Assembly (NCBI GenBank): GCA_016872835.1
Contig: VGYX01000001.1
Span: 62,001 to 126,000 of the forward strand
Reading direction: 5' to 3'
From: Planctomycetota bacterium
Lineage (GTDB): Bacteria > Planctomycetota > Phycisphaerae > Phycisphaerales > SM1A02
Length of the DNA stretch: 64,000 nucleotides
The position numbers were made by a program, and so were the translations under genes. The notes beneath the pieces were generated by a model. The model made no database searches, was not told the origin of the DNA, and saw only the letters and a program-made list of their open reading frames with translations. Positions 1 to 64,000 of the stretch are shown one piece after another; the first letter of the stretch is position 1; every line of letters starts with the position of its first letter.

Positions 1-533
1 GCGCGATCCATGCGGCACGCAACGGTTTCGTGCCCCGAAACGCGCGACTGATCTGTCTGGAGAACTCGCGCAGCTTCCCGCACGACAGTCCGATCGGGGC
101 GGGCGCGATCCTGCGCGTCGGGGACCGCCTGAGCGTGTTCGCTCCCGGCCTCACGAACGAGCTCAGTGATCTCTTCGGCGCGACACGTACCAAGGATCCG
201 TCGTTCCGATTCCAGCGCAAGCTCATGCCGGGCGGCGCCTGCGAGGCGACCGCATTCGCGACGCACGGCCTCGAAAGCACCTGCCTCTGCCTGCCGCTGG
301 GCAACTATCACAACATGGTGGACATTGACGGCGTGCAGTCGGGCCGGAAGAAGGCGACGGTCGGCGGCGAGTTCGTGTCGATGGCCGACTTCGAGTCGCT
401 CGTGCGCATGATCGAGATCGCGGCGAAGGGCCTGGGAGATCGCGACGGATGGCGACGCGGTTCCATGAAGCTGATGGACATGCTGCACCGTCGCGGTCGC
501 ACGCTGCTGAAGCCTGGCCGCTCGCACCGTTAG
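1..533 (+). CDS. M42-like metallo-aminopeptidase, C-terminal part
   Basis: The frame is open from base 3 with no start codon, so the gene enters from outside the window and only about 176 C-terminal residues are seen. The segment GGACEATAF followed by LPLGNYHNM resembles the C-terminal metal-binding end of M42/M20-type zinc peptidases, where an acidic residue and a late His bind the metals. The family removes N-terminal amino acids from peptides in the cytoplasm. The segment SFPHDSPIGAGAILRVGD is also compatible with that fold. The stop codon TAG is the first half of the -10 hexamer of argS, which begins 9 bases later. The other zinc ligands lie upstream of the window, so exact substrate class is unknown and M20 cannot be excluded. 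Confidence 0.65.
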   Translation, partial: AIHAARNGFVPRNARLICLENSRSFPHDSPIGAGAILRVGDRLSVFAPGLTNELSDLFGATRTKDPSFRFQRKLMPGGACEATAFATHGLESTCLCLPLGNYHNMVDIDGVQSGRKKATVGGEFVSMADFESLVRMIEIAAKGLGDRDGWRRGSMKLMDMLHRRGRTLLKPGRSHR

Positions 534-536
534 ACT
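531..536 (+). promoter_or_regulatory. argS -10 element (TAGACT)
   Basis: TAGACT, preceded by CGT, ends 6 bases before the argS ATG. A start 7 bases downstream of the hexamer would fall on the A of ATG, giving a leaderless mRNA. It overlaps the stop codon of the preceding gene. No convincing -35 hexamer is visible. Confidence 0.5.
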
Positions 537-542
537 CGACCC

Positions 543-2384
543 ATGGCCTCGTGTGACCCTGTCGCCCTGCTGGAGCAGGCCTTCCGTGCCGGTATCGCCG
601 CGGCGACCGGCACCGACGCGGCCTCAGTCGATCCGCAGGTCAAGGCCAGCGCCGATCCCAAGCACGGCGACTTCCAGTGCAACGCTGCGCTGGCGCTCGC
701 GAAGGCCGCCAAGGCCAACCCAAGTGAACTGGCGCGGCGCATTCTGGCGGCCACGCCGCTGTCGGGACTCGCGGAGCGAACGGACATCGCGGGCCCGGGC
801 TTCATCAATGTCTGGCTGTCGCAGGGCGCGCTTGGCCACCTGCTTGCCGGCATGGACGCACCCGAACTTGGCATCGATCCCGCCCCGCTGCCGCATGCGG
901 TGGTGATCGACCTGTGTGGCGTGAACGTTGCCAAGCAGATGCACGTGGGGCACCTGCGTGCCACGGTGATCGGCGATGTGATGGCGCGGCTGCACGAGCG
1001 ACTGGGTCGCAAGGTCTGGCGCGAGAACCATCTGGGCGACTGGGGTCTCCCCATCGCGATGACGCTGGCGAGCCTGCGCAGGCAGAAGCGTGACTTCGCA
1101 CGACTGACGCTGGACGATCTGAACACCGCCTACCGCGCCGCCCAGGCCGAGGGGAAGAGTGACGAGGCGGGACAGGCCGCGGCGATCGCGTGCGGCGCGG
1201 GACCGCATCGACTGGCGGAGTTCGACGCACAGAATGGGCCCGCTCTCGCTGCCGAGCGCGACGCGAAGGCCACCCTGCTGAAGCTGCAATCGGGCGATCC
1301 CGCGACCGTGGCCGACTGGCAGCGGCTCATCGATGTGACCATGGCCGAGGTCTTCGCGACCACCCGCACCTTGGGCGTGAAGCTGGGCCCCGAGCACTCG
1401 CGCGGCGAGAGCTTCTACCGCGAGCGCCTGGGCCCGGTGATCGAGGCGTTCGTCTCGAAGGGACTCGCGCGCGAGGATCAGGGCGCGATCGTCGTGCATT
1501 ACGCCGACCGCGATCGACCCATGCTCATCCGAAAGGCGGATGGCGGTTTCCTGTACGCCACCACCGACCTAGCGGCGGTGCGCTTTCGCGTGCAGGAACT
1601 CGACGGCGGCCGCGTGATCTACGTGGTCGACGCTCGTCAGCGCGACCACTTCAAGGACGTGTTCGACGGAGTCCGGCTGATCGGATGGGACGCGCTGCGT
1701 GACGGAACGCGAGCCGAACTCTCGCACATGCAGTTCGGCACCGTGCTTGGCAAGGACAAGCGTCCCCTGAGGACGCGCAGCGGCGAGAACTTCACGCTGA
1801 AGGCGCTGCTGGACGAGGCGATCGAGCGCGGCATACAGCAGGTCTTCCGGCGCGCCGCCGAGACCGATGCACCCACCCATGGCCTGCGCGAGACGGACCT
1901 GCGCGCGATCGGCGCAGCCGTGGGCATCGGCGCCGTGAAGTACGCCGATCTCTCCGGCGACCCGGTGAAGGACTACGTGTTCGATCTCGATCGCATGATC
2001 GCCTTCGAGGGCGATACCGGGCCGTACATCCAGTACGCGCACGCGCGCATCGCCAGCCTGATCGCACGATCGGGCGAGAGCGCGGCGGCGATCGCGGCGG
2101 CCACCTACGCCCCCATCGAACCCGCGGAGCGCCATCTTGCGCTTTGCCTGCTCCGTTTCCCGGCCGTCGTGCTGGCCGCCGCCGAGCATCAGGCGCCGCA
2201 GCGAGTCTGTGCCGCCCTGCACGAACTGGCCAACGCCTATGCCAGCTTCTATCAGGCGTGTCCCGTGCTGAAGGCGGCCGATTCCGGCACGCGTCTCTCC
2301 CGCTTGCGGCTGTCCTCGCTGACGCAGCGGGTGCTGGCCGGTGGCCTCGATCTGCTCGGCATCGCGGCTCCGGATCGAATGTGA
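543..2384 (+). CDS. argS: arginyl-tRNA synthetase
   Basis: Class I synthetase that charges tRNA-Arg with arginine in the cytoplasm. The protein is 613 residues, slightly longer than the E. coli enzyme. The HIGH signature appears as HVGH at residues 134-137 within a segment reading NVAKQMHVGHLRATVIGD, and the KMSKS-equivalent loop is the degenerate KRPLRTRSG form usual in ArgRS. An N-terminal Add1-like domain precedes the Rossmann fold, and the C-terminal third is the helical anticodon-binding DALR domain (YADLSGDPVKDYVFDLDRM leads into it). The ATG has no Shine-Dalgarno site but a TAGACT hexamer ends 6 bases upstream. This is one of four synthetase genes in the first 26 kb. Confidence 0.97.
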   Translation: MASCDPVALLEQAFRAGIAAATGTDAASVDPQVKASADPKHGDFQCNAALALAKAAKANPSELARRILAATPLSGLAERTDIAGPGFINVWLSQGALGHLLAGMDAPELGIDPAPLPHAVVIDLCGVNVAKQMHVGHLRATVIGDVMARLHERLGRKVWRENHLGDWGLPIAMTLASLRRQKRDFARLTLDDLNTAYRAAQAEGKSDEAGQAAAIACGAGPHRLAEFDAQNGPALAAERDAKATLLKLQSGDPATVADWQRLIDVTMAEVFATTRTLGVKLGPEHSRGESFYRERLGPVIEAFVSKGLAREDQGAIVVHYADRDRPMLIRKADGGFLYATTDLAAVRFRVQELDGGRVIYVVDARQRDHFKDVFDGVRLIGWDALRDGTRAELSHMQFGTVLGKDKRPLRTRSGENFTLKALLDEAIERGIQQVFRRAAETDAPTHGLRETDLRAIGAAVGIGAVKYADLSGDPVKDYVFDLDRMIAFEGDTGPYIQYAHARIASLIARSGESAAAIAAATYAPIEPAERHLALCLLRFPAVVLAAAEHQAPQRVCAALHELANAYASFYQACPVLKAADSGTRLSRLRLSSLTQRVLAGGLDLLGIAAPDRM

Positions 2385-2387
2385 CCG

Positions 2388-2921
2388 TCACGCGCGCAGG
2401 AGCGCGCGAAGCCATACGGACAGGCCTGCCCAGCGCGAGACGGGGCGTGACTCGCGCGTGCCTTCCCGTGGCTTGGCTCGGCGCTTTTCGATCGGCACAA
2501 GCCGCACGTGCACCTCGGGTGCCACGCGCCGCACGAACTCGATCTCGTTCGCGGTGGTCTCCACCTCGCTGTAGCGGCGCCTCGGTGTGCCGCACATGCC
2601 GTGCTGCACCGCATGCGTAAGTTCGTGCACCAGCGCGATCCGGGCGTGAAGCGCCGCAGCCACCGGCACCCCCTCAGGAGGCGTGACCAGACCGGCCCGC
2701 ACGCGCCGATAGGTGTGCCAGCGCACCACCGACCCTCGCCCCACGCTGATCAGGATGTGCGGCCCCGCGAACCCATGGACGGCGCGTAGATAGAAGCGGC
2801 TCGCGCCACGTCGACGACGCCAACGGATCGGTACCGCCTCCAGCGCGCGCCGCTGCTCAGCAGACAGGGCTTCCTGCTCGCACACGAAGTCGATCGCCTC
2901 GCGCACGATCTGGCGCTTCAT
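2388..2921 (-). CDS. zincin-like metalloprotease of unknown role
   Basis: A 177-residue cytoplasmic protein with HELTH near residues 95-99 (HExxH zinc motif) followed by a second cluster, ETTANEIEF, whose Glu could be a third ligand as in gluzincins. No signal peptide or membrane segment is seen, and the C-terminus is Arg-rich. The start ATG at 2921 was chosen over one 45 bases upstream because the longer form would overlap the end of the dCMP deaminase gene. It is the last gene of the kinase-deaminase-zincin unit. The length and single metal motif recall SprT or minimal zincins, but no specific family is recognised, so only a protease-like fold is inferred. Confidence 0.75.
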   Translation of the reverse strand: MKRQIVREAIDFVCEQEALSAEQRRALEAVPIRWRRRRGASRFYLRAVHGFAGPHILISVGRGSVVRWHTYRRVRAGLVTPPEGVPVAAALHARIALVHELTHAVQHGMCGTPRRRYSEVETTANEIEFVRRVAPEVHVRLVPIEKRRAKPREGTRESRPVSRWAGLSVWLRALLRA

Positions 2922-2946
2922 GGCGGAGCCCAGCCTGCCGGACGCG

Positions 2947-3408
2947 CTAGCGGCGATAGTGCTCAAGGTTCACGCCCACTTCGCCCAGCACCAGCCTCGA
3001 CTTCTCGATGCTCTCGTTCCAATGCGCGTCGGGTCCGGCCAGATCCGGCTCCCACGTCACCACACGGGCGATTCCCGACTGCGCGACCGCAAGCGAACAC
3101 TGCACGCAGGGCGCGAAGCTGGTGTACATGGTGCATCCGGTGGCGCTGACGCCGTTGCGGCCGCACTGGATGATCGCGTTGAGTTCGGCGTGCACGACCA
3201 GGTCGTACTTCACCGGTCGCTGTAGTCGCTCGGGCAGGTCGGCGAATCCGCGAGGCAGGCCGTTGAAGCCCGTCGCCACGATCTGACGCGCCGGCGACAC
3301 GATCACGGCACCCACGCCGCGACTCGGATCCTTGCTCCATGTGGCGATCTGGTCGGCCAGCTGCAGGAAGCGGCGATCCCACTTCTCCGACGGCTGCGAC
3401 GCGGTCAC
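2947..3408 (-). CDS. deoxycytidylate (dCMP) deaminase family protein
   Basis: Zinc-dependent deaminase of 153 residues, predicted to convert dCMP to dUMP and so feed thymidylate synthesis. The signature residues are clear: H73-A-E75 and P100-C101-x-x-C104, with an N-terminal K-D-P-S-R and a GFNGLPRG loop that are typical of bacterial ComEB/dCMP deaminases. It is translated immediately after the Ser/Thr kinase gene, its start overlapping the kinase stop by four bases (ATGA), which implies translational coupling. A link between the kinase and nucleotide metabolism is suggested only by this neighbourhood. Confidence 0.92.
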   Translation of the reverse strand: MTASQPSEKWDRRFLQLADQIATWSKDPSRGVGAVIVSPARQIVATGFNGLPRGFADLPERLQRPVKYDLVVHAELNAIIQCGRNGVSATGCTMYTSFAPCVQCSLAVAQSGIARVVTWEPDLAGPDAHWNESIEKSRLVLGEVGVNLEHYRR

Positions 3409-4280
3409 GTGCCTTCCCGAACGCCGTTCGGCGGCATTTCCCAGCCGGAACCGCCCACCGTGCCCAGCGATTCAAGGCGCTGGATCACCTGAGTCATGCT
3501 GGGACGATCCTCGATGTGGACCTTCACGCAGTCCAGGATGAGGTCACCGAGCGCCTGCGGAATCGCGACATTCCGCTTCGAGGGATGCTCCGGCGGCTTG
3601 ATGCGTTCGATGTCGACCGTGGTGACGGTGCCGTCGCCGGCCGGTGGAACCGCCGTGGGGATCACCGAGCCCACAAGCACCCAGTGCATGGTGGCTCCGA
3701 GGTTGTACACGTCGGTGGCGGCCACGATCCCCTCACGGCGCGCCTGTTCGGGCGCGATGTAACCGGGCGTTCCCTGAATGCGCGACTTCTTCGTGTTGAT
3801 CGCGCAGGCCTGCCCAAGATCGATGATCTTGACATGGCCCGTCTCGTCGACCATCGCGTTGATCGGCTTCATGTCCGCATGCACAAAGCCCTTCTCGTGC
3901 ATGTGCTGCAGGCCTCGGGCGATCTGCCGGAACTGGTCCACGGCCTGGGTCAAGGTCTGTGGACGCCGCACGTCCATCGGATCCGCGTCGACGAGCTCCA
4001 TCAGCAGGCCGACCTCGACCTTCTTGAAGAGCTTTCGGACATAGGAGATCTTCAAGACGCCACGGACGTTCGGATGGTCAAGCTTGGACCCGATCGCGTA
4101 CTCCTGCTCGACCTGCTCTATGAAGCGCGCGTCCTTGTCCGTCTTCAGGATGACATGCTTGAGCGCCCAGACCTGCTTGGTCTTGGCGTCCTGAACCGCG
4201 TACAACTCGCTGGCCGCGCCCGAACCGAGCTTCGCGACGACCCGATAGCCAAAGAGTTCCTGTGGGGTGGTCGAATTCAT
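3405..4280 (-). CDS. Ser/Thr protein kinase, compact cytoplasmic Hanks type
   Basis: The 291-residue protein is a kinase domain only, without membrane segment or sensor domain. Visible motifs are the Gly-rich loop KLGSGAASELYAV (18-30), the ATP-binding Lys K41 in ALKHV, the catalytic loop HADMKPIN (134-141, HAD instead of the common HRD) and DLG at 154-156 instead of DFG, then APE at 176-178. The catalytic Asp136, Lys138 and Asn141 are retained, so activity is expected. Non-RD kinases often do not depend on activation-loop phosphorylation. It heads an operon with the dCMP deaminase and a zincin. A TAGACT promoter lies about 120 bases upstream, and a 25-codon ORF overlaps its start. Confidence 0.92.
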   Translation of the reverse strand: MNSTTPQELFGYRVVAKLGSGAASELYAVQDAKTKQVWALKHVILKTDKDARFIEQVEQEYAIGSKLDHPNVRGVLKISYVRKLFKKVEVGLLMELVDADPMDVRRPQTLTQAVDQFRQIARGLQHMHEKGFVHADMKPINAMVDETGHVKIIDLGQACAINTKKSRIQGTPGYIAPEQARREGIVAATDVYNLGATMHWVLVGSVIPTAVPPAGDGTVTTVDIERIKPPEHPSKRNVAIPQALGDLILDCVKVHIEDRPSMTQVIQRLESLGTVGGSGWEMPPNGVREGT

Positions 4281-4354
4281 GACGCTCGGTCAAGGCATCG
4301 GGTCAAAGGCCGCCTGCGCAGGAACCACTCCTGCTCGCCCCACTGCAACCGCAT
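4277..4354 (-). CDS. possible small upstream ORF (25 codons) coupled to kinase
   Basis: An ATG at 4354 opens a 25-codon frame ending in a TGA that overlaps the kinase ATG as ATGA. It reads MRLQWGEQEW then FLRRRPLTRCLDRAS. GGGG lies 4 bases, and AGGAG about 15 bases, upstream. The Trp-rich start and exact overlap suggest a translated leader that couples kinase translation, but chance cannot be ruled out for so short a frame. Confidence 0.35.
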   Translation of the reverse strand: MRLQWGEQEWFLRRRPLTRCLDRAS

Positions 4355-4407
4355 GAATCCCCGCGAAATCTCCTGATTCAGCGTTGTTCAGTCTTGAACG
4401 ATCAACG

Positions 4408-4413
4408 AGTCTA
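4408..4413 (-). promoter_or_regulatory. -10 element (TAGACT) of the kinase operon
   Basis: TAGACT on the minus strand, preceded by CGT as at argS and metF. A start near 4400 would give a leader of about 120 bases ahead of the kinase, in contrast to the very short leaders elsewhere. The leader contains the 25-codon ORF. Confidence 0.4.
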
Positions 4414-4449
4414 ACGGCGTCCCATCGGACTCGCAACGCACGGACCTTC

Positions 4450-5163
4450 TCAGGGATTACCGTCCCGAAGGATCGAATTCTCGAAAGACGAAACCTGGAA
4501 GAATCGCCCCGGACTCGTCGTGCCGGCGACATCGCTGTGAAGGTAGATGCGATCCGCCGGGATGCCCAGCGCAGACTGGATGCGGCGCACCAGCGACCCC
4601 AACTCGTGCATCTGGCGGTCGGTGAAGGGGCGACGATCGCCATTGCCGACCAGACAGATCGCGATCGCATGCCGATTCAAATCGTCCGCCGAAACCGCCT
4701 TGGAAGCCACACGTTCCACGCCACCCGATTGGCCCGGGGAGGCCGCCACGTGCGCGCCAGGCTGCTGTCGATGCCATCGTGCGCCCGCCTCGACGTACCC
4801 ATCCGGAAGTCCCTGACCGTTGCCCACGATGAAGTGGTAGCCAAGACCATCCAGGCCGGCCGACGCGTGCAGGCGTGCGATGCTGCCTGCATCTCCCGCC
4901 GGCGTGGCCGAATGATGGATCACGATCGCGTTCCAGCGCTCCCGATTCAGGGGTGCCTCTCGCGGCACGATTCCTTCGGACGCAGCGTCGGGTCCGATGA
5001 CGCTCATCGCGGTCACGGGCCGAGGCCCCTCGGCGTCACCCAGCACCAGCACGCCGCACGCCAACGCCATCGCCGCTCCAAAGGCTCCCCAGACCAGACG
5101 CGTCCGGCGTGAAATGCGCGCGGCATGCAGAGCGGGTCGGAGGATGGGGAGTGCGCGGCTCAT
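4450..5163 (-). CDS. N-acetylmuramoyl-L-alanine amidase-like protein (amidase_2/PGRP fold)
   Basis: A 237-residue membrane-anchored or secreted protein. After a basic N-terminus there is one hydrophobic segment (residues about 23-43), then an amidase_2 domain with IVIHHSATP (82-90, zinc His83/84), GYHFIVGNG (108-116) and YLHSDVAGTTSPG near the C-terminus. The family cuts the amide between MurNAc and the stem peptide, or binds peptidoglycan. The last motif lacks the Cys or His seen in some members, so catalysis should be checked. The ATG at 5163 is preferred. A TTG at 5223 would add 20 residues. It follows a small lipoprotein gene on the same strand. Confidence 0.85.
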   Translation of the reverse strand: MSRALPILRPALHAARISRRTRLVWGAFGAAMALACGVLVLGDAEGPRPVTAMSVIGPDAASEGIVPREAPLNRERWNAIVIHHSATPAGDAGSIARLHASAGLDGLGYHFIVGNGQGLPDGYVEAGARWHRQQPGAHVAASPGQSGGVERVASKAVSADDLNRHAIAICLVGNGDRRPFTDRQMHELGSLVRRIQSALGIPADRIYLHSDVAGTTSPGRFFQVSSFENSILRDGNP

Positions 5164-5228
5164 GGTTCGGCGACTTGCGTGACTATCGGATCGCTGCCAT
5201 TCGGATCTTCGGGGAAAACGCAATTTGC

Positions 5229-5474
5229 TCAGTTCGTCGGTGCAAGACGAGCGCGCAGTGCCGGCTTGGGATTGCCGAAGACGTCCGGCTCCTGCAGCGG
5301 CGTGAAGCGATCGCGAAGCGTGTCGGCACGCTGGTACTGCGTGCGCGGCTCACTTGCGGGGAAGAGAACCTTGTGGCAACCCGACGCAACCAGCGGTGTC
5401 ATCATCAAGCCCACGCACCACCACTTGTGGTTCGTCAATCGCAGCCAGCCGTTCCGCGCACCTGCCTCGGGCAT
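5229..5474 (-). CDS. small conserved lipoprotein of planctomycete type
   Basis: An 81-residue protein with an N-terminal basic/Trp region, a hydrophobic stretch CVGLMMTPLVASGC that ends in a lipobox-like A-S-G-C, and a short polar tail rich in Arg and Pro (KVLFPASEPRTQY, then DVFGNPKPALRARL). I recall similar short lipoproteins from Phycisphaerae, but function is unknown. The third in-frame ATG (5474) is preferred because a TATGAT hexamer ends 7 bases before it and itself overlaps the two upstream ATGs. It precedes the amidase gene, so an envelope role is likely by context. Confidence 0.65.
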   Translation of the reverse strand: MPEAGARNGWLRLTNHKWWCVGLMMTPLVASGCHKVLFPASEPRTQYQRADTLRDRFTPLQEPDVFGNPKPALRARLAPTN

Positions 5475-5481
5475 GAGGCCC

Positions 5482-5487
5482 ATCATA
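5482..5487 (-). promoter_or_regulatory. -10 element (TATGAT) of lipoprotein gene
   Basis: TATGAT after TCG on the minus strand ends 7 bases before the ATG at 5474 and overlaps two earlier ATG codons in the same frame, which therefore would not be in the mRNA. Confidence 0.45.
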
Positions 5488-5515
5488 CGAGCGCACCTTC
5501 GGATTCCAGCGCGTT

Positions 5516-6208
5516 TCAGGTGTCCCGCGAGCGGCTTCCCAGACTCCGCTTCATGGTCGTCTCGAACGCCAGTCGCTCCAGTGTCTCGGTGAAATCCACC
5601 GCCACAACCGCCACCGATCCGGACAGGCGAAGAGGCCGCGGTGCGAAGTTCAGGACCCCCCGAACCCCCGCGTGGACAAGCATTTCCGCAACAATCTGCG
5701 CTTCAGACGGCGGTACTGCCACGATGCCAAGCTCGGCTCCGGTGCGTCGAATCACATCAGCGACCGCCGACATGGGCTGCACGGTGTGACCCGCCAACTT
5801 CCGGCCGACGACGGACGGGGCCCGATCAAGGACTGCAACCAGGTCGAAACCCTCCTCCGCGAACCTGGGATAGGCCAGCAAGGCTCGGCCGATGTTGCCA
5901 GCTCCTACCAGCACCGCTTTCCAGGTCCGATGGAGACCCATCGAAGCACGCAGATCCTCCATCAGTTCGGGAATGGCGTACCCCACTCCGGGCTGCCCCG
6001 TGGCTCCGATGCTGGCGAGGTCCTTCCGAACCTGCGCATCCGCGACCCCGGAGGCCTCCCCAAGTTCCCGGCTGTTGATGTGGGATCGCTCCGTCTCGCC
6101 CCGCGCCTGCAAGGCACGCATGTACAGGCTCAGCCTTCGGGCGGTCGGCTTCGGGATTCGATGTGGCTGGGGCGCGCGTCGTGCGATCCGTAGACTGTAC
6201 CCATGCAC
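5516..6208 (-). CDS. rex: redox-sensing transcriptional repressor Rex
   Basis: Rex binds DNA when NAD+ is high and leaves it when NADH rises. The N-terminal winged helix contains INSRELGEASGVADAQVRKDL, and a Rossmann domain follows with VLVGAGNIGRALLAYP and domain-swap helix near the C-terminus (DFTETLERLAFE). The start is uncertain. The nearest conventional codon is the GTG at 6208, which overlaps the divergent metF start. The protein body begins at RIPKPTARRLSLY, and the only codon placed at the usual distance from a TAnnnT hexamer is an ATC at 6187. No ATG, GTG or TTG lies between 6208 and the ATG inside the DNA-binding domain. Targets are not evident in this window. Confidence 0.92.
   Translation of the reverse strand: MHGYSLRIARRAPQPHRIPKPTARRLSLYMRALQARGETERSHINSRELGEASGVADAQVRKDLASIGATGQPGVGYAIPELMEDLRASMGLHRTWKAVLVGAGNIGRALLAYPRFAEEGFDLVAVLDRAPSVVGRKLAGHTVQPMSAVADVIRRTGAELGIVAVPPSEAQIVAEMLVHAGVRGVLNFAPRPLRLSGSVAVVAVDFTETLERLAFETTMKRSLGSRSRDT
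6191..6199. promoter_or_regulatory. interleaved divergent -10 elements of metF and rex
   Basis: The nine bases TAGACTGTA contain TAGACT on the plus strand (6191-6196, 6 bases before the metF ATG) and TACAGT on the minus strand (6194-6199, 6 bases before an ATC codon in the rex frame). The two hexamers share three bases, so RNA polymerase could serve only one direction at a time. Confidence 0.4.
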
Positions 6209-7108
6209 ATTGCGGACATCCTGTCCCATGGCGTCAAAACCGCCAGCTTCGAGTTCTTCCCGCCCCAGAAGGACGCTGGATGGGAGAGCCTGTTCGATTC
6301 CATCCGGGAACTCGAGCAATTGGCGCCCAGCTTCGTCAGTGTGACCTATGGCGCGGGTGGCTCGACCCGCCAGCGCACCAATGAACTTGTGCTGCGGCTG
6401 CGGTCACAGACTTCGCTGGACCCGGTGCCCCATGTGACGTGCGTCGGCCATACCAAGGCCGAGGTGCAGGAGATCCTCGAGCGCTACGCCGCCGCGGGCG
6501 TGTCCAACATCCTCGCGCTTCGAGGCGACCCACCGAAGGACGGCACCCCCTCCGCCGGCGACTTTCCGCACGCGGCGGACCTGGTCCGTTTCATCCGTGC
6601 CTTCAACGAGAGTGGACGGCACCCGGATCCACGCGGGTTCGGCATCGGCGTGGCGGGCTTTCCGGAAGGCCATCCCGAAACCCCGAACACGCTTCGCCTG
6701 ATGGATCACCTGAAGGCCAAGGTCGAGGCAGGTGCCGACTGGATCTGCACGCAACTCTTCTTCGACAATCGCGCGTTCCTCGACTGGTCCGAGCGTTGCG
6801 ACCTCGCCGGCATCCGGGCCCCGATTCTCGCCGGCGTCATGCCGGTGCTGAGCACGGCGAACCTGGAGCGCATGGCCGAGCTGGCGGCGTGTACCCAGAT
6901 CCCGGCGAAGCTCATGCGCGCGCTCCAGCGGTGCGACGGCGATGCCGAAGGCGTGGAGCGCGTCGGCATCCACTGGGCCACGCAGCAGTGCCTGGAACTG
7001 CTGGATCACGGCGTCGCAGGCATCCACTTCTACACGCTGAATCGCAGCGCAGCCACGCGGGAGATCTTCCGCAATCTGGGTCTGAAGACTGCGGCGTCGC
7101 TGCGCTAG
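6203..7108 (+). CDS. metF: 5,10-methylenetetrahydrofolate reductase
   Basis: Flavoprotein of 301 residues that reduces methylene-THF to methyl-THF for methionine synthesis. The start MHIADILSHG leads into FEFFPPQKD, in which E17 matches the catalytic Glu of the family. Later hallmarks are SVTYGAGGSTRQRT, HVTCVGHTK, NILALRGDPP and IPAKLMRALQRC. The length equals the E. coli enzyme, with no C-terminal regulatory domain. Its TAG stop shares the palindrome CTAG with the TAG stop of the convergent gene, so the two genes overlap by three bases. It is divergent from rex. Confidence 0.97.
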   Translation: MHIADILSHGVKTASFEFFPPQKDAGWESLFDSIRELEQLAPSFVSVTYGAGGSTRQRTNELVLRLRSQTSLDPVPHVTCVGHTKAEVQEILERYAAAGVSNILALRGDPPKDGTPSAGDFPHAADLVRFIRAFNESGRHPDPRGFGIGVAGFPEGHPETPNTLRLMDHLKAKVEAGADWICTQLFFDNRAFLDWSERCDLAGIRAPILAGVMPVLSTANLERMAELAACTQIPAKLMRALQRCDGDAEGVERVGIHWATQQCLELLDHGVAGIHFYTLNRSAATREIFRNLGLKTAASLR

Positions 7109-8724
7109 GGGCCGGTCGTGGCGGGCTTGGCATCGGCCGCAAGCCACAGGCGCTCAAGCAGCTGGCGAAGCATGTCGTTCTCGGGGCTGCCCTTCACGAC
7201 GGCCAGCCCGGTCCGGATCGCGTCCTTGTCATCCACCAGATGCCCGAGATAGGCCAGCAGCAGTCCGTCATCGACCGGACGCTGCGCGCTGGCGAGTCGA
7301 TCGCGCACCGTCGCCATGGCCCGGTCCACGCGATCACGCGGGGGCAGCGCCTGCTCGCCGTAGGTCACGTCCATCATCTCCGGATGCTTCGCAAGCAACG
7401 AGCGAAGCGTGATGGCGGCCGATCCTGTCAGATTCGCGGCGATCTGGCAATGCAGCAGGCCCGCGATCACGCGCGGATCGTTCGGCTTCATCAGGAGCGC
7501 GACCTCGAAGCGCTTCTCGGCGACGAAACTGTTGCCCTCATGCATCGCACGCTGACCCTGCGCCAGCAGCTCGTTGATGCGGTCACCACCGCCGTCCCCG
7601 AAGGCGTCCAGCCGCTCGCCGTGCTTCAGCAGCATGGCGTAGTCATCCAGGGACAACTTGACGCCGGACACCTCGACCTGTGTCGGCGTGGGTGTCGTGG
7701 AGGACTTCACGCGGATCCCCTTCTCGATATCAAGCGAGGGCTCCTCGGCCTGCGGCGCAACATGCCCAAGATCCCCTCGAAGTTTCTCGTACGCGGCCCC
7801 CACCTGCATTTCCGTGCTTTGTGCCGCATCGGCTTCCGAGGCCTCCGGCCGCTCGCCACGCTTTCGCCAATTCTCCTCGATTTCCCGGATGATCCGGTCG
7901 TACTGCGTGCCGGACGTGTCCGCCGGCCGCGCCGCCGTGTCGCCACGCGAGGGTCGTGGCATCTCGCGCACCGCTGATGTCGTGACGGCGTCGGACGGCG
8001 CCTGCGTCACGAACGGATTCGATGGTCGGGCCCGCACGGCGTCCATCCGAAGCGCCCCATTGCGGAGGTCCTCGCGCAACCGTGCCGCCTCATACAGGCT
8101 CAACCGCTCCGAGGTGATGTTGTCGCGATCGCGCTCACGCTTGACGCCTCGCACCTCGCTGACCGAGAGGACACCCTGGTCCGCCTCATCTCGGCCCTGA
8201 TAGCGAGCCATGGGCGTGCTCTCGCCCTCCATGCTTCGCAGTTCGCTGCTGGACAGACGGGTGCTCAGACGATCGAGCCGCTGCCGGCTCGTCTCGTTGG
8301 GCACGACACTCGCACTGGTGCCGCTGGCCCCAGGACCCACGAAGTCGCGGCGGTACTCGAGCGACGAGACCGAGTCGCGACCGATCGAGAAGCTGGTTCC
8401 TGCGCCCACGGATCCTGTCGCGAGCGCGGGGTTGCTCAACGCGCTGTTGCGACGGAAGTCCACGTTGGTGTCGCCACCCGTCGCACCGCGAAAGTCACCC
8501 TCCGCGGCGTAGCCCACGCTGCCTCGGAACCCGCGACCGGCGGCCACGTCACCCGTGACCACCAGATTTCGGGATCGAAAGTCCTCCTGTTTCGCGGCGG
8601 CGTTCGTCTTGCTGCCGATCTGCAGGCCTGCGTCGAGCGCGCCCTGCGAACGCGCCAACGTGGACAGCGCAAGGCTTGTCAGGCACGCGAGACGAAGGCC
8701 TGGGCGATGCGATCGACGCGACAT
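7105..8724 (-). CDS. secreted protein with C-terminal TPR-like helices, unknown function
   Basis: The 539-residue protein begins with a basic stretch and a hydrophobic core, LACLTSLALSTLARSQG, that looks like a signal peptide. Residues about 20-200 are Gly/Ser/Arg-rich with repeated short motifs (GRGFRGSVGY, EGDFRGATGG), as in low-complexity outer-surface proteins. The C-terminal third (NELLAQGQRAMHEGNSFVAE onward) has the helix spacing of tetratricopeptide repeats. No enzymatic motif is seen. GGAGGA abuts the ATG with no spacer, which is odd for a ribosome site. The gene converges with metF and diverges from a single-span membrane protein gene whose promoter lies about 20 bases away. Confidence 0.75.
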   Translation of the reverse strand: MSRRSHRPGLRLACLTSLALSTLARSQGALDAGLQIGSKTNAAAKQEDFRSRNLVVTGDVAAGRGFRGSVGYAAEGDFRGATGGDTNVDFRRNSALSNPALATGSVGAGTSFSIGRDSVSSLEYRRDFVGPGASGTSASVVPNETSRQRLDRLSTRLSSSELRSMEGESTPMARYQGRDEADQGVLSVSEVRGVKRERDRDNITSERLSLYEAARLREDLRNGALRMDAVRARPSNPFVTQAPSDAVTTSAVREMPRPSRGDTAARPADTSGTQYDRIIREIEENWRKRGERPEASEADAAQSTEMQVGAAYEKLRGDLGHVAPQAEEPSLDIEKGIRVKSSTTPTPTQVEVSGVKLSLDDYAMLLKHGERLDAFGDGGGDRINELLAQGQRAMHEGNSFVAEKRFEVALLMKPNDPRVIAGLLHCQIAANLTGSAAITLRSLLAKHPEMMDVTYGEQALPPRDRVDRAMATVRDRLASAQRPVDDGLLLAYLGHLVDDKDAIRTGLAVVKGSPENDMLRQLLERLWLAADAKPATTGP

Positions 8725-8747
8725 TCCTCCATGCTAGCCGCCACCCG

Positions 8748-8753
8748 TAGGAT
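8748..8753 (+). promoter_or_regulatory. -10 element (TAGGAT)
   Basis: TAGGAT after CCG ends 10 bases before the ATG at 8764. It fits the short-leader pattern and supports that start over an in-frame ATG at 8707. Confidence 0.35.
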
Positions 8754-8763
8754 TCCGGGCTTC

Positions 8764-9417
8764 ATGGAATCGGAATCTGCCACCGAGCGTCCCGACAGGA
8801 CCTTCCATCCTCACCAGTCACCAGCGGCCCTCGTGCTGGCACTGGTCCTGGTGGCGTGCGCCGTGGCCTTCGGCATCTTCGGACACTCGATCGCGGGGCG
8901 CCTGAGCATGGGCGGCGGCACGCCGCTCGCCGAGTTCGTCAGCCTGATCGGCGGCATGCGCGGAAACGCCATGCTCAACTGTCTGCAGAAGGGCGACGAG
9001 CCCGATGTCCATCCCGAAGAGGCGCGTGGCATCGTGCAGCGATCGCTGCGGCGCAGTGCGTCGATTCCGGATCTGACCGAGCACGGATTCGCGCTGCGGC
9101 AGGTGGTCGACGTTCCAACCACCCCGGCACAGGGCGGCACGCTGGCATGCGTGACCTATCAGGGCACCGGTGCATCGGAGGGTCGGTGGATCCACTTGTT
9201 CCTGGCTCGCGATGATGGTCAGTACCTGCGCTTCGATTCGCTGGGCCGGCCCCGCCCGCTCGCACCGGGCCTTTCGATCGACGGCGAATTGCCGGGACAA
9301 ACGCCCTCGGAGCCCGCGGTGGTGATCGTGTGGAGCGATGGACCGGTGCTGCATGCGGCATGCTTCGACGACGCGGCGGATGCTGACCGGCTTCACGAGG
9401 CGGTCGGGGCGCCGTGA
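8764..9417 (+). CDS. single-span membrane protein, unknown function
   Basis: A 217-residue protein with a polar N-terminal tail of about 19 residues, one transmembrane helix (ALVLALVLVACAVAFGIFG) and an extracytoplasmic domain of about 170 residues containing two or three Cys (NCLQKG, LACVTYQG, HAACFDD). The topology resembles an anti-sigma-like or sensor protein, but there is no zinc-binding N-terminus and no sigma gene beside it. I do not recognise the family. The ATG at 8764 is used because an upstream ATG at 8707 lies in the divergent gene. metG follows 33 bases downstream but has its own promoter-like hexamer. Confidence 0.65.
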   Translation: MESESATERPDRTFHPHQSPAALVLALVLVACAVAFGIFGHSIAGRLSMGGGTPLAEFVSLIGGMRGNAMLNCLQKGDEPDVHPEEARGIVQRSLRRSASIPDLTEHGFALRQVVDVPTTPAQGGTLACVTYQGTGASEGRWIHLFLARDDGQYLRFDSLGRPRPLAPGLSIDGELPGQTPSEPAVVIVWSDGPVLHAACFDDAADADRLHEAVGAP

Positions 9418-9434
9418 GCGCGAACCGGTTGTCC

Positions 9435-9440
9435 TAGACT
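9435..9440 (+). promoter_or_regulatory. metG -10 element (TAGACT)
   Basis: TAGACT after TCC ends 10 bases before the metG ATG. The same hexamer sequence precedes argS and metF. Confidence 0.45.
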
Positions 9441-9450
9441 CGCGCCCTCC

Positions 9451-11001
9451 ATGAGCGCCACCGCCAGCATCACCACGCCCATCTACTACGTGAACGATCG
9501 GCCGCACATCGGCCATGTCTTCACCACCACGCTCTGCGACACCTGGGCGCGGGCCATGCGCATGCGCGGCCGTGACACATTCTTCCTCACGGGCACCGAC
9601 GAGCACGGCGTGAAGGTGGAGAAGAGCGCCACGGCCAACGGCGTGAGTCCGCAGGCGTGGGCCGACCGCAACGCGGCGGAATTCGAGGCGGTCCTGCGGC
9701 TGTTCCAGCAGACGAACGACGACTTCATCCGCACCACGCAGCCGCGCCATGAGCGACAGGTGCAGGCACTGGTCGAGCGCCTGAAGGCCGCAGGCGTTCT
9801 GTACAAGGGCGCCTTCGAGGGCTGGTACGACGAGGGCGAGGAGAACTACCTCACCGAGACGCGCGCGAAGGAGTGCGAGTACAAGAGCCCGGTGAGCGGG
9901 CGGCCGCTCGTGCGCGCAAAGGAGGAGAACTGGTACTTCAGGCTCAGCGCGTTCGCGCCGAAGCTGGAGGCCATGTTCGCGGCGAACCCCGACTTCGTGC
10001 GCCCCGCCGCGCGCCGCAACGAGGTGCTGGGCCGGCTGCGCGAGGGCCTGCAGGACGTCCCGATGACGCGAACGAACTTCTCATGGGGCATTCCGATGCC
10101 GGGCGATCCGGGGCACGTGATCTACGTGTGGATCGACGCGCTCTTCAACTACGTCACGGCGCTGGGCCTCGGTGACGGCAGCGTGAAGGAGCGCGTGAAG
10201 TACTGGCCCGCCGACTACCACGTGATCGGCAAGGAGATCCTGTGGTTCCACGCGGTGATCTGGCCGGCCATGCTCATGGCGCTGGAGCTGCCACTGCCCA
10301 AGTGCGTCTACGCACACAGCTTCTGGATCAGCGAAGGCCAGAAGATGTCGAAGAGCCTGGGCAACTTCATCGATCTCGCGGCGCTCGAGGGGTACATGGG
10401 CAAGTATGGCCTCGACGCACTGCGCTGGTTCATGCTCACGCGCGGGCCGCTTGAGTCGACCGACGCCGACTTCCGAGCACTGGCCTTCCATGAGACCTAT
10501 GTGGCCGATCTCGTGAACACGGTCGGAAACTGCTCGAGCCGGGTGACCGCGATGATCGGCAAGACCTTCGACGGCGCCATGCCTGCCGACGCGCGCGGCG
10601 GTGACGCCTGGCCGGCCATGTGCGACAGCGTGGTCAAGCAGTGGGAAGGCCACATGGACCGCTTCGAACTCGGGCCCGCAGCGGCGGCGGCGATCGGCCT
10701 GCTGCGCGAGGTGGACGGCTTCATCAACCGCACCGAGCCGTTCAAGCTGGCGAAGGACCCGGCGAAGCGCGACGAGGTGGCGAGCATCCTGGCGCAGTGC
10801 GCCGAGACAGTGCGCATCGCGTCGCTGCTGCTCGAGCCCTTCCTTCCACAGCGCATGGCGGATCTGCAGGTGGCGCTCGGCGCGCCGATGGCTGGTGAAC
10901 CGTGGGCGCGCAAGGTGGTGTGGGGCGGGCTGAAGGCGGGCACGAAGATGGCCAAGGTGGCGCTGTACCCGCGCATCGAGACACCGGGGACCCCCGCCTG
11001 A
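9451..11001 (+). CDS. metG: methionyl-tRNA synthetase
   Basis: Class I synthetase of 516 residues, the short bacterial form without the C-terminal tRNA-binding EMAP-like domain. HIGH is H19-I-G-H22 in YYVNDRPHIGHVFTT and KMSKS is at residues 298-302 in [15 protein letters not shown]. The anticodon-binding helical domain follows (FELGPAAAAAIGLLREVDGF). It charges both initiator and elongator tRNA-Met. The gene ends 86 bases before ubiX. Confidence 0.97.
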   Translation: MSATASITTPIYYVNDRPHIGHVFTTTLCDTWARAMRMRGRDTFFLTGTDEHGVKVEKSATANGVSPQAWADRNAAEFEAVLRLFQQTNDDFIRTTQPRHERQVQALVERLKAAGVLYKGAFEGWYDEGEENYLTETRAKECEYKSPVSGRPLVRAKEENWYFRLSAFAPKLEAMFAANPDFVRPAARRNEVLGRLREGLQDVPMTRTNFSWGIPMPGDPGHVIYVWIDALFNYVTALGLGDGSVKERVKYWPADYHVIGKEILWFHAVIWPAMLMALELPLPKCVYAHSFWISEGQKMSKSLGNFIDLAALEGYMGKYGLDALRWFMLTRGPLESTDADFRALAFHETYVADLVNTVGNCSSRVTAMIGKTFDGAMPADARGGDAWPAMCDSVVKQWEGHMDRFELGPAAAAAIGLLREVDGFINRTEPFKLAKDPAKRDEVASILAQCAETVRIASLLLEPFLPQRMADLQVALGAPMAGEPWARKVVWGGLKAGTKMAKVALYPRIETPGTPA

Positions 11002-11087
11002 GACCTGAAAGGGCCGGTTTTGGCGATTCCGGCGGCTTCCTCATCCGCCCGCGGGGGTGGCGCGACTATCGTGACCCCAAGGCTGCC

Positions 11088-11711
11088 ATGGAACCCAAGC
11101 GCATCATCGTCGGCATCACGGGCGCCAGCGGCGCACCCTACGCGAAGCGGTTGCTTGAGCGGCTCGCGCAGGCCGAGTGCGAGATTCATCTCGTGGCGAG
11201 CGCGCTGGGACGAAGGCTGCTGTCCGACGAGTGTGGCATCAAGCGGCTCGACGCGGACGAACTCACCGGCGGTCGTGGTGCGCTGCTCACCATTCACAAC
11301 GAGAACGACCTCGGCGGCCCGATCGCGAGCGGCAGCTTCCGTCACGACGGCATGATCATCGTGCCATGCAGCGGCAACACCATGAGCAAGGTGGCCTATG
11401 GGCTCACCGACAATCAGGTGCAACGCGCGGCGATGGTCACGCTGAAGGAGCGCCGTCGACTCATCCTGGCCCATCGCGAGACACCTCTGAGCCTGGTCGA
11501 GATCGAGGCGATGCGCGCGGCCACGCTCGCGGGCGCGATCATCCTTCCGCTCTCGCCGGGCTTCTACCTGAATCCCACAGGCATGGACGATCTCGTCGAC
11601 TTCATGGTGGCGCGCATGCTCGACCTGCTCGGCGTGCCGCATGAGATCCAGCCGACCTGGGACGAGCACCTCGCCGCCGAGCGAGAAGCGCGACGCGCGG
11701 CGCGCGGCTGA
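11088..11711 (+). CDS. ubiX: UbiX-type flavin prenyltransferase
   Basis: A 207-residue flavoprotein that makes prenylated FMN for UbiD-type decarboxylases. Motifs are GITGASGAPYAKRLLE at the N-terminus (flavin phosphate loop), VPCSGNTMSKVAYGLTDN, and RETPLSLVEIEAM, all typical of UbiX/Pad1. In planctomycetes that make menaquinone by the futalosine route, a UbiX-like protein acts with MqnP and a UbiD-like enzyme, and a UbiA/MqnP-like gene is found 4.2 kb downstream. No UbiD is in the window. ATG at 11088 matches the family N-terminus, and TATCGT lies 15 bases before it. Confidence 0.93.
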   Translation: MEPKRIIVGITGASGAPYAKRLLERLAQAECEIHLVASALGRRLLSDECGIKRLDADELTGGRGALLTIHNENDLGGPIASGSFRHDGMIIVPCSGNTMSKVAYGLTDNQVQRAAMVTLKERRRLILAHRETPLSLVEIEAMRAATLAGAIILPLSPGFYLNPTGMDDLVDFMVARMLDLLGVPHEIQPTWDEHLAAEREARRAARG

Positions 11712-11742
11712 CTGCCTCGGCGCGCGCATCGACTGCGACCTC

Positions 11743-11785
11743 CAAAAATGAAGCGGACGGGCCCAGGGGAACTGGACCCGCCCGC
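11743..11785 (-). terminator. rho-independent terminator of the PEP-CTERM-like gene
   Basis: A 14-bp stem (11753-11766 with 11772-11785, two G-U type pairs) and a 5-base loop GGGAA. On the minus strand it is followed by an interrupted T tract (complement of AAAAATG at 11744-11750). A second A-run on the other side could make it work weakly in both directions. Confidence 0.7.
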
Positions 11786-11810
11786 TCAAAAAAGGGCGTG
11801 GGCGGAGGTG

Positions 11811-12491
11811 TCAGCGCTCGTCGCGCCGCCGCCTCCCACGAGGTGTGCCGCCCACGAACGCCGCCAGCACGGCCAGCGCTCCTGGGGTGGGCACAAGCTT
11901 GAGATCCAACGTCACCGCATCAAGAATCGCGTGCGGCGCGGCGCTGGAGAAGTCGATCTGCCATCGCGTGCAGTTCCAGACAAGCGGATCGATCGACCAG
12001 GTGAAGGCTGTGGTGACCGCGTTGCCACCCATTCCATCAGGAACCGAGTTGCGCAACAGCGTGGTCGTCGGAGCAAGGCGCTTGGAATTGCCCGCGTTGT
12101 CGAAGAGCGTCAGCGCGACGGTGGAGTTCACGATCCCCGTGCCCGCACTCGCGAGGTTCATCACCACGTCGGTGGGATTGCGAGGGGCCGAAGTCACGCC
12201 GCCCATGATCATGACCGCGAGCGGGCCGGTGGGGTTGTAGATGCCCGTGGGAAACGGCGCACTGGTGAGCACCGCACCCGGACCGAAGTTGAAGAGAGAC
12301 GCCAAGTTCGAACTGCCCGCCATGTCGGCTGCATTCGCGCCCGCATAGGCCGAGGTGAAGGTTTCCCACCCCATGTACATGGTGTTGGCGGAGCCGCGCC
12401 AAGACGGCACAAGCGGATTCACGACCCCCGCCGAGGCGGCGGCAGCCAAGACACCGGTCCCAATTCCGACATGGATGCAGCGATACGACAT
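11811..12491 (-). CDS. secreted protein with PEP-CTERM-like anchor
   Basis: A 226-residue exported protein. After MSYRCIH comes a signal-like stretch VGIGTGVLAAAASAG. The middle is a beta-rich domain with no recognised motif, and the C-terminus is VPTPGALAVLAAFVGG followed by an Arg-rich tail. That order (P-rich motif, hydrophobic helix, Arg cluster) matches PEP-CTERM sorting signals, which are cut by an exosortase and often accompany exopolysaccharide loci. The start at 12491 is set by GAGGGAAGAG just upstream. A second ATG 33 bases earlier is less likely. No exosortase is in the window. Confidence 0.8.
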   Translation of the reverse strand: MSYRCIHVGIGTGVLAAAASAGVVNPLVPSWRGSANTMYMGWETFTSAYAGANAADMAGSSNLASLFNFGPGAVLTSAPFPTGIYNPTGPLAVMIMGGVTSAPRNPTDVVMNLASAGTGIVNSTVALTLFDNAGNSKRLAPTTTLLRNSVPDGMGGNAVTTAFTWSIDPLVWNCTRWQIDFSSAAPHAILDAVTLDLKLVPTPGALAVLAAFVGGTPRGRRRRDER

Positions 12492-12645
12492 CTCTTCCCT
12501 CAACCTCGAGTTCAACGAACACAAAGCGCGTTCGCGGCCGGTCGGCAGAGGAGATTCCGATGCGCGGGCCGGAGTAGTTGCGGAAAGAGCTGAAAACTCC
12601 TGCTTAAAAACGAGCCGCGCGAGGTCGGAATCCCCGGCGCTCAGG

Positions 12646-12735
12646 AAGTGGCCAATAACAACCTCCGACCCTCTCTCTCGGGCCCCCGAACCTCAGATCC
12701 ACGAAACAGGGTCAGACCTTGTTATTGACCACTTA
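12646..12735. repeat. inverted-repeat element next to the proS stop codon
   Basis: Arms AAGTGGCCAATAACAA (12646-12661) and TTGTTATTGACCACTT (12719-12734) are inverted repeats with 15 of 16 matches. Inside, GACCCT and AGGGTC also face each other, extending the pairing. The right arm supplies the TAA stop of proS. The size (about 90 bases) and GGTCAGACC core resemble REP/MITE-like elements. Confidence 0.6.
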
Positions 12736-14298
12736 GTAGGCCTTGGCAAAGACCACGCGCCGCGTGGCCGGCTTGCCGCTCAAGATGCACGGACCCGGGT
12801 CGTCCGGGCCCTCGATCGGGATGCAGCGCACCGTCACGCCCAGGTCGTCCTTCAGCTTCGCCTCGTCCTTCGCGTCCATCGCGAAGCGACTCATCGCAAA
12901 ACCACCATGGATCTCGGTCGGGCTGTTCTCGCTCTCCTGCTTGTTCGGCGTGAAGAACGCACGGAACTCGGCTGGCTCGTCGATCACGCGCGTGTTCGCC
13001 TCGCGGTGCGCCTTCGCCTTCGCGAGCATGCCCTGCTGAATCTCCTCAAGCAGCGCCACCACGCCGGCCACCAGCGCGTCGGCGCTCATGGCCGTGCGCT
13101 CCTTGGTTCCTCGGTCGCGCCGACACACGCTCACCGCATTCTGCTCCAGATCTCGCGGCCCGATCTCCACGCGCAGAGGCGCCCCCTTCTTCACCCACTG
13201 CCACATCTTGTCACCGCCGCGCAGGTCGCGTCGATCCACCTCCACCTCGACCGTTCGACCCGCGTAGGCGATCTCGCGCAGACGCTTGGCCAACTTTTCG
13301 CACGCCTCGTTCACCGCCGCAGCCGTCTCAGGCTTCGGCGTGATCGGCAGGATCACCACATGCGTGGGCGCCAGCCGCGGCGGCACCATCAGGCCGTCAT
13401 CGTCAGCATGGGTCATGATCAGGCCTCCGACCAGTCGCGTGCTCACGCCCCAGCTGGTCGTCCACGCGTGCTGCAGCGTGCCGTTCTGATCCAAGAACTT
13501 GATCTCGCTGGCCTTCGCGAAGTTCTGACCCAGGAAGTGGCTGGTGCCCGCCTGCAGCGCCTTGCGGTCCTGCATCATGGCCTCGATCGAGAAGGTGTCC
13601 ACGGCACCCGGGAAGCGCTCTCCGTCGGTCTTGCGGCCCTTGATCACGGGCATCGCCATCCAGTTCTCCGCGAAATCCGCGTAGACGTCGAGCATCTTCA
13701 TCGTCTCCTCGCGCGCCTCGGCCTCGGTGGCGTGCGCGGTGTGGCCTTCCTGCCACAGGAATTCCGCCGTGCGAAGGAAGAGTCGCGTGCGCATCTCCCA
13801 ACGCACCACGTTCGCCCACTGATTGATCAGCAGCGGCAAGTCCCGGTAGCTCTGCACCCACTTCGCGAAACTCGCACCGATGATCGTCTCGCTGGTCGGT
13901 CGCACCACCAGCGGCTCGTCGAGTTCGCCCGAAGGCACGAGACCCGGACGGCCGTCCGGCTTCGTGCCTGCCTGCAACCGATGGTGCGTGACCACCGCGC
14001 ACTCCTTGGCAAAACCCTCCACATGCTCCGCTTCCTTCTCGAGGAAGCTGAGCGGAATGAAGAGCGGGAAGTAGGCGTTCTTGTGGCCGGTGTCCTTGAA
14101 CATCCGGTCCAGCACGCGTTGCATGTTCTCCCACAGCTGGTAGCCCCACGGCTTGATCACCATACAGCCACGCACCGGGCTGTTCTCGGCAAGATCCGCC
14201 GCGCGCACCACCTGCTGGTACCACTCGGCGTAGTGCTGCTCACGCGTGGGCGTGATTGCGGTCTGGACGGCGGGCTGGGGCTTGGTGGGGTTGCTCAT
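12733..14298 (-). CDS. proS: prolyl-tRNA synthetase, archaeal/eukaryotic-type
   Basis: Class II synthetase of 521 residues without the editing insertion of E. coli ProRS. Class II motifs appear as GCMVIKPWGYQLWENMQRVLD, RPTSETIIGASFAKWVQSYRDLPLLINQWANVVRWE, and the motif 3 region with GTSHFLGQNFAKA. An anticodon-binding domain and a C-terminal zinc-type domain follow, and the protein ends in Tyr (VVFAKAY), which is characteristic of the short ProRS class. The start at 14298 (MSNPTKPQP) fits the family; longer frames upstream run into the CHAD gene. The last codons overlap the inverted-repeat element. It appears to be the final gene of the tuf-nusG unit. Confidence 0.96.
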   Translation of the reverse strand: MSNPTKPQPAVQTAITPTREQHYAEWYQQVVRAADLAENSPVRGCMVIKPWGYQLWENMQRVLDRMFKDTGHKNAYFPLFIPLSFLEKEAEHVEGFAKECAVVTHHRLQAGTKPDGRPGLVPSGELDEPLVVRPTSETIIGASFAKWVQSYRDLPLLINQWANVVRWEMRTRLFLRTAEFLWQEGHTAHATEAEAREETMKMLDVYADFAENWMAMPVIKGRKTDGERFPGAVDTFSIEAMMQDRKALQAGTSHFLGQNFAKASEIKFLDQNGTLQHAWTTSWGVSTRLVGGLIMTHADDDGLMVPPRLAPTHVVILPITPKPETAAAVNEACEKLAKRLREIAYAGRTVEVEVDRRDLRGGDKMWQWVKKGAPLRVEIGPRDLEQNAVSVCRRDRGTKERTAMSADALVAGVVALLEEIQQGMLAKAKAHREANTRVIDEPAEFRAFFTPNKQESENSPTEIHGGFAMSRFAMDAKDEAKLKDDLGVTVRCIPIEGPDDPGPCILSGKPATRRVVFAKAY

Positions 14299-14338
14299 GC
14301 GTGCTCCGTTCGGATCGACGAAGGTAGCACGACGATCA

Positions 14339-15253
14339 TCACGTCGACCGGACCAGCATTCGATCCATGCGCTTGCGCATCTCGCGACGGCCTTCCGGGA
14401 TGGCGGATCGACCGGCCACAAGGGCTTGACGCAGGCAGCGCGCGCGATGCCGCTCCGCGGTGCGCCGCATCTGACGACTCGCCACATGAAGCGGCGAAGC
14501 CTTCGGCAGTTCCGGCATGTCCGACAGCATCAGGCCCGCATCGCGTGCCTCGCCGAGCAGTCCCGCCACGAATCGAAGCCTCGCCTCCATGGTCTTGCCA
14601 TGTCGGCGCGCACCGGCACCCACGAGCAGCAGCATGTTCACCGCACGTTGCGAGCGCTTGCGCACGTCGTGCAGCCACTCCTCGTCGCGACCCTCCCACG
14701 AGGCACGGAAGCGGTCGCGTGCGGCGGCGCACGCCTCCACGATCGCGGACGAGACGTCAGACCAGATGAACCCCTCCAGATCCATCGACATCACGCGCGC
14801 ACGAGCATCCTCAAGTTCAGCCTGACTCTCGCGTACCAGTTGCCGTACAGCCTCCACACTCATGGCACCCGCGGCCTCGGGCACCGCTCCACCCGTCGCT
14901 CGCCACGCGTCCAACGCAAGTGCACGCATCGACCTGGGCAGAAGCGCTGCGATGCGACCTGCAGCGATGGTCCGCGCATGGGCGTCTCGAAGCGATCCCA
15001 GCCTGCGTGCCGCACCACCAAGTGCCTGATCGATCCGACGCTGTTCCTGCGTCGCGACCGCGCCACGCACCATGCGCCACGCCGCACGCAGTCGCTTCAC
15101 CGACCTTCGGAATTCATGAACCCCCTTGATGCGTTCGGTCTTGTCATCGGATGCGGCCTGCACCAGTCGCTTCTCGGCACGCACGAACTCACGCTGCAGC
15201 AGCGTTCGCAGCGCCGCACCGGCAGGCTTCCGCGAGTCGAGCGCCAGGCCCAT
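14339..15253 (-). CDS. CHAD domain protein
   Basis: An all-helical protein of 304 residues with the CHAD signature HEFRRSVKRLRAAWRMV and repeated basic/His motifs (HDVRKRSQRAVNMLLL) spaced along two four-helix bundles. CHAD domains bind inorganic polyphosphate through these conserved His and basic residues. No CYTH triphosphatase domain is attached and no polyphosphate kinase is nearby. It lies between ubiA and proS on the same strand with gaps of 9 and 40 bases, so co-expression with translation genes is likely. Whether it binds polyphosphate is inference from the family. Confidence 0.9.
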   Translation of the reverse strand: MGLALDSRKPAGAALRTLLQREFVRAEKRLVQAASDDKTERIKGVHEFRRSVKRLRAAWRMVRGAVATQEQRRIDQALGGAARRLGSLRDAHARTIAAGRIAALLPRSMRALALDAWRATGGAVPEAAGAMSVEAVRQLVRESQAELEDARARVMSMDLEGFIWSDVSSAIVEACAAARDRFRASWEGRDEEWLHDVRKRSQRAVNMLLLVGAGARRHGKTMEARLRFVAGLLGEARDAGLMLSDMPELPKASPLHVASRQMRRTAERHRARCLRQALVAGRSAIPEGRREMRKRMDRMLVRST

Positions 15254-15262
15254 GCCGTCAGG

Positions 15263-16171
15263 CTAACGCCCGATGCCGGCCAGTCCGAGGATTCCAGCGA
15301 CTCCCAACACAATACTCACACAACCGTTCAGCGTGAAGAAAGTCAGGGCCATGCGGCTGGTGCCCCAGCGGCGCACCGTGGCATGCTCCACCGCCAGCAG
15401 GGCGATCACCAGCGCGATCGCCACGCCAAATCCGGGGCCAAGGCGCGGCTCGCTCCGCCACGCAAGAACGAGACATACCACGGCACCGATGTGCATCAGC
15501 AGGCTCAGCACCAGCGAGAGACCCGTGCCCAGCCGCGCCGGCATGCTGTACAGGCCTTCACGACGGTCGCTCTCCACATCCTGCAGCGCATAGATCACGT
15601 CGAAGCCCGTCACCCAGAGCATCACCATGCCCGCAAGCCACCACACCACGGGCTGCGCCAGCGACTCCGGACGGATCGCAAGCGCGGCCGCCGGCACGCT
15701 CATGGCCAGGCTTGCCCCAAGCCACGCATGACAGAGCCAGGTGAACCACTTGGTGAAGGGATAGAAGGCCAGCCACAGGAGCACCGGCAGGTGCAACAGC
15801 AGCGGCCACGGATTGCCATACAGGACCGCGAAGGCGAAGGTGCACGCCTCGAACCCGATCACGTTCAGCACCACAAGGATATTCGCGCCACGTCGTGAGA
15901 GCCGCCCCGAGGGGATGGCCCGCCCGGCGGTACGCGGATTGCGCGCGTCGATCGCCGCGTCCACGATCCGATTCGCCAGCATCGCCACCGTGCGTGCGAA
16001 CACCATGCAGCCCACGATGAGCGCCAGTGGCCCCGCCATGGCCGCCCACGGGATGCCCTCAGGACCCACGGCGGCACAACACGCGCCCAGAAGCGCGAAG
16101 GGAAGCGCGAACACGCTGTGATGCAGCTTGATGTCGCTCGCAGCCGCCGTCAAGACCCGCACCGCACGCAT
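15263..16171 (-). CDS. UbiA-family prenyltransferase, MqnP-like
   Basis: Integral membrane protein of 302 residues with eight or nine predicted helices. The two Asp-rich motifs that hold Mg-pyrophosphate are visible as NRIVDAAIDARNPRTAGR and DVIYALQDVESDRREG. The N-terminal KLHHSVFALPFALLG is typical of the UbiA/MqnP group, which attaches a polyprenyl chain to a carboxylated aromatic ring. Together with ubiX at 11.1 kb this points to menaquinone synthesis by the futalosine pathway. A 4-hydroxybenzoate substrate for ubiquinone is less likely in a planctomycete. It follows a lipoprotein gene by 18 bases. Confidence 0.9.
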   Translation of the reverse strand: MRAVRVLTAAASDIKLHHSVFALPFALLGACCAAVGPEGIPWAAMAGPLALIVGCMVFARTVAMLANRIVDAAIDARNPRTAGRAIPSGRLSRRGANILVVLNVIGFEACTFAFAVLYGNPWPLLLHLPVLLWLAFYPFTKWFTWLCHAWLGASLAMSVPAAALAIRPESLAQPVVWWLAGMVMLWVTGFDVIYALQDVESDRREGLYSMPARLGTGLSLVLSLLMHIGAVVCLVLAWRSEPRLGPGFGVAIALVIALLAVEHATVRRWGTSRMALTFFTLNGCVSIVLGVAGILGLAGIGR

Positions 16172-16189
16172 GGGCCCGCAAGCCCCTGC

Positions 16190-16765
16190 TCAGTGCTTCG
16201 CCGCTGGCGCCGCGGGAGCAGCAGCCCGGGAATCCGCCGTCGGATCCTCGATCTCGCCAGGGCCGGATCCAGACGGCGTCTCCGACCACGGACCCGATGC
16301 AGGCGGATTGAAGGCCTGCTGCTTGGATGGGATCAGCCATCGCTGCACGTACATGGGGCGATAGTCGGTACCGAATCCGCCATCAAGGTGCACCGTCATG
16401 ATCTGATACACACCCTCGGGCGACGGATAGACGATGTCCACCTCGGCCTTGCCGCCGTTGATGCGCACCTGTCGCACGGTGTAGGCGTCCTTGTCGGCGG
16501 CGGTCATCGGACGGCAGCCGTCACCCAGCCGACGACCCACCTCGTCCCATGCGCTCTGCAGCGTGTTGGGGGGCAGGTTGAAGACCAGCTGTTCGTTCGG
16601 GTTGCCGCGCTGCTGCGCATAACGCAGCGAGCTTGCGATCACCTGCGGAAGCGGCGGCGTGTTCGCCGTCACGGTCGCATTGCCGGCGGTGGGCGGATAG
16701 GTCGCCGTGGCGGCACAGCCGGCCAGCAGCAGGACGATCGAAGAGCGCAGAAGGGTTCGCAGCAT
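16190..16765 (-). CDS. lipoprotein, unknown function
   Basis: A 191-residue protein with a type II signal MLRTLLRSSIVLLLAGC, whose lipobox is LAGC. The mature part has about 120 residues of mixed structure (QLVFNLPPNTLQSAWDEVG, VYPSPEGVYQIMTVHLDGG) and an Ala/Pro-rich tail. AAGGAGG lies 9 bases before the ATG at 16765, which rules out an upstream in-frame ATG. It is inserted between nusG and ubiA in the unit where rplK usually follows nusG. I do not recognise a family. Confidence 0.8.
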   Translation of the reverse strand: MLRTLLRSSIVLLLAGCAATATYPPTAGNATVTANTPPLPQVIASSLRYAQQRGNPNEQLVFNLPPNTLQSAWDEVGRRLGDGCRPMTAADKDAYTVRQVRINGGKAEVDIVYPSPEGVYQIMTVHLDGGFGTDYRPMYVQRWLIPSKQQAFNPPASGPWSETPSGSGPGEIEDPTADSRAAAPAAPAAKH

Positions 16766-16791
16766 GGTGAGGCCTCCTTGGTTCGGTGGCG

Positions 16792-17610
16792 TCACTTCTC
16801 CGCCTTGGCGATCTGCCAGTACTCCAGCTCGACCGGAGCCTGACGCCCGAAGATGGTAACGAGCACGCGCACCAGGCCCTTGTCGGGCAGGGTCTCGTCC
16901 ACGGTGCCCTCGTAGTTCTGAAAGGGGCCTTCCTTGATGGTGACTGCGTCGCCCTTGACGAACTCCATGCGAACCGTCGGGGTCTCCTCGGGCTTGCGGC
17001 TGTCGAAGAGCATCTTCTCGACCTCGGGCGGGGTCATCGGCGTGGGCCGACCCGCGGTGCCGACGAAGTCGCCGACGCCCGTGGTCTCCTTGATCAGGAA
17101 GAACACGTCCTGCGGGATGCGACCATCCGGCTCCAGCTTCATCTCCACGAACACGTAGCCGGGATACAGCTTGGTCTCGGTGACCTTCTGCTTGCCGGCC
17201 TTCATGGTCTTGGTCTTCTCGGTGGGCACCATGATGCGGCCCACGAGGTGCTGCATGGCCTCGATCTGCACCTTGCGCAGCAGCGTGTCGCGCACGGCGT
17301 TCTCCTTGTTGCTGGCCACGCGCAGCACGAACCAGTCCATGCCGTCGCGATACATCGGAAGTTCGGCGGCGTTGGGATCGGCCGGGTCGATCACCGTGGC
17401 CGCGGGATTGCTGACCTGCGCAGCGCGCGCGGCCTGCTCCTTGTTCTTGCTGCTGCTCTGCGTCTCGAGAGCGCGGCTCGTGGCCACGCCGCCGGTGATG
17501 GCGGTGCTGGCGCCACGGAAAGCGGCGATGCCGACGGCGAGGTTCTTGGGCTTGGCGCCCTCGCCAGTTTCAGCCGAATTGGAGTTCTCGTTCGTTTCGT
17601 TCGAAAGCAT
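16792..17610 (-). CDS. nusG: transcription termination/antitermination factor NusG with N-terminal extension
   Basis: The last about 180 residues are a standard NusG: an NGN domain (MDWFVLRVASNKENAVRDTL, then YPGYVFVEMKL) that binds the polymerase clamp, and a KOW domain (FVKGDAVTIKEGPFQNYEGT) that contacts Rho or S10. Ahead of it is an unusual extension of about 88 residues, Asn/Ser/Ala-rich and probably disordered. GAGGAAC lies 10 bases before the ATG and the gene follows secE by 3 bases, so the long start is supported, although the ATG within MDWFV would give a normal-length protein. The Rho gene in this window also has an unusual tail. Confidence 0.95.
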   Translation of the reverse strand: MLSNETNENSNSAETGEGAKPKNLAVGIAAFRGASTAITGGVATSRALETQSSSKNKEQAARAAQVSNPAATVIDPADPNAAELPMYRDGMDWFVLRVASNKENAVRDTLLRKVQIEAMQHLVGRIMVPTEKTKTMKAGKQKVTETKLYPGYVFVEMKLEPDGRIPQDVFFLIKETTGVGDFVGTAGRPTPMTPPEVEKMLFDSRKPEETPTVRMEFVKGDAVTIKEGPFQNYEGTVDETLPDKGLVRVLVTIFGRQAPVELEYWQIAKAEK

Positions 17611-17613
17611 GTG

Positions 17614-18024
17614 TCAGTTCCTCATGTCGAGCACGCGCATCCACACGAACAGCGTGGAGAACGCGAAATCCCAGATCCAGCAGAACACCGAGATGGTCAG
17701 CGCGATTCCGATCACGACCAGCGTGCTGCCCACGATCTCGCGCTTCGTGGACCAGTTCACCTTCTTCATCTCGCCTTCGGTGGCGACCAGGAAGTCGACC
17801 GAGGTCGCGTTGGAGCCCGCGAACCACCAGAGCGCACCGCCGACCAGCAGCATGAACAGCACCGCCGCGCCGCTGGCCACATACACCGGAGCCACACCGA
17901 AATCCGCGGTCTCGAAGAGCCGCCACAGCCAGATCGCGCCCAGCACACCGAGAAGGCCGAAGCCGATCACGGTCATCAGGCGGGTCCAGTAGCCCTGGCC
18001 GAGCTTCTTGATGGCGGTGGACAC
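17614..18024 (-). CDS. secE: preprotein translocase subunit SecE
   Basis: A 136-residue protein with three predicted membrane helices: LMTVIGFGLLGVLGAIWLW, a second around VASGAAVLFMLLVGGALWWF, and a C-terminal one after the conserved amphipathic segment MKKVNWSTKREIVGSTLVVIG. The last segment is the universal SecE core that clamps SecY. The three-helix form resembles E. coli SecE. GTG at 18024 is preferred, with GGAG 9-10 bases upstream; an ATG 45 bases earlier is possible. It lies between tRNA-Trp and nusG, the usual bacterial order. Confidence 0.9.
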   Translation of the reverse strand: MSTAIKKLGQGYWTRLMTVIGFGLLGVLGAIWLWRLFETADFGVAPVYVASGAAVLFMLLVGGALWWFAGSNATSVDFLVATEGEMKKVNWSTKREIVGSTLVVIGIALTISVFCWIWDFAFSTLFVWMRVLDMRN

Positions 18025-18079
18025 GAGGCGAGACTCCAAGGGGTGCGGACGGAAGCGGCTGCGGGCCACAAGGCCTGAA

Positions 18080-18152
18080 CACGCCGGGGGGGGATCGAAC
18101 CCACGACCTGCGGATTTGGAATCCGCTGCTCTACCAGCTGAGCTACCGGCGT
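18080..18152 (-). tRNA. tRNA-Trp (CCA anticodon)
   Basis: Acceptor ACGCCGG pairs with CCGGCGT, the D arm is GCTCAGCTGGTAGAGC, and the anticodon arm is GCGGA-TTCCAAA-TCCGC with anticodon CCA. The T loop is TTCGATC, and the T stem has one T-C mismatch next to a run of eight C. The 3' CCA is not encoded. It lies between rpmG and secE, the common trpT position. Confidence 0.95.
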
Positions 18153-18174
18153 AGCGTGCGCAGTGACCGCGGGG

Positions 18175-18354
18175 TCACTTGCGCTTGATCTTGTGGAGCG
18201 TGTGCTTGCGCAGGCGCGGGGAGAACTTCCGGAAACCTTCCTTCACCTTCTCCGCGATGCCGCCCTTGACGCGGATCTCGGTTCGGTAGTTCAGGTCGCC
18301 CGTCTCCGAGCACTGCAGCCAGACGTATTCACGATCCAGGGACTTCTTCGCCAT
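18175..18354 (-). CDS. rpmG: 50S ribosomal protein L33 (bL33)
   Basis: A 59-residue basic protein beginning MAKKSLDREYVWLQCSETG, with LNYRTEIRV and ending FSPRLRKHTLHKIKRK, the L33 pattern. Only one Cys is left (C15), so this is the zinc-free form rather than the four-Cys form. It sits between tuf and tRNA-Trp, 21 bases before the tRNA, as in many bacteria. Confidence 0.93.
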   Translation of the reverse strand: MAKKSLDREYVWLQCSETGDLNYRTEIRVKGGIAEKVKEGFRKFSPRLRKHTLHKIKRK

Positions 18355-18470
18355 GACATTCTCCGGGCCACCGGGGCCCTGGTTCCTGCCCGCCCGCCCC
18401 CGGCGATGCCGGGAGCGGGAACGGGTGGAACCTCTCGATCAAGCGGCGGGATGGACACCCGCCGCGGAAT

Positions 18471-19679
18471 TCACGCAACGATCTTGGTCACGACGCCCGA
18501 GCCCACGGTGCGGCCGCCCTCACGGACGGCGAACCGGGTGCCCTGCTCCATGGCCACGCCCTTGCCCTCAAGGTCGACCTTGATGTTCACGTTGTCGCCC
18601 GGCATGCACATCTCGGCGCCGATCAGCTCGATCTTGCCGGTGATGTCCGACGTGCGGAAGTAGAACTGGGGCTTGTAGCCGCTGAAGAACGACGAGTGGC
18701 GACCACCTTCGTCCTTCGTGAGCACGTACACCTGCGCCTCGAACTGCGTGTGAGGCTTGATGGTGCCGGGCTTGCAGAGCACCTGGCCACGCTCGATGTC
18801 GGCCTTCTCGACGCCACGGAGGAGACAGCCGACGTTGTCGCCCGCCTGGCCCTGGTCGAGGGTCTTCTGGAACATCTCGACGCCGGTGATGGTGGACTTG
18901 CTGCTCTGCGGACGCAGACCAACGATCTCCACTTCATCGCCGACCTTGACCATGCCTCGCTCGATGCGGCCGGTGGCCACGGTGCCGCGGCCCTTGATGC
19001 TGAACACGTCCTCGACGCTCATCAGGAAGGGCTTGTCCGTCTCGCGGACGGGCTCCGGAACGTGGCTGTCGATCGCGTCCATGAGATCCGCGATGCACTT
19101 GTTCTTCTCGGCGTTGCTCGGCTCCTGCAGGGCGGGGAAGGCCGCGCCGCGCACGATCGGGGTGGTGTCGCCGGGGAAACCGTACTTGGTGAGGAGCTCG
19201 CGCACCTCCATCTCGATCAGGTCGAGAAGTTCCTTGTCGTCGACGAGGTCGCACTTGTTCAGGAAGACCACGATGCTCGGCACGCCGACCTGACGGGCCA
19301 GGAGAATGTGCTCGCGGGTCTGCGGCATGGGGCCGTCGGCCGCGCTGACCACCAGGATCGCGCCGTCCATCTGGGCGGCGCCGGTGATCATGTTCTTCAC
19401 GTAGTCCGCGTGGCCCGGGCAGTCCACGTGCGCGTAGTGGCGCTTCGCGGTCTCGTATTCCACGTGGCTGGTCGCGATGGTCACGATCTTGGTGGGGTCA
19501 CGACGACCCTCGCTCTCGCTGGCCTTTGCGACTTGGTCGTAGGCGACGGCCTTGCCGAAGCCACGAGCGGCCTGCACCGCGGTGATCGCGGCGGTGAGAG
19601 TGGTCTTGCCGTGGTCGACGTGGCCGATGGTGCCCACGTTGACGTGCGGCTTGGTACGAACGAAGGTTTCCTTTGCCAT
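18471..19679 (-). CDS. tuf: translation elongation factor EF-Tu
   Basis: GTPase of 402 residues that delivers aminoacyl-tRNA to the ribosome. G1 is GHVDHGKT (19-26), G3 is DCPGH, G4 is NKCD. Domains 2 and 3 follow with [13 protein letters not shown] and a C-terminal [15 protein letters not shown]. Switch I reads [20 protein letters not shown] rather than the common EEKARGITI; as I recall, planctomycete EF-Tu proteins share this. Long frames upstream of [16 protein letters not shown] cover tRNA-Thr and are not protein. The gene lies 116 bases after tRNA-Thr, in the classical thrT-tuf-trpT-secE-nusG order. Confidence 0.98.
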
Positions 19680-19795
19680 GGTGCTGTTGCTCCTGAGAGT
19701 GACGCCGGGACGTCCGCGGATCGCCTGTGGCGATCCCCGTCGACGTGCCCGACGGGAGGCTCGGCTGGCGCGTGCCGACCGCCGGCGCGCGCCGA

Positions 19796-19867
19796 AGCCA
19801 CCGAAGGGGATTGAACCCTCGACCTCACCCTTACCAAGGGTGTGCTCTACCACTGAGCTACGGTGGC
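19796..19867 (-). tRNA. tRNA-Thr (GGT anticodon)
   Basis: Acceptor GCCACCG pairs with CGGTGGC, the D arm contains GCTCAGTGGTAGAGC, and the anticodon arm is CACCC-TTGGTAA-GGGTG with anticodon GGT. The T loop is in GGGTTCAATCCCC. No encoded CCA. First gene of the tuf unit, downstream of a strong promoter and a terminator-like hairpin. Confidence 0.96.
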
Positions 19868-19879
19868 GACAGACCGAAG

Positions 19880-19905
19880 AAAAACCGCCCGTTGAATCGG
19901 GCGGT
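19880..19905 (-). terminator. terminator-like hairpin at the start of the tRNA-Thr/tuf transcript
   Basis: ACCGCCCG (19898-19905 on the minus strand) pairs with CGGGCGGT (19884-19891) around a 6-base loop, followed by five T on the minus strand. It lies about 3 bases after the predicted transcription start of the tuf unit and 13 bases before tRNA-Thr. It could stop read-through from the upstream pseudopilin gene or act as an attenuator. Confidence 0.6.
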
Positions 19906-19914
19906 GAGTCACAA

Positions 19915-19942
19915 ATGGTACCGGGAGCCCCGATTCGGTCAA
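19915..19942 (-). promoter_or_regulatory. promoter of the tRNA-Thr/tuf unit
   Basis: On the minus strand TTGACC (19942-19937), a 16-base spacer and TACCAT (19920-19915) match a sigma-70 promoter; the predicted start is near 19908. This is the best two-part promoter in the window, fitting a highly expressed translation operon. Confidence 0.6.
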
Positions 19943-20012
19943 GGGGGAGGGACCGCCTGATGGCGGTTTTCACCGGACCTGCGCCCCCGCCCCACGGGTC
20001 AAAATCGGGGTT

Positions 20013-21029
20013 TCAGCGCAGATCCAGGTGCCGCAGGCGCACCCCGCGACCCGTGAAGGACATCTTCTCGGGGTCGGACTCGTAGGTGCGCGCCCCCGTG
20101 ACGGCGTCTCGGATGTTGGCGAACCCCTCCAGTTCGGTCAGGTTCATGAACTTCGCCTCGTTGCGCACCTGGCCGTCGAGCAGCAGCATGCAGCACGAGT
20201 CCCCGTTGTAGCGGAACGCGACCTGCCCGGTGTTGTCACCCGCCTCCGGCACCGTGAAGGGAGCGGGTGTTCCCGTGTCCACCGGATCGATCGTCTCCGC
20301 CGCGCGACTGTCGATCAGATACAGGCTCAGATCCGGCGCGACGATCTGACCGAAGTTGAAGTAGGTGCCCGAGGCGTTGCTGAGCTCGGGACGCGCGTCG
20401 TACGGGTGGTTCGTCTTCGCGCGGTCCGCCGTGACACGGCTGTCGAAGAAGTTGTTCGCCGCGAAGAGACCCGGCTCGATGTCGCTGGTGAACAGCGAAC
20501 CGAAGTCGTTCGCGTTGATCTTGGGATCGGCGCTGACCTGCACGCCCGTCTTCCACGTCGCATTCGCCGGCACCGCCGCACGGAACGGGTTGCGATCGAA
20601 TCCTGGCTGCTGGCTGTAGAAGCGCGTGTCCGGCGATTCGGTCCGGAAAGCGACCACGTTGGTTCCCGCGTTGGCGAAGGTGAGCGGACCGAAACCCGCC
20701 TGTGTCCAGAGGATGTCGGCCCACGTGCCCATGCTCTTGCGGCCCAGGCCCGCGAAGGCGGTTCCGTTCATGTCCGTCCGCACCTTGCCGGGTGCGGGGT
20801 TGGCCGTGGCATCGGTGCGATCGAACAGGCTTGGCACGATCGTGTCGCGGTTGGCCGACGCGTAGTCGCGCATCAGCATGAAGGTCTGCCGCATGTTGTT
20901 CTGGCTCTTCGACATGTCGGCCGCGCCACGCACGGTGGTCAGGGCTGGCAGCAGCAGCGCCATCAGGATCCCGATGATCCCGATGACCACGAGCAGTTCG
21001 ACGATCGTGAAACCTCGGCGATTGCGCAT
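20013..21029 (-). CDS. prepilin-type N-terminal cleavage/methylation protein (pseudopilin-like)
   Basis: A 338-residue exported protein. The N-terminus MRNRRG is followed by FTIVELLVVIGIIGILMALL, the class III prepilin signal in which prepilin peptidase cuts after Gly and Glu5 is retained. The large C-terminal domain ends with GDSCCMLLLDGQV, like the DG motif common in planctomycete members of this group. These proteins are thought to be type II secretion or pilus-like fibre subunits. AGGAG lies 8 bases before the ATG. It is 65 bases after the rho stop on the same strand. Two relatives lie at the right end of the window. Confidence 0.88.
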   Translation of the reverse strand: MRNRRGFTIVELLVVIGIIGILMALLLPALTTVRGAADMSKSQNNMRQTFMLMRDYASANRDTIVPSLFDRTDATANPAPGKVRTDMNGTAFAGLGRKSMGTWADILWTQAGFGPLTFANAGTNVVAFRTESPDTRFYSQQPGFDRNPFRAAVPANATWKTGVQVSADPKINANDFGSLFTSDIEPGLFAANNFFDSRVTADRAKTNHPYDARPELSNASGTYFNFGQIVAPDLSLYLIDSRAAETIDPVDTGTPAPFTVPEAGDNTGQVAFRYNGDSCCMLLLDGQVRNEAKFMNLTELEGFANIRDAVTGARTYESDPEKMSFTGRGVRLRHLDLR

Positions 21030-21094
21030 CAGCGTCTCCTGGGCGGTGCGCGCCCATCGATGGGTTCGAGGCCCGCACGGGGCGGGATCCCGGA

Positions 21095-22552
21095 TCAGCC
21101 CATGTTCATGGTCATCAGGAACTCGGCGTTGCTCTTGGTCTTGCTCACACGGCTCTTCATGAGCTCCATGGCCTCGACCACGTTCATGTCACTGACCACC
21201 TTGCGCAGGCGCACGATCAGCTCGTGCTCCTTCGGGTCGAGCAGCAGCTCCTCGCGGCGCGTGCCGCTGGCGGCCACGTCGATCGCGGGATAGATGCGCT
21301 TCTCCACGAGCTTGCGGTCGAGGTGCAGCTCGGCGTTGCCGGTGCCCTTGAACTCCTCGAAGATCACCTCGTCGGCGCGGCTTCCGGTGTCGACCAGCGC
21401 TGTGCCCAGGATCGTCAGGCTTCCGCCGTGCTCGATGTTGCGGGCGCTGCCGAAGAACTTCTTCGGCTTGATCAGCGCGGCGTTGTCCACACCACCCGAG
21501 CCGATCTTGCCGCTGCCCGCCATGCCATTGTTGTATCCACGCGCCAGGCGCGTGATCGAGTCGAGCAGGATCACCACGTGCTGGCCGAACTCGACCATGC
21601 GGCGCGCCTTCTCCATGACCATCTCGGACACCTGGATGTGCCGCGTGGCCTCCTCGTCGAAGGTGCTCGCCACCACCTCCACGCGCTCGGGCGTGTTGCG
21701 GCGGAAGTCGGTCACTTCCTCGGGGCGCTCGTCGATGAGCAGCACGATCACATGCACGTCGGGGTGGTTCTTGCAGATCGCGTTCGTGATCTGCTGCAGG
21801 ATGACCGTCTTGCCGGTGCGCGGCGGCGCCACGATGAGCGCGCGCTGGCCGAAGCCGAGCGGCGTGACCATGTCGATGATGCGCGTCTCGAGCTTGGCGG
21901 GCGTGTCGAGCATCTCGAGGTGGATGCGCTTGTTCGGGTGCAGCGGCGTCAGGGCCTCGAAGGTCGGCAGGTCCTGCAGCTTCTTCGGGTTCTCGCCGTT
22001 CACCTCGTCCACACGAAGCAGCGAGAAGAAGATCTCGGTGTCCTTCGGCGGACGCGCCAGACCGGTCACCACCTGACCCTTGCGCAGACCGAGGCGCTTG
22101 ATGAACGCTGGGCTCACGTAGATGTCATCGGGGCTCGCCAGGTAGCTGTACTCGCTGCTGCGCAGGAAGCCGCAGCCATCGGGCATGGTGTCGAGGGTGC
22201 CCGTCACCTGCATCAGGCCGTGCTTCTGCGCACGGTGCTTGAGGATCTCGAAGACCAGGCGCTGCTTCGACAGCCCGGCCTCACCCTCGATGCCTTCCTT
22301 GCGCGCGACCTTCATGAGCTCGTCGCCGTTCACCTTCTGAAGACCGGCGAGGTCAAGGTCCTCCTTCTTGGCGGGCTTGAGCTTGCCGCCGGCGGCCTCC
22401 TCGAGCGCCTTCAGGTCCATCTCCAGCTGCTCGTCGGTCGGAACGCTGCCTGGCATGAGGTTCACAACCTGCACGTGATGGTGATGCCCGCCACCCGGAC
22501 CACCCGGACCACCACCTCCACCACCCTTCCGACGACGACGACGCTTGCTCAT
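21095..22552 (-). CDS. rho: transcription termination factor Rho
   Basis: A hexameric RNA helicase of 485 residues. The N-terminus is unusual: [13 protein letters not shown], then [10 protein letters not shown], then an acidic linker before the Rho N domain ([21 protein letters not shown]). The cold-shock-like RNA-binding domain ([21 protein letters not shown]) and the ATPase with P-loop APPRTGKT, Walker [14 protein letters not shown] and Q/R loops follow. The basic/Gly tail may add RNA binding, as suggested for Rho proteins with N-terminal insertions in other phyla. NusG in this window also carries a long tail. Upstream lies coaE, 147 bases away. Confidence 0.97.
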
Positions 22553-22699
22553 GATTCTGGATCTCTGTGCGTGTGGGGCGGCGGAATGCCGACCACCTTT
22601 GGGAAAGTCCTTGTGCCCGGGCCCCGCGCGGGGTCCGGCAGACTGGACATATGGCTGGAGCCGGAAGGCGAGCCTGATGAGCCCTGCCCTGCGAGCGTC

Positions 22700-23311
22700 C
22701 TACCGGGTCTTCGGAAGATTTCCGAGAGCCTGCAGGACTTGGTCGCGCAACGACGCCGGATCGCCGTCGTTGCGAATGACATGATGTGCCGCGGCGCGCT
22801 TGCGGTCAAGTGACCACTGGGCGGCCTCACGGCGGTCCAACTCCTCGGCGGACCAGCCGCGGTCCGCCATGACGCGCGCCCGGCGCGCCGTTTCGGGGGC
22901 GTCGACGAACCAGATTTGAGAGCATTCGCCAGCCAGACCCGCCTCAAGCAGGAGCGGCGCATCGATCACGAACGCTCGGGTTCCGGGCGGTGCCGCCGCG
23001 AAGAGTGCCCGGCGAGCGGCCTCGACCTTCGGGTGGATCAACGCCTCCAACCGCTTCCGCTCGGCCGGATCCCGAAACACGACCGCCGCCACGGCGGCAC
23101 GGTCGATCTGGCCGGCGTCGTTGACCACGCCCGGGCCCCACCAGGTCTGGAGTTGCGCTCGAATCTCGGGCAGTTCGCAAAGCTTCCGAACCTGCGCGTC
23201 GGAATCCGCCACGGTACAGCCGAGTGACAGCAGAGCCGACGCCACACTGCTCTTGCCACTTCCGACCCCTCCGACCAGCCCGATCATCGGAATTTTGGAG
23301 GCGTTCCCCAT
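22700..23311 (-). CDS. coaE: dephospho-CoA kinase
   Basis: P-loop kinase of 203 residues performing the last step of coenzyme A synthesis, phosphorylating the ribose 3'-OH of dephospho-CoA. The nucleotide-binding loop is GLVGGVGSGKSS, followed by D-S-D-A-Q substrate residues, PEVE-like HPKVEAARRALF and VIDAPLLLEAGL. The length matches the family. A TACAGT hexamer ends 8 bases before the ATG. Confidence 0.95.
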   Translation of the reverse strand: MGNASKIPMIGLVGGVGSGKSSVASALLSLGCTVADSDAQVRKLCELPEIRAQLQTWWGPGVVNDAGQIDRAAVAAVVFRDPAERKRLEALIHPKVEAARRALFAAAPPGTRAFVIDAPLLLEAGLAGECSQIWFVDAPETARRARVMADRGWSAEELDRREAAQWSLDRKRAAAHHVIRNDGDPASLRDQVLQALGNLPKTR

Positions 23312-23319
23312 GAGCGGGT

Positions 23320-23325
23320 ACTGTA
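23320..23325 (-). promoter_or_regulatory. coaE -10 element (TACAGT)
   Basis: TACAGT on the minus strand, after CCG, ends 8 bases before the coaE ATG. It fits the short-leader pattern. Confidence 0.4.
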
Positions 23326-23367
23326 CGGGTTGGCCTCAGAAAAGGTGCCTTTTGGCCATGGAATGAC

Positions 23368-23399
23368 CGTGCGAGCCTGGTCGCACGATCCCATTTTTT
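23368..23399 (+). terminator. possible terminator hairpin
   Basis: CGTGCGA and TCGCACG form a 7-bp stem with loop GCCTGG, followed after 6 bases by six T. No plus-strand gene lies directly upstream, so it may simply insulate the leader that follows. Confidence 0.3.
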
Positions 23400-23940
23400 C
23401 TCCCGCTCGCCGCACCGAACCGGCATTTGGATCCATCGAAGCAAACCTTTTGCGGAAAAGAATTTGCCTCATCTCGGATCGGGGCTAGGTTGAGCGCAAT
23501 TCGAGATTCAGAAAAGGCTGCTGTCACTTACGACAGCGCGAATCTCGAAGGTCGGATCTGAGGAAGATCCGAGGTCTGGGAGGGAACCGAGGGAATCCAT
23601 ACATCCCAACGTTCCGAGGGTCTGAGTTCTTGGCTCCGTGTTGTGCGTTCCCAACGCCCTGCACTGGCCAGGCTGAGCGCTGTCATTCGCGCTCAGGGCA
23701 CTGTCACTTTCCTACCTCAACAGTCACTCGAACGGTTCGTAAGAGGTCACAACACTTGGTGCCTCGCAACAGCCGCTCACACGACACTTTCCTGCCTGCC
23801 TGACATTCTCGCTTCCTGAGGGATCTAGACAAATCGTTTCAAGACGCCAGAGCCCGCGTGGCCCTGTCGCCTTCCGACACCCGAGTTCTGAGTTTTCACT
23901 TTCCTTGCACCCAACCATCCTGTTCAGAGAGGGAAAAGAC

Positions 23941-24501
23941 ATGAAGTTCAGCACCACTACGGTTCTCGCCGCCTCGCTCTCCGGAGCTGCCAGCGCTGGC
24001 GTCCTCACCATGACCGCCTCCAGCACCACCGGCTCCGACGGCTGGGCGAGCCTGCTCGGCTACACGATGGTTATGACCATCGACTGCAGCACGATCGATG
24101 ATGCGGGCTCCTCGAGCTCGTTCGTGCTCAACAGCTGGTCTTTCAAGGCCATGGACAGCTCCAGCGTCATCAAGTTCGAGGCGAAGGGCTCGGCCAAGAC
24201 GTTCTCAGTTGCACCGAACTTTGGCATGGGGGTGGTCACCTTCGAACTGAACTCCAGCAACACCGTGACCAACAACATGGTCCCGGCTGCCGAAGCGTTC
24301 ACCTTCGTCTACGCCTTCAGCGCCAACGAGAGCTTGAGGGCTGCCATCGAGGCGTCGGCTGGCACCGCCGCCGGCATTCTGCAGCTTGGCACCGGCATTG
24401 TCCCCACCGGTACGCTGGCGGGTCGCTACGCCGTGCCCGCTCCGGGCGCCGCCGCGCTGCTCGTCCTCGCAGGCGTGATGAGCCGCCGCCGCAAGGCCTG
24501 A
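23941..24501 (+). CDS. secreted protein with PEP-CTERM-like anchor
   Basis: A 186-residue exported protein. The signal peptide is MKFSTTTVLAASLSGAASAG, the body is Ser/Thr/Asn-rich beta structure, and the C-terminus reads VPAPGAAALLVLAGVMSRRRKA, a PEP-CTERM-like sorting signal in which VPAPG replaces VPEPS. Such proteins are transferred to the outer surface by exosortases. GAGAGGG lies 8 bases before the ATG. The gene has a leader of about 440 bases with several hairpins, so post-transcriptional control is likely. A strong terminator follows. Confidence 0.82.
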   Translation: MKFSTTTVLAASLSGAASAGVLTMTASSTTGSDGWASLLGYTMVMTIDCSTIDDAGSSSSFVLNSWSFKAMDSSSVIKFEAKGSAKTFSVAPNFGMGVVTFELNSSNTVTNNMVPAAEAFTFVYAFSANESLRAAIEASAGTAAGILQLGTGIVPTGTLAGRYAVPAPGAAALLVLAGVMSRRRKA

Positions 24502-24556
24502 TTTCACGAACCTCCAAGGAAGCGCCTTGGGCGGGAACCCCGGGTGTCCAAACATG

Positions 24557-24597
24557 AGGGCCCCGGATGTCGACGGACATCCGGGCCCCTTTCATTT
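24557..24597 (+). terminator. terminator between the PEP-CTERM-like gene and cysS
   Basis: A 15-bp stem with 14 matches (24557-24571 with 24576-24590), loop GACG region of 4 bases, then TTCATTT. It ends the plus-strand gene and, since cysS converges on it, may serve both. Confidence 0.7.
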
Positions 24598-24660
24598 GGA
24601 AGTGTTCATCCAGTCGCTCGGGCATGCATCCGTCGATTCGGGCTCAGCGAGGCGCTGGGC

Positions 24661-26217
24661 TCAACGGACCACGCGCGACCAGATGGTGCCAGTCGGGCCG
24701 TCCTTCACCTGCACACCAAGCGCAGCCAGTTCATCGCGGACCTGATCGCTGGCGGCCCAGTCCTTCGCCGCGCGGGCGGCGGTGCGGCGCGCCAACAGCG
24801 CGTTCACCTGCGCTTCCAGATCGTCTGCGGCCTTCGAGGCCACCGGACGGTTGCGGTCAAGCACGTCGAGCACCGAGTCCATGCGGCGCAGCGCCTTCAA
24901 CTCGCGAGCCGGGCAGGCGTTCAAATGATCCTGGCCGAGCGCCTCGTTCAGTGCTGCGATCGCGCGCGCCACGTTCAGGTCGTCGCACAGCGCTTCGGTG
25001 AACGAAGCAAGGGCCGACTCGAGCGGGCCCGGCGTGGCGGCTGCGTGGCGTACGGCCAGCGCGACGTTTCCTGAGGTCCGCAGCGCCGCGATCGAAGCTT
25101 CCAGCGCCTCGGCGTGACGGCTCCAGCGATCGATCATGCGCTGGCAATCGGTCAAGCCCTGCAGCGTGAAGTTCGAGTTGGTGCGATAGTGCGTGCGCAC
25201 GAGTTCCAGTCGCAGCGCCGCCGGCGTGACGCCCTTGGCGAACAGGTCGCGCGCGGTGAAGAAATTGCCCTTGCTCTTGGACATCTTCTGACCCTCGACG
25301 ACCAGATGGCGCGTGTGGAACCACAGGCGCGCGAAGGTGGGCTTGCCGAAGCAGCAGCGGCTCTGGGCGATCTCGCACTCATGGTGCGGGAAGATGTTGT
25401 CCTCGCCGCCTGAGTGCAGGTCGATCTGCTCGCCAAGCAGGCCCGCGGCCATCGCGCTGCACTCGAGATGCCAGCCCGGGTAGCCCGCGCCCCATGGCGA
25501 ATCCCACTTCATCAGGTGCTTCGCGTCAGGCTTCCACAGCATGAAGTCGGCGGGGTGACGCTTGGAGGCCTGGTTTTCCGCGCTGACGCGGCCGCCCTCG
25601 CCCTCGCGGAGCGCGTCGAGCGTGTTGCCACTGAGCTTGCCGTAGTCGGGAAAGCTGCGGACATCGAAGTACACGACGCCATCCCGCGCCACGTAGGCGT
25701 GACCGCGGTCCACCAGTCCCTGCACCATCGCGATCATCTGCGGCACCCATCGCGTGGGACGCGGCATCAGCGCCGGATCGCGCTCGGCCTCGATGGCCAC
25801 CTTCAGACCAAGCAGGCGCGCGTCCTCGAGAAACCGTGTGGCGTAGAAGTCGGCGATCGCGAGCGGATCATTTGGATCGATCGTGGCGCCGGCCGGGAGC
25901 GTGCCGGACTTCTTCGCCTCGGCCAGGCGGCGGCCCGCCACAGCCATCTTGTCCTCGCCGCCGCCATCAGCCTGTGCATCGTCGGTCATGTGACCCACGT
26001 CGGTGATGTTCATCACATGACGCACCGCAACGCCTGTCAGCTCGATCGCGCGCCGAAGGATGTCCGCGTTCAGGAAGCTGCGGAAGTTGCCGATGTGCGC
26101 GTCGTCGTAGACCGTCGGACCGCAGCTATAGAAGGTGACGGGACCGTTCGGGCCAGCCAAGGGGTGCAACCCAACGTCGTGGCCCGAGAGGGTGTCATGG
26201 ATACGGACCATCGGCAT
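24661..26217 (-). CDS. cysS: cysteinyl-tRNA synthetase
   Basis: Class I synthetase of 518 residues. The zinc-binding Cys is C32 in [10 protein letters not shown], the HIGH motif is HIGN (41-44), and KMSKS occurs in [26 protein letters not shown] and HHECEIAQS add the remaining zinc ligands. The protein is somewhat longer than the E. coli enzyme because of an insertion after the HIGH domain ([19 protein letters not shown]). TATGCT ends 8 bases before the ATG. Confidence 0.97.
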
Positions 26218-26225
26218 GCGCCGGG

Positions 26226-26231
26226 AGCATA
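26226..26231 (-). promoter_or_regulatory. cysS -10 element (TATGCT)
   Basis: TATGCT on the minus strand, after TCG, ends 8 bases before the cysS ATG. Confidence 0.45.
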
Positions 26232-26256
26232 CGAGGCGGCATCGCCAGTCGATCGC

Positions 26257-27087
26257 TCAGCGCTGCATGGGCTTGAGCATCCGGACCTCTCGCTGCGGGA
26301 GGAGAATCTTGACGCTCGCCGTGCGAAACTGCTCGAGGATCGCGCGCAACACCTCCGAGCTGGCAACGCCCGCCTCGGCGACTTGCGTCCATGGACATAC
26401 CGCGATGGTCACTGATGCGTCGCCCAGATTCGTCACGCGCACGACCGGCGCTGGATCCCTCATGATTCGCGGATTGGAGCCCAGCACCTCGTCGATCACG
26501 CGGAGAGCGTGCCCAATGTCGGTGTCGTGGGCCACGCCCACGCTCAGATTCAGCTGACGCAGCGTGCCGTAATTGTGCAGAATCTCGCCGACGATCTTGC
26601 GGTTGGGAATGATCACGATGGACCGGTCGGGGTGACTCAGCATCGTGCTGAACAGGGTGATCGCCTCGACGCGCCCCTCCTCGTTGTGGATGTCGATGTA
26701 CTCGCCCACCCGGAACGGTCGCGTGAGAATGATGGTGAGCCCAGCCACCGCGTTGCCCAGCACACCCTGCAACGCGAGCGCCACACCCGCGCCCGCCACA
26801 CCGAGGCCAGCGATGAGCGGCAGCAGCTCCACGCCGAGGTTCTGCAGCGCCATGATCACGAAGATCGCCATCACGGCGAGGCGCACAATACGCAGCAGCA
26901 GCAGGCGTAGCGGCGGCTCCATCTCCACGCGCGCGATCCCGCGCTCAACGGCGCGCGCGATGGCGCGCGACACGAAAAGGCCGATCACGAACACCACGAT
27001 CGCGCTCAGTGCGTTGGGCCCGAACTCCACCAGCAGGTCGATGGCGCGATTCTTCAGGTGCTGGAGGGAGTCGATCTGGGAGGGCAT
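26257..27087 (-). CDS. small-conductance mechanosensitive channel (MscS family)
   Basis: A 276-residue inner-membrane channel close in size to E. coli MscS. Three helices are seen: ALSAIVVFVIGLFVSRAIA, LAVMAIFVIMALQNLGV, and the pore helix GLGVAGAGVALALQGVLGNA, with the Gly/Ala packing pattern of TM3. The beta domain follows (RPFRVGEYIDIHNEEGRV) and then the C-terminal vestibule. It opens under membrane tension to release solutes. ATG at 27087, with GGAG 6 bases upstream, is preferred over one 30 bases earlier. Confidence 0.93.
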   Translation of the reverse strand: MPSQIDSLQHLKNRAIDLLVEFGPNALSAIVVFVIGLFVSRAIARAVERGIARVEMEPPLRLLLLRIVRLAVMAIFVIMALQNLGVELLPLIAGLGVAGAGVALALQGVLGNAVAGLTIILTRPFRVGEYIDIHNEEGRVEAITLFSTMLSHPDRSIVIIPNRKIVGEILHNYGTLRQLNLSVGVAHDTDIGHALRVIDEVLGSNPRIMRDPAPVVRVTNLGDASVTIAVCPWTQVAEAGVASSEVLRAILEQFRTASVKILLPQREVRMLKPMQR

Positions 27088-27132
27088 GGCGCTCCAAAGA
27101 ATGCCGCAAGTCCGCACGAAGCGCCAACGGCT

Positions 27133-27945
27133 TCAGGACGCCCGGATCAGCTGTCCGATGCGCCTGAAATACGTGGCCTTCATCCAGGCATGCCAAAAAC
27201 CCGCGCGCCCATCGAGGAGACCGAGCCGCCGGACGTAGCCGTCCAGAAAGTAGGCGGCCGGCAGCCACCACGCACCCAGCAGTCGGTACTTGGTGCGCTG
27301 CCGTTCGGTCAGGTCCTGCATGCCGGTCCCTCGCAACAGGATCACGCGGCGCGCCTCCCACTGCGCGTAAGCCTCGTGGCGACGCTGCCAGTGGTCCAAG
27401 CCGCGGTCGTCCCGGTGATCGATGCGCGTGCGGATCTCGCCAATCGATCCCGCGAGCACCGGATGCTCGTGGATCTCCATGTCGAGTTCGCTCCAGTGGT
27501 CCTCATCGATGCGCTCATATTCGCCCGAGCCCACGCGGAACAGCGCCAACTTTCGGTTGGGTGTTCCATGCCGAAGCCTTTGGCCCATGAACCAGTTGTC
27601 GTAGGTGAGCCAGAACCCCGCATGCGGGGTGCCGGGAAGCATGGCCGCGAGTTCGTCACAGAACGCGTCATCCACGATTTCATCGGCGTCCAGGAACAGC
27701 ACCCACGGCGTCGCGGGGCGATGCTCGCGCAGGAACCAGTTGCGCTTCTTCGGGAAGCGCCCGTTCCAGCTGAACTGGATCACGTCCGCACCGTGGGCGC
27801 GTGCGATGTCGCAGGTGCGGTCCGTGGAGCCGGAGTCCACCACCACCACGCGCGTGAACCGTGACAGTCGCGCGAGACATGTGGCCAGCCCGCGTTCCTC
27901 GTTGCGCACAGGAATGACGACCGTGATCGGCAGGTCAGCAGCCAC
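27133..27945 (-). CDS. family 2 glycosyltransferase (WaaE/KdtX-like)
   Basis: A 270-residue GT-A fold enzyme, cytoplasmic or membrane-associated. Motifs are VVIPVRNEE at the N-terminus, VVVDSGSTDRT, then the metal-binding DADE in WVLFLDADEIVDD. The pattern NRKLALFRVG and the C-terminal W-rich region (AWWLPAAYFLDGYVRR) resemble the LPS core beta-glucosyltransferase WaaE group. It is the last gene of the fnl operon, 57 bases after the GT4-GT4 fusion, and probably adds one sugar of the repeat unit. Donor and linkage cannot be read from sequence. Confidence 0.9.
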   Translation of the reverse strand: MAADLPITVVIPVRNEERGLATCLARLSRFTRVVVVDSGSTDRTCDIARAHGADVIQFSWNGRFPKKRNWFLREHRPATPWVLFLDADEIVDDAFCDELAAMLPGTPHAGFWLTYDNWFMGQRLRHGTPNRKLALFRVGSGEYERIDEDHWSELDMEIHEHPVLAGSIGEIRTRIDHRDDRGLDHWQRRHEAYAQWEARRVILLRGTGMQDLTERQRTKYRLLGAWWLPAAYFLDGYVRRLGLLDGRAGFWHAWMKATYFRRIGQLIRAS

Positions 27946-28002
27946 GGATCGCCTCCATGGCGTCCGCGCACGGCCCGGATCGACTCGATCCCGGGCGTCG
28001 GG

Positions 28003-30435
28003 TCACGCGTGCACCTCGACGATGCGATGCAGCAGGGCGTGCCACGCCGCGCAGGCGCGCTGCGTGTCATAGCGCTCGACCAGCACGCGGCGCCCGCGAT
28101 TGCCCATCTGCCTGGCTCGCTCCGGATCCTGGCGGAGCGACTGCACGGCGTCGGAGAGCCCACGTCCATCCCCCGGCTCGACGACCACGCCGCATCCCTC
28201 GTCCACAACCACTCGAGCGACCTCGCTCGTTCGGGGACCGATGAAGATCAGCGGTCGGCCCGCCGCCAGCACGCCGTAGAACTTGCTCGGCACCATCAGA
28301 CCGGCGAACTCGTTGGCCATCGTGACCAGATGCACGTCACCGAGCGCGAGCAGTTCGCCCAAACGCCCACGCGGCTGATACGGCTGCAGGACCGCGTTCT
28401 GGATGTGCTGGGTCTGGACGAAGCTCTCGAGCTCCGCCTTCTTGGTGCCGCCACCGACCACCACCCAGCGAAGGGCGTCCTCGGACGACAGCATGCGCAT
28501 GGCCTCGAACAGGGTGGCGTTGTCGTGTCCGATGCCGAAGTTGCCGGAGTACTCCACCACGAAGCGGTCACCGATCGCCCATTCGGTCCGAAGCGGATTG
28601 CTGGTTCGCTCGAGGTCCCGAACCTCGTTCGGGTCGCTCCAGACATGGATCATCTCCACCTTCCTCGGATCGATGCCGCGCTCCAGGACCCGCTCGCGCA
28701 TGCACCGACCCAGCACGATCACCACGTCCGCATGGCGCATGCAGAAGGATTCGATCGCCGCGAAGAATCGGTGCAGCAGCGATCCTCGACGCAGCAGACC
28801 CGCCGCGACCGGCACTTCCGGGTAGAGATCCATCGCCCAGAACGCGAAACGCGATCCTCGTATCCACTTGAGCAGAAGACCGACCACCGCGATGAAAGGC
28901 GGCGTCGTGAAGCAGACCACCGCGTCGGGCCGTGGCAGCCGGAACGCCTTCAGCGCGGCGGCGGCGTAGAACGCCACGAAATCGAAGACGCGCCCGGCGA
29001 TCCGGCGCTTGCCGAACGCGCTGTGCGCAACGCGCACGATGCGGATCCCGTCCACAAGATCCTCGGACGGAAGCGTGACGCCGGACTCGCCGTAGATGCT
29101 TCGCGAGGCAAGTGCCATGACGGAATCACCCCGCTGCACCAGATAGCGCGCGAGATCATGGCCATGCTGTGCCGTGGCGGCCACGTCGGGCCAGAAGACC
29201 TGATTCACCATCAGCACCCGCAGCGACCGCGGTGCGACGCTTTCGTCGGGTTGCAGGGCCTTCACGATCTGGCGCACGGCCGCCGTGGAGGAAAAGAGCC
29301 GATCGGAGAGGTCCCGCCCACGCGCGCGCACCGCCTCCATCTCGGCGGGATTCGAGAGCAGATCCTCAGCGAGCCTGCACAGCATGTCCGCGTCGCCGCC
29401 CGTGCAGACCCGACCGACCCGCTCGTCGTTGATCAGCCGTTCCAGGTCGTTGCCCGGATTGATGCGTGCAAGCACCGGAATGCCCGCCTGCATGTAGGTC
29501 AGGAACTTGCCCGGAATGTTGTGCGACTTGTGGCGGACGTCCAGCGCGACGATGCCCACGTGGCACTGCGCCAGGAGACCCGGGATCTCCTTCGGCTCGA
29601 TCTCGTCGTGGAACAGGACGTTGTCGAGACGCTTCGACTCGACCATCGCCGCGAATCGTGCCGCGTCGCTGCCTCGGCCGACGAACAGGAATCCCACATC
29701 CTCGCGCGCGCGCAGGCGCTCGGCGAGTTCCACGAAGTCGTCCATACCCTGGGCCACACCCATGTTGCCCGCGTAGACGAAGACCTTGCGACCTACGAGC
29801 GCTGTCTGCGACAGGTCGATTCGGCATCCCTCGTTGGTCGCCGGTCGCAGCCAGTTCTGCAGCACTTCGAGCCTTCGGCCGGTGCGCCGTGCCCAGCCCT
29901 CGAGGTAGGGCATGTTCGCCGGCGTCTGCACACCGATCGTGTCGGCCACCGCGTACTGACCCCGCTCGATCCACTTGAAGAACCGGTACGCCAGACCGCG
30001 GCGCATGAGGCCCATGTCCACGGCCCACTCTGGGAAGATGTCACGCAGGATCAGGTAGCTGCGACAGCGGCTCTCGCGCCGGAGCACCTTCACGATCGGG
30101 CCGAGGAAGATGGTCGGCGAATACCACACCACGCCGTCCCAGCCCTCGCGTCCAAGTCCGCTCTGTCGCAGCGCGCGCAGCAGCACATGGGGCAGCCGCA
30201 TCTCGTTGATCGTGCGCCGGATGTAGTCGATGTCCTTGGTGCGCGGCGTGCGCACGCGCAGCACGGTGATGTTGCCGTCGCGCTCGATCCTCCAGGGCTC
30301 CTCGAGCGCGGCATTCGGCACGATCACCGTCGGCTCATGACCCTGCTCCACGAACTCACGCACCAGGTCGCGCATCTGCACCGCACCCGAGATGCGGAGC
30401 GGCGGATACGTGTCGGCGACGATGGCGAGGCGCAT
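28003..30435 (-). CDS. fusion of two family 4 glycosyltransferases (WbuB-like + WcaI-like)
   Basis: One frame of 810 residues holds two complete GT-B enzymes. Residues 1-394 start RLAIVADTYPPLRISGAVQM and include ILRDIFPEWAVDMGLM and a C-terminal GNMGVAQGMDDFVELA, matching WbuB, the L-FucNAc transferase usually encoded beside fnlABC. Residues about 405-808 start RVLMVNQVFWPDVAATAQHG and have AMDLYPEVPVAAGLL and PSKFYGVLAAGRPLIFIG. Both halves keep the E-x7-E-type donor region or its equivalent. A short linker (about 395-404) joins them, and no frameshift is needed. The fused protein may add two successive sugars. The gene starts 18 bases after fnlC. Confidence 0.92.
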   Translation of the reverse strand: MRLAIVADTYPPLRISGAVQMRDLVREFVEQGHEPTVIVPNAALEEPWRIERDGNITVLRVRTPRTKDIDYIRRTINEMRLPHVLLRALRQSGLGREGWDGVVWYSPTIFLGPIVKVLRRESRCRSYLILRDIFPEWAVDMGLMRRGLAYRFFKWIERGQYAVADTIGVQTPANMPYLEGWARRTGRRLEVLQNWLRPATNEGCRIDLSQTALVGRKVFVYAGNMGVAQGMDDFVELAERLRAREDVGFLFVGRGSDAARFAAMVESKRLDNVLFHDEIEPKEIPGLLAQCHVGIVALDVRHKSHNIPGKFLTYMQAGIPVLARINPGNDLERLINDERVGRVCTGGDADMLCRLAEDLLSNPAEMEAVRARGRDLSDRLFSSTAAVRQIVKALQPDESVAPRSLRVLMVNQVFWPDVAATAQHGHDLARYLVQRGDSVMALASRSIYGESGVTLPSEDLVDGIRIVRVAHSAFGKRRIAGRVFDFVAFYAAAALKAFRLPRPDAVVCFTTPPFIAVVGLLLKWIRGSRFAFWAMDLYPEVPVAAGLLRRGSLLHRFFAAIESFCMRHADVVIVLGRCMRERVLERGIDPRKVEMIHVWSDPNEVRDLERTSNPLRTEWAIGDRFVVEYSGNFGIGHDNATLFEAMRMLSSEDALRWVVVGGGTKKAELESFVQTQHIQNAVLQPYQPRGRLGELLALGDVHLVTMANEFAGLMVPSKFYGVLAAGRPLIFIGPRTSEVARVVVDEGCGVVVEPGDGRGLSDAVQSLRQDPERARQMGNRGRRVLVERYDTQRACAAWHALLHRIVEVHA

Positions 30436-30453
30436 GCGGCGGGGCCCGTCGGA

Positions 30454-31590
30454 TCAGCGGGCGGCCTTCCGCCAGACCACCCGATTCACGTAGTCGGTGT
30501 AACTGTGGATGATCCGGACGACCTTGTCGGAGACGTTGGGCATGGAATAGTCCTCGACGAGTCGGAGCTGACGGCGCTCACCGCGCGCCTGATCCGCGAG
30601 GATGTGCAGGCCCTGTAGCACGCGCTCCGCGTCGAGGCCCACCATCATCACCGCCGCCTCCTCCATGCCTTCCGGGCGCTCATGCGCCTCGCGGATGTTC
30701 AGCGCGGGGAAGTTCAGGATCGAGGACTCCTCGTTGATGGTGCCGCTGTCGGACAGCACCGCGCGCGCGTGCATCTGCAGGTGCACGTAGTCGGTGAAGC
30801 CAAGCGGCTTCAGGAGACGCACCCCTGCATGAAACGTGCTTCCCGTGGCGTCGACGCGCTTCTGCGTACGCGGATGGGTGGAGACGATCACGGGCAGGCC
30901 GAATGTCTCGGCCACGGTGTTCAGGGTGTGGACGAGTCGGGCGAAGCTTTTGTCGCCATCCACGTTCTCCTCGCGGTGCGCACTCACCATGAAGTAGCCC
31001 TCGCGCTTCAGGCCAAGCCGCCGCAGCACGTCGGACGCATCGATCTTCGGGCGATAGTGGTGCAGCACCTCGTACAGGGGGCTGCCGGTCTTGATCACCA
31101 TGTCCGCAGGCAGCCCCTCCGCCAGCAGGTACTCGCGCGCGATCGAGCTGTAGGTCAGGTTGATGTCGGCCGCATGATCCACGATGCGACGGTTGATCTC
31201 CTCGGGCACGCGCTGGTCGAAGCAGCGGTTGCCCGCCTCCATGTGGAACACGGGGATCTTGCTTCGCTTCGCCGGGATGACCGCAAGGCAGCTGTTGGTG
31301 TCTCCGAGCACCAGCAGCGCGTCGGGCTTCACCTTCGCCAGTACCTGGTCCACCGCGATGATCACCTTCCCGATGGTCTCGGCGCCCGTGGCACCAGCGG
31401 CCTCCAGGAAGTGGTCGGGCTTCCGGATGCCCAGATCCTCGAAGAAGATCTGGTTGAGCTCGTAGTCGTAGTTCTGGCCCGTGTGGATGATCACGTGCTC
31501 GCAGTACAGATCGAGCTTCGCCATCACGCGCGAGAGGCGGATGATCTCGGGGCGGGTTCCGACAACGGTGGTGACCTTGAGTTTCGTCAT
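30454..31590 (-). CDS. fnlC: UDP-N-acetyl-hexosamine 2-epimerase for UDP-L-FucNAc synthesis
   Basis: A 378-residue non-hydrolysing epimerase of the WecB fold. The start [16 protein letters not shown], then [34 protein letters not shown] and [20 protein letters not shown] are family signatures, including the Asp, Glu and His residues around the UDP site. Next to fnlA and fnlB it is assigned the last step, turning UDP-2-acetamido-2,6-dideoxy-L-talose into UDP-L-FucNAc (as in FnlC/WbjD/CapG). The ATG at 31590 is 2 bases from the fnlB stop. Confidence 0.92.
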
Positions 31591-31591
31591 G

Positions 31592-32713
31592 TCAGACCTT
31601 GTGGGTAATCGTGTCGGGACGCTCGCGATCGAAGAGCTCGTTGGCCCACAACAGTACAACGAGCTCGGTCTCGCCGATGTTCGTGATGTCGTGGGCCCAG
31701 CCTGGCACCGTGTCCACCACCTGCGGAGCCTCGCCGGAGGTCTCCAGCGAGAAGCTCTCGCCGGTGACCACATGGCGGAAACCGAAGCGCGCCTTGCCGC
31801 CGACCACCAAGAACTTCTCGTTCTTCGTGTGGTGATAGTGGCCGCCGCGCGTGATGCCCGGGTGTGCGGTGAAGAACGAGAACTGCCCTGAATCCCCGGT
31901 ACGAAGCATTTCGGCGAAGGCCCCCCGCGGATCCACGTGCTTCGTGATGGGGTACGCGAAGTCCTCCTTCGGCAGGAAGCTCAGGTACGTCGCGTACAGG
32001 GCGCGAAGGAATCCCGTCCCGACCGGATCGATGCCGAGCTGGCGCCGGATGTCGTGGAAGCGGCGGATGTGCCCCGCCATCTCCCCGACGGTCGTGGCGT
32101 ACACGGGCTGCACCGTGCGATAGGGCCCGCCTGGCAGCCGCTCGCCACGCCCATGCGCGTCCAGGATCGCCAGGAAGGCGTCGACCACGTCATCCACGTA
32201 CACCAGGCTGACCGGCGCCGCAGGATCATGGATGTTGATGGGAAGTCCGCGGGCGATGTTGTGACAGAACGTCGCGACGGCGGAGTTGTAGTTCGGGCGG
32301 CTCCACTTGCCGAACACGTTGGGGAGCCGGAACACGTGCACGGAGTCCTGGGCATCGGGCACCGTCGACAGCAGCGCGTCCTCGCCCGCACGCTTGCTGT
32401 GTCCGTACGGATTGTCGCGCTCGGCTTGCGTGGAGGAGGAGACGATGACCGGCACACCCCCGCCGCGCGCCGCGACCATCGCGGCCAGACACGCGGTGAA
32501 GTCGCGATTGCCCACCATGAACTCGGCGGGATCCTGCGGCCGGTTCACGCCCGCAAGGTGGAACACCACGTCGCAGCGTGCCACGCCTTCACGAAGCGCC
32601 TCGTCGCTCGTGCCCCGATCGAACGGGATGATCTCGGTACCCGCGCGCTCACGCAGGCGCACGCAAAGATTCTGGCCGATGAAGCCCTCGCTGCCGGTGA
32701 CGAGCGCGCGCAT
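31592..32713 (-). CDS. fnlB: UDP-2-acetamido-2,6-dideoxy-L-talose-forming bifunctional reductase/epimerase
   Basis: A 373-residue CapF/WbjC/FnlB type protein. The N-terminal SDR domain has [14 protein letters not shown] and a YGHSKRAGE motif (Tyr and Lys of the active site). The C-terminal cupin domain begins near [12 protein letters not shown] and carries [20 protein letters not shown], whose His and Glu residues hold zinc. The cupin epimerises the keto sugar at C3 and the SDR reduces it at C4. It sits between fnlA and fnlC, with gaps of 6 and 1 bases. Confidence 0.94.
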
Positions 32714-32719
32714 CGAAGG

Positions 32720-33754
32720 TCAGTCCACCGGCTGGGGTGTCTTGCCCGCCACGAGATCGCGCATGAACTCGAGCTTCATGAGCAGCTTCTTCGTGCCCTC
32801 GACGTCCAAGCGCGTGGTGTTGTGCGAGTTGTAGTCCTCGACCTTCGAGAGCTTTGCCTCGCCTTCCTCGAAGAACTTGCCGTAGTTCAGGTCGCGCATG
32901 TCCGGACGCACGCGGAAGTAGCCACCCAGATCCTCGCTCGCGAGCATCTCCTCGCGGCTGAGCAGCGTCTCGTAGACCTTCTCGCCGTGACGGGTGCCGA
33001 TCATCTTGATCGGGTGGTTCGGCTTGCCGAGCAGCTCAAGAATCGCCCTCGCCAGCGTGGCGATCGTGGCGGCGGGCGCTTTCTGGACGAAGATCTCGCC
33101 GTTGTTGCCGTGTTCGAACGCGTAGAGGACCAGCTCGACGGCGTCCTCCAGCGTCATCATGAACCGGGTCATGTCCGGATCAGTGACGGTGATGGGATTG
33201 CCGGCCAGGACCTGACTCACGAACAGCGGGATCACCGAGCCGCGCGAGGCCATCACGTTGCCGTACCGGGTGCCGCAGGCGACCATGCCCGTGCCCTCCA
33301 TGGTCCGCGACTTCGCGATCATGACCTTCTCCATCATGGCCTTGGAGATGCCCATGGCGTTGATCGGGTAGACGGCCTTGTCGGTACTCAGGCAGACCAC
33401 ACGCTTCACGCCGCAGTTCACGGCGGCTTCCAGCACGTTCTCGGTTCCCAGCACGTTGGTCTTCACCGCCTCGAGCGGGAAGAACTCGCACGAGGGCACC
33501 TGCTTCAGAGCCGCGGCGGTGAACACGAAGTCTACGCCGCGCATGGCGTTCATCACGCTGCCGTAGTCGCGCACGTCGCCGATGTAGAACTTCAGTTTTG
33601 GGCTGGCGTATCGCTTCCGGCAGTCGTCCTGCTTCTTCTCGTCGCGGCTGAAAATGCGGATCTCACCAATGTCGCTCGCGAGGAATCGCCGCATGACGGC
33701 ATTGCCGAAGGAGCCGGTGCCGCCGGTGACGAGAAGTGTCTTGTCCTTGAACAT
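32720..33754 (-). CDS. fnlA: UDP-GlcNAc 4,6-dehydratase/5-epimerase
   Basis: A 344-residue extended SDR that starts the UDP-L-FucNAc route. Motifs are LLVTGGTGSFGNAVMRRFL, FSRDEKKQDDCRKRY, and LSTDKAVYPINAMGISKAMMEK, in which Met replaces the usual catalytic Tyr and Lys is kept, as in FnlA/CapE/WbjB. The C-terminus NSHNTTRLDVEGTKKLL agrees with that group. It is preceded by 139 bases that hold no gene, after the flippase gene on the same strand. All three Fnl enzymes are present, so the pathway from UDP-GlcNAc is complete. Confidence 0.95.
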   Translation of the reverse strand: MFKDKTLLVTGGTGSFGNAVMRRFLASDIGEIRIFSRDEKKQDDCRKRYASPKLKFYIGDVRDYGSVMNAMRGVDFVFTAAALKQVPSCEFFPLEAVKTNVLGTENVLEAAVNCGVKRVVCLSTDKAVYPINAMGISKAMMEKVMIAKSRTMEGTGMVACGTRYGNVMASRGSVIPLFVSQVLAGNPITVTDPDMTRFMMTLEDAVELVLYAFEHGNNGEIFVQKAPAATIATLARAILELLGKPNHPIKMIGTRHGEKVYETLLSREEMLASEDLGGYFRVRPDMRDLNYGKFFEEGEAKLSKVEDYNSHNTTRLDVEGTKKLLMKLEFMRDLVAGKTPQPVD

Positions 33755-33893
33755 GCGCGGGGTACCTTGCTGGGTGCTTTCCGAATTCGCCAGCTTTTCG
33801 GGCGTTCAGCCCTTGAACATGAGATCAAACTACCCGAGCGTCGAGGATACCACGGTGCGTGCCGAACGGACCGACTCTCGGACTCACGCATGG

Positions 33894-35432
33894 TCAGGAC
33901 ATCGGGGCTCGACGGCTCCTCATAGCACGATCGCGGATGAAGGTGCCAACCTTCACGGCGATCCGACGCATGTCCCGATCGAACAGCGCGAGTGCCCCCA
34001 TGGTGATCAGTGCTGCGCCGGGACCGACGAGGCACACCGCCCCCCAGTCCCCGAGTGGTCCGCGTGTTCCAAGATCTCCGATCAGGAGCCACGCACCATA
34101 GAACACCGGGGCGCCCGCGAGCCATGGCTTGAGGAAGACCAGAGCCGTCTCTCGAAGATGTGGACCGGGCGTCACGCGCGCGCAGAGCCAGACGGCAATG
34201 GGCGCGCTTGCACTCCAGACGAGGGCGCTCGCGATCGAGACGCCCAGCGCACCGCCCCGGTCGGCGGCCAGCAGGTAGATGGGCACCGACACCAGAAACT
34301 GGATCGACTGCCACGCGAGGAACGTGCCGAAGCGCCGTTGCGCACGAAGGCATGACATGCTCGGACCGGTCGCGAAGTAGACGGCCTGCGCGAGACTGAT
34401 CACCTGAAAGACCGGCACGGCCGGGCTGAAACGTTCGGGAAAGGCGATCCGGAAGAGCGGTTCCGCGATGACGGCCTGTAGCAGCGAGATCGGCACACAG
34501 ATCATCCCGAGCACCCGCTGGACCCGAAAGAAGCCTGCGACCTGACGAGCTCGATCATCCTGCAGATGCCCGAGGATCGGCTGGAGCACGACACCAAGCT
34601 GGTAGGCGACCACCGTGTTCGCCTGTGCCGCCACTTGAAAGGCGAACGCGAACAGGCCTGTCTGGTAATCGCCCGCCGCCAATCCGAGCACGAGCAGCTC
34701 CAGCATGACGAGGATGTTGTGCAGGTACTGGGCGCTCGCCGCAGGCAGGTAGGCGCCGAGCAACCGTCTCGCGGCACCACGATCGAAGGAGCCACCCATC
34801 GCGACCGGAACGGTTCTCCGATAGCAGAGCACCCGACCGAGGCTCCCGAGAATCTGCGGAGCGACGAGAGAGACACCGCGCCATCCCACGACGGCCATGC
34901 CGAGGGACGCGACGGTGGCGCCGATCTGCACGAGTCCGTCCACGATCGCGATGCGTCCGTACTTCAGCTCGATGCGAAGTCGGGTGAGCGGCATCATGAG
35001 CAGCGCATCGAGCGCGGGGCGGCATGCCGCGATCGCGAGCAGAAGACCGAACCAGAACGGCGGCCAGTCCGGGTAGACCGAAAGAAACACCGGGATGAGC
35101 GCGAAGACGGAAAGGCTCGTGAAGATCCCGAATCCGACAGCCAGCCTTCCAGCGGTGGGGGCAAGCTCGTCGAACTGGCGATGGTGCGAGATCAGCACAT
35201 CCCCCATGGTCAACGGAAAGAAGAACACCATGAAGCTCATGATCGCGATGGCCTGGTTCGCGACACCGTAGTCCTCGGGCTCGAGGAAGCGGGCCACGAT
35301 CAGCATCGCGATCGCGGTGGCGCCCTTGTTGATGAGCCATTGCGTCGAATTGATGAGCGATCCCTTGGCCGCTACGCCCGCGAAGGAGACGCGGGTCCCG
35401 GTCGCCTCCGGCCGTCCCGTGTCAGTCGACAT
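33894..35432 (-). CDS. polysaccharide flippase (Wzx/MOP superfamily)
   Basis: A 512-residue membrane protein with about 12-14 predicted helices (AMLIVARFLEPEDYGVANQA is the typical first signature of Wzx/RfbX-like proteins). It would flip lipid-linked repeat units across the inner membrane. The start MSTDTGRPEA at 35432 overlaps the end of the preceding glycosyltransferase gene by 11 bases. A longer frame upstream overlaps that gene further and is not used. Its presence, together with the polymerase-like protein at 40.5 kb, marks a Wzx/Wzy-dependent pathway. Confidence 0.9.
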   Translation of the reverse strand: MSTDTGRPEATGTRVSFAGVAAKGSLINSTQWLINKGATAIAMLIVARFLEPEDYGVANQAIAIMSFMVFFFPLTMGDVLISHHRQFDELAPTAGRLAVGFGIFTSLSVFALIPVFLSVYPDWPPFWFGLLLAIAACRPALDALLMMPLTRLRIELKYGRIAIVDGLVQIGATVASLGMAVVGWRGVSLVAPQILGSLGRVLCYRRTVPVAMGGSFDRGAARRLLGAYLPAASAQYLHNILVMLELLVLGLAAGDYQTGLFAFAFQVAAQANTVVAYQLGVVLQPILGHLQDDRARQVAGFFRVQRVLGMICVPISLLQAVIAEPLFRIAFPERFSPAVPVFQVISLAQAVYFATGPSMSCLRAQRRFGTFLAWQSIQFLVSVPIYLLAADRGGALGVSIASALVWSASAPIAVWLCARVTPGPHLRETALVFLKPWLAGAPVFYGAWLLIGDLGTRGPLGDWGAVCLVGPGAALITMGALALFDRDMRRIAVKVGTFIRDRAMRSRRAPMS

Positions 35433-36591
35433 GGGACGGCTCCGAGTGAAGCAGATCGTTGGCCGGCCGGCCGCACACGGCCTCCTCGATCGCGCGGGAC
35501 TGATGCGCTGGATTCCAGAGCCGCTCGACGATTCCGATGCAGGCCTCGCGCACGGCGTCCGCCGACTCGGAAGGACGGATCCAGGGTTCGATCGCCGCGG
35601 CCAGCGACTCGATGTTTCCTGGCTCGAACAGGGCGCCCGTGCGTCCAGGAACGATCGCCTCCCACTCCGGTCCCTGATCGTCCGGGTCCTCATGGGAGAC
35701 CACGGGAACCCCGTAGCCCAGACTGTGGATGGCCGTCAATCCGGTCTTGCCGGGGGATACAGTCACGTCACAGCTCATGATGAGCTGGCCGAGTCGGGTC
35801 TCGTCATAGCAGGCTCCCTCGAAGCGCACAGGCACCGCCAGACGCTCCGAAAGTCGCTCGAGGCGCTGTCGCTCGGGCCCGTCTCCGACGATCAGGAGCC
35901 GTGCCGATGTCCCCCGACTCCGAAGCACGGCCGCAGCCTCGATCAGTTCATGAAGTCGACGCATCGGAATGAGTCGGGTCGTGCAACCGATCACCGGTCC
36001 GTCCGCGATGCCGAACAGGGAGGAACGCAGCCGATCGCGATCCTCGTGGGTCCACGACGCCCGAATGATGCGTTGCTTGCTCGCGTCCATGCTGTTGTAG
36101 ATGACGTGCAGACGCTCCGGTGGCCAGCCAAGCTCCAGGGCATACGCCTTCGAGAGATTGCCGTAGAACAGGTGCTCGTGAGGAATCGCGTAGAACGCGC
36201 GCCGCACGAGACCCTTGAGTCCTCGAGGCCGAGCGAGGTACCCGTGGCCCCAGAACAGCACCCTCTTTCCCAGCAGCCGGGCGACGATCGCCCCCACCCA
36301 CGTGCAGGGCCAGTGCGGGACCGCATGCATGATGATGGTGTCAAATCGTCGCGACGCAGCCCAGCGGATCGCGCCCCATTGCCACATGAACGGACCGAAG
36401 AGATGGTGGGCGGGCGCACAGATGAACCGGATCGATTCGTCGAACTGCATCGGCTCGATCGAGTGGAGGTACTCGTGATCGTCGCCGATGAACGTGAAGT
36501 CCGCACGACGGCTCCGCGACAGGGCCTCGACCACGGGCCTGCGGTAATGCGCGAAGAAATGGAAGATCACTGCGGCTCGTGGGCGAGGCAT
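35422..36591 (-). CDS. family 4 glycosyltransferase (divergent pair member A)
   Basis: A 389-residue GT-B enzyme. The N-terminal RAAVIFHFFAHYRRPVVEAL is almost the same as in the divergent neighbour, and LLIVGDGPERQRLERLSERL plus SPGKTGLTAIHSLGYGVPVV form the C-terminal donor site. It is the first gene of the minus-strand fnl operon. Its start (36591) is 82 bases from the divergent ATG. A TACGAT hexamer lies 26 bases upstream. The sugar donor is not evident. The two paralogues probably arose by inverted duplication and may add different sugars. Confidence 0.9.
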   Translation of the reverse strand: MPRPRAAVIFHFFAHYRRPVVEALSRSRRADFTFIGDDHEYLHSIEPMQFDESIRFICAPAHHLFGPFMWQWGAIRWAASRRFDTIIMHAVPHWPCTWVGAIVARLLGKRVLFWGHGYLARPRGLKGLVRRAFYAIPHEHLFYGNLSKAYALELGWPPERLHVIYNSMDASKQRIIRASWTHEDRDRLRSSLFGIADGPVIGCTTRLIPMRRLHELIEAAAVLRSRGTSARLLIVGDGPERQRLERLSERLAVPVRFEGACYDETRLGQLIMSCDVTVSPGKTGLTAIHSLGYGVPVVSHEDPDDQGPEWEAIVPGRTGALFEPGNIESLAAAIEPWIRPSESADAVREACIGIVERLWNPAHQSRAIEEAVCGRPANDLLHSEPSHVD

Positions 36592-36660
36592 GGGAATCGC
36601 GAAGTCGAGGCCGGTTGATCGTAGCGTGCGCAAATCCGAACCGTCAGCCAGACACCGCGT

Positions 36661-36666
36661 TACCAT
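36661..36666 (+). promoter_or_regulatory. -10 element (TACCAT)
   Basis: TACCAT ends 7 bases before the ATG at 36674 and fits the short-leader pattern. Confidence 0.4.
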
Positions 36667-36673
36667 CAAGATC

Positions 36674-37864
36674 ATGGGTCGCTCCATCCCGCAGATCGCG
36701 GTGATCTATCACTTCTTCGCCCACTACCGACGGGCCGTCGTGGAGCAGCTCGCCAAGGACACTCGCCACGCCTGGCACTTCGTGGGCGACGACCGCGACT
36801 TCGGATCGGACATCAAGCCGGCGGACCTTGACCCGTCCATCAGCCGAATCCGGACTCGCTGCACGCGACTCATCGGACCGACGATGTGGCAACACGGCAT
36901 TCTGCGCACGGCGCTCTCCCCGCGTTGGACGACCTTGATCTTTCTTGGCAATCCGCACTACTTGGCCACTTGGCCGGCCGCCATTCTCGCGCGATTGACG
37001 GGCAAACGGGTCCTCTTCTGGACGCACGGATGGACCAGTCCGCCACGCGGCGCGCGGCGATGGATACGCCGAGTCTTCTACCGTCTCGCGCACGATCTGC
37101 TGATCTACGGTCGCTTCGCGAAGACCATCGCCATCGCCGAGGGGTTCGCTCCGGAGCGCATCCATGTCGTCGGCAACAGCCTCGACGTCCCCGCTCAGCA
37201 CGCGTCACTCGCACGAATCCCCGCCGACAGACCCTCGGCGGTGCGACGGGAGCTCTTCGGCGATGATCGGACGCCAGTGATCAGCTGCACGACCCGGCTC
37301 ACGACACAGCGTCGACTCGACATGCTGCTCGACGCTGCGGCCCTGCTTCGGGACAGAGGACATCCGGTGAACATCGTGCTGGTCGGTGACGGATCCGAGC
37401 GTGCCGCGCTGACGCGCCAGGCCGCGCAGCTGCAGCTTCAGGTTCGCTTCCTGGGAGCGTGCTACGACGAGGACCGGATCGGCGAGATCCTGCTCGCCTC
37501 CAACGCCTGCGTGGCACCCGGACAGGTGGGGCTGACGGCGATGCACGCGTTGGCGTTCGGTGTTCCGGTGATCTCGCACGGGGATCCGTGGAGGCAGATG
37601 CCGGAGTTCGAGTCGATCGTCCCGGGTAAGACCGGTTCCCTGTTCGAGGAAGGCGACGTGAAGAGCCTCGCGGATGCCATCGAGCCATGGATCCGCTCCT
37701 CCACGATCCCGGAGTCAACGCGAGCGCAATGCCGCGCGATGATCGATCGCTTCTGGAGCCCCGCGTTCCAGGCGAGCGTCATCCTGCGCGCCGTCGATGG
37801 TGCGCCAGCCGATGATCTCTTCTGGCTGCGTTCTCCTGACACCGAAAGGCCCAAGCATGCTTGA
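36674..37864 (+). CDS. family 4 glycosyltransferase (divergent pair member B)
   Basis: A 396-residue GT-B enzyme that begins PQIAVIYHFFAHYRRAVVEQ, then shows GDDRDF, LIGPTMWQHG, LFWTHGW and LVGDGSERAALTRQ, each with a counterpart in the divergent gene. The last third (APGQVGLTAMHALAFGVPVI) is the nucleotide-sugar site. The ATG at 36674 gives the same N-terminus as the paralogue, and an in-frame ATG 84 bases upstream would not. It overlaps the following acyltransferase gene by 8 bases. Confidence 0.9.
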   Translation: MGRSIPQIAVIYHFFAHYRRAVVEQLAKDTRHAWHFVGDDRDFGSDIKPADLDPSISRIRTRCTRLIGPTMWQHGILRTALSPRWTTLIFLGNPHYLATWPAAILARLTGKRVLFWTHGWTSPPRGARRWIRRVFYRLAHDLLIYGRFAKTIAIAEGFAPERIHVVGNSLDVPAQHASLARIPADRPSAVRRELFGDDRTPVISCTTRLTTQRRLDMLLDAAALLRDRGHPVNIVLVGDGSERAALTRQAAQLQLQVRFLGACYDEDRIGEILLASNACVAPGQVGLTAMHALAFGVPVISHGDPWRQMPEFESIVPGKTGSLFEEGDVKSLADAIEPWIRSSTIPESTRAQCRAMIDRFWSPAFQASVILRAVDGAPADDLFWLRSPDTERPKHA

Positions 37865-38423
37865 CACCCTGCGGCGAATCGTCCGCGACAGTCCCCTGCG
37901 AATTCTCCTGCGCCGCGTGCAGACGCGCTGGGTGCGGCTTCGGTACGGACTCTCCGGCGTGCACCCGACCGCCTCCATCAACACGGTCGCGGGTGTCGAG
38001 ATCTCGCGTGACGTGCGGATGGCGGAGCATGTGTACATCGGCGCAGGCTGCATGATCAATGACGGCGTCTCGATCGGTCGCTACACGATGCTCGCGCCGC
38101 GGGTGGCGATCGTCGGGGTGGATCATCGGATGGATGTGGCCGGGAAGCCCATGATCTTTTCAGGTCGCCCCGAGTCGCGACCGACCGTGATTGGCGACGA
38201 CGTCTGGATCGGCATCGGCACGGTCATCATGCAGGGGATCAGCATCGGTCGCGGTGCAGTCATCGGGGCGAACTCCTTCGTCAACCGCGATGTACCACCA
38301 TTCGAGATCTGGGTCGGCACGCCGGCCCGTCGCGTCGGCGAGCGGTTTCCGGATCCGGAGCAGCGGCGTGCGCACATGGCGATGCTCGACGGCCCCCCGG
38401 TGCGCCCGAGCTACTGCAGCTGA
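37857..38423 (+). CDS. left-handed beta-helix acyltransferase (WcaF/CapG-like)
   Basis: A 188-residue hexapeptide-repeat protein. Turns of the beta-helix are visible from HPTASINTVAGVEISRDVRM through IGAGCMINDGVSIGRYTML to VIGDDVWIGIGTVIMQGIS and IGRGAVIGANSFVNRDV, with the catalytic-type His in GVDHRMD. Such enzymes O-acetylate sugars in surface polysaccharides using acetyl-CoA. Its start overlaps the stop of the glycosyltransferase gene by 8 bases, so the two are coupled. It converges with asnB and overlaps its 3' end by 13 bases. Confidence 0.93.
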   Translation: MLDTLRRIVRDSPLRILLRRVQTRWVRLRYGLSGVHPTASINTVAGVEISRDVRMAEHVYIGAGCMINDGVSIGRYTMLAPRVAIVGVDHRMDVAGKPMIFSGRPESRPTVIGDDVWIGIGTVIMQGISIGRGAVIGANSFVNRDVPPFEIWVGTPARRVGERFPDPEQRRAHMAMLDGPPVRPSYCS

Positions 38424-40360
38424 CGTCGCAAGGCCGACGAGGCCCGGGCCTTCTCGGCCATGCCCCGCGCCCACTCCTCAAGGACCATCGCGGGAAGCGA
38501 CAGCGCTCGCGGCCTCCCGAGCCCGTCGATCGGATTCCGGAGCACCTGTGCGCCAGCGGTTGACAGCAGGCCTGCGCGGACCAGTTCGCCGTCGAGCAGG
38601 TGCTCGCCATGACGGCCGGCGATCGCGCGGAGCCAGCGCTTCCAGGGTGCCGTGAAACCGCGCTTGCGCCGCTGAAAGATCTCGGCGGGGAGCAATTCGC
38701 GTGTCGCCTCGATCAACAATTGCTTCGGCGTGCCGCGCCAGTCCTCGACCCCCATGCGCAGGCCCAGCACGAGTTCCACGAGCTCGAAGTCCACGAATGG
38801 AAGCCGACACTCCACGCTCGCCGCCATGCTGAGACGGTCGCACTGGTTGATGCCGTTGCTGAGGAGATAGGTTCGAAGGAGCGCGGTCGTCGCCACCAGA
38901 TCGGGACGCGTCAGGGTCAAACCGTCCGTGAACGGATATGACGGATCATGCCGCTCCACGCTCCGCAGGTACGCGGATGTGCCGACCTGCCGCTCGGCTC
39001 TCGCGGCATTCCACCACTCGGCTCGCGAATCCCAGAAGACCATGCGCTCCCGCGGGGTGCTTCGATCCCGGATCCATTCCTGATGTCCGGTCACGACGCC
39101 GAAACCCGACAGCAGCCAGTCGATGAGCCCCTCGTAGGAGAGAACGGGCCTTCGAGGCCGCGCGTAGTCGCTCCAGCCAACGCGACCATCGAGAAGGGCG
39201 TGCTTCCGGTGCGTCTGCGCTACGCCCCGCACGGTGAAGTCGTAGCCCCAGAAGAGTTCGTCGCTTCCCTGTCCCGTCAACATCACCGGCACGTCGCGGC
39301 TTCTCGCGAGCTCCATCACCGCGAGGTAGGCCGGGCCGCTCAGGTCCGAGATCGGCTCATCTCTTCGCACGCACACCTTCGCGAAGGACCGCAACGCGTC
39401 CTCCTCGCTAATCTTCGCGACATGGTGCGGAATCCCGAGCGTGCGCGCAAAAGCGGCAGCCTTCTCGGATTCGTCGAATCGTCCGCCCGTCGTGTATCCG
39501 ATCGAGAATGCATGAAGGGGCTGACGCACGTGCCGCTTGGCGAGTGCGGCGATCAACGACGAGTCGATGCCACCGGAGAGCGCGACGCCCACCGGCACGT
39601 CGGATCGGACGATGATGCTCATCACCTCCTCGAGCTTGGCCCGGATCAGGTCCGACGGATTGCCGATGACCGGCTTGACGGCTTCGGGTCTCCACCAGAT
39701 CGATTCCCGCACGGTCCACGGATCGAGGGAGATCTCGAGCATGCCAGCGGGCGGCAGCTTCCGCGTTCCCAGAACGGGTGACCGTGGCTCCGGCACGAAC
39801 CCCCAGTGGAAGTACTCGTGGACGGCGAGGGGATCGATCTCGAAGCATGCCGCTCCCGACCCCACCAGCGAGGCGAGCTCGCTCGCGAACACGATGCGCC
39901 CGTTCGACTCGTGCAGGAAGAGCGGCTTCTCGCCAAGGCGGTCGCGCACCAAGAGCACGCGCCCCCGTCGGATGTCGAGCAGCGCAAAGGCGAACATGCC
40001 CCGGAGGTGGTTCACGCAGTCGCGACCATGCTCCTCGTATAGATGGATGATCGTCTCGCAATCGCTGTTGGTGCCGAAACGGTGTCCACGGGCCTCAAGC
40101 TCCCGGCGCAACTCGACGAAGTTGTAGACCTCGCCATTCGCCACCAGCGCGATGGATCGATCTTCGTTCCAGAGGGGCTGCCAGCCCCCTTCCAGATCGA
40201 TGATCGAGAGACGGCGCATGCCGATCGCGGCACGGGATTCCGAGTGGAGCCCCTCGCCATCCGGTCCCCGGTGCACCATGGACGCGGCGAGGGCCCGAAG
40301 GAGCCCGGCGTCGTTGGGCGCCAGCCCGTTGCGATCGAGGATTCCGAAGATTCCGCACAT
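38411..40360 (-). CDS. asnB: asparagine synthase (glutamine-hydrolysing), polysaccharide-locus type
   Basis: A 649-residue amidotransferase. Cys2 after the initiator Met (MCGIFGILDRNG) is the nucleophile of the class II glutaminase domain, which also has NGEVYNFVELR. The synthetase domain has the PP-loop SGGIDSSLIAALA and TGQGSDELFWGY. AsnB paralogues in exopolysaccharide clusters often amidate sugars or modify the polymer rather than make asparagine; which applies here is unknown. A perfect TATAAT hexamer ends 13 bases before the ATG at 40360. It converges with the acyltransferase gene, overlapping by 13 bases, and diverges from the polymerase gene. Confidence 0.92.
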   Translation of the reverse strand: MCGIFGILDRNGLAPNDAGLLRALAASMVHRGPDGEGLHSESRAAIGMRRLSIIDLEGGWQPLWNEDRSIALVANGEVYNFVELRRELEARGHRFGTNSDCETIIHLYEEHGRDCVNHLRGMFAFALLDIRRGRVLLVRDRLGEKPLFLHESNGRIVFASELASLVGSGAACFEIDPLAVHEYFHWGFVPEPRSPVLGTRKLPPAGMLEISLDPWTVRESIWWRPEAVKPVIGNPSDLIRAKLEEVMSIIVRSDVPVGVALSGGIDSSLIAALAKRHVRQPLHAFSIGYTTGGRFDESEKAAAFARTLGIPHHVAKISEEDALRSFAKVCVRRDEPISDLSGPAYLAVMELARSRDVPVMLTGQGSDELFWGYDFTVRGVAQTHRKHALLDGRVGWSDYARPRRPVLSYEGLIDWLLSGFGVVTGHQEWIRDRSTPRERMVFWDSRAEWWNAARAERQVGTSAYLRSVERHDPSYPFTDGLTLTRPDLVATTALLRTYLLSNGINQCDRLSMAASVECRLPFVDFELVELVLGLRMGVEDWRGTPKQLLIEATRELLPAEIFQRRKRGFTAPWKRWLRAIAGRHGEHLLDGELVRAGLLSTAGAQVLRNPIDGLGRPRALSLPAMVLEEWARGMAEKARASSALRRQLQ

Positions 40361-40373
40361 GCAGCGGGCCAGA

Positions 40374-40379
40374 ATTATA
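40374..40379 (-). promoter_or_regulatory. asnB -10 element (TATAAT)
   Basis: A perfect TATAAT on the minus strand, after CCG, ends 13 bases before the asnB ATG. Confidence 0.5.
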
Positions 40380-40464
40380 CGGCCACGAGACCGGCACGAT
40401 CGGCCCCATGGATCCCGAACGTTCCCGGGACGGAATTCCACGGGGAGCCCGACAACCTCGACGA

Positions 40465-40470
40465 TACATT
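40465..40470 (+). promoter_or_regulatory. -10 element (TACATT) of the polymerase gene
   Basis: TACATT ends 9 bases before the GTG at 40480 and supports this start over an ATG 72 bases upstream. Confidence 0.35.
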
Positions 40471-40479
40471 CATCACCAC

Positions 40480-41859
40480 GTGAGCACCCTGATCGGCTAT
40501 GTCCTGCTGGTGGCGATCGGCGTCATGATCATGGGCGCCATCACCAGGCCAACATGGGCGCTGGCGCTGCTCGTAATCCAGTATCCCATGGAACAGCTCA
40601 TCCAGTCCTATGTGATGTATTTCGTCCAGCGAAACGAGCTGTTCAACCTGATCATCGGAATGCTCGGCATCGCGTCTCTCGCGGTCAAGACATTCTCCCG
40701 GCCCGGTGCGCTGAGCGCCGCACTGAATTCCGTCAGCGTCCTCAGCTTCCTCTACTACATCCTTGCTGCCTCGAGCGTGCTCTGGAGTCCGACACAGAGT
40801 GCCGCCCTCGGCATCCTGCGACCAGGAATCTCGTACTTCATCATGTTCGTGGTCATTTCGCCGCTGCTCGTCGAACGACTGGAGATGGTGCGCGAGTTCC
40901 TGGTCGTGACGCTGGTGCTCGGCGGCATCACGGCGTTGCTGGTGCTCACCAACCCGAACGGCGACTTCGTGCGCGGTCGATTCGCGCTTCGTCTGGGTGG
41001 CATCGGACTGAAGGAGTCGAACCCCCTCGCGATGAGCGACCTGGCCGCGTTCCTGGTGCTGACGGCCGTCACCCTGAATCTGGTCGGACGCGGTGGACTG
41101 ATGCTGGCGGTCCGCATCGGGGCAGGCCTGCTGGGGACCGGTCTGCTGCTCGCCTCCAGTTCACGCGGACAGGTCGTGTTCGCCGGCCTGATCGCGCTCA
41201 TCTTCTATCCCATCTCCGTGCAGGTGAGGAACGTCGGCCAGTTCCTCCTGCGCGCGGCGGGACTCATCATGCTTGTCGCCGTCATCGCCGTGGGCGCCAC
41301 GATCTTCTCGCGGCAGGCGCTGGGAACCGAGAAGCGCTGGGATGTCGCGGAGATCGCCAGCGCGAGCGCGGTCCGGGTCGAGAATATGCGGGTGCTCCTG
41401 GCTGAATGGATCCGAAGGCCGCAGGCCTGGCCCCTCGGACTCGGAACGGGTGGCTTCGCGGCCTTCGAGAAGACCTCGCATGAGCCCTACGTTCACAACA
41501 TGATCGTCGAGTCGCTCGGGGAATTCGGGGTGGTGGGATTCCTGCTGCTCAGCGCGGTGTTGATCGGTACGGCGACCTCGGGCGTCAGGCTGCTGCGGAT
41601 GTGCTGGGAAGATCCGGACGCGCGCGCGGTCTCGGCCACGCTGGTGGCCTACAACACGTTTCAGTTCCTCATCTCGAACAAGCAGGGAAACGTCTGGGTG
41701 TGCACCCAGATGTTCACACTGTTCCTGGTCATGGTCCGCACTGAGCGACTGCTGTCTCGGGAGGGCGGGCTACCGATCCGGGAACTCGCGGACGAGGACG
41801 ATCCGCATGCCGACGTGTCCGTGTCGGACGCGGGCTCGGTGCAGTCCGCGCATCCGTGA
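40480..41859 (+). CDS. O-antigen ligase/polymerase-like membrane protein (Wzy/WaaL family)
   Basis: A 459-residue protein with about ten to twelve predicted helices, starting GYVLLVAIGVMIMGAI. The large periplasmic loop lies near the C-terminal third, with PQAWPLGLGTGGFAAFEK then HEPYVHNMIVESLGEFGVVG, the Wzy_C-like pattern with a conserved His. It should link repeat units made by the cytoplasmic transferases. The GTG at 40480 is used because of a TACATT 9 bases ahead; an ATG at 40408 would add 24 residues. A WaaL-type ligase role is possible, but with a flippase nearby a polymerase is likelier. Confidence 0.85.
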   Translation: MSTLIGYVLLVAIGVMIMGAITRPTWALALLVIQYPMEQLIQSYVMYFVQRNELFNLIIGMLGIASLAVKTFSRPGALSAALNSVSVLSFLYYILAASSVLWSPTQSAALGILRPGISYFIMFVVISPLLVERLEMVREFLVVTLVLGGITALLVLTNPNGDFVRGRFALRLGGIGLKESNPLAMSDLAAFLVLTAVTLNLVGRGGLMLAVRIGAGLLGTGLLLASSSRGQVVFAGLIALIFYPISVQVRNVGQFLLRAAGLIMLVAVIAVGATIFSRQALGTEKRWDVAEIASASAVRVENMRVLLAEWIRRPQAWPLGLGTGGFAAFEKTSHEPYVHNMIVESLGEFGVVGFLLLSAVLIGTATSGVRLLRMCWEDPDARAVSATLVAYNTFQFLISNKQGNVWVCTQMFTLFLVMVRTERLLSREGGLPIRELADEDDPHADVSVSDAGSVQSAHP

Positions 41860-41869
41860 GGCGTCACAT

Positions 41870-42955
41870 TCAGGAAGGACCCGAGCTCGACGGGGGCGCG
41901 CCCGCATCGTCCGGGCGCCGGACGTCGCGCAACGACCGCAGCACCACTTGGGCCGCACACTCCCGCATTCTTTGCGCGAGGCCGGGTGCCTTCCAGTCCT
42001 CGGGGACGGCACCACCCAGAAGCGAACTCGCCAGATTCGCTCGGGGAAACTCGACGCTGGGTGATTCCGGACGCTCCTCGCATGCCGCGGCGATCAACCG
42101 GTCGTACGAGGTCCAGATGGCGACGCCAGAGGCTCCGGCAGCCAGCGCCGGGCGCACCTGATCGTCCACGAACTGATCCGGCGGCACGACGCGACCGGAT
42201 GGCGCGAGGCCCCCGGGCTGCCATACCGGGCTGATCGTCGGGATCACCGGCTTTCCCCGGGCAAGCAATCGAGCGAAACCGATCTGCGCGCTTCGCCACG
42301 CGATCCCCGCCCTGCGAACACCGGCTCGCTGGGGAGCGTCGAACATGGACGGGTCATAGACCGGATAGATGCTCGGGCTGACCCAGTCGCATTCGGCCAC
42401 GATCGGCCCGTACATCTCGGCGCATTGCATCATCTCGGTACGTTTCCGATCGTCCGTCGCATCCAGCCATGAGCGATGATCGAGCCAGTACGGCAGGAAA
42501 GGGACGCCATAGAACGTCCATCTGGTCTTGGGAAACGCGGCACGGACGGCTCGAATCAGCCGGATCATCTCGTCGCGCGCATGGATCGCCCCGGCCCCAC
42601 CCACACCTGCCTGCATGCGGTCCGTGAACCTGTACTCGAAATCCAGCATGCCCCACGCCGGCGGATCGCCCTGCGTCAGACGATCGATGCACATCAGCAC
42701 GGCGCCGACATCGATGTTGCCCGTCGATTTCGAGTCCGGGCTGCAGTACTGATAGATCAGGAGCAATGGCAACGCGCCCGTTCCACGTGCCTCGACCAGC
42801 ACCGAAGGGTCGACCAGGGTGTCGTACAGCAGGACGGGTGTCGGCTCCGCCAACTTCGTCGTCTGCGGCATGGCCGGCTCGCCCTGCCACGCGGTCGCGA
42901 GGAGGAACGGAAGAGCCAGCGCAATCGCGGCGACGTGCAGCCGATGGCGGCTCAC
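41870..42955 (-). CDS. secreted TIM-barrel glycosidase-like protein, hyaluronidase (GH56)-like
   Basis: A 361-residue exported protein. The signal is [19 protein letters not shown]. Three features recall hyaluronidases of family GH56: GMLDFEYRF (D105 and E107, like the catalytic D-x-E of the WEEWRP region), WVSPSIYP (191-198, like LYPSIYL) and [15 protein letters not shown] (271-285, like the GAAGVVLWG end strand). Overall similarity is weak and the assignment is inference. It is translationally coupled to gmd: its GTG overlaps the gmd stop (GTGA). It may trim the exopolysaccharide in the periplasm or outside the cell. I know of no hyaluronan-like sugar made here. Confidence 0.6.
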
Positions 42956-44001
42956 TGATCATGCCCCACGCCCGCGGGCAACTTGTGTCCCGCGTCCCGC
43001 AGGGTCTTCTCGCGTCGCGCGAGTTCGAGGTCGCCCTCCACCATCATGCGGGCGAGTTCCTCCACGCCGACCTTCGGCTTCCAGCCAAGCTTGGTGCGCG
43101 CCTTGGTGGCGTCGCCCTGCAGCTGCTCGACCTCCGCGGGGCGGAAGTACTTCGGGTCGATCTCCACGAAGTCGCGATAGTCCAGCCCGACCTGTCCGAA
43201 CGCGAGTTCGCAGAAGCGGCGCACGCTGATCATGTGGCCGGTGGCGATCACGTAGTCGTCGGCCTTGGGCTGCTGCAGCATCATCCACATGGCCTCCACG
43301 TAGTCGCCGGCGAAGCCCCAGTCGCGCTGCGCGTCAAGGTTGCCCATGTAGAGCTTCTTCTGCAGGCCGAGCTTGATGCGGCCGACCGCGCGGGTGATCT
43401 TGCGCGTGACGAAGGTCTCGCCGCGGCGCGGACTCTCGTGGTTGAAGAGGATCCCGCAGCTGGCGTGCATGCCGTAGCTCTCGCGGTAGTTCACCGTGAT
43501 CCAGTGACCGAACATCTTCGCGCAGCCGTAGGGTGAGCGCGGATAGAACGGCGTGGTCTCGCGCTGCGGCACCTCCTGCACCAGGCCGAACATCTCGCTG
43601 GAACTGGCCTGGTAGAAGCGGATCGCGCGACCGCTGATCTCCTGGAAGGTGTGGCACGCCTCCAGCACGCGCAGCGTGCCGGTGGCCACGATGTCCGCGG
43701 TGTAGGTGGGCTGGTCGAAGCTCACGCGCACGTGGCTCTGCGCGCCGAGGTTGTAGACCTCGTCGGGCTCGACCTTGCGAAGCACCTCAAGCAGGCCGTT
43801 GCCGTCGGAGAGGTCGCCGTAGTGCAGCTTCAGGCGCGCGCCTGACTCGTGCGGATCCTTGTAGACGTGGTCGATACGGTCCGTGTTGAAGGTGCTGCTG
43901 CGGCGCACGATGCCGTGGACCTCGTAGCCCTTCGAGAGCAGGAATTCCGCCAGATAGCTGCCGTCCTGGCCGGTGACACCTGTGATCAATGCCTTCTTCA
44001 T
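42952..44001 (-). CDS. gmd: GDP-mannose 4,6-dehydratase
   Basis: A 349-residue SDR that makes GDP-4-keto-6-deoxy-D-mannose, the first step to GDP-L-fucose. Motifs are [43 protein letters not shown], the Y-x3-K in [16 protein letters not shown] and the Gmd signature [20 protein letters not shown] at 44001 is the standard N-terminus. The divergent fcl gene supplies the next enzyme. The GH56-like gene follows, overlapping by four bases. Confidence 0.97.
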
Positions 44002-44058
44002 CGGGGGTGAAATCCTCGGGTTCCTCAAGCGTAGCCGAACAGCCGCGGCCAACCGCGC

Positions 44059-44064
44059 TACCTT
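44059..44064 (+). promoter_or_regulatory. -10 element (TACCTT) of fcl-galE
   Basis: TACCTT after CGC ends 2 bases before the ATG at 44067 and 11 before the ATG at 44076. The second spacing fits the other genes, so it favours 44076 as the start. Confidence 0.35.
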
Positions 44065-44075
44065 CCATGACAGCC

Positions 44076-45017
44076 ATGGGTTCTCCCCTCTCTGGCAAGC
44101 GGATCGTGGTCACCGGCGGCGCCGGCTTCCTCGGACAGGCCGTGTGCGAGCGTCTGCGCGCCCTCGGCGCCGGCGAGGTGCTCGTGCCGCGCCGTGCGCA
44201 GTTCGACCTGACCACCGAGTCCGCGGTCGAGCGGCTCTATCGCGAGATGAAGCCGCAGGTGATCCTGCATCTGGCGGCCGAGGTGGGCGGGATCGGCGCC
44301 AACATGGAGAATCCGGGCCGGTACTTCTTCGCCAACATGGCGATGGCGCTGCATCTGATCGAGGGGGCGCGCCGGCACGGCGTCGAGCGCTTCGTGCAGA
44401 CCGGGACCATCTGCGCCTATCCCAAGTTCACGCCCGTGCCCTTCCGCGAGGACAACCTGTGGAACGGCTACCCCGAGGAGACCAACGCGCCCTACGGCGT
44501 CGCCAAGAAGGCTGCGCTGGTGATGCTGGACGCCTACCGGCACCAGTACGGTCTGAAGAGCGCGTACCTGCTGCCAGTGAACCTGTATGGCCCGCGCGAC
44601 AACTTCGACCTTCGCACCTCGCACGTGATTCCGGCGCTGATCCGGAAGTGCGTCGAGGCGCGGCGCGCCGGGGCGGACCGCATCACCTGCTGGGGCACGG
44701 GCGCGGCGAGCCGTGAGTTCCTCTTCGTCGATGACGCCGCCGACGGACTCGTGCGCGCGGCCGAGGTGATGGACGACCCAGAACCGATCAATCTGGGCAC
44801 CGGCATGGAGATCACGATCCGCAACCTGGTGACGCTGATCGCGCGCCTCTGCGAATTCCGTGGCGAGATCGTCTGGGACAGCTCCAAGCCCGATGGACAG
44901 CCACGTCGGTGCCTGGACACCGCGCGGGCGGAACGCCTGCTGGGCTGGCGCGCGCGGGTCGGCTTCGAAGAGGGATTGCGGCGGACGATCAGCTGGTTCG
45001 AGGCGCAAGGGTCGTGA
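44076..45017 (+). CDS. fcl: GDP-L-fucose synthase
   Basis: A 313-residue epimerase/reductase that converts GDP-4-keto-6-deoxymannose to GDP-L-fucose with NADPH. It has [54 protein letters not shown] and the Y-x3-K in [32 protein letters not shown] completes the family pattern. It is opposite gmd, so the pathway from GDP-mannose is complete. The second ATG (44076) is preferred on promoter spacing, but 44067 cannot be excluded. Its stop overlaps the galE GTG (GTGA). Confidence 0.93.
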
Positions 45018-46054
45018 GTGGTGCGGGCTCGAATTCCAGCACCGCAAGCATCCTCGTGACCGGCGGCACCGGCTTCATCGGTAGTCACATCGCCGTCGAG
45101 TTGGCGCACGCCGGTCTGCGGCCAGTGCTGTACGACAATCTGTGCAACAGCAAGGCGTCGGTGGTCGATCACCTCGCCACGATCATCGGCAAGCCGGTCG
45201 ACTTCGTGCAGGGGGACATCCGCGACGGCGACCTGATGCGTCGCACGCTGCGCGAGCAGCACGTCACCGCCGTGATCCATCTTGCGGCCCTGAAGTCCGT
45301 CGGTGAGTCGATCCAGGAACCCGAGCGGTATCACGAGTGGAACGTCGGTGGAAGTCAGTCGCTCATCGACGCGATGCAATCGACCGGTGTTCGGCACCTT
45401 GTGTTCAGCTCCTCCGCGGCCGTCTACGGAGTCCCCGAACGCGTGCCTGTGTCCGAGGACCACCCCTGCGCACCAACGCATCCCTATGGTCATACCAAGC
45501 TTGCCGTGGAGAGCCTGCTCAAGACGCGTGCGGCATCGGACGCCTCGTGGCACATCGTGATGCTTCGCTATTTCAACCCGGTCGGTGCGCACGACAGTGG
45601 CCTGATCGGCGAGGATCCGAGCAACGCTCCGGACAATCTGATGCCCCTCGTGATGTCAGCTGCGGCAGGTATGACCGAACTGCAGGTGTGGGGCACCGAC
45701 TACCCGACGCCTGATGGTTCGGGCGTGCGCGACTTCATCCATGTGTGTGATCTGGCGGCAGGGCATGTTGCCGCCCTGCGCCACTTGGATGGAATGCGTT
45801 GCGAGGCCATCAACCTTGGAACGGGCCGCGGAATCAGCGTGCTCGAGCTGGTACAGACATTCGAGCGCGTGAACGGCGTCCGTGTCCCACTCGTGCTTCG
45901 GGGTCGGCGCGACGGTGATGTCGCGATCTCCTGCGCGAGTGTAGGGAGGGCTTTTGAGCGCCTTGGCTGGCGCATCCAGCGCACCCTTGAGGACATGTGC
46001 CGCGACGCGTGGCGGTGGCAGAACTCGGTCGCCGCCCGGCAGGCCCGGGGCTGA
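45014..46054 (+). CDS. galE: UDP-glucose/UDP-GlcNAc 4-epimerase
   Basis: A 346-residue extended SDR that interconverts UDP-glucose and UDP-galactose (or the N-acetylated forms). Motifs are [53 protein letters not shown] and Y-x3-K in [11 protein letters not shown], with [10 protein letters not shown] and the C-terminal [11 protein letters not shown]. The N-terminal GTG overlaps the fcl stop by four bases. It supplies Gal or GalNAc donors to the surface-polysaccharide locus. Confidence 0.95.
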
Positions 46055-46137
46055 ATCCCTGCGGGTCATTCCGGGCTCACGCCCCCCTATTCCGTCAGGA
46101 TTCCAACTTTCAGGTTGGAGGCGGCCCGCATCCGGGG

Positions 46138-46143
46138 TACGGT
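46138..46143 (+). promoter_or_regulatory. -10 element (TACGGT)
   Basis: TACGGT ends 9 bases before the ATG at 46153. A 6-bp hairpin (46102-46107 with 46114-46119) lies just upstream. Confidence 0.3.
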
Positions 46144-46152
46144 TCGGAGCCC

Positions 46153-48834
46153 ATGACGGTCCTTGCCACCCTTTCGCTGCTCTCGGCCGCTTCTGCGGTC
46201 CAGATGGCCTCCAGCCCGATCGAGCGGATCGTGGACCGCATCTTCATCGACGCGAGTCTGGTCGCCATGGAAGGGGCGCCGCTGCCGGCGCCGCTGACCC
46301 CGCCGGGATGCGAGCGCTTGCTGTTGGCGAACCTGCAGGAGGACGCAGGTGGCTGGACCACGGCGCGCTTCACGGGTGACACCGCCGAGGCCGGTTCGGG
46401 TGTGCTGGTGTGGCGCGGCCAAGGCGAGGACGTCGGAGGCATGTTGCTTGGCGACGATGGTCGTCGCTGGCGGATCGTCTCGATGGAAGATGGTGGCTCA
46501 CGACTTGAGATGGTCGAAGCCGATCGCCTGCCGCCCTGCGCCGACCTGCCTGCACCGCCCGCACTTCGGGCGAACGCGCCTGCGCAACTGGCGGCCTGCG
46601 ACGACGGAAAGCCTATCGATGTGCTGGTGCTCTACACCGCCGGAGCCCGCGCCCAAGCCGGCAGCAAGACGGCGATCGAGGGACAGATCACCGCGGCCAT
46701 CGCCGCCGCGAACACCGCCTACGCGAACAGCCAGATCACCACCCGACTGAATCTGGTGCTGCAGATGGAGACCGACTACACCAGCAGCGACTTCGGCACC
46801 GATCTGTGGCGGCTTGCGAACCCGACCGATGGGTTCATCGACTGGGTGCACCAGTTGCGCGACACTGCCGGGGCCGACATGGTGGCCCTGATCCGCACCG
46901 ACGGCGAGTACTGTGGGATCGCATACCTGATGTACAGCAACGGCCCGGAGTCGGATGACATCCCCTTCAGCGTCACGGCCTACTCGTGTCTTGCGAACCA
47001 GACGCTCGCCCATGAGCTGGGGCACAACATGGGCTGCTGCCATGCCTTGGGCGATGGCGGCGGCTGCACCGGCGGTGGCATCTGGCCGTGGAGCGTGGGC
47101 TGGCGCTTCAACGGCAACAGCGGTGCACAGTTCCGAACCGTGATGGCCTATGCGCCGGGCAATCGCATCGACAACTTCAGCAATCCCGCCGTGCGCTATG
47201 ACGGTCGACCCACCGGTGTGACCATTGGACAGGGAAACCAGGCCGACAACGCTTCCACGATCAACGCGACGGCGCCGACCATCACGAACTTCCGTTGCTC
47301 GCGCGGACCGCTGGTGCAGGCGGACTGTGACGCGAGCGGCACGCTGGACATTCTGGACATCGCACTCGGAGTCGGCAGCGACTGCGACGTCGACGGTCGA
47401 CTCGATCAGTGCACGCTTTCCGCGACGTTGTCATGCTCCACGCCTGCGGCGAACGCCTTCTCGGTGTCGGGTCTCATGGTGTCGCAGCGCAACACGCAGC
47501 CTGCCACCCTTGACTTCACGGGCCTTGCAGTGGACATCGGACCGAATCTTGCCGTCGTCGGTGCGCCCGGCGATGACGACCGCGCGAGCTTCGCGGGCCG
47601 CGTGACGGTGCTGGATCGCACCGCGGACACGTGGACACCGGCCGCGACCCTTTACTCGCCAACACCCGTCGCAAGTGGTCAGTTTGGTGACGCGATCGCG
47701 GAGGACCGGGATCACGTGATCATCGGAGAGCCTGGCGCGAAGGTCGGCACGCAGGTGATCGGTCGTGCGCACGTGTTCCAGCGCAGTGGCGCCGGGTGGT
47801 CGCTGCTGCAGACGCTTGAATGCCCCGAGCCCACGGTTGGAGATCTGTTCGGTGACCGCGTGGCCGCTCGCGATGGGGTGCTGGTCGTCGGCGCGCGCGG
47901 TCATCGGCCAAGCGGCGTCGCCGGCGCCGGCGCCGTCTTCGTGTACCGGCGTGCGGCAAGTGGCTACGAGTTCGTGCAGAAGCTCACGGCCTCCACGCCT
48001 CAGGCACAGGCGCTGTTCGGTGTGATCCTGGCGATGGACGATCAGCGGATCGTCGTGGGCAGTTCGTTCGAAACGGTGAACGGTGCTTCGGTGGGTGCCG
48101 TGTACGTGTTCACCAAGCAGGATGGTGTCTGGGCGCTTGAGACACGGCTGCAGGGAACGGTGACCGGCGCTCGCTTCGGTGGCAGTGTTGCGGTGTCCGG
48201 AGAGTGGATCGCCGTCGGCGCTCCCTCCGATTCGATCGCCGGCTACGAAGCGGGCGCATTCCACGTCTTCCGCCGCCTGGACGGGACCTGGCTTCTGCAA
48301 GACACGGTCCGACCCGAGGCCGGCGCGCAGAACACGCGTCTTGGATTCGGCCTTGCGCTCGAGGGCTCGCGCATGCTGGTGAGCACCCGACCCGACTCCT
48401 CAAGCACCGGATCGACCGAACTCTGGACCGAATCCGGTGGGATCTGGAGCCGACAGGGAACGATCTACTCGGGCAACGTGCCGGCGATCCGTCGAGACCT
48501 GGCGATCGTCGGCGCTCCCTACGCCGACGAGGGTGCCGTGGATTCCGGTGCAGCGCGCCTGATCACGTGGAACGCGGACTGCAACGCCAACGGCGTGCCG
48601 GATCGTTGCGACATCGACTCGGGAACCGAAAGCGACGTGAACTCGGACGGCATTCCGGACTCGTGCGGTGGGCTTGTCTACGACCTCGATGGAAATGGCA
48701 CGGTCGACTTCGGCGACGTGAGCATCATGCTGATCGAGACCGGTGTCTGCCCTTCGCCCTGCCCTGCCGATCTCTCAGGTGACGGCGTGGTCGACTCCGT
48801 CGACATCGCGCTGCTGATCCTGCATTTCGGGTAA
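46153..48834 (+). CDS. secreted metzincin protease with FG-GAP-like repeats and dockerin-like end
   Basis: An 893-residue exported protein. After a signal (VLATLSLLSAASAVQM) and a propeptide region, a reprolysin-like catalytic domain carries HELGHNMGCCH (H287, H291, H297) and the Met-turn VMAY, the M12B pattern. The middle has calcium-binding-like D-x-D-x-D stretches (DCDASGTLDILDIAL), then repeats of about 60 residues with GxxVAVGAP-like strands (DRDHVIIGEPGAKVG, DGVLVVGARG, GEWIAVGAPSD), like FG-GAP beta-propellers. The C-terminus (PCPADLSGDGVVDSVDIALL) is dockerin-like. It is probably a surface-bound protease. The substrate is unknown. Confidence 0.88.
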   Translation: MTVLATLSLLSAASAVQMASSPIERIVDRIFIDASLVAMEGAPLPAPLTPPGCERLLLANLQEDAGGWTTARFTGDTAEAGSGVLVWRGQGEDVGGMLLGDDGRRWRIVSMEDGGSRLEMVEADRLPPCADLPAPPALRANAPAQLAACDDGKPIDVLVLYTAGARAQAGSKTAIEGQITAAIAAANTAYANSQITTRLNLVLQMETDYTSSDFGTDLWRLANPTDGFIDWVHQLRDTAGADMVALIRTDGEYCGIAYLMYSNGPESDDIPFSVTAYSCLANQTLAHELGHNMGCCHALGDGGGCTGGGIWPWSVGWRFNGNSGAQFRTVMAYAPGNRIDNFSNPAVRYDGRPTGVTIGQGNQADNASTINATAPTITNFRCSRGPLVQADCDASGTLDILDIALGVGSDCDVDGRLDQCTLSATLSCSTPAANAFSVSGLMVSQRNTQPATLDFTGLAVDIGPNLAVVGAPGDDDRASFAGRVTVLDRTADTWTPAATLYSPTPVASGQFGDAIAEDRDHVIIGEPGAKVGTQVIGRAHVFQRSGAGWSLLQTLECPEPTVGDLFGDRVAARDGVLVVGARGHRPSGVAGAGAVFVYRRAASGYEFVQKLTASTPQAQALFGVILAMDDQRIVVGSSFETVNGASVGAVYVFTKQDGVWALETRLQGTVTGARFGGSVAVSGEWIAVGAPSDSIAGYEAGAFHVFRRLDGTWLLQDTVRPEAGAQNTRLGFGLALEGSRMLVSTRPDSSSTGSTELWTESGGIWSRQGTIYSGNVPAIRRDLAIVGAPYADEGAVDSGAARLITWNADCNANGVPDRCDIDSGTESDVNSDGIPDSCGGLVYDLDGNGTVDFGDVSIMLIETGVCPSPCPADLSGDGVVDSVDIALLILHFG

Positions 48835-48843
48835 AACCGGCGC

Positions 48844-51800
48844 ATGCTGCCGTTCGCGCTGGCCGCAAGCCTCGTTGTCGCGCCCCTGCAGTCCTCCACC
48901 GAGGCGAAGGAGCCGCCGCATGACCCGGAGGGCATCGTGCTGCCGGACGGTTTCCGCTGGGATGAATGGGCGCGCGAACCGCTGGTGCCGGATCCGGTGG
49001 CGTTCACGGTGCTTCCCGATGGATCGCTGCTGGTGTGCGAAAGCGAGCGTCAGGAGCGCGGCGTCGAGGACAACCGCTACAACGCTTGGTGGCTGCTCGA
49101 GGATCTTGCCGCGCGCACCACCGAAGATCGTCTCGCGATCTATCGCCGCTGGGAAGGCAAGAAGGAAGGCGGCATGGCGTGGTACTCACGCTGGGCCGAT
49201 CGCGTGCGGCGCCTGCGCGACACCGACGCCGACGGCAAGGCGGACGAGTCGACGAATCTCTCCGGCGACTTGCGGGAGCCGCTCGATGGCACCGTGGCCG
49301 GCGTGCTTGCGGTGGACGATGCGATCTGGGTGACCTGCATTCCGCACGTGTGGCGCTTCGTGGATCGCGATGGTGACGGTGTGGCCGAGGTCCGCGAGAA
49401 GCTCTTCAGCGGCTTCGGTGTCCGCACCAGCCTGCGTGGCCACGACATGCACGGTCTGGTGCAGGGACCCGACGGACGCATCTACTGGTCGATCGGCGAC
49501 CGCGGCTACGCGGTGCGCACGCGTGAAGGCGCCACGCTCGCGGATCCGGGCTCGGGCGCGGTGTTTCGTTGCGAGCCCGACGGATCCGATCTTGAGGTGT
49601 TCCATCGCGGGCTTCGCAATCCGCAGGAGCTCGCGTTCAACGACCTCGGTGACCTGTTCACCGTGGACAACAACTCCGACGGCGGCGACAAGGCGCGCGT
49701 GGTGTTCGTGGCCGAAGGTGGCGAGTCCGGCTGGGAGATGCCGTTCCAGACGCTCGAGGATCCGAACAAGCGCGGCCCGTGGGAGCAGGAGCACCTCTGG
49801 CATGTCCACGACGCGAATGACGCGGTGCAGGCCGCATGGATCACGCCACCGGTGGCGCACCTGACCGACGGACCCTCGGGGCTCGCGGCCTATCCGGGCA
49901 CGGGGTTCCCGAAGTCGTTCGACGGCACCTTCCTGATCTGCGACTTCCTGGGCGGCGACGCATACAGCCAGGTCTGGCGATTCGGCGTGCGCCCGTCGGG
50001 CGCTGGCTACGAGCTGGTGGATCCGGAGATCTTCATCAAGTCGATCCTGCCGACGGACGTGGAGTTCGCGCCCGATGGCCACCTGTACGCGAGCGACTGG
50101 TGGAACGGCTGGCAGAGCGACGGCAAGGGGCGCATCTATCGCGTGTGGCATCCGGAGTCGCTGTTCAAGCCGGCGGCACAGGAGGCGATCCGCGTGCTGC
50201 GCGAGGGCTTCCGCCAGCGCACGACCGACGCGCTGCTCTCGATGCTGGACCATGACGATCGCAGACTTCGTCAGGGCGCGCATCTGGAGCTGGCGGCACG
50301 CGGGAACCGAAGCGTGGAATCGCTCGCGGCGCTCATGCGCGATCCATCGGCACGCCAGCGGCCTCAGATGCACGCGCTGTGGGCGCTTCAGATCATCGCG
50401 CGAAGACAGATCGGCTCGCCCGCGGCGAAGACGGCGTGTGACGCGCTGATCGCGCTGTGTGCATGTGTGGACGAGGAGATCCGTGCGCAGGCTGCGCGCG
50501 CGATCGGGGACGCCGGATGCAAGACGGGTCTGGAGGCCGTGCGGGGCCTGATGACCGATTCATCGTCGCGCGTGCGCGCTTTCGCGTGCGGCGCGCTTGG
50601 GCAGTTGCACGACACTGGCTCGCTCGCAGAACTCACCGCGGTGCTCTGGGAGAACGAGAACACGGATCCTTGGCTTCGCCATGCGGCCGCAACCGCGCTG
50701 GCCCGGATCGGCGATCGTGCCAAGCTGCAGGCGCTTGCCGCCGACAACTTCCAGCAGGTTCGTCTGGGTGCGGCGATCGCCATGCGGCAGCTTCGAGATC
50801 CCGCCATCGAGCGGCTGCTCTTCGATCCGGATCCGGCCGTGGCGCTCGAGGCCGCGCGCGCGATCCATGACCATCCCATTCCCGAAGCCATGCCCGCGCT
50901 CGCGCTGCTTGGCGATCGCTTCATCGACACCGCATCCGCCGCCGAGGCCGGTGCCTTCACGGCCGACGATGCACGCACGCTTCCGCTGCTGCGACGCGTG
51001 ATTTCGGCGAACTTGAGTTCGCTGGATCCGGGTGCACCGGCACGCCTGGCGGGTCTTGCGCAGAGTCCGTGCATCCCACCGGCAGCCCGTCTGCTCGCCA
51101 TGCAGGCGCTTCAGGCATGGTCGGCACCCGGGCCGCGCGATCCGGTGCTCGGTCGAATCCGAACCACGGACGCGACCACGCGCGACATCGACGCGTGGAA
51201 GCGCACGCTTGCCACGCGACTGTCCGCACTTGCGCAACGCGCACCCGATGAACCCGTGCGCGCGCTCGCGCGCGAGCTTGCGGTGAAGGCGGGCGTGGCG
51301 CTCGATCCTGCCGCGGCCTTGCGCACGGCGCTCGATCCCACCGCACCTGCAAGCGAGCGCATCGCGTGCCTTGCGCAACTGGAAGCCGATGGCGGTGCAC
51401 CGTTGAAGGAAGCGATCGCCGGCTTGCAGACCGCCAAGGAAGCCGAGGTGCGGGCGGCCACCGCGACGGTGCTGGCCCGCACGAACCCAGAGGCCGCACT
51501 TCCCATCCTGCTTGCGGGCGTGACATCGAGCGATCGCGTCGAACGACAGTCCGCTGTTCGTGCACTGGCCACGGTGCGATCGCCACAGGGCGATGCGGAG
51601 ATGGTCCGCCTCGCTTCAGCGCTTCGTGACGGAACGCTGGAGCCCGTACTACAACTTGATGTCGCCGAGGCGGCTGAGGCGGTGGCCGCATGCCGGCCGA
51701 TCCTTGAGGCTTGGCGCGCGAAGGTCGCCTCCACGGATCCGCTCGCCGCGTCGCTGATCTCGCTCGAGGGCGGTGATGTCGAGCGTGGTCGCCGCATCGT

Positions 51801-52047
51801 GACAGGACACGTCGGCGCACAGTGCCTTCGCTGTCACGCGTTGGGTGGTGGCGGTGGTCACGCGGGCCCAAGCCTGGAGGGTGTCGCGAATCGACATGAT
51901 CGCCGCGGATTGCTTGAGAGTCTCGTGAATCCGAGCGCAAAGCTCGCCGCGGGTTTCGGTCCGACCAGTGCCATGCCCACCATGAACGCCCTGCTCACGC
52001 CGCGCGAGATCCGCGATGTGGTGGCGTATCTGTCCACGCTGCGCTGA
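48844..52047 (+). CDS. PVC-type dehydrogenase-like protein with HEAT repeats and cytochrome c end
   Basis: A 1067-residue exported protein of the family called PVC-type haem-binding CxxCH proteins. After the signal there is a beta-propeller domain (DPVAFTVLPDGSLLVCESER, GLRNPQELAFNDLGDLFTVD), like glucose/sorbosone dehydrogenases. Many HEAT repeats follow from about residue 440 (DDRRLRQGAHLELAARGNRS), and the end holds CLRCH (C994, C997, H998). The next part, ALLTPREIRDVVAYLSTL, is the cytochrome c C-terminal helix. It probably oxidises sugars in the periplasm, passing electrons to the haem. TAAAAC, which includes the stop of the previous gene, is 6 bases before the ATG. Confidence 0.93.
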   Translation: MLPFALAASLVVAPLQSSTEAKEPPHDPEGIVLPDGFRWDEWAREPLVPDPVAFTVLPDGSLLVCESERQERGVEDNRYNAWWLLEDLAARTTEDRLAIYRRWEGKKEGGMAWYSRWADRVRRLRDTDADGKADESTNLSGDLREPLDGTVAGVLAVDDAIWVTCIPHVWRFVDRDGDGVAEVREKLFSGFGVRTSLRGHDMHGLVQGPDGRIYWSIGDRGYAVRTREGATLADPGSGAVFRCEPDGSDLEVFHRGLRNPQELAFNDLGDLFTVDNNSDGGDKARVVFVAEGGESGWEMPFQTLEDPNKRGPWEQEHLWHVHDANDAVQAAWITPPVAHLTDGPSGLAAYPGTGFPKSFDGTFLICDFLGGDAYSQVWRFGVRPSGAGYELVDPEIFIKSILPTDVEFAPDGHLYASDWWNGWQSDGKGRIYRVWHPESLFKPAAQEAIRVLREGFRQRTTDALLSMLDHDDRRLRQGAHLELAARGNRSVESLAALMRDPSARQRPQMHALWALQIIARRQIGSPAAKTACDALIALCACVDEEIRAQAARAIGDAGCKTGLEAVRGLMTDSSSRVRAFACGALGQLHDTGSLAELTAVLWENENTDPWLRHAAATALARIGDRAKLQALAADNFQQVRLGAAIAMRQLRDPAIERLLFDPDPAVALEAARAIHDHPIPEAMPALALLGDRFIDTASAAEAGAFTADDARTLPLLRRVISANLSSLDPGAPARLAGLAQSPCIPPAARLLAMQALQAWSAPGPRDPVLGRIRTTDATTRDIDAWKRTLATRLSALAQRAPDEPVRALARELAVKAGVALDPAAALRTALDPTAPASERIACLAQLEADGGAPLKEAIAGLQTAKEAEVRAATATVLARTNPEAALPILLAGVTSSDRVERQSAVRALATVRSPQGDAEMVRLASALRDGTLEPVLQLDVAEAAEAVAACRPILEAWRAKVASTDPLAASLISLEGGDVERGRRIVTGHVGAQCLRCHALGGGGGHAGPSLEGVANRHDRRGLLESLVNPSAKLAAGFGPTSAMPTMNALLTPREIRDVVAYLSTLR

Positions 52048-52050
52048 CGC

Positions 52051-52488
52051 TCAGCGGTGAAAGATCACGACCAGCGTGCGCTCCACGTCGCCGGCGCCGC
52101 CCGGAGGACTCGCCTCCAGTCGCAGGGTGCTGCTCGAATCACGACCCATCTGCCCGGTCAGGTTCCAGCCTGCACGACCTGAACTCCACGTGATCGATCC
52201 TTCGAACACGCCGGTCTGCGAGACACGCCCCTTCAGCACGGCACCCACGGCCTGATTCCACTCGGCGGAACGGAATGCGTCGTCGCGCAACACGCCGTCC
52301 AGAGAACCGTCTGGCTGGACTCGCACCGTGCCGATGCCACGATCCACGCCACCGTCGTACCAATCCACGGACCAGCTGCCAACGCAGGCTGGGAGACCTG
52401 CGGGGGCCACTCGCGAGGAGGCGAGACCGCTGCAGGCATGCAGTGAAAGAAGCCACGCCAGCGCGACGGCCCGATGAAGACGCCTCAA
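52051..52488 (-). CDS. small lipoprotein-like protein, unknown function
   Basis: A 145-residue protein with a probable TTG start that overlaps the SDR stop (TTGA). The N-terminus LRRLHRAVALAWLLSLHAC ends in a lipobox-like Cys. The rest (CVGSWSVDWYDGGVDRGIG, ILE-poor and Gly/Ser-rich) is about 120 residues of probable beta structure. A longer frame from an ATG at 52560 would lie inside the SDR gene. The function is not recognised. It follows the SDR on the same strand, so the two may be co-transcribed. Confidence 0.55.
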   Translation of the reverse strand: MRRLHRAVALAWLLSLHACSGLASSRVAPAGLPACVGSWSVDWYDGGVDRGIGTVRVQPDGSLDGVLRDDAFRSAEWNQAVGAVLKGRVSQTGVFEGSITWSSGRAGWNLTGQMGRDSSSTLRLEASPPGGAGDVERTLVVIFHR

Positions 52489-53282
52489 GCCTGCACCGCC
52501 ATCTGGCCACCGTCGACGGGGATCATCGCGCCATTCACGAAGGCCGCGGCGGGCGTGCACAGGAACGCGACCACCTCGGCGATCTCCTCGGGCTGTCCGA
52601 GCCTTCCTGCTGGAATGCGGGCGATCGCTTCGCGCTCCACGTCCGCGACCGTGGTGCCTGCGCGCGCCGCGCGTCCCTGGAAGATCGCGTCCAGCCGACC
52701 CGTCTTGGTGGATCCCGGCATGACCATGTTGGCCGTGATGCCGAAGCGACCCAACTCGCCCGCGATCGTGCGCACCCAGTTCGACATGGCGGCCCGGATC
52801 ACGTTGCTCACGCCAAGACCCCGGATCGGCGCGATCACGCTGGTGCTGGTCACGGCGACCACGCGACCGAATCCCACCGCGCGCATGCCGGGCGCGAGCG
52901 CCTGCAGAACGCCATGTGCACTGGAGACATGCTGCCGCAGCGCGCGCTCGATGTCGCCTGCGGGAGCATCCACCAGGAATCCGGGGGCTGGCCCACCCGA
53001 ATTCACCACCAGCATGTGGATGGGGCCCAGGCGCGCCACCAGCGCGTCCGCCGCGCGCTCCATCGCCGCTGCATCGGCGTGATCCTGCAGCAGCACCTCA
53101 TGGGAACCATGCTCCACGGCTGGAAGTTCGCCAAGAACCTTCGCCAGGCCCTCGTCATTCCGACCTGACAGGATCACGCGCGCGCCGCGAGCGGCCAGCG
53201 CCATCGCGATGGCGCGACCGATGCCCTGCGAGGCTCCACCGACAAGTGCCGTGCGACCGTGGAGTGCATGCGAGACGCTCAT
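52485..53282 (-). CDS. SDR-family protein lacking the catalytic Tyr
   Basis: A 265-residue Rossmann protein with a cofactor loop (ALVGGASQGIGRAIAMAL) and NSGGPAPG, similar to 3-oxoacyl-ACP reductases. At the position of the Y-x3-K pair it has LGVSNVIRAAMSNWVRT, so Tyr becomes Ser and Lys becomes Arg, as in an SDR-like subgroup known for incomplete active sites. The Ser in VTSTSVIAPI is kept. It may be a non-catalytic or altered enzyme. A TACCTT hexamer ends 6 bases before the ATG at 53282, and the divergent kinase starts 38 bases away. Confidence 0.88.
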   Translation of the reverse strand: MSVSHALHGRTALVGGASQGIGRAIAMALAARGARVILSGRNDEGLAKVLGELPAVEHGSHEVLLQDHADAAAMERAADALVARLGPIHMLVVNSGGPAPGFLVDAPAGDIERALRQHVSSAHGVLQALAPGMRAVGFGRVVAVTSTSVIAPIRGLGVSNVIRAAMSNWVRTIAGELGRFGITANMVMPGSTKTGRLDAIFQGRAARAGTTVADVEREAIARIPAGRLGQPEEIAEVVAFLCTPAAAFVNGAMIPVDGGQMAVQA

Positions 53283-53288
53283 GCGCAA

Positions 53289-53314
53289 AAGGTAGCCCCA
53301 TTCGGCCCTACCAT
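53289..53314. promoter_or_regulatory. back-to-back -10 elements of SDR and kinase genes
   Basis: TACCTT on the minus strand (53294-53289) and TACCAT on the plus strand (53309-53314) each end 6 bases before their start codons. The whole divergent control region is 38 bases long, too short for separate upstream elements. Confidence 0.4.
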
Positions 53315-53320
53315 GTCTCC

Positions 53321-55108
53321 ATGGCTGGCAGCCCCATCCGACCTCAAGAAGCCGTCCGTCGCGTGCTGCCGCTTCCACCATCTCGGCGTTCCGAAGCGCT
53401 GCGCCGCATGCTGCGCGACGATCCCGCCACGCTTCGCCGTGCGCTCGACATGCTGCCGACCGCAGGCATGGCACCGGTCGGCGCGCTTGAGGCGGTCGAG
53501 CCCAAGGCGGTGCCGGTGCGAATCGGCGCGTTCGAGCTTCGAAGCGTGCTTGGCGAGGGAGGCTTCGGCATCGTGTGGCTCGCCACCCAGTCGAAACCAC
53601 TGGAACGCTCCGTGGCCCTCAAGGTGCTGCGTCCGGACCGCATCGATCCATCCAGCCGCGCACGATTCGACATGGAGCGCAGGCTGCTCGCACTCCTCGA
53701 TCATCCGTCACTGGTGAAGGTCTTTGATGCAGGCGAGACCGACGACGGTCGGCCATGGTTCACGATGGAGCTCGCACAGGGCGCGCCGATCACCGACGCC
53801 GCCGATGCAGCGCGTCTTGGCATCGACGAACGGCTTCGCCTGGCCGCGCAGATCGCGCGCGCCGTTCACCATGCACACACGCACGGCCTGGTGCACCGCG
53901 ATCTGAAGCCCTCCAACATCCTGCTCTCGATTGACGGCGATCAGCTGCAGGTGAAGGTGATCGACTTCGGCGTGGCGCACGCCGTGTTCGAGCCCACCGA
54001 TCCGGATCAGCGCGCGGGCACCCTGATTGGCACACCCGACTATCTCGCACCGGAACTCGCTCAGCTGCACACGGTCGCCCCAGATGTCCGGACCGACGTC
54101 TTCGCGATGGGCGTCGTGCTGCGACGCCTGCTCTCGGGCAACGATCCATCCGATCGACGCGCGAGTGCCAGCGCTTCACTGCTGCTGCTCGACGCCGCGC
54201 ACCAGCGCCGCATCGCCCAGGATCGCGGGGAATCCGTAAGCTCCCTGCGCTATCGACTTGAAGGAGACATCGACGCGATCGTGACGCGATGCGTCGCCGA
54301 CGATCCACGCCTGCGCTACGCCACCGCGCTGGAACTGGCCCAGGACATCGATCACCACCTGGCCGGTCAGGCCGTGAACGCGCGGGGCGAGTCGTTCGCG
54401 TATCGCAGCATCGTCGCCGCGCGACAGAACCGACGATCGATCGCCGTCGGTGCGCTGATCGCGATGGTCGCGTCGATCGGCATCGGCTGGGCTCTGCATG
54501 AGCGAACGCTCGCGCTGATCGCGCGTGACGAAGCGGAGTTGAGCGCTCGGCGGCTCCAGCAGACGAACGCCTATGTGCTCGATCTGCTGATGGAGATCAC
54601 GTCGGCCCCCGGCATGAAGCCGCGCGCGGCGTCCGATCTGCTTCAGGAGGCGAGCCGTCTCGCGGGACTTCGACTCGCCAGCGATCAGGTGCAGGAGGCG
54701 CGTGTGCGTCTGGCGATCGGCCGTCTGTTCAAGCAGCTCAAGCAGGATGAACAGGCAAGCCGGGAATTCATGCGGGTCTCACAGCTGACCGTCGCGCAGT
54801 CGAACGCGCACGAATTTGAATCGCTCCACCTTGACCACGCCGAATCGCTCCGGGCCATGGGGCAGACCGCCGAGGCCCTGCAGAAGTTGAGTCTGGCGCA
54901 TCAAGGTGCGCTGGCCCAGGTTCCCGAGGACCACGACGATCTAGCGGCCGTCCTGCTGCTCCGTGCCGAGATCGCCTGCGCGCGGCAAGATCAAGCCGAA
55001 GCGACGGCACTCGCCACCGAGGTGCGTGAAGTGTTGCGGCAGGCTCCCATCGAACGGCGCGATCTGGTCGAACGCCTGAACGCGCTCGCACCCTGCATCC
55101 AGAAGTGA
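53321..55108 (+). CDS. transmembrane Ser/Thr protein kinase with TPR-like extracellular part
   Basis: A 595-residue Hanks-type kinase. Residues 70-345 hold the kinase fold with GEGGFGIVWLA (78-88), K101, HRDLKPSNI (192-200), DFG (215-217) and APE (243-245), so all catalytic residues are present. One helix (374-391) and about 200 helical residues follow, probably outside the cytoplasm, with a TPR-like pattern. The N-terminal 70 residues are Arg/Pro-rich. It heads a unit with the FHA-ECF sigma gene, so phosphorylation of that sigma factor or a partner is the obvious hypothesis. MAGSPIRP at 53321 is the only start fitting the promoter hexamer. Confidence 0.93.
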   Translation: MAGSPIRPQEAVRRVLPLPPSRRSEALRRMLRDDPATLRRALDMLPTAGMAPVGALEAVEPKAVPVRIGAFELRSVLGEGGFGIVWLATQSKPLERSVALKVLRPDRIDPSSRARFDMERRLLALLDHPSLVKVFDAGETDDGRPWFTMELAQGAPITDAADAARLGIDERLRLAAQIARAVHHAHTHGLVHRDLKPSNILLSIDGDQLQVKVIDFGVAHAVFEPTDPDQRAGTLIGTPDYLAPELAQLHTVAPDVRTDVFAMGVVLRRLLSGNDPSDRRASASASLLLLDAAHQRRIAQDRGESVSSLRYRLEGDIDAIVTRCVADDPRLRYATALELAQDIDHHLAGQAVNARGESFAYRSIVAARQNRRSIAVGALIAMVASIGIGWALHERTLALIARDEAELSARRLQQTNAYVLDLLMEITSAPGMKPRAASDLLQEASRLAGLRLASDQVQEARVRLAIGRLFKQLKQDEQASREFMRVSQLTVAQSNAHEFESLHLDHAESLRAMGQTAEALQKLSLAHQGALAQVPEDHDDLAAVLLLRAEIACARQDQAEATALATEVREVLRQAPIERRDLVERLNALAPCIQK

Positions 55109-55160
55109 CGGAGACGGCCCAGCGTCGGACCGGGCGTCGTCACCTGATACAACCTCAACC

Positions 55161-56123
55161 ATGGCTTCCGCGAGATCCGATCCCCTGCGTCTGCAACGCG
55201 CCTCCGGACCCGCTTGCCAGGATCTCGTCCTGAAGTCCGCCGGTACACGCACCATTGGCCGCGGCTCCGACTCCGACCAGACGCTTGATGACGCCGGCGT
55301 CTCGCGCCACCACGCACAGGTCGACTTCGACGGCTCCCACGCCAGCATCATCGATCTCGGAAGCACCCACGGCACGCTGCTGAATGGTGCACGCCTGGAG
55401 CCGAACGAGCCCATGCCGCTGCACGACCGCGATCTCGTCACGATCGGTCCGTGGACGTTCGTCGCGCGCGTGCTCGAAGGCGAGCCCGAGACACATGTGG
55501 TGCCGCCCGCGCCGCCCGCCGAACCTGCGACCGCGAGGGATCCCTACAAGACGCGCGCCAGCGTGCTGCTGCGGCTGCGCGCCAACGGCACGCTTGATCG
55601 CCAGGTCGGCTGGAACGACTTCGCGCGCATCTACGGTCCGGTCATCGCCGGATTTGCGCGCAACGCGGGCGTGTCGACCGAGGAAGTGGATGACGTGCTG
55701 CAGGACGTCATGCTCGGCTTCTTCCGCCAGTCGCAGCATTTCGAGTATGACCCGACACGTGGCCGCTTCCGTGGTTATCTGAAGACGGTCACACTGAACT
55801 CGATCCGCGATCGGCATCGCCGCAAGCGACCGAAGGTTGGCTTGCCCGAGCACTTCGAACCCTCCGAGAACGACGAAGCCCTGCACGCAACATGGGATCA
55901 CGAGTGGACGCAGCACCTGTTGCGCCGCGCGATGGAGAAGGTCAAGGCGACCGTGCAGGCGAAGACCCTTGAGGCCTTCGAGCGCTACGGGGTGCGCGGC
56001 GAACCCGCGGAAAGCGTCTCCAAGTCGCTCGGCATGAGCGAGGCCAGCATCCGCCACGCGAAGATGCGTATCATGCATCAGCTGCGCGAGGAAATTCAAC
56101 ACCTTCGTGACGAGGAGGGCTGA
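55161..56123 (+). CDS. FHA domain fused to an ECF-type sigma factor
   Basis: A 320-residue protein. Residues 20-105 form an FHA domain with the phosphothreonine-binding G33-R34, S48-R49-H50 and N75-G76, ordered as in other FHA folds. After a Pro-rich linker (110-130), residues about 145-215 match sigma region 2 (WNDFARIYGPVIAGFARNAG, EEVDDVLQDVMLGFFR) and 250-312 sigma region 4, with the helix-turn-helix AESVSKSLGMSEASIRHAKM. It is 52 bases after the kinase gene. A TACAAC hexamer ends 7 bases before the ATG. No anti-sigma gene is adjacent, so phosphothreonine binding may replace that control. Promoters it reads are unknown. Confidence 0.93.
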   Translation: MASARSDPLRLQRASGPACQDLVLKSAGTRTIGRGSDSDQTLDDAGVSRHHAQVDFDGSHASIIDLGSTHGTLLNGARLEPNEPMPLHDRDLVTIGPWTFVARVLEGEPETHVVPPAPPAEPATARDPYKTRASVLLRLRANGTLDRQVGWNDFARIYGPVIAGFARNAGVSTEEVDDVLQDVMLGFFRQSQHFEYDPTRGRFRGYLKTVTLNSIRDRHRRKRPKVGLPEHFEPSENDEALHATWDHEWTQHLLRRAMEKVKATVQAKTLEAFERYGVRGEPAESVSKSLGMSEASIRHAKMRIMHQLREEIQHLRDEEG

Positions 56124-56126
56124 CGC

Positions 56127-58805
56127 GTGGGCGACCTTCGCGACAATTTCCAAGACGATCCTGAGCACAAGCGGCTTGAGGAGGACCAGATCGACCGCCG
56201 CTGGCGCCGATGGGGCCCGTGGCTCAGCGATCGCCAGTGGGGCACCGTGCGCGAGGACTACTCCGCCGACGGCAACGCGTGGAAGTACCTCACACACGAC
56301 ATGGCGCGCAGCCGCGCGTACCGCTGGGGCGAGGACGGACTTGCCGGTTTCTGCGACGACAAGCAGCGCCTCTGCCTTGGACTTGCGCTCTGGAACGGCA
56401 AGGATCCGATCCTGAAAGAGCGTCTGTTCGGCCTCGACAACGCGGAAGGAAACCATGGCGAGGATGTGAAGGAGCTCTACTGGCATCAGGACGCGTTGCC
56501 CAGCGGCGCCTATCTGCGCTTCCTCTACAAGTATCCCCAGCGCCCTTTCCCCTACGACGAACTGGTGCGCGTGAACGCGCAGCGCAGCCGCCAGGAGCCC
56601 GAGTACGAACTGCTCGACACCGAGGCGATGTCCGACGACCGCCACTTCGATGTCACGGTCGAATGGGCGAAGGCCGATCCCACGGACATCCTCTGGCGCG
56701 TCACTGTGCGCAACAACGGCCCCGACGCGGCACCGATCACGCTGCTCATGCAGTCATGGTTCCGCAACACCTGGTCGTGGGAGGTCGACGCCCCGCGTCC
56801 CACGCTTCGCATGGTCTCGCGCAACACCATGCGCGCCAGCCATGAGAAGCTCGGCGAGCTCGAGATCGCCTGCGATGGCTTCGACAAGGCGCTTTTCTGT
56901 GACAATGACACCAATCAGCAGCGCTGCTTTGGCAGGCCGAATCCGGGTGGCATGCATCCGAAGGACTCCTTCCATGAGGCCGTCGTGCACGACCGCTTTT
57001 CCTCGCTGCCACCGCTCGAGGAGGGCACCAAGGCCGCGTTCATGAAGGTCTTCACGATTCCAGCCGGCGGTACCGTGACCATGCGCGTGCGCATGCGGCC
57101 CTTCAGCGCGAAGGGTGAAGCATTCACCGGCTTCGACGAACTCATCGCGCAGCGTGGCCGCGAGGCCGATGCCTTCTACGCCCTCGTACGCCGCCCCAAC
57201 GCCACCGACGAGCAGGCGCTCGTGCAGCGCCGCGCCCTCGCGGGCCTGCTGTGGAACTACCAGTGGTACCAGTTCGACGTGCATCGCTGGCTCGTCGGTG
57301 ACCCCACGCAGCCCGCGCCGCCGCCCGAGCGACTCGAAGGCCGCAACAGCCGCTGGCATCACATGGATGCCGAGGCCGTGCTCAGCATGCCGGACAAGTG
57401 GGAGTACCCATGGTTCGCACACTGGGATCTGGCGTTCCAGGCGGTGGCCACCGCGGCGGTCGACATCGATCGCGCGAAGCGGCAGATCTGGCAGATCGTG
57501 CAGCCGTGGATGCAGCACCCCGAGGGTCAGATGCCCGCGTACGAGTGGGCGCTGAACGACGTGAATCCGCCCACGCTCGCGTGGGCCGCGTACCGCATCT
57601 TTCAGATCGAGCGCCTGCGCTTCGGCCGCGAGGATCACGACTTCCTCGCGGAGATCGTGCACAAGCTGCTGCTGGACTTCACCTGGTGGGTGAACCGCAA
57701 GGACGCCGACGGCCGAAACATCTTCGAAGGCGGCTTCCTCGGTCTCGACAACATCGGCATCTTTGACCGCAGCCGCCCGCTGCCCACCGGCGGCGTGATC
57801 AAGCAGTCAGACGGAACCGCGTGGGTCGCGAAGTACTGCCTTGATCTCATGCGCATGTGCCTGGAGCTGGCCGACGCGGGCCGCCCCTACGCCAGCCTGG
57901 TCGAGAAGTGCTTCGAGCACTTCCTGCAGATCGCCAAGGCCACCACGAATCTCGGAGGCCGTGGCATCGACTTGTGGGACGAAGAGGATCAGTTCTTCTA
58001 CGACCAGCTCGTGCTGCCCAACGGTCGCACCGTGCCGCTGAAGGTGAAGAGCTTCGTCGGTCTCGTGCCGCTGTTTGCCTGCACGGTCATCGACGAGCAC
58101 GACCTGAAGTGCCAGCCGAAGCTCGATCGCCGACTGCAGTGGTTCCTCGATCGGCGCCCTGACCTGGGCAAGCTCATCTCGCGCTGGAGCGTGGAGGGCG
58201 TGGGCCAGCGTCGCCTGCTCAGTCTGCTGCGAGGTCATCGCATGAAGGCGCTGCTGCAGCGCGCGCTCGATCCGCAGCAGTTCCTCGCGCCACACGGCAT
58301 CCGCAGCGTCAGCCTGGAGCACCGCGACAATCCCTATCGCCTCACGCTCGGTGACCAGCACTGGGAACTGAAGTACACGCCCGGCGAGAGCGACACCGGC
58401 AGCTTCGGCGGCAACTCGAACTGGCGCGGACCTGTGTGGTTCCCGATGAACTTCCTGCTCATCGAGGCACTCTGCCGCTTCCACAGCTACTACGGTGACG
58501 ACTTCACCGTGGAGTGCCCCACCGGTAGCGGGCAGTTCATGAATCTTCTGCAGGTGGCGGAATTCCTCAGCGACCGTCTCGCCAGCGTGCTGTTGCCAGG
58601 CCCCGACGGCGTGCGTCCGGCGAACCGTCATGCGCCGCGTCTGGACAAGGACCCGCTTTTCGCGGGCAATCCGCTCTTCTACGAGTACTTCCACGGCGAC
58701 GACGGCCATGGTCTCGGCGCAAGCCACCAGACCGGCTGGACCGCGCTCGCGGCGATCCTGCTTGGACGAGCGCGCACGCGCTCGGTGCTGCGATACCTGA
58801 AGTGA
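56127..58805 (+). CDS. GH63-like glucosidase (MGH1-type)
   Basis: An 892-residue cytoplasmic-looking protein without signal peptide. The fold is a C-terminal (alpha/alpha)6 barrel (WAAYRIFQIERLRFGREDHD, FFYDQLVLPNG, NWRGPVWFPMNFLLIEAL) like family GH63 and related glucosylglycerate/mannosylglycerate hydrolases, after a beta-sandwich N-terminal half (WRVTVRNNGPDAAPITLLMQ). GH63 members cut alpha-glucosyl bonds. The substrate here is unknown. It starts with GTG 3 bases after the sigma gene, with GAGGAGG in reach, so it is translated from the kinase/sigma transcript. It may be an effector gene of that system or just a neighbour. Confidence 0.88.
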   Translation: MGDLRDNFQDDPEHKRLEEDQIDRRWRRWGPWLSDRQWGTVREDYSADGNAWKYLTHDMARSRAYRWGEDGLAGFCDDKQRLCLGLALWNGKDPILKERLFGLDNAEGNHGEDVKELYWHQDALPSGAYLRFLYKYPQRPFPYDELVRVNAQRSRQEPEYELLDTEAMSDDRHFDVTVEWAKADPTDILWRVTVRNNGPDAAPITLLMQSWFRNTWSWEVDAPRPTLRMVSRNTMRASHEKLGELEIACDGFDKALFCDNDTNQQRCFGRPNPGGMHPKDSFHEAVVHDRFSSLPPLEEGTKAAFMKVFTIPAGGTVTMRVRMRPFSAKGEAFTGFDELIAQRGREADAFYALVRRPNATDEQALVQRRALAGLLWNYQWYQFDVHRWLVGDPTQPAPPPERLEGRNSRWHHMDAEAVLSMPDKWEYPWFAHWDLAFQAVATAAVDIDRAKRQIWQIVQPWMQHPEGQMPAYEWALNDVNPPTLAWAAYRIFQIERLRFGREDHDFLAEIVHKLLLDFTWWVNRKDADGRNIFEGGFLGLDNIGIFDRSRPLPTGGVIKQSDGTAWVAKYCLDLMRMCLELADAGRPYASLVEKCFEHFLQIAKATTNLGGRGIDLWDEEDQFFYDQLVLPNGRTVPLKVKSFVGLVPLFACTVIDEHDLKCQPKLDRRLQWFLDRRPDLGKLISRWSVEGVGQRRLLSLLRGHRMKALLQRALDPQQFLAPHGIRSVSLEHRDNPYRLTLGDQHWELKYTPGESDTGSFGGNSNWRGPVWFPMNFLLIEALCRFHSYYGDDFTVECPTGSGQFMNLLQVAEFLSDRLASVLLPGPDGVRPANRHAPRLDKDPLFAGNPLFYEYFHGDDGHGLGASHQTGWTALAAILLGRARTRSVLRYLK

Positions 58806-58818
58806 TGTGCTCGTCGGT

Positions 58819-58824
58819 TACGCT
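58819..58824 (+). promoter_or_regulatory. -10 element (TACGCT)
   Basis: TACGCT ends 6 bases before the ATG at 58831 and supports this start over an ATG at 58807. Confidence 0.4.
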
Positions 58825-58830
58825 CGCAGC

Positions 58831-59634
58831 ATGCGCGTCGCACGAACCATAGCCCCTGCCTTGTTCGCCTCCGCCTCGATCACCGCCGCGTTCCTGATCG
58901 CGCCAGCCGCCGATGGCTCACGCGAGCAGGACGCCCCACAGGGTGCCTCGCCGCAGCTGCTGAAGGCGGAACAGGCTCGCGAACTGCTTGGGGCCGTGAT
59001 CGGCGTGTGGGACATGCAGGGACAGTCGATCGGTGCGGACGGCCAACCGGAGTTCACGCTGCGCGGCCGCTGCGTGTGGCAGTGGGCCATGAATGGCGCC
59101 TTCGCGATCGGCGACACGCTGCTCTCCAACGGCTCGGCCGTGCTGCAAGAGATCGACTGCCTGGGCTTCAACGACGCGGGCGGCACCTTCCAGCGCACTG
59201 TGATGACCGATCATGACAGCGCGATGATCTGGCAACAGGGCTCGTGGGATCAAGGCTCGCGCACCTTCACCATGCAGTCGGTGGGTGCCATCCCGACCGC
59301 ACAAGGCGGCAAGCGAAAGGTCACCACTGTGGTCGATCTCTCGAAGCCTGACGCAATGGTGTGGACCACCACCTACGCGGAGGCCGGGCAGAAGGTCGGC
59401 ACGTTCCGCATCAGCTGCACCCGCGCGCAGCAAGGCGAGCGCGAGTCCGACGTGATCCCAGGACTACCCTCGCAACCGCCGATGGCACCCGCCGGGGGTG
59501 TCGACCAGTCCGGTCTTCAGGACCAGCTCAACCAGATGGTCGCCAACCAGAGGCAACTGCAAGGACAGATCGAGGACTGGAAAAAGAAGGTGAAGGACGC
59601 GCAGTCCTCGATGGACCAGCTCACGACTCCCTGA
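58831..59634 (+). CDS. secreted DUF1579-like protein
   Basis: A 267-residue exported protein. The signal is RTIAPALFASASITAAFLIA. The central 140 residues resemble DUF1579: LLGAVIGVWDMQGQSIG, RCVWQWAMNGAFAIGD and IDCLGFNDAGGTFQRTVMTD, a lipocalin-like beta barrel with unknown ligand. The C-terminus is a coiled-coil-like helix (LNQMVANQRQLQGQIEDWKK). It begins 25 bases after the glucosidase stop and has its own promoter-like hexamer. No enzymatic residues are recognised. Confidence 0.75.
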   Translation: MRVARTIAPALFASASITAAFLIAPAADGSREQDAPQGASPQLLKAEQARELLGAVIGVWDMQGQSIGADGQPEFTLRGRCVWQWAMNGAFAIGDTLLSNGSAVLQEIDCLGFNDAGGTFQRTVMTDHDSAMIWQQGSWDQGSRTFTMQSVGAIPTAQGGKRKVTTVVDLSKPDAMVWTTTYAEAGQKVGTFRISCTRAQQGERESDVIPGLPSQPPMAPAGGVDQSGLQDQLNQMVANQRQLQGQIEDWKKKVKDAQSSMDQLTTP

Positions 59635-59652
59635 ACGCCACGGGCGCATCCG

Positions 59653-59658
59653 TACACT
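59653..59658 (+). promoter_or_regulatory. upp -10 element (TACACT)
   Basis: TACACT after CCG ends 6 bases before the GTG start of upp. Confidence 0.45.
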
Positions 59659-59664
59659 GCGTCC

Positions 59665-60318
59665 GTGCCGATCACTGACCCGCGATTCCCCAATCTCCGC
59701 GTGTTCGAGCACGCGCTGATCCAGCACAAGCTCACGCTGCTTCGTGACGCGCGGACCAACAGCGAGGACTTCCGCGCGCTCCTGAACGAGATCGCGGGCC
59801 TGATGGTGTTCGAGGTCTCGCGCAACTTTCCGACCCGCGCGCTCATGGTGCAGACTCCGCTTGAATCCTGCGAGGGCCGCACCCTTTCAAGACCCGTCAC
59901 GCTTGCGCCGATTCTCCGCGCGGGCTTGGGCATGACCGACGGCATTCTGCGCCTCTTTCCCGAGGCGCGCGTGGGTCACATCGGAATCCAGCGTGACGAG
60001 CAGAGCCGTGCACCAATCAACTACTACACACGCTTTCCGACGGACGTCGCCAATGGTCCTGTGCTGGTGGTGGATCCGATGCTGGCGACCGGCGGCAGCG
60101 CCGCTCACGCGATCGATCACCTGAAGCGCCTCGGCTGCCGTGATCTGCAGATGGTGTGCCTGGTCGCGGCGCCTGAGGGGGTGCAACGACTGCTGCAGCG
60201 ACATCCGGAGGTGCCCGTCTTCGCGGCAGCGCTCGACCGCCAGCTCGATGAAAATGCCTACATCCGCCCAGGTCTCGGTGACGCGGGCGACCGCATCTTC
60301 GGCACGGTCGGCGCCTGA
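59665..60318 (+). CDS. upp: uracil phosphoribosyltransferase
   Basis: Type I PRTase of 217 residues that joins uracil to PRPP, giving UMP in pyrimidine salvage. VLVVDPMLATGGSAAHAIDHL is the PRPP-binding motif, ILRAGLGMTDGIL a second family signature, and YIRPGLGDAGDRIFGT the C-terminal uracil site. The GTG start follows TACACT at the short-leader spacing. The stop overlaps the ATG of the DNA methyltransferase gene by one base (TGATG), so the two are translated from one message. Confidence 0.96.
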   Translation: MPITDPRFPNLRVFEHALIQHKLTLLRDARTNSEDFRALLNEIAGLMVFEVSRNFPTRALMVQTPLESCEGRTLSRPVTLAPILRAGLGMTDGILRLFPEARVGHIGIQRDEQSRAPINYYTRFPTDVANGPVLVVDPMLATGGSAAHAIDHLKRLGCRDLQMVCLVAAPEGVQRLLQRHPEVPVFAAALDRQLDENAYIRPGLGDAGDRIFGTVGA

Positions 60319-61310
60319 TGAAGCGCCGCGCGAAGGTCTCGGGGGCCACCAACTTGCGTGATCGCGTGCCCATCGCCGGCGCGCGCGCTATGCGCGCCGA
60401 AGCGCGCACGCTCATGGCCTCGGACATTCGACTCTTGGGCGACCGCGCGAAGCGCCACGAACCGCAATCCCCGCGGGAATCTCTGGCGTTCGCCACGGTG
60501 GATCCGCCAACCAGCCTGATCGTAGGTGACTGCCGCGACATCCTGCCACGTCTTCCCGAGCGCGGTTCCATCGATCTGGTGTTCGCGGATCCGCCCTTCA
60601 ACCGCGGCGTTCGATACGACCGCTGGAGCGACGATCTGTCGCGTGAGGCCTACGAGCGCTTCACCTTCGACTGGATGGATGCATGCATCGACACGCTCTC
60701 TCGCCGGGGCAGCATGTGGATCAATGTGCCCGACGAGATCGCCGCCGAGGTGGTGCTGCACGGCAAGCGACGCGGCCTGCACCTGATGAACTGGTGCATC
60801 TGGCATTTCCGATTCGGGGCGCATCGCCGCACGGGCTTCATCGAGAGCAAGACGCATGCGCTTTGCCTTGTCCGCGATCCGATCCGCCGCATATGGAATC
60901 CCGATCCCATCCTGGAGCCGTCGGACCGCTCCACGGTGTACGAGGACAAACGAAGTCGGTCGAAACCCGGCCGAAGCACCCTGCGCGTTCCACTTGACGT
61001 CTGGTACGGACCTTTCTGGGGCCGCATCCACGGCAAGAGCCGCGAACGCCGCGCGAGCCATCACAATCAACTGCCCGAGGCCTATTTGGAGCGAGTCATC
61101 CTGGCTTCCAGCGATCCAGGCAGCTTGGTGCTGGACCCATTCTGCGGAAGCGGAACCACCTCGACCGTGGCGCGTGCGTACGGAAGGCCATCGATTTCGA
61201 TTGAAATCTCGTCAGCCACGGCACGGCACGCCTGGGACAGGATCAACAAGACCGGAATGGTGGAAATGGGGCGCGCAGCGGGTAAGAGTCGCGGGCGCAA
61301 GCAGTGCTGA
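60318..61310 (+). CDS. orphan DNA methyltransferase (beta class, adenine-N6 or cytosine-N4)
   Basis: A 330-residue enzyme. Motif IV is DPPF at 91-94 (in LVFADPPFNRGVRY) and motif I is DPFCGSGTT at 273-281, so the order is IV then I, the beta class typical of Caulobacter CcrM-like and many N4/N6 enzymes. The region between (residues 200-230) may be the target-recognition part. An N-terminal basic stretch of about 60 residues precedes the fold. No endonuclease or specificity gene is in the window, so it looks solitary, possibly for epigenetic control or cell cycle. It is coupled to upp. Confidence 0.92.
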   Translation: MKRRAKVSGATNLRDRVPIAGARAMRAEARTLMASDIRLLGDRAKRHEPQSPRESLAFATVDPPTSLIVGDCRDILPRLPERGSIDLVFADPPFNRGVRYDRWSDDLSREAYERFTFDWMDACIDTLSRRGSMWINVPDEIAAEVVLHGKRRGLHLMNWCIWHFRFGAHRRTGFIESKTHALCLVRDPIRRIWNPDPILEPSDRSTVYEDKRSRSKPGRSTLRVPLDVWYGPFWGRIHGKSRERRASHHNQLPEAYLERVILASSDPGSLVLDPFCGSGTTSTVARAYGRPSISIEISSATARHAWDRINKTGMVEMGRAAGKSRGRKQC

Positions 61311-61342
61311 TACTTATTGGACTTACGACTTCTTACGCGATC

Positions 61343-61915
61343 TTAGGCTCTTCCATGTGGCAACCAGGGCATATCTTGAATCCCCGAGAGCCTGTTTGAG
61401 AGTCTTGCCATCGCGAAGAGCAGGTCGCTGACCCTGTTTATATACTGAAGCAAGGGCTCGCCAACCGGTTCTGTGTGGGCCAGACCCACGATCACGCGCT
61501 CTGCTCGCCGGCAAATCGTTCTGGCGAGATGAAGCCTGGCCGCCAGTTCCGATCCACCCGGCATCACGAAGTTCTGAAGCGGCTGGTTCTGACCGTCGAT
61601 CTGATCGATCCAACCTTCGATCTCGGCGACGTGCGAATCGCCAATCCGAACAATTCGCGCCTCGTTCGTTGCGCCCTCGGGCGTGGCCAAGTCCGCGCCG
61701 ATATCGAACATACGGCTCTGAATCTGCTTCAGGATTGATCCGATAACTTCAGTCTTGTCGCCTTCACACGTTGCTGCGATGCACAGACCAAGCACGGCGT
61801 TGAATTCGTCAACCGTGCCATAAGCCTCGATTCGAGGATGGTTTTTGCTGACACGCGCGCCGGAAAACAGGCCGGTGGTGCCATCGTCTCCGGACCGCGT
61901 GTAGAGCTTCGTCAC
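61343..61915 (-). CDS. cob(I)alamin adenosyltransferase, PduO type
   Basis: A 190-residue enzyme that adds an adenosyl group to cob(I)alamin. KLYTRSGDDGTTGLFSGARV is the ATP-binding N-terminus, and LHLARTICRRAERVIV carries the conserved Arg and Glu. A start at the GTG (61915) gives the family length; a longer frame reaches 62299 but is out of family. Four sampled 60-base lines average 55-57% GC, against about 63% in the neighbouring gene, which suggests recent transfer. It is convergent with the methyltransferase gene and has no other B12 gene nearby. Confidence 0.88.
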   Translation of the reverse strand: MTKLYTRSGDDGTTGLFSGARVSKNHPRIEAYGTVDEFNAVLGLCIAATCEGDKTEVIGSILKQIQSRMFDIGADLATPEGATNEARIVRIGDSHVAEIEGWIDQIDGQNQPLQNFVMPGGSELAARLHLARTICRRAERVIVGLAHTEPVGEPLLQYINRVSDLLFAMARLSNRLSGIQDMPWLPHGRA

Positions 61916-62156
61916 GGGACCGTCTTCGGGCTGTGGCTCCCAACCGGATGCGAAAAGGTTGGCCTCGGATCGATCTTCTGCGATTGCTGCGCCCCGGCAG
62001 TCCCGATAGTCTTTTTCAGAATCACGTAGGGGGTCCACGAAACATCGCAGGATGGCCCCGCGAACACTTCCTAGCCTTCCCCGACCAGATTCCAAGACGC
62101 CCACTCGGCGCCACGGCGCCTCACCCCGACTTCCAGATACGCAGGAGACACCCCCC

Positions 62157-63383
62157 ATGCCTCGCAAGGGCTTCACCATCATCGAGTTGCTCGTCGTCGT
62201 GGCCGTGATCGGCCTTCTGGTGGCAATCCTGCTGCCGGCGATTGGACGTGCGCGCGAGTCCGCACAGTCCACCCAGAGCCAGTCGAACCTGCGAAACATC
62301 GGGTCGGCCGCAGGGGTCTACGCGGTCGATTTCCAGGATCGCCAGTGGAGCCCGATCCCAGAGGAGTTCGGCAAACTGAATCCAATCAGTGACCCGGCTC
62401 AATGGAACCGTTGGGCGACGTCGCGCTGCTCCGGCCAGCTTCGACTTGGCAAGACCGCTTCAGGCGATCAGGGGTTCTTCGTTCCTCTCGCCGCACCGCC
62501 GCTCTGCCCGCCCGCGCAGGCTGGCGCCGATATCAAGAATCTGAATGCCTACTTCCCGTGCAGCTTCAGGAACAAAGACGGCAACTTCGGCTCGTTCCGA
62601 TTGCTCAACGCGAGCAGCTTCAGCAAGTACGTCGGCGGCCGCTTCTACGACGACATCTTCTATGCGCCAAAGGACCTGCTGGTGCTGGACCAGATCGCGG
62701 CGCTCAAGGCGCAGTATCCGAACGACGGTGACTTCTTCGGAACCGCCAAGTCGGTGATCCTCAGCAGCTACTGCTGGAGCCCCGCCGCCATGTGGTCGCC
62801 GGATGTGCTTTCTTCCAAGACCGGATTCAATAACCCGATGGCGGCCCCGAGGACGGGAAGCGTCGCCGGTCTGTGGAGAACCCCGACCGCCAACCAAGCC
62901 CGATTCTCGGAGCTGAAGACGCGTGTGATCGAGCACAGCTGGCTGCAGAACAAGCCCAGTGCCATGATCGAGATGACCAGCGGTAAGTGGAATCTGCGCG
63001 GTGTCGTCAACCCGGATCAGATCTTCAGGTTCAATGGCCGAGAGGCGTTCCAGACCACCAACGGCGGCGATTCCACCAACGGCATGAAGCAGCCTTGGTG
63101 GTTCAACGAGGCGTCCATGTCGCTTCCGAACTCGCTGTTCTTCGACGGTCACGTCGGACCGATCGGCGTGCTCGAAGCGGTCGAGGCCAACAAGCGCGTG
63201 AAGGCCAAGAACACCACGGGGCCGCAGGGTTTCAACGGCATCTTCGCCGAGGCGGGTGTCGGCGACCTTGGCCCCTCGCCCTACCAGTACGGCTGCTACG
63301 ACAACCAGGCCGCCGGCGGATGCTCCATGCACATCCTGACGGTCGACGGCATCGCTGGCCGCGACACGCTTGGCGCCCAGTGA
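62157..63383 (+). CDS. prepilin-type N-terminal cleavage/methylation protein (pseudopilin-like)
   Basis: A 408-residue exported protein beginning MPRKG then [20 protein letters not shown], the prepilin peptidase signal. The large C-terminal domain ends with SLPNSLFFDGHVGPIGVLEA, the DGHV motif common to planctomycete pseudopilins. It lies 48 bases before a paralogue. AGGAGA is 9 bases before the ATG at 62157; longer frames upstream overlap the cobalamin gene's promoter region. It may be a minor subunit of a type II-like secretion machine; other machine parts are not in the window. Confidence 0.88.
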   Translation: MPRKGFTIIELLVVVAVIGLLVAILLPAIGRARESAQSTQSQSNLRNIGSAAGVYAVDFQDRQWSPIPEEFGKLNPISDPAQWNRWATSRCSGQLRLGKTASGDQGFFVPLAAPPLCPPAQAGADIKNLNAYFPCSFRNKDGNFGSFRLLNASSFSKYVGGRFYDDIFYAPKDLLVLDQIAALKAQYPNDGDFFGTAKSVILSSYCWSPAAMWSPDVLSSKTGFNNPMAAPRTGSVAGLWRTPTANQARFSELKTRVIEHSWLQNKPSAMIEMTSGKWNLRGVVNPDQIFRFNGREAFQTTNGGDSTNGMKQPWWFNEASMSLPNSLFFDGHVGPIGVLEAVEANKRVKAKNTTGPQGFNGIFAEAGVGDLGPSPYQYGCYDNQAAGGCSMHILTVDGIAGRDTLGAQ

Positions 63384-63431
63384 CCGCAAACCCTCCACTT
63401 CCCCACGACAAGACTCTTGCGAGACCTGACA

Positions 63432-64000
63432 ATGCCTGATCGAACCCTCTCCGCTCAGACCTCCACCCTCCGCACCGGTCGCGGCTTCACCATCATCGAG
63501 CTCCTGGTGGTCGTCGCGATCATCGGCCTGCTCGTGGCGCTGCTGCTGCCGGCTATCGGCCGCGCGCGCGACTCGGCACTGACCTCGCAGAGCCTGGCCA
63601 ACATGCGCAACCTCGCGGCCGGCGCCGGCATGTACGCCGCCGCGTGGAACGAGCGTCAGCTGGCCGGTCTCCAGGACGACTTCGCTAAGTACACCACTCG
63701 AATCGGGCAGGGATCCTGTGCCGACTATCAGAGGGCGACCGGCACGTGCCCGCCGTCGCTTGTGTGGGGCTGGGGTGGATATGACCAGCAGGACGTTGCG
63801 CCCTGTCTGAACACGCGCACCAAGGGCATCTGGGCGAACTGGATCTGTGACGCACGAAGCGTCGGTGGCCCTGCGCAGTGGGGCTGGAACGCGCCGTTCA
63901 CCTTCGACGACTGGGTCGACGATCCGGGTCCGCAGTTCGGTGGCGGCATGTGGATCCAGACCAACTGCCGAAACTTCAACCAGTACGTCAGCGGCAAGTT
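63432..64000 (+). CDS. prepilin-type protein, 5' part only
   Basis: The frame starts with ATG at 63432 and runs through the end of the window with no stop. After 16 polar residues comes [20 protein letters not shown], the prepilin cleavage site and helix, close to that of the previous gene. The seen part has five to seven Cys ([39 protein letters not shown]), more than in the paralogue. Only about 190 residues are in the window. It is probably the second product of one operon. Confidence 0.85.

Follow-up and report, generated by a model that had tools for sequence, protein, structure and literature searches.

Small RNAs with a motif complementary to the Shine-Dalgarno (SD) sequence have been described in Alphaproteobacteria. 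They include the CcsR RNAs (PMC10253847) and the alpha-r14 family (NfeR1; PMC10746234), in which, according to the parts of the report considered here, an ultraconserved CCUCCUCCC anti-SD motif is repeated in three hairpins. For PEP-CTERM genes, the sections of Haft et al. (2006; PMC1569441) used here state that large noncoding regions lie ahead of most of them, that their PrsK/PrsR/sigma-54 element is confined to Proteobacteria, and that the regulators outside Proteobacteria were still to be found. Among the titles and abstract openings considered here on PEP-CTERM and exosortase, none describes control of these genes by such a small RNA.

In this study, we analyzed a stretch of 64,000 nucleotides of Planctomycetota DNA (the window), with emphasis on one long spacer ahead of a PEP-CTERM-type gene. 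The spacer appears to encode a structured leader, and the SD sequence at its end is complementary to a conserved tract in a putative small RNA encoded elsewhere in the same genome.

A structured leader ahead of a PEP-CTERM-type gene

The gene downstream of the spacer faces cysS. Its product has no Pfam match, and its sole NCBIfam match is both insignificant and unrelated. As no curated PEP-CTERM model matches the protein either, we use the label "PEP-CTERM-type", which rests on the signal peptide and the VPAPG-hydrophobic-RRRKA tail, together with the only exosortase hit of the genome (PF09721, 162.3 bits). A strong hairpin between this gene and the convergent cysS (24547-24600; z -3.98, 0/200 shuffles) is probably a terminator. 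The window contains a second PEP-CTERM-type gene, with ORF start at 12491 on the minus strand, which is preceded by GAGGGAA within TTGAGGGAAGAG-ATG and by a noncoding stretch of about 200 nt upstream. At 23366-23400 on the plus strand, within the coaE upstream region, a GTGCGAGCCTGGTCGCAC hairpin is followed by ATTTTTTC; no plus-strand gene precedes it.

Table 1. Features of the spacer, its neighbors and the putative small-RNA gene (positions refer to the window, except for the small-RNA gene)
Feature	Position	Strand	Remarks
Spacer under study	23312-23940		between coaE (-) and the 186-aa secreted-protein gene (+)
coaE	22700..23311	-	divergent neighbor; guide for locating orthologous spacers
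Promoter-like TTGCCT-N16-TAGGTT	23464..23491	+	G-rich spacer; TTGCCT 23464-23469, TAGGTT 23486-23491; kept in 4 orthologous spacers
P1	23500..23549	+	23500-23509 with 23540-23549, 10 perfect pairs; encloses bulge and inner stem P1b
GAAAAGG at P1 bulge	23511..23517	+	invariant in 4/4 leaders; complementary to small-RNA tract
P1b (inner stem)	23520-23525 with 23532-23537	+	GCTGTC with GACAGC
P2 hairpin	23552..23572	+	23552-23559 with 23565-23572; in 3/4 leaders, absent in G004
GGGAGGGAA	23578..23586	+	9-nt complement of small-RNA tract; conserved block
Third hairpin	23673..23696	+	23673-23680 with 23689-23696; by eye, none in relatives
CACTTTCCT, copy 1/3	23705..23713	+
CACTTTCCT, copy 2/3	23785..23793	+
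CACTTTCCT, copy 3/3	23897..23905	+	adjoining CU-rich sequence can pair with SD
Extended SD GAGGGAAAAG	23929..23938	+	10-nt exact complement of small-RNA tract; before ATG 23941
PEP-CTERM-type gene	23941..24501	+	secreted protein, 186 aa
Small-RNA gene, window genome	L154 (G000:C10), about 1393-1548	+	invariant GCCCTTTTCCCTCCCTCCGC tract, then covarying terminator

A preliminary description of this DNA had presented the spacer as a hairpin-rich leader with a promoter candidate, a nested perfect repeat, two further hairpins, a 9-mer in three copies and an SD site. All of these are present (Table 1), the repeat (placed at 23502-23547) being slightly longer than had been proposed. The promoter candidate is where it was located and recurs in the orthologous spacers, although a scan of 23312-24700 for the TTGACA/TATAAT consensus reports no promoter. 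"Hairpin-rich" applies to the first 75 nt or so, since only the segment of P1 (z -4.2) and the combination of P1 and P2 (z -3.2) are more stable than chance, with 0/200 shuffles as stable in either case. The whole 452-nt leader has the stability expected by chance (z -0.11; 44/100 shuffles at least as stable), and so has the segment of the third hairpin (z -0.64; 45/200 shuffles). Against Rfam 15, the leader spacer has no match even at E values up to 10, and at gathering thresholds the whole window yields two tRNAs and nothing else. CACTTTCC also precedes the PEP-CTERM-type genes of the related genomes G001 and G004.

A blastn search with the 630-bp spacer against 40 relatives returned only the spacer itself. 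The gene coaE was found in 12 of the 16 genus genomes, and comparison of these 12 spacers places the element upstream of coaE in four, namely G000 (the window genome), G001, G004 and G012. The four spacers share the order TTTGC...TA, GAAAAGG at a nearly fixed distance, NNNNTGT and (C/G)GGAGG, and the counterpart of GGGAGGGAA is CGGAGGG in G001 and G012 and CGGAGGC in G004. In G001 and G004, the leader is followed by tandem PEP-CTERM-type genes. When the trimmed stretches are folded alone, the window shares its arrangement of P1, bulge and P1b with G001 and G012. G004 comes close, but pairs the first G of GAAAAGG and lacks P2. Changes on both sides are found in at least one sequence for 20 of 29 pairs, a count that comes from a hand-fitted alignment biased in favor of the structure. 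As a stricter null, we shuffled the flanks of a fixed GAAAAGG (400 shuffles per leader). The architecture was then reached by 17 shuffles for the window, 4 for G012, 12 for G001 and 27 for G004, and an energy as low was reached by 0, 1, 82 and 64, respectively; G004 folds differently in this setting. With longer stretches, G012 stands out (z -4.09), and G001 (z +0.62) and G004 (z -0.91) do not. Support for the structure is therefore good in two of the sequences and moderate in the others.

Full-length copies of the element were found with our model R1 in G000, G001, G004 and G012 only among the 16 genus genomes, in no additional genome of a 151-genome family sample, and, in a second collection of 45 coaE contigs, at the corresponding loci only; other scanned loci have no copy by pattern or model. 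Sixteen weak R1 hits were inspected as alignments and rejected as copies of the element, as their score is largely promoter-driven (the 43-45 nt hits L108, L115, L116 and L117 are outside this set). A similar G-rich spacer with TAnnnT occurs at other loci of the family, and a promoter-like motif TTGnnT...CGGAnC(C)GGGGnTAnnnT lies upstream of various family genes (L051, L052, L054-L057, L110, L114).

These results support the presence of a leader whose 5' end is structured and conserved. The preliminary observation is partly confirmed and its interpretation partly supported: three relatives have this architecture behind the equivalent promoter-like sequence, although the outcome of the structure test is moderate in two of the four leaders.

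A putative small-RNA gene upstream of efp

The weak R1 hits L112 (G000), L057 (G001) and L109 (G005) are promoter-like sequences of an apparent small-RNA gene just upstream of efp, which ends GCCCTTTTCCCTCCCTCCGCCCCCGG...CCGGGGGTATTT. The gene has a promoter-like sequence upstream, a covarying terminator stem and no conserved ORF (33 loci for the ORF). An alignment of 14 genus members shows an invariant C/U-rich tract, with covariation in a hairpin upstream of it and in the upper part of the terminator, and with both-side changes in 11 of 30 consensus pairs. The putative efp-upstream RNA thus combines an ultraconserved anti-SD tract with variable, covarying stems, as is characteristic of anti-SD small RNAs.

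The tract is widespread. In its 14-base form, CCCTTTTCCCTCCC, it occurs without mismatch in 15 of the 16 genus genomes; the exception, G004 (73% complete), has leader and SD, and no tract match. With at most one mismatch allowed, 75 of the 151 family genomes, representing 15 of 45 genera, carry the 17-base form CCCTTTTCCCTCCCTCC. A sample of the order has the tract in 46 of 201 genomes, five of them outside the family with one mismatch each. An efp match lies downstream on the same strand at 27 of 33 tract loci, 24 of them within 300 nt, and is absent at the remaining six. Single-sequence folding predicts a paired tract in the window genome's own small RNA and a mostly open tract in the small RNAs of 11 of 15 genus members. 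At the small-RNA loci scanned, Rfam gives no gathering-level match.

One reading frame of the tract would translate to PFSLPPPP, and attenuation of efp via a polyproline leader peptide was considered and rejected, because neither start nor frame is conserved over the 33 loci. Genomes of genus g29 (e.g. G092, G115 and G132) have the standard tract and, in addition, a second copy that differs from it by one change (CCCTTTTCCATCCCTCC). Elsewhere, the minus strand of L106 (G010:C114) has a promoter-like stretch, GTTCCCTCCGACTGTTCCC and then a hairpin that is GC-rich and has a run of T; this may be another small RNA.

Complementarity of the tract to leaders and SD sequences

The complement of the tract, GCGGAGGGAGGGAAAAGGGC, includes GAAAAGG, GGGAGGGAA and the extended SD GAGGGAAAAG, whose match runs through AAAAG, past the usual SD. 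In G001 and G012, the GAAAAGG match extends to GGAAAAGG, and their CGGAGGG is also within the tract complement. On both strands of the window there are three tract matches of at least 9 nt, two of them in the leader and the SD being the longest (10 nt); the reversed and the complemented tract, used as controls, have one such match each. The leaders of PEP genes contain seven matches of at least 9 nt, six of which are SDs of related genes, compared with an average of 0.17 and a maximum of 2 in 500 shuffles, and with a single match for the reversed tract. Matches of 7 and 8 nt are as frequent with the reversed tract (17 vs 18 and 13 vs 12), because GGGAAAAGGG is mirror-symmetric, so that the bulge match draws no support from the reversed control. 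Predicted duplexes with the tract have energies of -17.6 kcal/mol (SD), -26.8 kcal/mol (GGGAGGG) and -11.0 kcal/mol (bulge), the last of these being weak. In the fold of the full leader, GGGAGGG is paired (0.08 unpaired) and the bulge is open (0.86). By duplex energy among 12792 sequence windows, the SD site ranks 709 and the bulge 3918, a ranking that is uninformative in the G-rich window genome.

In the 16 genus genomes, AGGGAAAAG-N1-5-ATG occurs at 12 sites and its reversed control at none. Nine of the 12 precede PEP-CTERM-type genes, including three at loci other than the coaE-linked leader (G000:C16, G001:C4 and G003), and the remaining three precede short ORFs (18, 50 and 70 aa). The window genome has five GAGGGAAA-N1-7-ATG sites, two before PEP-CTERM-type genes and three before frames that are internal or spurious by eye. 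Among the fetched loci, a tract match of at least 7 nt precedes the start of 15 of 35 PEP-CTERM-type genes, with starts picked by simple rules, vs 5 of 419 other ORFs. Without the five genes that were fetched via the SD pattern, the proportion is 11/30; six of these genes are relatives of the window protein, and the others amount to 5/24. The match is shorter than 7 nt in 20 of the 35, hence the SD is characteristic of some, but not all, PEP-CTERM-type genes. Other PEP-CTERM-type genes (L008, L020, L026, L113, L114 and others) have the SD GGAGTTTCC or GGAGTTCC, in some cases directly after a C/U tract (e.g. CCCTTTCCCTCACT and CTTCCCTTTTC) of the same sense as the small-RNA tract.

In the 151 family genomes, AGGGAAAAG-N1-5-ATG has 86 sites and the reversed control 48 (hand count). 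Reading the frame behind each of the 86 identified 17 complete PEP-CTERM-type genes in 11 genomes of 6 genera (two in G109 are identical copies) and six others cut short by a contig end, which were classified by eye. A further four sites are the antisense of the small RNA, and the 59 others are near the control number. All 17 complete and all six cut genes are in genomes with the small RNA, and in genomes without it none of 45 sites precedes a PEP-CTERM-type gene. Fisher tests of this co-occurrence give 7e-9 at the level of sites, 1.3e-5 at that of genomes (with the cut genes) and 6e-4 at that of genera, with kinship corrected at the genus level at most. A few PEP-CTERM genes were seen in G023 and G046, which lack the small RNA, and two PEP genes of G046, a genome with no tract hit, have 8-nt matches before their starts.

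A model for the locus, its alternatives and related systems

The conserved leader architecture, the conservation of the small RNA, the complementarity between the two, the association of the SD with PEP-CTERM-type genes and its co-occurrence with the small RNA are all seen in the sequences themselves. Together, they suggest a model in which the region 23312-23940 would give rise to a 5' UTR of about 440 nt, starting with a structured domain (P1, GAAAAGG bulge, P1b and P2) that is kept in four species. Elsewhere, upstream of efp, a gene would specify a small RNA of about 150 nt with the invariant C/U-rich anti-SD-like tract just before its terminator. We infer that this RNA is transcribed as a discrete molecule and pairs in the cell with the extended SD GAGGGAAAAG, where 10 exact pairs would block ribosome binding. 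The same block on other PEP-CTERM genes with the shared SD would create a post-transcriptional regulon. The GAAAAGG bulge and GGGAGGGAA, both of which match the tract, may play a role as extra docking or decoy sites.

That the gene has a structured 5' UTR and is repressed by an anti-SD small RNA as part of a PEP-CTERM regulon is a proposal to which, judging from sequence, we would give equal weight for and against. More speculative is its full form, which we advance tentatively: an efp-linked, ultraconserved anti-SD small RNA would silence PEP-CTERM genes via their shared extended SD throughout a Planctomycetota family, and the structured 5' domain, with complementary segments in bulge and linker, would be a multi-site receiver or sponge that sets the threshold of control. 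If the proposed regulon is real, it would provide a concrete, testable answer to how PEP-CTERM genes are controlled in one Planctomycetota family, based on a small RNA that is invariant over many genera and for which a set of targets and their exact sites are predicted.

The 5' domain need not be part of such a pathway. It could be an independent cis element, either a protein-binding site or a 5' stabilising hairpin, with coincidental tract matches in GAAAAGG and GGGAGGGAA even if the SD is a target of the small RNA. The strength of P1 and P1b in the window and G012, the weak bulge-tract duplex, the predicted pairing of GGGAGGG and the equally frequent reversed-tract matches at 7-8 nt all fit this explanation. 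However, the conserved unpaired pieces, GAAAAGG and CGGAGGG (one change each in the window and G004), both complement the tract, and we regard an independent element as possible, but rather doubtful. Another objection is that the complementarity reflects nothing but a shared Shine-Dalgarno relation, with the extended SD acting as a translation enhancer that PEP-CTERM genes typically have, and with the CU tract belonging to a leader or attenuator of efp. An anti-SD-like tract does resemble the complement of any good SD, and efp does follow the tract on the same strand at 27 of the 33 loci, mostly at short distance (24 within 300 nt). This explanation seems unlikely to us, since the SD-tract match continues through AAAAG beyond the usual SD, the real-looking genes with the extended SD are PEP-CTERM-type, all 17 of them are in tract-bearing genomes, six of the 33 loci have no efp match and no leader peptide is conserved across the tract.

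The preliminary description had suggested that the leader could be a riboswitch, a thermosensor or a small RNA. The last idea survives in another sense, as both the leader and the SD resemble targets of a conserved small RNA whose gene lies elsewhere. RNA thermometers of the fourU type have a U-rich stretch able to pair with the SD, and the leader has one, too. In a thermosensor, CU-rich sequence near CACTTTCCT would mask AGGGAAAAG in cis and melt on warming. Because this sequence can mask the SD in predicted folds (SD bases of the window pair with upstream UUUU/UCC with a probability of about 0.4 each, and the SD is predicted to be paired in several other PEP genes), we retain the thermosensor as a minor possibility, and a very unlikely one. 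In contrast to fourU-type thermometers, the leader has no conserved hairpin at the SD; its SD pairing is weak and variable, with partners placed differently in each gene (mean unpaired 0.11 to 0.66 in 7 genes), and the conserved 5' domain would be left unexplained. A ligand-binding riboswitch at the 5' end of the leader would account for a conserved multi-stem domain distant from the start codon, yet we give it hardly any credence. There is no Rfam match and no metabolic gene, and instead of a conserved aptamer core across diverse lineages we find an element in four species of one genus, with few conserved unpaired bases, limited to GAAAAGG and the GGAGG-like pieces. Nor did we find a predicted switch to a fold that masks the SD or forms a terminator. 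To our knowledge, none of the riboswitch consensus motifs fits the leader.

How does the proposed small RNA compare with described ones? SorX (Rfam RF02784), which like the efp-upstream RNA is a small RNA with a 3' terminator, is the best Rfam match, obtained for one member of the small-RNA family (26.3 bits, E 0.0093). The score is below the gathering threshold of 46.6 and gives no evidence of kinship. The nearest working analogues are the alphaproteobacterial anti-SD small RNAs, in which we do not claim membership. As described in the parts of the reports considered here (PMC10746234, PMC10253847), alpha-r14 and CcsR RNAs share with the efp-upstream RNA an ultraconserved C/U-rich anti-SD motif surrounded by variable stems, and many ribosome-binding sites as proposed targets. 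The efp-upstream RNA differs in that it has one longer CCCUUUUCCCUCCCUCCG before the terminator, stems from another phylum, is usually linked to efp and has PEP-CTERM-type genes as its predicted targets. With regard to these targets, the PrsK/PrsR/sigma-54 element, as presented in the sections of PMC1569441 used here, is similar to the window locus in that a shared regulatory element precedes many PEP-CTERM genes with long noncoding upstream regions. However, the proteobacterial element consists of a DNA promoter and an activator site, whereas the element at the window locus would act on the mRNA.
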